A DNA stretch of 20,058 bases, taken from the IMG/VR virus record IMGVR_UViG_3300027773_000095, positions 1-20,058 of that record; one strand, written 5' to 3'. Source of the stretch: a virus. The notes under the pieces are model-generated. The model ran no database searches. It saw nothing but the letters and a program-made list of their open reading frames with translations, and was not told the DNA's origin. Both the position numbers and the translations under genes were made by a program. This document shows, in pieces, positions 1 to 20,058 of the stretch (its first letter is position 1; every line of letters starts with the position of its first letter).

Positions 1-392
1 AGGGGCGGGGAGGGGAACGCCGTGACGTCCACGCCGCCGGACCGGTAGAGGGCGAGGCTGCCGAAATCGGGAACGACGATGGTGTCGCCCGCTTGCCAGG
101 CCGTCCCGCCCGCCGTGATCGTGAAGTTGACGACCGCGCTGGTGAACGGCGTGCCCACGGTGCCGGTGCCGAGCGCCCCGCTCACGCTGCCGGACACATC
201 GAACGTGGTGCTGCTCGTAAGCGTAACCGTGATCGTTTCGAGTACGCTGCTGGCCGTGCCGATCAGGTTCGTGATCCTGCCCGTACCCGCGCCGCTGTAG
301 GCAGGCTCCAGCGCGTGCCCTTTCAGCAGGAAGCTGTTCAGCCTGGCCATCAGGTCGGCAACGTCCGTGGCGGTTCCGATCTCGAAGCTCAC
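1..392 (-). CDS. Phage tail-region protein, partial (runs off left edge)
   Basis: A reading frame runs from a GTG at 392-390 to the left edge without a stop, giving about 130 residues. The GTG overlaps the tape measure stop codon as GTGA, a translational-coupling arrangement also used by other genes here. The product starts MSFEIGTATDVADLMARLNS and continues with a Thr/Ser/Gly/Val-rich beta-type stretch (SVSGALGTGTVGTPF, then FTITAGGTAWQAGDTIVV). Such strands are common in virion surface and tail proteins. Its place just after the tape measure gene is that of a minor tail or tail-tip protein. I do not recognise a specific family. The C-terminus lies outside the window. Confidence 0.7.
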   Translation of the reverse strand, partial: MSFEIGTATDVADLMARLNSFLLKGHALEPAYSGAGTGRITNLIGTASSVLETITVTLTSSTTFDVSGSVSGALGTGTVGTPFTSAVVNFTITAGGTAWQAGDTIVVPDFGSLALYRSGGVDVTAFPSPP

Positions 393-2977
393 CGTATCCC
401 CCTGCCCAGCGCGTTGTTCACAGCTTTGCGGTTGTTCTCCAGCGTGCGGACAATGACCCGCGACCACTGCGGGCTGGCTTCCAGCTTCTTGAGCACGAGT
501 TCCGGCTCGAGTCCGATGGTCAGGTCCGCGCGGCCATTTCCGCCGCCTGCGCCGCCCACTTCCACCAGTCCGCCTTCGGCGAATCCGCGGACGCCGCGAC
601 GCCGCAGCACAAGTGAACCGTCCGCGTTCAGTTCGTGGAGGAAATCGAGCACTCCCGGCTGGCGCACCACGGCGGCGCGCACCACGAACTCGTGGTCGCT
701 CAAACGGGCCGGAATGCTGTCGCTGGTGCCCGTGCCGGGGCCGCGAATCAGCCCTCCGCCAGCGGCCTTGACGACGCCGCCCTGGGAGAACAAACCGAAG
801 CCGCCGAAAGCGCCCAGCAATTTTTGGATCGCGAGGTTCGCGAGCATCTGCGCAGCGATCTGGCGCAGGCTGTCCACGACCGAGAGCGCCAGCTGGCGCA
901 TGGCGTCGCCGAAGCTCTCCGCGTTCTCAATGCCCTGCGTGAAGAAGTTTTGCAGGTTGCTGGTGAGAGATTGCTCGACGGCCGCCTTGAATTGCGCCAT
1001 CTGCTGCGCGGCGCGGTTGCTGCTGACAGCCAGCGCCTCAATGGACTGCGCGAACTCGCGGGCCTGAGCGATCTTCTGCGGGTCGCCCGTGGCCTCAGCC
1101 GCCGCGAGCAACGCCTGGGCGATCTGTCTCAGAAGAGGCAGGCGCTCGCGCTCCAGGGTCACGATCTGCTGCTCACCCTGGAACTGGAACAAGATGCCTT
1201 GCTGTACCTGTAGCTCGATGTCGCGCCGGTCGGCCTCAATCTGCGCAAGGGCTTGCCGCCCCTGGGTCAAGATCTCATCGAAGTTGATCTGCGCTAGGCC
1301 AGCGGTGCGTAGCTCCTCGACGCGTCGCGCACGCTCGGCATCAGCCACGCCCTGCTTGCGCAGAATCTCATCCAGCTTCCGCGCTTCTTCATCCAGCGCA
1401 GCGCGGGCCGCCGCAAAGCGGTTCCCCTGAAGCTCGGCCAGCTTGACCTCAAACGCGGTCTGCTCCTTCTCGAAGTCCCGCGTGGCCTTGCGCTCTTCGG
1501 CGGCCAGGTCTGCGATCTGCTCCTGTAGCTCGATGCGCCGGATGGCGATCTGATTCTCGATCTCAGCGATGTTCTTCTGCCGGTCGGTTTCCGTTTCGGT
1601 TTTCGCCAGCGGGCGCGTGCGCTCGAACTGGAGCCGCTTCTCCAGGACCTCGATCTCCTTCTGCGCTTCCTGCTCGATGATCGAGCGCCGGTTGTCGAAG
1701 AACTCGCGCAGGTTGATCAGCCCTTCCTCGAAACGCCGCTTTTCCTCCGCCGTCTGCGCCTTCAGGTTGGCCTTCAGCAGGTTGAGCTCGTTCTCAAGCA
1801 ACTGCTCCTGTAGGGCGCGCTCGGCTTTGGCGTTGCGCTCGCGGTCTTGCAGGTTGGCGCTGGTTTCCCGCTTGCGAATGCGCCGCCGCGCGGCAGATTG
1901 CTCGCGGTTCTGGCCGTCGAGTGCCTGGAAGATCCTCGCGACGCGCTCTTCGATCTTTTTGTCCAGATCGTCGGCATCCGCGACGATGCCGTTCTTGAAG
2001 TCTTCCCATCCCTGGCGGATGTTCCCTTGCAGAACATTCGCTACCAGCCTGCCGCCGTGCACAATCAGAGCTGTTGTGCGGCCCACAATCTTCACCAGGC
2101 CCGCGCCCACGGCGGTCAGGAGCACGACGATGCCCTTCAGCACCTTGCCTGCGAAGTCGCCCAACTCGCGGAAGGCGTTGACACCGTCACCCGTGGCGGC
2201 TTCTACCAGCGCATCAGCCGCATCCGCGATGGCCGGAGCCAGGCCTGCCGTGAACTGTGTGGCGATGCCCTCGGCGGTGCTCTGCAGGTCCGTCATGGCG
2301 TCGTTCGCGCGCTGGGCGGCGTCGGCCAAGTCGTGGTTCACCACCAGGCCCAGCTTCTCGGCCTTCTGGCGCAGCTTCTCGAACCCGCCGTCAGCCAGAT
2401 CCTCAATCAGCGGCAGCAGCTCGGCCCCTTGTTTGCCGAAGAACTCCATCGCCAGGCCGGTGCGCTTGGCCCCAGGTTCCAGCTTGGCCAAGGCGTCCAC
2501 GACCTTGAGAAACCGCGTGTCCTGGTCGAGCCCTTCGAGCGCCTTACTGCTGCCGAATAGTTGCTCGACAGCGTCGCGGGCGCTGCGCAGGCCCTGGTCG
2601 TAGTCATCGGTGGCCTTGGTGAACTTGACCAGTGTGCTGCGCAGTTGCTCCTGGTCGAGATCGGCGGTTCGCGCGGCGAAGGAAAGCGTGCTGAGGGTTT
2701 CTACCGTGAGGCCAGTTTTCTGTTCGAGCTTGCCCAGCGCGTCAGCGTTCTCCAAAGCACGCTTGGTGAGCACGGTCGCGCCCGCAGCGATAGCGGCAAA
2801 GCTCAACGTGGGTAGCAGTCGGCCCAGGGCGGCAGCCTGGCCGGAAAGGAAATTCAGGGCGTGCCCTGCGCCTTTGCCGGACTTCTCGGCTTCGGCCTGA
2901 ATTCGCTTGAAGGCGTTAACGACCTCCTGGACGCCTTCGGCGCTGAGTCTTACCCGAACATCGGGCGCTTGAGCCAT
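389..2977 (-). CDS. Tail tape measure protein (lambda gpH-like)
   Basis: This 862-residue protein sets tail length and occupies the tail lumen before DNA ejection. The N-terminal 60 residues resemble the start of phage tape measure proteins, and hydrophobic stretches follow near residues 50-75 and 275-300. A long charged coiled coil (roughly 330-650, rich in Glu, Arg, Gln and Leu) fills the middle. The C-terminal part has a Gly-rich segment ending in SDSIPARLSDHEFVV, typical of this family. It is the longest gene in the tail cluster and follows the G/GT chaperones, as in lambda. An AAGGAG at 2984-2989 lies just upstream of the ATG. Lambda gpH is 853 residues, so a tail of similar length (very roughly 130-150 nm) is inferred. 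Confidence 0.95.
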   Translation of the reverse strand: MAQAPDVRVRLSAEGVQEVVNAFKRIQAEAEKSGKGAGHALNFLSGQAAALGRLLPTLSFAAIAAGATVLTKRALENADALGKLEQKTGLTVETLSTLSFAARTADLDQEQLRSTLVKFTKATDDYDQGLRSARDAVEQLFGSSKALEGLDQDTRFLKVVDALAKLEPGAKRTGLAMEFFGKQGAELLPLIEDLADGGFEKLRQKAEKLGLVVNHDLADAAQRANDAMTDLQSTAEGIATQFTAGLAPAIADAADALVEAATGDGVNAFRELGDFAGKVLKGIVVLLTAVGAGLVKIVGRTTALIVHGGRLVANVLQGNIRQGWEDFKNGIVADADDLDKKIEERVARIFQALDGQNREQSAARRRIRKRETSANLQDRERNAKAERALQEQLLENELNLLKANLKAQTAEEKRRFEEGLINLREFFDNRRSIIEQEAQKEIEVLEKRLQFERTRPLAKTETETDRQKNIAEIENQIAIRRIELQEQIADLAAEERKATRDFEKEQTAFEVKLAELQGNRFAAARAALDEEARKLDEILRKQGVADAERARRVEELRTAGLAQINFDEILTQGRQALAQIEADRRDIELQVQQGILFQFQGEQQIVTLERERLPLLRQIAQALLAAAEATGDPQKIAQAREFAQSIEALAVSSNRAAQQMAQFKAAVEQSLTSNLQNFFTQGIENAESFGDAMRQLALSVVDSLRQIAAQMLANLAIQKLLGAFGGFGLFSQGGVVKAAGGGLIRGPGTGTSDSIPARLSDHEFVVRAAVVRQPGVLDFLHELNADGSLVLRRRGVRGFAEGGLVEVGGAGGGNGRADLTIGLEPELVLKKLEASPQWSRVIVRTLENNRKAVNNALGRGIR

Positions 2978-2980
2978 CGA

Positions 2981-3675
2981 CTACTCCTTCAGGATTGCAG
3001 GCACTTCCGGCGGCTTCTTGCGTTTCGTCGCGCCAGTGGCGGCCAGAACCGCCCACGCCAGGTACTCGACGTGGTAGTCGCGCCGCGCGTCCTCGCGCAG
3101 TTTGTTCTCGTAGGTGGCCAGGGCTTCGGCCAGCGGCCAGCGCGTAATCTCCGCGTAGCGCCCCACGTCATAGCCTGCAAGCTCGCGCACCAGCTGGCCC
3201 CATTCGCCGTAGTCATTCAGTAGGGCGGCACGGGCACGAACGCGGGCGGCTGCGGCTGCTCGGGCTGGGGCTGGCTTCCCGCTGTCGAAGCAGTGACGGA
3301 ATCGGCATAGGAGCGCAGCCCGGCCTCTAAAAAACCCGTGAGCAGCGAGATGATGGCGCTCTTGACGGCGGCCTTGTCCTCATCGGCTGCCAGCCCGCGC
3401 ATGAAGACGGCCGTCAGCTCGGCACGCTCAGGCGACCAATGCTCATCGGGCACGCCGTCCGGCAGCAGCATTCCACCCAGCAGCGTGAACGCTTTGCCGC
3501 TGCCGATCACTTCATGTAGCAGCCGGACAGCGAACTCCTCTGGCCTCTCGCCGGGCCGCAGACGCACAGCGTCCAGGCCAGCTTCGCGGATGTGCTTCAT
3601 CAGCCAGAAGTCATGCTCGATGGTGCTGCGCTTCGCCGCGCGCCACTTCTGCCCGCCGATCTCCAGGTAGTCCAT
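2981..3675 (-). CDS. Tail assembly chaperone GT frameshift fusion
   Basis: Reading the chaperone gene to the heptamer at 3334-3328 and slipping back one base gives an open frame to a TAG at 2981. The result is about 231 residues: 116 from the upstream frame and 115 from the -1 frame. The extension is Ala/Arg-rich at first. It then becomes clearly protein-like from LLNDYGEWGQLVRELAGYDVG onward, and that segment has no ATG, GTG or TTG start in front of it, which argues for frameshifted rather than independent translation. In lambda, gpG and the -1 product gpGT are both needed to load the tape measure protein and recruit tail tube subunits. The stop is followed at once by the tape measure ribosome binding site. 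Confidence 0.8.
3217..3675 (-). CDS. Tail assembly chaperone G (unshifted product)
   Basis: This 152-residue protein starts MDYLEIGGQKWRAAKRST and ends in a Pro/Gln-rich tail. It lies between the major tail tube gene and the tape measure gene, the position of gpG-type tail assembly chaperones (lambda gpG is 140 residues). The ATG at 3675 has a strong AGGAGGAG a few bases upstream. Its frame contains an in-phase T-TTT-TTA slippery heptamer. The short Pro-rich end after that point is what ribosomes make when they do not slip. Family assignment rests on position, size and the frameshift signal more than on residue motifs. Confidence 0.8.
   Translation of the reverse strand: MDYLEIGGQKWRAAKRSTIEHDFWLMKHIREAGLDAVRLRPGERPEEFAVRLLHEVIGSGKAFTLLGGMLLPDGVPDEHWSPERAELTAVFMRGLAADEDKAAVKSAIISLLTGFLEAGLRSYADSVTASTAGSQPQPEQPQPPAFVPVPPY
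3328..3334 (-). other. -1 programmed ribosomal frameshift heptamer TTTTTTA
   Basis: On the minus strand the chaperone codons read GGT TTT TTA GAG, so T-TTT-TTA sits exactly in the X-XXY-YYZ phase needed for -1 slippage. After slipping the frame stays open for 115 codons and carries the T-domain-like sequence. The same heptamer (U UUU UUA) is the well-known retroviral gag-pol slip site. Lambda uses GGGAAAG at the equivalent place. I did not establish a downstream stimulatory structure. Confidence 0.8.
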
Positions 3676-3690
3676 CCGTCTCCTCCTATG

Positions 3691-3717
3691 AAAAGGGGAG
3701 CGGTCCTACCGCTCCCC
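3691..3717 (-). terminator. Intrinsic terminator/attenuator between tail tube and chaperone genes
   Basis: The minus strand reads GGGGAGCGGT, loop AGG, ACCGCTCCCC, then TTTT. This is a perfect 10-bp GC-rich stem followed by a short U-run, oriented to stop transcription coming from the tail tube gene. It lies 27 bases beyond that gene's stop and just before the chaperone Shine-Dalgarno. Partial termination here would give more tail tube mRNA than chaperone and tape measure mRNA, matching the copy numbers of these proteins in virions. The U-run is only four residues, so read-through is expected. Confidence 0.8.
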
Positions 3718-3743
3718 TGGCGTCCACGTTGCGGAGCGCCCGT

Positions 3744-4510
3744 TTAGAGCTTGCGCGCCACGAAGAACTGTTCACCGGCAGGCTTCGCCGTGTCCTTCTG
3801 TGCCTTGCCGCGCAGGGTGAACGTGCCGAACTCCTCGGAGATGAACTGCAACTCGCCGTCGGGGTTGACTGTGAGCTTGTGGATGTCCACTTCCCAGCGC
3901 GGGCCGGAGGCCTGGTTCGCGGCGCTGAAGTACTTCAGCCTGCCTTCGACCTTCCCAACAGAGAGCCCGCGGACTTGCGTCGTCGTGACGGCTGCCGCGC
4001 TGCCATCCCAGGTGGTCACGGCCTCAGTGAACACGCCCCCCGACTTGATCTTCACCAGCCCAAGCTCGGTATTGAGTTCGTAGTCGGTGCCCAGCACGCC
4101 CGTGGTCACGCCCTGCTTAACGGCAGTGACGGTCACCTGCTTGAAGCCCAGGTAGTACCAGCGGTCGAACTTGAGCGCCGCGCTCCCGTTGATCTGGCGG
4201 CCCGTGGATGTGCTGGACGAAGCTTGAGAGAACGACGCCGTGTCGCCCAGCAGCGCCAGGGCCAGGTTTTCCGGGTCGTACTCGCTGAGCACGAGACTTC
4301 GGCTTCGCTGCCGATCACGGCCTCCTTGTAGATGCCGCGCGCGCCGTCCATCGAAGATTTCTTCTGGACCGTCTCGACGGTGGTCGTGATGGCCAGCGAC
4401 TCGACATTGCCGAGATGCCGGTAGCCCGTCGGGTTGCCGTTCGCGTCGAAGCGATCAAACAGCACCTCGCCCGCTCCGAGCGAAAGATTTCCTGCATCCG
4501 GTGTTGGCAT
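3744..4510 (-). CDS. Major tail tube protein (gpV position), interrupted by a frameshift
   Basis: Two overlapping frames together make one protein. The first starts at the ATG at 4510 (MPTPDAGNLSLGAGEVLFDRF) and is collinear with a tail tube protein until EAVIGSEAEVS. The next frame continues from about 4292 with VLSEYDPENLALALLGDTAS and ends at 3744. The split is at the minus-strand sequence GAA GTC TC GTG CTC, near 4290-4297, where restoring one base gives an uninterrupted 255-residue product (lambda gpV is 246). A strong GGAGG precedes the ATG. The protein would polymerise into the tail tube. As read, translation gives a chimeric C-terminus after about residue 72. Whether this is a real mutation or a sequence error cannot be told from the window. 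Confidence 0.8.
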
Positions 4511-4536
4511 GTGTTCTTACCTCCAAAAAGTTGGTC

Positions 4537-5178
4537 TTACCGCGACAGCGCCACGCCGATGGCGATACCCACGCCCACCTTGCCCAGCGTGCTGAAGAAC
4601 CGCTTCGCCTTGCTGCCGCCCTTCGCGGCTTTTTCCCAGCGTTCGGCCTTTTCTTCAGCGGCCTTGGCCTTCTCCTCAGCCGCCTGAATCTGCGCGCGCA
4701 GATCGGCTGTGTCCTGCTCACACTTGCCCAGGGCGGCCTGGTCCTGGCGGCACTCGACAATCTCGCGCGCAAGCTCGACGGCCGTTTGCTCGGGCATGAC
4801 GCTGTACTTGGGCGCATCCGGCAGTTGCTCAACGACCTGCGGCTTCAGCTCGTCGCGCTTTACTTCGGCTACGGCGCCTTCTGCCTGGGGCACGTACTTC
4901 TCGATCACACGCACGGCCTGGGCCTGCGTTCTGATTTCGCGCTTCTCCCGCTCCCACGCCTCGCGCTCGCGCTGCCACTGCTTCTCGCGCTGCTCGATGC
5001 GTTGTTGCGCCTCTTCAATGCGCTTCTGCTTTGCCGCAATCACTTCGTCTTTGGCCTTGCCGTAGGCCTCGGCCTCTGCGGTTAGCTTCACCTGCTGGAG
5101 GTACAGATAGGCGAAGAACACGCCCAACAACAGCAGGATGCCCACGGTCACGCCCAGCAGCTTTTCGGTCAGCGTCAC
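4537..5178 (-). CDS. Membrane-anchored coiled-coil protein of unknown function
   Basis: The start is a GTG at 5178 overlapping the stop of the upstream gene (GTGA), giving 213 residues beginning MTLTEKLLGVTVGILLLLG. Residues about 6-28 form a hydrophobic helix, followed by a long Glu/Lys/Gln/Arg coiled coil (about 30-90) and an Ala/Glu/Lys coiled coil near 150-190. Two cysteines occur in the ECRQDQAALGKCEQD segment. The last 20 residues are again weakly hydrophobic (VGVGIAIGVALSR). One N-terminal anchor plus a coiled coil resembles inner-membrane spanins (Rz-like). However, the gene sits between the tail terminator and tail tube genes rather than in a lysis cassette, and I found no embedded Rz1-like lipoprotein frame. 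Function unassigned. A longer in-frame extension upstream merely overlaps the neighbouring gene. Confidence 0.75.
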   Translation of the reverse strand: MTLTEKLLGVTVGILLLLGVFFAYLYLQQVKLTAEAEAYGKAKDEVIAAKQKRIEEAQQRIEQREKQWQREREAWEREKREIRTQAQAVRVIEKYVPQAEGAVAEVKRDELKPQVVEQLPDAPKYSVMPEQTAVELAREIVECRQDQAALGKCEQDTADLRAQIQAAEEKAKAAEEKAERWEKAAKGGSKAKRFFSTLGKVGVGIAIGVALSR

Positions 5179-5618
5179 GATTTGTTCTCCGGGTCGAAGC
5201 GGCTCGTGCTGTAGCGCACGACGAAGTCCACGGCGGCCACGCTGTAGTCCGCGTCCGTGGCGTCGTCCGCGTCCCAGTCCGTGGATTCCTCGGTGATCTC
5301 CAGTGCCAGCCCGCCGAGGCTCTGATCGGCCATGACCGACTGCACGGCCCACTTGCGGAGCGCGTCGTTCGCCTGGTCGTCGCCGACGACGCGGCATTTC
5401 ACCTCGACCCGCAGCCTGCGCTCGACCAGCGGACTGCGCCGGTTGTCGGTCGCGCGGGTCACTTCTTCGCGGATTGGGTACACGCTGATCATGGGCAGCT
5501 GCGACTTCTCGATGGACTGCCGCCGCGAGCGATTCACCGTCAGGCCCGCAGGCTTGCCCGCGCCGTCAAGCGCCGCTACGACCGCTTGAAGTAGCCGTTC
5601 CGTGTAGGAATCCGCCAC
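5175..5618 (-). CDS. Tail terminator / minor tail protein U-like
   Basis: This 147-residue protein starts MADSYTERLLQAVVAALDGAGKPAGL. It contains a SQLPMISVYPIREEV segment and a C-terminal AAVDFVVRYSTSR strand. This layout (N-terminal helix, central strand with a proline-rich turn, final strand ending near RYST) is that of siphophage tail terminator proteins such as lambda gpU (131 residues). These form a ring that stops tail tube growth and makes the tail side of the head-tail joint. It follows the gpFII-like gene and precedes the tail tube gene apart from one inserted membrane-protein gene, agreeing with lambda order. Confidence 0.8.
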   Translation of the reverse strand: MADSYTERLLQAVVAALDGAGKPAGLTVNRSRRQSIEKSQLPMISVYPIREEVTRATDNRRSPLVERRLRVEVKCRVVGDDQANDALRKWAVQSVMADQSLGGLALEITEESTDWDADDATDADYSVAAVDFVVRYSTSRFDPENKS

Positions 5619-5621
5619 GCG

Positions 5622-5918
5622 CTACACCTTCCTCAAGAGCAACTCCGTGATCGCCCCATCGCCCTGCCGCAGCCGCCGCCAGACCCTGTAGCTCACACCG
5701 TCCACCGTGCAGGCGTCGTCGTTCGCCACGTTCGGGAAGTCGCTCGTCTTGATCGTGGCCACGGCCACGCGCATGATCTGGCCCGCCCCGCCGTCCTGCT
5801 CCAGACCGACTTCGTCGCGCTCGTCGAACAGGCACGGCTTGGTGACGCCGCCGATGGTGATGCTGTGCCCCCAGTCGGCCAGCATCGTGTCCACGTCGGC
5901 GTCACCGAAGAAAGCCAC
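5622..5918 (-). CDS. Head-tail joining protein (gpFII-like)
   Basis: The 98-residue product starts at a GTG at 5918 (MAFFGDADVDTMLADWGHSITIGG) with a purine-rich GAGGTGG upstream. It is a small beta-rich protein with VRVAVATIKTSDFPNVANDD in the middle and a C-terminal YRVWRRLRQGDGAITELLLRKV. Size, the 'initial helix then ITIGG..KPCLFD' pattern and position between capsid and tail terminator genes fit the lambda gpFII family (117 residues), which attaches the finished tail to the head. Assignment rests partly on synteny. Confidence 0.7.
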   Translation of the reverse strand: MAFFGDADVDTMLADWGHSITIGGVTKPCLFDERDEVGLEQDGGAGQIMRVAVATIKTSDFPNVANDDACTVDGVSYRVWRRLRQGDGAITELLLRKV

Positions 5919-5939
5919 CCGCCCACCTCGCTACTCGCT

Positions 5940-6119
5940 TCAGTTCCTGTCCTTGCCTCCGGCTTCCTGTGCCTCCTCGTCTTCGACCGGAGACAAGACA
6001 CCGCCCAGGTAAGGCTCGGCTTCTTCCGGACGCAGCCGGATGGTTTCGCCCGGCATCACCGTCTTGCCCTTGTGCCCTTCGAGCACCCAGTTCGCCCGGT
6101 ACAGCTTCTCTCCTGCCAT
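5940..6119 (-). CDS. Small phage protein at the gpFI position
   Basis: I chose the ATG at 6119, which has GGAGGAG a few bases upstream, over a longer upstream frame that would overlap the capsid gene with Arg-rich sequence. The product is 59 residues: MAGEKLYRANWVLEGHKGKT, then an acidic Glu/Asp-rich C-terminus. It lies between the capsid and gpFII-like genes, where lambda encodes gpFI, a packaging-accessory protein. The sequence is too short and too unlike gpFI for a functional claim. Confidence 0.65.
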   Translation of the reverse strand: MAGEKLYRANWVLEGHKGKTVMPGETIRLRPEEAEPYLGGVLSPVEDEEAQEAGGKDRN

Positions 6120-6151
6120 CAGTGCTCCTCCTTCAAGTGTGACGTTGCGCC

Positions 6152-7174
6152 TCAGATGACCTGCACGGCCATCGAAGCGTTCGGGCGGTAGGGCACGACG
6201 AGCGGCGCGGACTGCATCATCAGGAACCGCACGGGCGGATCTTCGACGAACCACGACTTGCTGAAGAACTCGCGCGCCTGGAAGCCGGCCTGCTCGTCCC
6301 GGATCGCCCCAAAGTGCCGCGTGCCCAGCAGCCCGTTTTGCGCGACCAGGATCACCCAGCCATCCTGAATGATCGCGACCTCAGTGCCTGTTTGCGGGTC
6401 TACATACCAGCCGGTGTAAACCCACAGGCGCTTGCCGCCGATGGTGCCTTTGAACTCCAGTCCCTCGACACTGGCGATGGGAATCTGGAAATTGGCGAGC
6501 TGGCCCAGTTGGGTGTCAATGGCGTTCTGCGCGTCCGTGTTCTCGCGGAATTTCCGCCAAGCCCCGACCGTGAACAGAACGTCGGTGACCGTAGCGCCGC
6601 TGGCCTGCGCGACCGTGAGCGCCCAGTCTTCGAGGTTATTGAGCGGCTTCACGCCCGCGTCACCCCACTTGCTGCCAGCGCCCAGTGTGAGCGTGTGACC
6701 CACGGCGCGGCCAAAGTCCACGACGACGCCGGGGAAACCTTCCCCCGTAATCGTGGCCTTGCCAGTGCGCAGTACTTCGGCGGCCATGACCTCCAGCCGC
6801 CGCGTGAGCATGGCAAGCTGGTCTTCGAGAGCGACAGCCAGGTTCGCGCGGGCGCGATCCATGTTGGAGAGGTCGCCGCCGATGCGCTCACCAGCGCGCC
6901 GCTTGAGCGCCTTTGAAGGATCGAAGACGCGCTTGTCCTTGATGTAGGCTGGCGTGAAGGTGTTGGTCTTGTAGCCCAGGCCCTCGACCACCTTGCCTTC
7001 CTTGAGCGGATGGACGAACGGAGCGATGCGCCGCTTGCCGTCGGCCACGTCGAACTTGATCTCCTCCTGTTCAGAGGTGACCACGTTCTGGAAGAACATA
7101 TCGAGCAGGAACGACGGCGGGCGCAGCAGCGAATCCACGACGCCGTTCAGAAATGCAGTGGTGTAGATGTTCAC
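6152..7174 (-). CDS. Major capsid protein (lambda gpE family)
   Basis: A 340-residue protein (lambda gpE has 341) with the gpE-family pattern: N-terminal helix with PPSFLLDMFF, then an EEIKFDVADGKRRIAPFV segment, then TFTPAYIKDKRVFDPSKAL. The C-terminal region has FFSKSWFVEDPPVRFLMMQS, where gpE-type capsids place their conserved late strands. It folds as an HK97-type coat protein and forms the icosahedral shell. The start is a GTG at 7174 with AAGGAGGAG upstream. It follows the gpD-like gene by 12 bases, the expected D-E order. Confidence 0.92.
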   Translation of the reverse strand: MNIYTTAFLNGVVDSLLRPPSFLLDMFFQNVVTSEQEEIKFDVADGKRRIAPFVHPLKEGKVVEGLGYKTNTFTPAYIKDKRVFDPSKALKRRAGERIGGDLSNMDRARANLAVALEDQLAMLTRRLEVMAAEVLRTGKATITGEGFPGVVVDFGRAVGHTLTLGAGSKWGDAGVKPLNNLEDWALTVAQASGATVTDVLFTVGAWRKFRENTDAQNAIDTQLGQLANFQIPIASVEGLEFKGTIGGKRLWVYTGWYVDPQTGTEVAIIQDGWVILVAQNGLLGTRHFGAIRDEQAGFQAREFFSKSWFVEDPPVRFLMMQSAPLVVPYRPNASMAVQVI

Positions 7175-7186
7175 TTTCGCTCCTCC

Positions 7187-7561
7187 TTAGGCGCTCACCG
7201 GCTTGTGCAGGTAGATGTTGAGATCGCGCAGCCCCGAGCGCACGCTATCGGCGGTGTGCCCGGTGCCGTAGGTGATCGCGTTCTCGTTGAAATCGCCGCT
7301 GATGTAGACGATTCCGCCCTTGTCTCCACCTGTGGCGTCTACATCCTCAGCAAGGATGGCCACGGGGGTTTGCGAGCCGTCAGCGGCACCGGCCAGGCTG
7401 AGCACGTACTTGCCTGAAGCTGTGATCTTGCCGAGCAGCGTCCCGCGTACGAGGTTCTGGCCCGACGCGATGGTCACGTCGAGCGTGCGGATGGGAAAAT
7501 CGCCTGCGTGCAGGCGATCCGGCGTGTAGCTCTCCGTGCTGAATTTCGGTTGCAGGTCCAT
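7187..7561 (-). CDS. Head decoration protein (gpD-like)
   Basis: A 124-residue beta-rich protein starting MDLQPKFSTESYTPDRLHAG. It contains GTLLGKIT (a short strand-turn of the gpD family), a central PVAILAEDVDATGGDKGGIVYISGDFNENAI and a C-terminal LRDLNIYLHKPV. Lambda gpD (110 residues) trimers cap the expanded capsid and stabilise it against DNA pressure. The gene precedes the major capsid gene, as in lambda, and has GAGGAG six bases before its ATG. Confidence 0.88.
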   Translation of the reverse strand: MDLQPKFSTESYTPDRLHAGDFPIRTLDVTIASGQNLVRGTLLGKITASGKYVLSLAGAADGSQTPVAILAEDVDATGGDKGGIVYISGDFNENAITYGTGHTADSVRSGLRDLNIYLHKPVSA

Positions 7562-7587
7562 TGCGTTCTCCTCTCTCGTTTAGCTCG

Positions 7588-7974
7588 TTAGCGAACCAGA
7601 CCAGCCTTGCGCGCCTGCTCCACAGTCGCTGCTGCTTGCTGCTCGTCCAGTGCCTCTGCCGGGCTCGGTGCCTCGGCGTGCGGCACCGGCGCGGGCGCAT
7701 CGGCCTTCAGATCGGCCAGGGCCCTTGCACGCTTCTCTTTCTCAGCGGCCAGGACCTTCACCGCCGCCTCCGGCCCTGTGGTCTTGCCGTCGAACTTCAA
7801 CTCGGCAATCAGAGCCTCATGTCCGGGCACCGCCTGAGCTTCCACGGCCTTGATTCGCTCGCGCTCGGCGGTTGCGCCGTCGGCCTTGCCGCGTTCGTAG
7901 GCCGCCTGCTCCAGCGCCTCGATCTCGGCCTTGAACTCGGCCCGAAACTCGGCGGTCAACGCTTCGCTTTCCAT
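7588..7974 (-). CDS. Capsid scaffold-like protein (Nu3 position)
   Basis: A 128-residue, strongly helical, charged protein (MESEALTAEFRAEFKAEIEALEQAAYERGK) with an Ala/Pro-rich hinge near residue 90-105. It starts 19 bases inside the end of the protease gene but in another frame, with its own AAAGGAG a few bases upstream. In lambda the Nu3 scaffold is the in-frame C-terminal portion of the C protease gene. Here the equivalent appears as a separate overlapping gene. Scaffold function is inferred from position between protease and gpD and from helical composition. Confidence 0.75.
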   Translation of the reverse strand: MESEALTAEFRAEFKAEIEALEQAAYERGKADGATAERERIKAVEAQAVPGHEALIAELKFDGKTTGPEAAVKVLAAEKEKRARALADLKADAPAPVPHAEAPSPAEALDEQQAAATVEQARKAGLVR

Positions 7975-8873
7975 GCTTGTCTCCTTTCGGTCAGGATTTG
8001 CCGGGCAACCGCCCGCGCTCGCTCGTGGGTTCTTTGCTCGTGCTCCTGGATCAGCTGGCGAACGAGATCGGCCTCGGTGGAGACACCGTCCACCAGCCCG
8101 GCGTCAATCGCCTTGCTGCCCAGGAAAATCCGCCCATCGGCCATCTTATCGAGCACCGTCTCCACATCCGTGCCGCGATGCCGCGCCACTTCGTTCACGA
8201 ACACGCTGTACACGTGATCCACCTGTTCCTGAATCGCGGCGCGCGCCTCGTCGTCGAGCGGCTTGTGCTCGCTGGCGATCCGCTTGTACTTCCCAGCGGT
8301 GATTTCGGTGGTCTTCACTCCGCGCATCTCCTCGGCTTTGCTGATGTCCGTGTGCGTGGCCACGACGCCGATGCTGCCCACCTGCGTCGTCTCGCCGGTG
8401 ATCAACACGCGGTCGGCGGCGCTGCTAATCCAGTACGCGGCGCTGGCCATCATCCCGTTCGCAAGAGCTACGACGGGCTTCCTGCCCCGCGCGTCGTAAA
8501 TCGCCCGCGCCAGCTCGAACACGCCGTCCACGTTCCCGCCTGGGCTGTCCACGCTCAGCAGGATCGAGTGCGCCCGGTCATCGGCAAGCGCGGCCTTGAA
8601 GTCACGCTCCACAAGTTGCGTGCTCACGCCGCCGCTGACGCGCGTGAACAGGTTCATGCGCTTGGCGATCACGCCCTCGACGGCCAAGACCGCGACGCCA
8701 TCCACGACCTCGTAGCCCTGCTTCTGGTTATTGAGCGGCTGACCCAGGCGCGCTTCGATGGCGCGCAAATCAATCTTTTCGCCCCGAAGGTGCGTGAAGT
8801 AGATTTCGCGGATCTCCAACAGCTTCTCCGGCACGATGGCCCAAGGCGCGTTGAGCACGTCAAGCAGCCGCAT
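7956..8873 (-). CDS. Prohead protease, S49 (SppA/ClpP-like) family, lambda gpC-like
   Basis: A 305-residue serine peptidase. The family signatures are VDSPGGNVDG (about 108-117), the nucleophile segment ANGMMASAAYWISSAADRV with Ser144, TTQVGSIGVV (163-171), and a lysine in AGKYKRIASEHKP (Lys195 or Lys197), the expected Ser-Lys dyad. It processes scaffold and portal during prohead maturation. The ATG at 8873 overlaps the end of the portal gene and has AGAGGAG seven bases upstream. The last residues are basic and it lacks the long fused scaffold domain of lambda gpC. Confidence 0.92.
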   Translation of the reverse strand: MRLLDVLNAPWAIVPEKLLEIREIYFTHLRGEKIDLRAIEARLGQPLNNQKQGYEVVDGVAVLAVEGVIAKRMNLFTRVSGGVSTQLVERDFKAALADDRAHSILLSVDSPGGNVDGVFELARAIYDARGRKPVVALANGMMASAAYWISSAADRVLITGETTQVGSIGVVATHTDISKAEEMRGVKTTEITAGKYKRIASEHKPLDDEARAAIQEQVDHVYSVFVNEVARHRGTDVETVLDKMADGRIFLGSKAIDAGLVDGVSTEADLVRQLIQEHEQRTHERARAVARQILTERRQAWKAKR

Positions 8874-10464
8874 CTTCGCGCTCCTCTGTTTCGCGATCTG
8901 CGCTGCGTTCCGGTTGCGGTTGCTGCGGATTGCCAGGGCCGGGCATCTTCACCACGACGAGGCCGTCGCGCTCGCGCATCCGGCGCTCTTTCACCTGTTC
9001 GCGGTGCTTGTCCTTCCACACGCCGCCGGTGAGCTGCATCGTCTCTTCGGCCAACGTGCTGACACCGATCTCCAGACGCTTTGCGGCAGCGTCCACTTCC
9101 TTCGTCGGGTCAATCTGCGCGGGTGCGTCGCCGATCCAGTCCGCTTGCAGGTAGGCGATGCGACGCGCCGGATCGTCGAAGAATCCTGGCGCGGCAATGC
9201 GGCCAAGCGCGACAGCTTCTTCCATCCACGCCTCGTACACGGGCGCGCAGAAGGTCTGCGCCAGGAACTCCCGCCGCAACCGGAAGAATTTCCACGCTTC
9301 CATCAGCGCCGCGCGCGCCGCGCTGTAGCTGGCCGTGAAATGCTTGATCAGCACCTCGAAGGGCAGGCCCAGCGCGACGCCGATCTGCCGCAGGACCGAC
9401 TGCACGAACGGGTCGAAGGCCGTGTTCGGGCGGTTGGGGCTCACCGTCGTAATGTCCTCGCCGGGAGCCAGGTCCACGATGGTGCCTGTCCCCAGCCGGA
9501 TCTCCGCGTTGCTCGATGACACTGCGGGGTCGCCTGCCGGGGGCGCAAAGCCGTCGCCCGATTCCGATTTGACGAACACGGTCAGCAGCGAAGCCACGAC
9601 AGCGGCCATCAGTTCCGACTCGGTGTACTTGTCCAACTGCTTCAGCGGCTCGATGACGGGAGCCAGGTAGGGCACGCCGCGCGTCTGGCCGGGGCGCGTG
9701 CGCTCGAAGATGTGCAGCAGGTTGCGGCGGCCCGTTCGCGCGCCAAAGGCGGGCACGCGGATAAAGTCCTGCTTGATTCCTTCCGGGCTGCCGGGATGGT
9801 TGCGCAGGATGTGATAAGCCACGGGCGCGCCGTTCGCGTCCATCTCGACGCCCACGACGATCTTGTTGCCCGCGTTCTCCTTCTTGCCCGTGGGCGTCTC
9901 CACGCGGTCGGCTTCCACCACCTGCACGCGCAGCGCGTAGGGGTTCGTGCGGCTCTCGATCATCGGCAGCAGCACGAAGGCGTCGCCGCTTTCAAGCGCC
10001 GAGCGGAAGACTAGGCTTTGCAGGCCGTAGAAACTCTGTGTGCGGGTCACGTCGCACTCCGCCGATTCGGCCCACACGCGAAACTCGCGCTCAACCTGGG
10101 CCGTCCACTGGTCGGCCTGCTCCTCGGTCATGCCCAGGGCTTCCCAATCGGGGCGGGGCAGGAGGCTCAGGCCCGTGCCCACCACGTTCATGACCACGGT
10201 GTTGACCGCGCCCGTGGCCAGCGGCGCGTTGCGCACCATGTCACGGCTGCGGGCGCGGAGCGTCTCCAGATCGAACAGCGTGTCCTCGTCGGCGCTGGCG
10301 GGCGTAACGAACCAGTCCTTGAGCGACCGCCGCGTGTAGCTGGCTCCTGTCCAGCTACCGGCAATGGCCATCACCATCCGCGCGCGCATCCGCCGTGCCG
10401 CCCACGCGGGCGAGAAGTAGCCCACGGCCCGGTCAAGCCAGTTCGGTTGTGCGAGTGTGTTCAC
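8860..10464 (-). CDS. Portal protein (lambda gpB family)
   Basis: I place the start at the GTG at 10464 (MNTLAQPNWLDRAVGYFSPAWAARR), overlapping the gpW stop as GTGA. The product is then 534 residues against 533 in lambda gpB. An upstream in-frame extension is Arg-rich shadow of gpW. Family hallmarks include RARSRDMVRNAPLATGAVNTVVMNVVGTGL, then GVPYLAPVIEPLKQLDKYTESELMAAVVAS, and FDPFVQSVLRQIGVALGLPFEVLIKHFTASYSAARAALMEAW. It forms the 12-subunit DNA channel at one capsid vertex. The C-terminus is a charged Pro/Gln/Glu tail. Confidence 0.93.
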   Translation of the reverse strand: MNTLAQPNWLDRAVGYFSPAWAARRMRARMVMAIAGSWTGASYTRRSLKDWFVTPASADEDTLFDLETLRARSRDMVRNAPLATGAVNTVVMNVVGTGLSLLPRPDWEALGMTEEQADQWTAQVEREFRVWAESAECDVTRTQSFYGLQSLVFRSALESGDAFVLLPMIESRTNPYALRVQVVEADRVETPTGKKENAGNKIVVGVEMDANGAPVAYHILRNHPGSPEGIKQDFIRVPAFGARTGRRNLLHIFERTRPGQTRGVPYLAPVIEPLKQLDKYTESELMAAVVASLLTVFVKSESGDGFAPPAGDPAVSSSNAEIRLGTGTIVDLAPGEDITTVSPNRPNTAFDPFVQSVLRQIGVALGLPFEVLIKHFTASYSAARAALMEAWKFFRLRREFLAQTFCAPVYEAWMEEAVALGRIAAPGFFDDPARRIAYLQADWIGDAPAQIDPTKEVDAAAKRLEIGVSTLAEETMQLTGGVWKDKHREQVKERRMRERDGLVVVKMPGPGNPQQPQPERSADRETEEREDAAA

Positions 10465-10682
10465 CTGATCGGCACCACCGCGCCGCGCGCCCTTACGCCG
10501 CCGCGCGCCAGCTGCTTCACCATCTGCTGCCAGTAGCGAATGTTTTCGCGGATCACTGCTGCGTCCGCGCGCGTGAACGTGCGGCCGCCAAGCGAGTACG
10601 CCTGTCCCTTGGCGACTGCCGAGTCGGCGGTCAGCCACTCGTTCAGGTGCTGCTCCGCTTGTGCGAGCGTCAGTCCCGCCAT
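10461..10682 (-). CDS. Head-tail connector gpW-like
   Basis: A 73-residue protein (lambda gpW has 68) starting MAGLTLAQAEQHLNEWLTAD. It has the family layout of an N-terminal helix, a short hairpin (GQAYSLGGRTFTR) and a second helix (ADAAVIRENIRYWQQMVKQL). gpW binds under the portal after packaging and retains DNA. Its 3' end overlaps the portal start. The 5' end of this gene is partly duplicated in decayed form about 280 bases upstream. Confidence 0.9.
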   Translation of the reverse strand: MAGLTLAQAEQHLNEWLTADSAVAKGQAYSLGGRTFTRADAAVIRENIRYWQQMVKQLARGGVRARGAVVPIR

Positions 10683-10805
10683 AACGGGCCGGAGTATGCA
10701 GACACCTCTAGGTGTTCGTCAATTGTCTTGGTGAATAGGACAGGTCAGGACGGTAATCTGCGGAGTCAGATTGTCGTTTCCGGTTGTCAGTCGCGTCAGG
10801 GTTGC
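10640..10805. repeat. Imperfect direct repeat, copy A (gpW 5' end and upstream)
   Basis: Copy A contains the gpW start region (GGTGCTGCTCCGCTTG, GAGCGTCAG), GGAGTATGC, GTCAATTGTCTTGG, GGACAGGTCAG and GGTTGTCAGTCGCGTCAGG on the plus strand. The same blocks occur in the same order in copy B at about 10922-11070, with small indels. Boundaries are approximate and identity was judged by eye. Confidence 0.6.
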
Positions 10806-11038
10806 ATCAATTTCGGCCAGCGTGAACGCGCCCATGACGCGGATATATAGGCACACTTTGGGGAGTACCCACAATACGGTGGTTGGTGCGATAAACTTTG
10901 GCGCAATGGTCCACGCGCCGGTAAGGTGCTGTTCCGCTGGGTGAGCGTCAGCCCGGTATGACGCATCGGAGCATGCGTCAATTGTCTCGGCTGGCCGGAC
11001 AGCTCGGTTGGGTAAAGGTGGCGATTAAGCAGGCGGTG
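10683..11038. other. Intergenic stretch with decayed partial duplication, no intact gene
   Basis: This 356-base stretch between gpW and the metal cassette has no convincing gene. It is less GC-biased than the phage genes and holds two related hairpins. One is ACACCT-CT-AGGTGT at 10702-10715. The other is TGACGCAT-6 nt-ATGCGTCA at 10959-10980. Each is followed by TCAATTGTCT. A 60-codon minus-strand frame across 10796-10981 includes a degraded gpW N-terminus (TGLTLTQ) and is best read as a remnant. Confidence 0.6.
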
Positions 11039-11070
11039 TCACGTGCCAGTTGTCAGCGCGGTTAGGCCAT
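10922..11070. repeat. Imperfect direct repeat, copy B (gpW remnant reaching into metallochaperone 3' end)
   Basis: Plus-strand blocks GGTGCTGTTCCGCTGG, GAGCGTCAG, GGAGCATGC, GTCAATTGTCTCGG, GGACAGCTCGG and AGTTGTCAGCGCGGTTAGG parallel copy A. On the minus strand the first part encodes a frameshifted version of the gpW N-terminus. The last part encodes the final residues and stop of the CopZ-like gene, so that gene's end seems to have been built on the duplicated phage DNA. Confidence 0.55.
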
Positions 11071-11515
11071 TCTTGATGACCTTGGTTACATTCCCCAGGC
11101 AGCACTTGCCAGATGGGTTTTTGATTTCGCAAGCGCACCTTCCGGCCTGAACTTCCGCCTTGATTTTTTCGGCGATGATAGACTTGCCCTCATGCCGGAT
11201 TTCGTCCTGAATGTCCTTCCGGGTGAAGCCGAAGCAGTAGCAAACGGGGATCGGATCGGCTTTCTCCTTCAGGCCGACCCTCACCCAGAGGTCAGCGCGG
11301 CGAAAAAGCGGGGCGTTCGGGTCAGCCCCGAAATAGACCACATCGCAAGCCGGATCGTCGCAGAAGTAGTAGGCCGTGGACGGCATGGCCAGCGGAAGTT
11401 GCCGAAGGAGGCTGCGCAGCGTGAGCAATTCGACTTGTTTGGACCGCCTGCCGCTCACCGGGCAGGCCATCACCGCGGGCCAGTTCTTCTGCTTTACCTC
11501 GCAGCATTCGCTCAT
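11039..11515 (-). CDS. CopZ-like iron-sulfur/zinc metallochaperone
   Basis: A 158-residue Cys-rich protein with cysteines at 4, 5, 18, 52, 57, 92, 94, 127, 129, 138 and 139. YYFCDDPACDVVYFG (49-63), a DLWVRVGLKE segment and VCYCFGFTRKDI (91-102) followed by RCACEIKNPSGKCCLG (126-141) match the N-terminal part of Archaeoglobus CopZ-type proteins. That part carries a zinc site and a BFD-like [2Fe-2S] cluster and delivers or reduces copper. There is no fused HMA domain. That domain is instead at the end of the neighbouring MerT-MerP protein. The ATG is 7 bases after the upstream stop, so the genes are co-transcribed. Metal specificity (Cu or Hg) is unproven. Confidence 0.82.
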   Translation of the reverse strand: MSECCEVKQKNWPAVMACPVSGRRSKQVELLTLRSLLRQLPLAMPSTAYYFCDDPACDVVYFGADPNAPLFRRADLWVRVGLKEKADPIPVCYCFGFTRKDIQDEIRHEGKSIIAEKIKAEVQAGRCACEIKNPSGKCCLGNVTKVIKNGLTALTTGT

Positions 11516-11522
11516 GATGGCC

Positions 11523-12122
11523 TCAAAGTGTCGCCTTGAATCCAGCTTTGCTGACCGCTTCGATCAATTGCGTCGTCGAAGCCTTGGAAGGATCGTATTG
11601 AACCGTCGCGCGGCCCGCCTTGAAGTCCACGGAAGCCGAAGCTACGCCGGGCGTTTCGAGCAGGGCATTGCGCACGCCGACGGCACAGCCCTCGCAAGTC
11701 ATCCCGCTGACTTTCAACTCAACTGTGGAAAGCTGGGCGGGCGCGGATCGAGCGGCAGGGCTCTGCCGGGGTTTATCCAAAGCCGCGCGCAACGGCGCGT
11801 AGTAGTAGGGAAAGGTGACCAGTGCCAGGACAACAACCGCAGCAATCCACAGGAGCGGTCGTCCCCAGCGCGCTGCCCTCGGTGTCTCGCACACTTGGCC
11901 ATCGCACGGGGCTGCCTGCTTTGGCTTTCGGTAGGCAAAGTAGAAGCCCAGCCCGAGGAAGATGGCGGTCAAAGCGAGGAAGTAGGGTCGTAACGGTGCA
12001 AACTGCTGCGCAGCGGTCACCGCTCCAATCCCGAGTCCCGCCAGCACAACCGGGCCGATGCAACAGATCGAGGCGACCACGGCAGCGCCAATGGCTCCGA
12101 AAATTCCCACTTTTTCATTCAT
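11523..12122 (-). CDS. merTP: MerT-MerP fusion, mercuric-ion-type transporter
   Basis: With the ATG at 12122 (GGAGG five bases upstream) the protein has 199 residues. Three membrane helices are visible near 8-33, 47-64 and 90-108. The first has the MerT vicinal Cys20-Cys21 pair (SICCIGPVV), and a cytoplasmic loop holds Cys73 and Cys78. A linker of about 20 residues leads to a MerP/HMA domain with GMTCEGC (Cys143, Cys146). In known MerT and MerP, the HMA domain passes Hg(II) to MerT for import to a cytoplasmic reductase. No merA is present here. The gene lies 26 bases after the CsoR-like gene and just before the CopZ-like gene, so copper handling is an alternative. Confidence 0.88.
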   Translation of the reverse strand: MNEKVGIFGAIGAAVVASICCIGPVVLAGLGIGAVTAAQQFAPLRPYFLALTAIFLGLGFYFAYRKPKQAAPCDGQVCETPRAARWGRPLLWIAAVVVLALVTFPYYYAPLRAALDKPRQSPAARSAPAQLSTVELKVSGMTCEGCAVGVRNALLETPGVASASVDFKAGRATVQYDPSKASTTQLIEAVSKAGFKATL

Positions 12123-12148
12123 GTTTTCCTCCGCAAGAAGGGAATCGC

Positions 12149-12460
12149 TCACTGCATCTTCAGCACCTGGGCCAGCGCCCCCTTCAGACGATCCAGCGCC
12201 TTGCTTCCCTTGCCAGAGCGCACGGCGTCCGCCACGCAGGTCTCCAGGTGGTTTTCCAGCAGCCGGGCCTGCACTTGATTTAAGGCCGAGCGAATGGCGG
12301 CGATCTGGAGAAGCAGATCCTCGCAGGTTCCGTGCTCGGAGAGCATCCGCTTGACGCCGCGCACGTGGCCCTCGATCCGGCTCAGACGGTCTTCCAGCTC
12401 CTTCTGGACTTCTGGGTCGAGGTAGACACGGGGAAGGCAGAGCGCAGCAGGTTTCGGCAT
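12149..12460 (-). CDS. CsoR/RcnR-family metal-sensing repressor
   Basis: A 103-residue all-helical protein with the family segment DRLSRIEGHVRGVKRMLSE (24-42). Cys46, His71 and Cys75 have the same 25- and 4-residue spacing as the Cu(I) ligands of Mycobacterium CsoR (Cys36, His61, Cys65), so the site looks like a copper CsoR rather than nickel RcnR or the sulfide sensor CstR. Such proteins are tetrameric repressors released from DNA by metal binding. The ATG at 12460 overlaps a G/C-tract palindrome that also contains its Shine-Dalgarno, indicating autoregulation of the whole cassette. It replaces the MerR regulator usual in mer operons. Confidence 0.9.
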   Translation of the reverse strand: MPKPAALCLPRVYLDPEVQKELEDRLSRIEGHVRGVKRMLSEHGTCEDLLLQIAAIRSALNQVQARLLENHLETCVADAVRSGKGSKALDRLKGALAQVLKMQ

Positions 12461-12478
12461 ATCCCCTCCAGGGGGATA
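12460..12478 (-). promoter_or_regulatory. Putative CsoR-type operator overlapping the regulator start
   Basis: The plus strand reads TATCCCC-TCCAG-GGGGATA, a perfect 7-bp inverted repeat with a 5-base centre. A/T ends around G/C tracts are typical of CsoR/RcnR operators. On the minus strand it contains the GGAGGGG Shine-Dalgarno and touches the ATG. A repressor bound here would block the start of the three-gene cassette. Confidence 0.65.
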
Positions 12479-12507
12479 GGATGCATCAGGGCAAGGTTGA
12501 GTTGCAA
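12478..12507 (-). promoter_or_regulatory. Possible sigma70-type promoter of the metal cassette
   Basis: On the minus strand TTGCAA (12507-12502) could be a -35 box, followed after 18 bases by CATCCT (12483-12478), or a slightly shifted TCCTAT, as a weak -10. This would put the operator palindrome at or just after the -10. It is the only spot between the TerL stop and the regulator start where a promoter can sit. The -10 match is poor. Confidence 0.3.
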
Positions 12508-12546
12508 GTTTTTTTTGTGCCTTTTCGTGCCCCGGAGATGCAGCGG

Positions 12547-14517
12547 CTACAGGACTCCCGCGCTTCGCACGCGCCGCATCTTGGCCGCCAGAGTCTCAGG
12601 TGCGCGTCCTTGCCGTACCGCTTCGGCTAGTTTGCCAAGGTCGCGGTAAGTCGCCGGTGCGATGAGGTTTTGTAGCGCGAATAAGGCGGCGTGGCAATAC
12701 ACGGTCAGGTCCAGCGCCTCGTTCCGGCTGTAGGTCTTGACGTATAGCACCTTCTTCGTGCGCGTGCGTTTGTCGCGCACGGTTATCTTCTTCTCGCCAG
12801 TCAGTTGCTCCAAGTATTCATTGGTCACCCAGTCGGGCAGGTGCATGTAGCCGGGGCCGGGCCGGGGAATTTTCATTCGCGCGAAAACGCGATCTTTGGC
12901 GGCGTAGGTGGCCACGGCGAAGAGGCGAATATTGCTGCGCTTGGTCGAGCCTTCCTGCACCAGTCCCGGTTTGCTCAGGTAGTCCACGCCCTTGCAGGCG
13001 AAGATGCGGCGGCGGGTGTGCTGGCGCGGCAGCACGTAGTCATACACGCTGTCGGCGTGTGCGCCGGCGTCCACCAGCACAATCGCCGGGGTCAACACGG
13101 CTCCCTTCGGATGGGGCCACTGCTTCAGCAGGAATTGATCCAGCTGCTCCCACACGTTGACCGCCGTCTCGGGATCAACGTCAACGCCGGGATCGCCCCA
13201 GAAAACCTCATGGGCAATGAGCCAGGATTCTTCGCCGGGGCCGAAGCCCACGATCTGCGCCTCGATGCGGTTGTGCTGCACGTCCGCTGCTGCTGTCAGT
13301 ACGCACACACCTTCTGGGACAGGCGCGGGATATTTCTCACGACGCGCTGCCAGCACGTGCGCGCCGAAACTCTCGCCGCCTTCATCCCACGTTTCGCCAA
13401 GCCGCAGGTTGATGAACGCCTTCAGCTTCTCTGGGTTGTCCTGGGCCTCAACCCATTCCTGAGCGAGCTCGTGCCAGATGAGGCGCCACGGACTGTAAAG
13501 CGCGTTGATATGGAAACCCACCACCTTGCGGCGCTCAGGAAACTTGGCCTTCCAGCGCCCGCCATCGAGCATTCGCTGTTTGTACTTTTCATCTATGCCC
13601 TTTCCGCAGGTGGGATTGGCACAGAGATAGCGCACCGTCTCCGGGATGGGGTTCCCGTTTGCGTCCTTTTCCCACACCAGGCGGTGCACGCCGTTTTCAT
13701 CGCGCCAGCAGAGCACCTGCATGTGTCCGCAGAACGGGCAGGGCACGAAGTAGCGCATCTGATTGCTGCGCTCGTAGTCGGCTTCGATGCGCGATAGGCC
13801 CTTGGGCTTGCCGGGCGTGCTGCCCTTGAGAATCTTCGCGTCGTCGAACGTGTCCGTGCGCCGCGTGGCGATCTCGACCGGATCACCTTCGCCGTCCACG
13901 TCGTCCGGGTAGCCGTCCACTTCATCGAGCAGCAGGATGGCGATGGGATCGGAGCGCAGGCCCGCACCCGCGTTCGCGCCGGTGATCTTCAGGAAGCCGC
14001 CGTCAAATTCCTTGAGCAGCATGGAATTGCCGGGCCGCCGCGACGTGGCCTCGCGCACTTTGGCCTTGAGCGCGGGGCACGCGGCGATCATCGGCGCGAT
14101 ACGCTTGCGGCTGTACTCTTTGGCCGTGTGGTCGGTGGGCTGCACCAGCAGGATGGGCTTGGGGTCAGCGTCAATGAAGTAGCCCACGATATTGTTCAGC
14201 ACGCCGTCGCTCCAGCCAACCTGAGTGCTTTTCATGCAGACGATTTCGCGCACCTCGGGATTGAGGATGGCGTCCATCATCTCGCGCTGGAAGGATTCAG
14301 TGGCCCACTGCCCAGGGCGGGCGCTGGTGCCTTTAGGAAGGATACGGTTGCGCTCGGCCCACTCGCTGACCTTCAGCGTCGGCGGCGGAGCCAGCAGTTG
14401 CCGCGCCAGGCGGCCCCTGGCCGTGCGAATCCGGGCCAGCGGTTCCCCGAGATGGCCGTCGGCCTGCTGGAAGGGTTGATCGCTCCTTAGTTGGCTTGCG
14501 CCCTGTCCTCGCGACAT
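12547..14517 (-). CDS. Terminase large subunit (lambda gpA family)
   Basis: With the ATG at 14517 (MSRGQGASQLRSDQ) the protein has 656 residues (lambda gpA 641). It has the packaging ATPase motifs: a deviant Walker A KSTQVGWS (96-103), Walker B ILLLDEVDGYP (194-204) and motif III KGSTPG (231-236). A four-cysteine pair CPFC (260-263) and CANPTC (299-304) looks like a zinc knuckle. The C-terminal nuclease region begins near LTAAADVQHNRIEAQIVGFG, with LVDAGAHADSVYDYV later. It pumps and cuts phage DNA. An in-frame extension to 14589 has other ATGs but no better Shine-Dalgarno, so the start is uncertain. Unusually, it is separated from TerS by an opposed restriction-modification pair and from gpW by the metal cassette. 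Confidence 0.93.
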   Translation of the reverse strand: MSRGQGASQLRSDQPFQQADGHLGEPLARIRTARGRLARQLLAPPPTLKVSEWAERNRILPKGTSARPGQWATESFQREMMDAILNPEVREIVCMKSTQVGWSDGVLNNIVGYFIDADPKPILLVQPTDHTAKEYSRKRIAPMIAACPALKAKVREATSRRPGNSMLLKEFDGGFLKITGANAGAGLRSDPIAILLLDEVDGYPDDVDGEGDPVEIATRRTDTFDDAKILKGSTPGKPKGLSRIEADYERSNQMRYFVPCPFCGHMQVLCWRDENGVHRLVWEKDANGNPIPETVRYLCANPTCGKGIDEKYKQRMLDGGRWKAKFPERRKVVGFHINALYSPWRLIWHELAQEWVEAQDNPEKLKAFINLRLGETWDEGGESFGAHVLAARREKYPAPVPEGVCVLTAAADVQHNRIEAQIVGFGPGEESWLIAHEVFWGDPGVDVDPETAVNVWEQLDQFLLKQWPHPKGAVLTPAIVLVDAGAHADSVYDYVLPRQHTRRRIFACKGVDYLSKPGLVQEGSTKRSNIRLFAVATYAAKDRVFARMKIPRPGPGYMHLPDWVTNEYLEQLTGEKKITVRDKRTRTKKVLYVKTYSRNEALDLTVYCHAALFALQNLIAPATYRDLGKLAEAVRQGRAPETLAAKMRRVRSAGVL

Positions 14518-14654
14518 AGGGCTCAAAATGTGGCACACGGCAGTCTTCGGCTTCAACACACATTTGGAGGGAGCGCCCATCAAACACAAGTGGATGATCT
14601 TAGTTAGAGCTTTCAGCCGCTGCCGGTTGGCGATAAAATCCTACGTGCGGCCCT
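14518..14654. promoter_or_regulatory. Divergent intergenic region between TerL and the methyltransferase
   Basis: About 137 bases separate the chosen TerL start from the methyltransferase ATG, and any promoters for both directions must lie here or upstream of the neighbours. A GATAAAAT at about 14631-14638 on the plus strand resembles a -10 box for the methyltransferase, with no clear -35. No controller-protein gene or obvious C-box repeat was found. Confidence 0.3.
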
Positions 14655-15632
14655 ATGCGAAAAGCCCTGATGAACCGCTCGCTATTCGACGAGCCGAAAA
14701 TTGTCAGTTCATTCGACGGTCAAGAAGCAATCGTTCTGCACTGTGGAGATGCCCTTGAGTTCCTGAAGGGGCTGCCGAATGGCTTGGTGTCTTTGGTACT
14801 GACCTCGCCGCCCTACAACCTGGGCAAAGCCTACGAACGGAAGCGCGCCTTGGAAATCTACCTGCAAGAGCAAGCCAAAGTGATAACCGAACTGGTGCGC
14901 GTGGTGACGGACGACGGGAGCATCTGTTGGGAAGTCGGCAACTATGTTGAGGATGGCGAGGTCGTCCCGCTGGACATCCTCTTCTACGAAATTTTCAAAA
15001 GGCACGGGCTTCAGCTTAGGAACCGGATCATCTGGCACTTCGGGCACGGCCTTCACGCCTCGCGGCGCTTTTCAGGGCGCTACGAGACAATCTTGTGGTT
15101 CACCAAGACCGATCAGTACGTCTTCAATCTGGACACCGTCAGGGTGCCTTCAAAGTACCCTGGAAAGACGCACTACAAAGGGCCAAACAGGGGCAAGCCA
15201 TCAGGCAACCCGCTGGGGAAGAACCCCTCCGACGTGTGGGAGGTCTTGCAACAGGATTGGGAGCATGGACTGTGGGACATTCCCAACGTGAAGGCGAACC
15301 ATCCCGAGAAAACGATTCACCCCTGCCAGTTTCCGGTTGAGCTTGTGGAACGGTGTGTCCTGGCGCTCACCGATGAGGGCGATTGGGTGATGGACCCGTA
15401 TGCCGGCGTCGGTTCAACGCTGATTGCGGGGCTGAAGCACCGGCGCAGGGTGATCGGCTGCGAGAAGGAAGCCGAGTACGTGACGGTCGCCAGGGACAGG
15501 CTCGAGCAGTTCTGTGCTGGCAAGCTGAAGATCCGGAAGCTGGGCACGCCTGTCTATCAACCTACGGGGCGGGAGAAGGTATCGCAGCGGCCACGTGATT
15601 GGGATGCGGGAAACGGCGACAGCGAGCAATGA
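14655..15632 (+). CDS. Type II DNA methyltransferase, TSPPY class (BstYI/BglII-type partner)
   Basis: A 325-residue methyltransferase with the permuted motif order: catalytic motif IV LTSPPYNLGKAY (49-60) first, then the SAM-binding motif I MDPYAGVGSTLIAGL (246-260). TSPPY is most common in N4-cytosine methyltransferases, although some N6-adenine enzymes share it. ATG codons at 14655 and 14670 are both possible, and neither has a strong Shine-Dalgarno. The stop overlaps the endonuclease start as ATGA. It would protect RGATCY or AGATCT sites from its partner, and inserted between TerS and TerL it would also mark the phage DNA. The specificity is inferred from the partner. Confidence 0.9.
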   Translation: MRKALMNRSLFDEPKIVSSFDGQEAIVLHCGDALEFLKGLPNGLVSLVLTSPPYNLGKAYERKRALEIYLQEQAKVITELVRVVTDDGSICWEVGNYVEDGEVVPLDILFYEIFKRHGLQLRNRIIWHFGHGLHASRRFSGRYETILWFTKTDQYVFNLDTVRVPSKYPGKTHYKGPNRGKPSGNPLGKNPSDVWEVLQQDWEHGLWDIPNVKANHPEKTIHPCQFPVELVERCVLALTDEGDWVMDPYAGVGSTLIAGLKHRRRVIGCEKEAEYVTVARDRLEQFCAGKLKIRKLGTPVYQPTGREKVSQRPRDWDAGNGDSEQ

Positions 15633-16198
15633 TCATCGCGGGGATTTATTCATTCAAGGGTGGGCGGGAGTATGTGGACGCCCACTATCCCGACCTGCGC
15701 AAGGAGATCGAGCAGGTGATTGCTTCCGTTTCTGCAAGGAAGCATCTGACGAAAAAAAGCAAAGAAAAAACCATGCGTGGGAGGATGCTCTACAACCCAC
15801 GCGCGCTCAACAAGGCCTTCAAGAAAGAGTTTGCACGCAGAGGCTGGAAAGCTGTGAAGATCCCCTGCGAATACCCCCAAGAGTTCTATGTCGGGGGCTA
15901 TGCCCCGCGTGCTACCAACAAGGGAGCATTCCGGGAGATGGACTTCGTCAAGGAAAAACTTGGTGTCGAAGTTCAGTTCGGCAAGTACGCCTTCATGGTC
16001 TACAACGTCTGCGCGAAGATGACGATTTTCAGGAACCAAGGGCACATTGAGGCAGGCGTCGAGATCGTGCCGATGAAGCAGTTCGCAGACCAGATGTCCA
16101 CCGGGGTTTCCTACTTTGAGCAGATCGTTTGGGACTTGGAGCACCGTGGCGTCGCGGACATAGATGTTCCGGCCCTGATCATCGGGATCGACGCCTAA
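15629..16198 (+). CDS. Type II restriction endonuclease, BstYI/BglII-like
   Basis: A 189-residue endonuclease starting at the ATG at 15629 that overlaps the methyltransferase stop. The sequence closely parallels BstYI as I remember it: an N-terminal YS..G.EY motif, TKKSKEKT (41-48), then ILY-P-ALN-AFK-like GRMLYNPRALNKAFKKE, MDFVKEKLGVEVQFGKYAF and GVEIVPMK followed by MSTGVSYFEQ. The catalytic residues of this family are Asp, Glu and Gln (BglII Asp84, Glu93, Gln95). Here they align as Asp105, Glu114 and Gln116 with the same spacing, so the enzyme looks intact. Expected recognition is RGATCY or AGATCT. Codon use is more AT-rich than the phage genes, consistent with recent acquisition. It ends tail-to-tail with TerS, the two stops overlapping by three bases. 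Confidence 0.9.
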   Translation: MIIAGIYSFKGGREYVDAHYPDLRKEIEQVIASVSARKHLTKKSKEKTMRGRMLYNPRALNKAFKKEFARRGWKAVKIPCEYPQEFYVGGYAPRATNKGAFREMDFVKEKLGVEVQFGKYAFMVYNVCAKMTIFRNQGHIEAGVEIVPMKQFADQMSTGVSYFEQIVWDLEHRGVADIDVPALIIGIDA

Positions 16199-16740
16199 CC
16201 TATTCGCGCCGAAGAGGCGAGTGCAGTTGTAAGTGAGCTTGGGTGTTCGTGAGAATCAGGATTTGCCTCAGCGGTTCCATTGGCAAACTCATTGGCCAAA
16301 GCGGTCAGGGCCTCGCGTATCGCTTTATCGAGCCGCGTTTTTACAACCGTGCGATTCTCGCCTTCGAGATGCGGCGCGAGCCGCGCGGGCAGCGTGAGCA
16401 GCCGCTGGCGCAGCACAGTGAAGATCGCGCCCACTTCCTGCTCATACACCGAAGCCGGGATCAGCTCACCGCGCCGCGCGCCGAGTTCCAGTTCCTCCCG
16501 GTCCGCTTGAGCCTTGACCAGCCGCTGCCGCTCCTGGCGCAGCGACGCGCCGATGGCGTCCTGCGGGATCTCCCGGCGCTCCAGAGCCTTTTGCAAGTAG
16601 CGGACGTACCACATCAGGCAGAGGCCGACGTCGTACTTCCCCTTCTCCGGACGTGGCATCCCTTCGGCGACCAGCTGCTGCACGCGGCGCACGCCGATGT
16701 TGAGCGCGCGCGCAACCTTTTCGACTCCCACCAGCGCCAT
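16195..16740 (-). CDS. Terminase small subunit (lambda Nu1-like)
   Basis: The 181-residue product equals lambda Nu1 in length. An N-terminal winged-helix segment VEKVARALNIGVRRVQQLVAEGMPRPEKGKYDV (about 6-38) is the DNA-binding domain that recognises the packaging site. A long charged helical part (70-150) serves oligomerisation and contact with the large subunit. GAGG lies five bases before the ATG, and the upstream ParB-like gene ends 6 bases away. The large subunit gene, normally adjacent, is displaced by the restriction-modification insert. Confidence 0.87.
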   Translation of the reverse strand: MALVGVEKVARALNIGVRRVQQLVAEGMPRPEKGKYDVGLCLMWYVRYLQKALERREIPQDAIGASLRQERQRLVKAQADREELELGARRGELIPASVYEQEVGAIFTVLRQRLLTLPARLAPHLEGENRTVVKTRLDKAIREALTALANEFANGTAEANPDSHEHPSSLTTALASSARIG

Positions 16741-16746
16741 GCTGCC

Positions 16747-17298
16747 TCACCCCTGCGGCACCCAGGATTTCCCGAAGTCGGCGCGCTCGCGGCCCACCTG
16801 CTCCGGCATCCCGGCGCGATCTTCCAGCCGCTCGACTTCTTCGTCTTCCATGCCCAGCCGCTGCATGATCTCGGCCTTCTCGACGCCCTCAGCGACCATC
16901 GTGCGGACGATCTCGGCCATCGGCAGAACGGCGTGCGTGCCGCGCGCGCGGTTGTGGCGAATCGTGCTCATCATGCGGTGCACCGGGTCGAGCGCCACCT
17001 TGACCACAGGCACCATGCCGCCATAGAGCTGCATGAGGCGAAGATCGCCGCTGACCAGGTAGCGGTGAAAGCCGTCCACGATGGTGTAGTCGGGCAGCAC
17101 GACGATGGGCTGCGTGAAGCCGTCTTCGAGGATGCTCGTGATCAGCAACTCCAGTTCCGGCGGGGCGACGCGGTTCGGGTTGTAGTGATTCGGCTTCAGC
17201 AGGTCACGATGTACCCACTCGACGCGGCTCACCGGCTCGCGGGCCAGATCGCGCGGCGCGCCCGCCACGACCCGCTCGCTTTTCGCATTCTCCATCAT
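16747..17298 (-). CDS. ParB/sulfiredoxin-fold protein, IbrB-like
   Basis: From the ATG at 17298 the protein has 183 residues. A ParB N-terminal-type domain spans about 28-110: LLKPNHYNPNRV, a helix with LITSILEDGFTQPIVVLPDYTIVDGFHRYLVS and then the strand PVVKVAL. The nucleotide-binding motif is DGFHR (75-79), in place of the GHxR of classical ParB. C-terminal helices carry a possible helix-turn-helix (IVRTMVAEGVEKAEIMQRLGMEDEEV). Next to a PAPS-reductase-fold gene this recalls the IbrA/IbrB pair of E. coli, regulators of prophage genes. A TTG at 17325 inside the upstream gene is an alternative start. Confidence 0.82.
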   Translation of the reverse strand: MMENAKSERVVAGAPRDLAREPVSRVEWVHRDLLKPNHYNPNRVAPPELELLITSILEDGFTQPIVVLPDYTIVDGFHRYLVSGDLRLMQLYGGMVPVVKVALDPVHRMMSTIRHNRARGTHAVLPMAEIVRTMVAEGVEKAEIMQRLGMEDEEVERLEDRAGMPEQVGRERADFGKSWVPQG

Positions 17299-17302
17299 CG
17301 GC

Positions 17303-18487
17303 TCAATACCTCGTGCCCAGGTCAAGCTCGGTTACGTCGGCGATGCTGACGCCGGCCTTCTTCCTCGCCTGCGTCGCATGGCTGTTCATCGTGCGACTGC
17401 GGCGGCCCTTCAGGTCGCCGCGATTGACCACCATCGCCAGAAACTTCCAACTGAGGCCGGTGAGCAGATCGGGCTGCTCCTCAGGAACGGGCCTGCTGGT
17501 CTTAGTCTTGTGCTCGCGCAGGAGCATCACCAGGTTCTTGGCGATGGCCGCCTTCAGTTCCATTGGGTAGAGATCGAGCAGCCGGTACGTCCACTCGCGC
17601 CAGGTCAGGCCCGGCGGCTTCTCGATCTTTCCGTAGCCGTATAGCTCGGTGTTCGCGTAGCGGCCCGCCGTGGCCGCGCCGTGCACGCGCTTGATCATCT
17701 TGTGCCAGAGGTCGGGCCAGCACTGCGCGTAAATCCAGAGGCCCGAGAGCGGCTCCTCGCCGTAGGGCGGGCAGACGCGCTGGTCGCTCAGCGGCATCCC
17801 CGCTTTCTGCATCAGGTCGTAGGCGCGGTTGTAGTCCCAGCCGAAGCGCTTGGGCGCGACCCAGACGTCGAACGTCGTCCAGTCGTAGATCGGGCTGACC
17901 GGGTAGCTGTAACCTTCGCGCGGGTTGCCGATCCAGTTGTCGCGCAGCTTCATGGCCACGCTGCGATACCGGCGCAGCGACTCGTCGGCGCGGATGCCAC
18001 GAATGTCGGCCACGGTGCCATGCTCCTTGCCGTAGACCAAGTGCGCCAGCTCGGGGATACCCATGCCCCACTCGAAGCCGGGCAATTCGGTGATCGCGCC
18101 TTCCGGCATCGGGCGCACCCAGAGGTGTCTCTCCGCCGGGTTCCAGCAATGCCAGTAGGGCTGTTTGCGGCTGCAAGCGTTTCTGTGGCGCACGGGGATG
18201 CAGAGCCATTTCAGGCGCACATCCGGGCGCTGGGCCACGCGCGCTACGTACTCGATGGTCTCCGGGTGAATCGCTTCTTCGTCCCAGAAGTACACATCGA
18301 GCGGCGTGCGGCCAAGCTCGCGGGCGACCTGCAAAGCCAGGTTGAGGCAGACCGTCGAGTCCTTGCCGCCGCTGAAGCTGACCACGACGGTGTCGAACCG
18401 CTCGTAGCACTCGCGGATGCGGCGCAGCGCCGCCGCGTACACATCTTCCTCGACCAGCTGCTTCTTGTAGATTCGCGTCCTGGCCAC
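17303..18487 (-). CDS. PAPS-reductase-fold ATP pyrophosphatase, IbrA-like (DUF3440-type)
   Basis: I chose the GTG at 18487, with GAGG upstream, because the longer frame merely overlaps the cupin gene. The product is 394 residues. The adenylation P-loop VVVSFSGGKDSTVCLNLALQ lies at 34-53. Downstream are DVYFWDEEAIHPETIEYV, a Cys/His-rich WLCIPVRHRNACSRKQPYWHCWNP, GIRADESLRR, SPIYDWTTFDVW and CPPYGEEP. These are the layout of PAPS-reductase-like proteins of the IbrA family rather than true assimilatory reductases. DndC and related DNA-sulfur enzymes share this fold. Substrate is unknown. It could adenylate a nucleotide, base or sulfur carrier. Confidence 0.85.
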   Translation of the reverse strand: MARTRIYKKQLVEEDVYAAALRRIRECYERFDTVVVSFSGGKDSTVCLNLALQVARELGRTPLDVYFWDEEAIHPETIEYVARVAQRPDVRLKWLCIPVRHRNACSRKQPYWHCWNPAERHLWVRPMPEGAITELPGFEWGMGIPELAHLVYGKEHGTVADIRGIRADESLRRYRSVAMKLRDNWIGNPREGYSYPVSPIYDWTTFDVWVAPKRFGWDYNRAYDLMQKAGMPLSDQRVCPPYGEEPLSGLWIYAQCWPDLWHKMIKRVHGAATAGRYANTELYGYGKIEKPPGLTWREWTYRLLDLYPMELKAAIAKNLVMLLREHKTKTSRPVPEEQPDLLTGLSWKFLAMVVNRGDLKGRRSRTMNSHATQARKKAGVSIADVTELDLGTRY

Positions 18488-18498
18488 GCCCGCCTCAG

Positions 18499-19200
18499 CT
18501 ACCTGGTTCGGATTTCTTCGATCTCCGACGCGCTTACACCGTTGACCATGGTGCGGTTGATCATCGGGTGCTTCTCGTCGGTCGGCCCGAAGTCGCTGTC
18601 CGGGTGATACGCCAGCACGCGCATGTCTTCGCCGTAGGGCGTGCGGAAGCTGTGCAGCCCGCCCGTATGAATGCAGAAGATCATGCCGGGCACCAGGGCA
18701 ATCTCGCCGTCCGGCGTAATGCACTGGCCGCGCCCGGAAAGGATCATCCCGATGCGGTCGCTCGGATGTGTGTGCTGCGTCTGGTCAATTCCGGCAGGAA
18801 AGTAGAGCAGGTTCAGGCACGGGTCGCCCAGGCGCACGGGCGGGATCAGCAGGCTGTCCGTGCACCCGTCAACGTACTTCAGCCGCCCCGTGTGCTCGGC
18901 AGGCCCGCCGATGTGGAAGAACCCCTGCCAGTTCTCGCGCGTCACGACAATGCCCTTCCCATTGCCCAGCAGCCGGAAAGCGCCGGGCACGCTGAAGTAC
19001 ATGCCGGGATGCAGGTGGAAGACGCGGCCATCCTTGAGCAGAATCGGCTGGCCTTCATGCACGTAGCCGAAGTGCGTGCCGGCGTCGTCCTCGACCACCA
19101 GCGCCTGGTCGGGCACAAAGGCGCTCAAATAGCTGGGAAACTCTCGGTCCAGGTCAGCGATCTTGCCGTGCTGCCAGCTGAAGTGGCTAAAACTTCTCAT
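18499..19200 (-). CDS. Cupin-domain protein
   Basis: A 233-residue bicupin-like protein. The second half holds the cupin core: HTHPSDRIGMILSGRG (143-158) supplying His143 and His145, and PGMIFCIHTGGLHSF (171-185) supplying His183. The first half (YVHEGQPILLKDGRVFHLHPGMYFSVPG) looks like a degenerate cupin. The usual motif-1 glutamate is replaced by Arg149 in my alignment, so the metal site is altered or uses another residue. The ATG overlaps the end of the upstream ParB gene by 14 bases with a GGAGG before it, and the IbrA-like gene starts 11 bases after its stop. Sugar-nucleotide, small-ligand or oxygenase roles are all possible. Confidence 0.82.
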   Translation of the reverse strand: MRSFSHFSWQHGKIADLDREFPSYLSAFVPDQALVVEDDAGTHFGYVHEGQPILLKDGRVFHLHPGMYFSVPGAFRLLGNGKGIVVTRENWQGFFHIGGPAEHTGRLKYVDGCTDSLLIPPVRLGDPCLNLLYFPAGIDQTQHTHPSDRIGMILSGRGQCITPDGEIALVPGMIFCIHTGGLHSFRTPYGEDMRVLAYHPDSDFGPTDEKHPMINRTMVNGVSASEIEEIRTR

Positions 19201-19873
19201 CGTGTTCCTCCAGGTAGAGTTCGCAGATGTGGAACAGCGCGTCGCCGCGCCGCTCCAATCGTTCCCGCTGCTTCGCCAGTTGTATGGCCGCGTTCACCAC
19301 GTTGCGCTGCTCGAACGACAGCACCTCGCTGAACGTCACCAGCGGATTCCCATCGTCCTGGCCGCCGTCGCCGGGCGTGCCGACAACCTGGACGGCTTCA
19401 AGGGATTCGTCGTCCTCGCCGGCCTCAGCGCCCGCGATCCTCTCCAGCGCCGACTCGTCCAGATCGTCCGCGATGCGCTTAAGGTCGTCCTCGGTGAAGC
19501 CGGCCTGCCCGACGAGCTGCACGTCCAGGCCGCGCAATTCCTCGATCTCCTGAGCCAGCAGGCCAATGTCCCAATCGCTGTCGCGGTTCGTGCGGTTGTC
19601 GGCCAGCCGCAGCGCCTTCACTTTCTCCGGCGCAAGATTCCCCGCGACCACCACAGGCACCTGCTTCGCTTCGAGCAGCTTCGCCGCCTCCAGCCGTCCG
19701 TGGCCGATGATGATCACGAACTCCTTGTCCACCACGATGGGCTGCTGCCAGCCGAATGCAGCGATGGAGTCCGCGATCTTGCGGATCGAGTCCTCGCTGC
19801 GACTGCGCGGGTTGCGCCAGTAGGGCTTCAGCTTCTCGATTCCGGCCCACTGCACCTTCACCGGACACCCCAT
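19187..19873 (-). CDS. ParB-like nuclease/CTPase-domain protein
   Basis: From the ATG at 19873 the protein has 228 residues. A TTG at 19906 would add 11. The ParB N-terminal domain covers about 5-100: LKPYWRNPRSRSEDSIRKIADSIAAFGWQQPIVV, then IIGHGRLEAAKLL with the classical GHxR motif (57-60), then ALRLADNRTNRDSDW. An acidic linker and a C-terminal basic/helical part follow. ParB-domain proteins of this type are common just upstream of phage terminases, often fused to DNA methyltransferases. Here no methyltransferase is fused. It heads the operon leading into the cupin, IbrA-like, IbrB-like and TerS genes. Confidence 0.87.
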   Translation of the reverse strand: MGCPVKVQWAGIEKLKPYWRNPRSRSEDSIRKIADSIAAFGWQQPIVVDKEFVIIIGHGRLEAAKLLEAKQVPVVVAGNLAPEKVKALRLADNRTNRDSDWDIGLLAQEIEELRGLDVQLVGQAGFTEDDLKRIADDLDESALERIAGAEAGEDDESLEAVQVVGTPGDGGQDDGNPLVTFSEVLSFEQRNVVNAAIQLAKQRERLERRGDALFHICELYLEEHDEKF

Positions 19874-19933
19874 TTCGCTTTCTGGCGGGGTCTCCGCGCA
19901 GGCCAAAAGTGCACGAAAGCCGCATCAAGACTA

Positions 19934-20058
19934 GAGCCTATTTCAAAACTTGGAACAGCGATTTGAAACGATGATAGTTAGTTTTCCACAAATGCGCGAT
20001 AACACCACTCAGCAGCGCCAGGGGAGGCCCGATGGCGCGATACGGTCGTCTGTTGACC
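19934..20058 (+). mobile_element. Probable left end of an insertion sequence (IS5-like), truncated by window edge
   Basis: A sequence beginning GAGCCTATTTCAAAAC at 19934 follows CTA and resembles terminal repeats of IS5-family elements. A TTTCAAA (19941-19947) and TTTGAAA (19962-19968) inverted pair lies inside. A strongly Shine-Dalgarno-led plus-strand frame starts about 98 bases in. The region is not phage-like and the strand changes. The right end and target duplication are outside the window, so this is a reasoned guess. Confidence 0.4.
20032..20058 (+). CDS. Start of a plus-strand gene, possibly transposase (truncated)
   Basis: GGGGAGG at 20021-20027 lies five bases before an ATG at 20032, giving MARYGRLLT before the window ends. 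IS5-family transposases often begin with a short basic stretch followed by LTDEQW, which would fit. Only nine residues are visible, so the call rests on the ribosome binding site and the terminal-repeat-like sequence upstream. Confidence 0.4.

Follow-up and report, generated by a model that had tools for sequence, protein, structure and literature searches.

The window analysed here, a 20,058-base virus record that is a fragment of a viral contig, contains a three-gene metal-handling cassette at 11039-12478, on the minus strand and hence on the same strand as the head genes. The initial annotation had placed CsoR, MerT-MerP fusion and CopZ-like genes here in this orientation, and coordinates and family matches confirm the place and strand. 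The relevant features are as follows.

8860-10638, minus strand: lambda-family portal protein (PF05136, E = 2.4e-114)
10461-10682, minus strand: head-tail adaptor gene (DUF6148, PHROG 118)
10693-10722, minus strand: promoter-like element TTGACG-18-CATACT with the palindrome ACACCTAGAGGTGT in its spacer, conserved in sister phages; downstream border of the slot that holds the cassette
10763-10912, minus strand: remnant of a second adaptor type, leader plus first codons, MGAFTLAEIDATL; intact in the sister phages L006 and L012
10904-11003 (ends approximate), minus strand: second copy of the adaptor leader, decayed, with the frame-shifted beginning of a DUF6148-type adaptor gene; direct repeat 10717-10756 / 10976-11015
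11039-11515, minus strand: CopZ N-terminal-domain [2Fe-2S]/zinc metallochaperone (NF047645)
11523-12152, minus strand: MerT-like membrane protein with a C-terminal HMA domain (GMTCEGC; PF02411, E = 2.4e-16; PF00403, E = 1.6e-17)
12149-12460, minus strand: csoR, CsoR-family metal-sensing repressor (PF02583, E = 1.9e-24)
12460-12478, minus strand: predicted CsoR-type operator TATCCCCCTGGAGGGGATA
12478-12507, minus strand: candidate weak cassette promoter TTGCAA-18-CATCCT
12547-14589, minus strand: TerL, terminase large subunit (PF05876, E = 5.6e-76; PF20454, E = 2.5e-82); upstream border of the slot
14655-15632, plus strand: DNA methylase, between TerS and TerL
15599-16198, plus strand: BglII-like endonuclease, between TerS and TerL

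The csoR product has the PF02583 fold and the Cys-His-Cys ligand set of the CsoR family; in an alignment, the candidate metal ligands Cys46, His71 and Cys75 match in position those of the solved CsoR 4m1p, and the second-shell Tyr and Glu of the Cu(I) type are apparently missing. For the MerT-HMA protein, the top NCBIfam model is MerTP_fusion (E = 2e-37), to which it is related without being a member by the curated equivalog rule (NF033556; 128.6 bits versus a cut-off of 180), and its cysteine pair CC30-31 and Cys83 are invariant in six homologues. The third protein belongs to CopZ_Nterm_CC (NF047645), scoring 138.8 bits against a curated cut-off of 100, and its nearest solved relative is the homologous N-terminal domain of Archaeoglobus fulgidus CopZ (2hu9, E = 6.8e-16), with which it shares the VCYC and NPSGxCC cysteine motifs. 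Unlike that domain, the phage protein stands alone and lacks the second cysteine of the N-terminal CPxC motif, so that its zinc site may differ.

The predicted operator, a 19-base palindrome, spans the csoR ribosome-binding site and start codon. The chromosomal locus L038 has the same palindrome, unchanged, in front of csoR; the L206 version differs from it by two bases, and L039 retains its right half only. The candidate promoter upstream of it was recognized by eye and was not called by the promoter scan.

As read from their sequences, the cassette parts would suit sensing, import and chaperoning of a soft metal, Hg or Cu, with a sink supplied by the host, and metal handling is a likely role. 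The cassette resembles merRTPA mercury-resistance operons in its MerT-type membrane protein and HMA metal-binding domain, but it has a CsoR-type instead of a MerR-type regulator, it lacks MerA, and an Fe-S/zinc CopZ-like protein replaces the free periplasmic MerP. No MerA-type reductase was matched among the window frames searched, and no merA, lyase, exporter or efflux pump, or separate MerP was found in the 20,058 bases. The term metal resistance, used in the initial annotation, thus exceeds the evidence, and any benefit would depend on a host sink.

To delimit the insertion we used TerL, which retrieved 36 viral loci, nine of which (81–94% TerL protein identity) cover the interval from border to border: L002, L004, L005, L006, L007, L008, L011, L012 and L034, the portal of L004 lying off the contig end but its adaptor leader being present. 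None of these nine sister phages carries the cassette, and the earlier view of a foreign, self-regulated unit with its own operator is supported. Foreign origin, control of its own and absence from relatives mark the cassette as a moron; a further mark of a moron would be expression from the integrated prophage to the advantage of the lysogen. The TerL-adaptor interval is nearly empty in two sisters (73 bp in L008 and 62 bp in L034) and spans 1.2–2.4 kb in the other seven, all with different cargo, and tblastx detected no similarity among the seven inserts and that of the window. The cargo of L007 (10005-12284) encodes a KAP NTPase, a PifA-like exclusion protein (E = 1.2e-77), that of L006 (2978-4711) a HerA-like ATPase and that of L012 a TPR protein; profile searches gave no clear match for the remaining sister inserts. 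Cargo frames occur in both orientations. Among more distant relatives, L030 (1285-3008) has an insert with an NsnA/GmrSD protein and a HEPN protein, and L167, in an Acidobacteriota-group genome, one with dCTP-deaminase-like and trypsin-like proteins.

The aligned flanks of the slot are about 75–91% identical, mostly above 83%, and downstream of it the window is collinear with L002 for 6.8 kb and with L007 for 5.6 kb, indicating that turnover is concentrated at the TerL-adaptor junction. Unrelated genes thus alternate at a single site flanked by conserved core genes, and anti-phage systems are among them as judged by profile matches only (PifA-like in L007, HerA-like in L006 and NsnA-like in the distant L030). 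With the junction nearly empty or filled by unrelated cargo in nine sisters, the site is a cargo hotspot of which the metal operon is one occupant. The initial annotation was right to place the insertion between TerL and the adaptor, but the event was not a one-off: most close relatives hold different cargo in this turnover slot, some of it anti-phage. Of the terminase-gpW flanks originally named, TerL stands, whereas the adaptor matches DUF6148 and PHROG 118 and no lambda gpW family by name.

Immediately before the adaptor gene, the downstream border element consists, in order, of ACAATTGAC, the palindrome ACACCTnnAGGTGT and CATACT. Homology resumes at this element in the window, L002, L004, L005, L007, L008 and L011; L034 retains only part of it, and L006 and L012, which have the other adaptor type, have a similar but different leader. 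The element is conserved across sisters with differing cargo and occurs as a single copy in the sequence searched, where a scan for sigma-70-like promoters found one against 0.4 expected. Its sequence suggests a sigma-70-like promoter whose spacer contains an operator-like palindrome, and the downstream head genes appear to have their own promoter. The adaptor-portal unit would begin at this element, and the head genes could thus escape silencing by inserts.

Positions 10720-11003, which separate the cassette from the adaptor gene, hold what is left, in decayed form, of the starts of two further adaptor genes, with a second ACAATTGAC copy at 10985 within the decayed leader. These remnants may record a series of exchanges. 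Two alternative head-tail adaptor types, both in PHROG 118, occupy this one locus among the phages (second type at 4898-5140 in L006 and 2906-3148 in L012), and remnants of each are present at 10763-11003 of the window.

A second cargo lies nearby: the genes at 14655-16198 form a BglII-type restriction-modification pair between TerS and TerL, which are directly joined in L002, L003, L005, L007 and L008. The ten-base GGAACCGCTG is found twice at the TerS-TerL joint in most of these five phages and once at each edge of the insert in the window. AGATCT occurs once in the window against 2.8 sites expected, a difference that is not significant. Upstream of TerS, 16747-19906 contains two ParB-like genes, a phosphoadenosine-phosphosulfate-reductase-like gene (17303-18724) and a cupin gene (18499-19200).

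The closest chromosomal counterpart of the cassette is L206, found in genome G456 by looking within the order of the L038 genome, which carries the whole trio in the same order with 71.4% identity over 1414 bp. The Acidobacteriota operons L206, L038 and L039 share the csoR-merT/HMA-copZ arrangement with the phage, together with an identical or near-identical operator in L038 and L206. They differ from the phage copy, which lies between packaging genes, stops in the last copZ codons and lacks the MerP-like genes that follow the trio on the L206 contig. Similarity between phage and L206 fades in those last copZ codons, which locates the right join there. In the MerT-HMA tree the window lies beside L206 (87/88), within a seven-row clade (99/96), one member of which is a Terriglobia contig. 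Identities at codon positions 1/2/3 are 86/94/44% for CsoR, 77/87/38% for MerT-HMA and 80/82/47% for CopZ, a pattern of purifying selection that will in part have operated on chromosomes. The L038 contig is titled Bacillota, probably by mistake, because the L038 genome belongs to the same order as the Terriglobia genome that holds L039 and the two loci have similar neighbourhoods.

CopZ-family genes occur in 40 of 396 sampled Acidobacteriota genomes, and related TerL genes, at 63% and 58%, were found in genomes of this phylum, a suggestive result from a TerL search that covered Acidobacteriota alone. The TerL relatives and the CopZ-family genes together make an Acidobacteriota host likely, short of proof. 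A literature search on CsoR-MerT operons in Acidobacteria returned nothing. Plasmid origin of the cassette was rejected, there being no plasmid match at blastn sensitivity, as was carriage by a transposon, with no inverted repeats around the cassette and no transposase seen inside it. A single phage contig with the cassette is known: searches of viral contigs with each of the three proteins for close relatives, which could miss distant ones, found it in no other contig, and a search of phage records with the CopZ-like protein identified no other phage carrying it.

We propose, with a probability of roughly 0.7, that a chromosomal metal operon of Acidobacteriota type was captured as one block into a recurrent cargo slot of a lambda-like phage, where it constitutes a moron. 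A block of about 1.45 kb, comprising the operator, csoR, merT-HMA and copZ-N, would have been taken up between TerL and the adaptor-portal unit. Metal-free CsoR would occupy the operator and block expression until a soft metal, Cu(I) or Hg(II), bound at Cys46/His71/Cys75 and released it. MerT-HMA would then move the metal across the inner membrane by means of its cysteine pairs, and the CopZ-like Fe-S/zinc protein would buffer it and hand it over to a host sink, which may be a chromosomal reductase, an exporter or a cuproenzyme. Being controlled by metal and not by phage development, the cassette would be active during residence of the phage genome in the cell and would benefit the carrier.

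The MerT and HMA domains would also be expected if the cassette were mercury-resistance cargo proper, detoxifying Hg(II) for the lysogen, and in L106 a CopZ-like gene adjoins MerP, the probable end of a MerA-like reductase and a MerR-type regulator, as judged by eye from translations. This is nevertheless unlikely, because the window is devoid of reductase, lyase and exporter, its regulator is of the CsoR type, and the chromosomal operons L038 and L039, inspected by eye, have no reductase beside the trio. Moreover, MerT in the absence of MerA is expected to increase mercury uptake. An importer with no sink is compatible with metal accumulation, and import and loading of metal might harm competing phages, an anti-phage function in keeping with the defence-like genes in the same slot of sister and distant phages (PifA, HerA-like, and NsnA/GmrSD with HEPN in L030). 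We regard such a function as very improbable, since on chromosomes these three genes form an ordinary operon, several further occupants of the slot gave no match to defence genes, and no mechanism of this kind is known.

The adaptor remnants at 10720-11003 could instead be a sign of a decaying element and would then count against capture into a cargo slot: the cassette would be a host operon beside or inside a decaying chromosomal prophage. No integration or lysis genes were identified in the fragment record, which agrees with decay and also leaves the term prophage, as originally applied, without an integration gene to back it in this 20-kb contig fragment. However, TerS, TerL, adaptor and portal all have intact reading frames, and sister viral contigs carry other cargo at the same junction between conserved flanks, making decay a rather improbable explanation. 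That the cassette is found on a single contig and that operons like it are common on chromosomes would also fit an assembly chimera between a phage contig and an Acidobacteriota chromosome, but this would need two independent false joins exactly at the borders of a slot that is filled in seven sisters. The nearest known chromosomal copy has 71% identity, short of a near-identical match, and the adaptor remnants derive from phage, so we give a chimera hardly any credence. Capture of a chromosomal operon into a recurrent slot is thus the reading we prefer.

Antiviral hotspots of P2 and P4 phages are loci of about 1–5 kb that lie between a pair of conserved phage genes and show a high turnover of genes (PMC9122126), and the slot described here resembles them as a small, high-turnover locus flanked by conserved phage genes. 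It differs from those hotspots (gpA-gpQ and psu-int) in phage group, in its TerL-adaptor site and in its metal-operon cargo. While swapping slots were already known in phages, metal cargo in such a slot looks unusual, and a survey of metal-contaminated groundwater reported just one metal-resistance gene on a viral genome (PMC11128244). We tentatively raise the possibility that slots serving as defence reservoirs also trade operons for environmental fitness and that a conserved promoter-operator insulates the head genes, in which case the packaging cluster might be a general landing site for host operons. The presence of a metal-homeostasis operon in a slot that sisters use for anti-phage genes suggests that such slots trade more than defence, and the promoter-like element that closes the slot offers a testable reason why the packaging cluster accepts inserts in both orientations.
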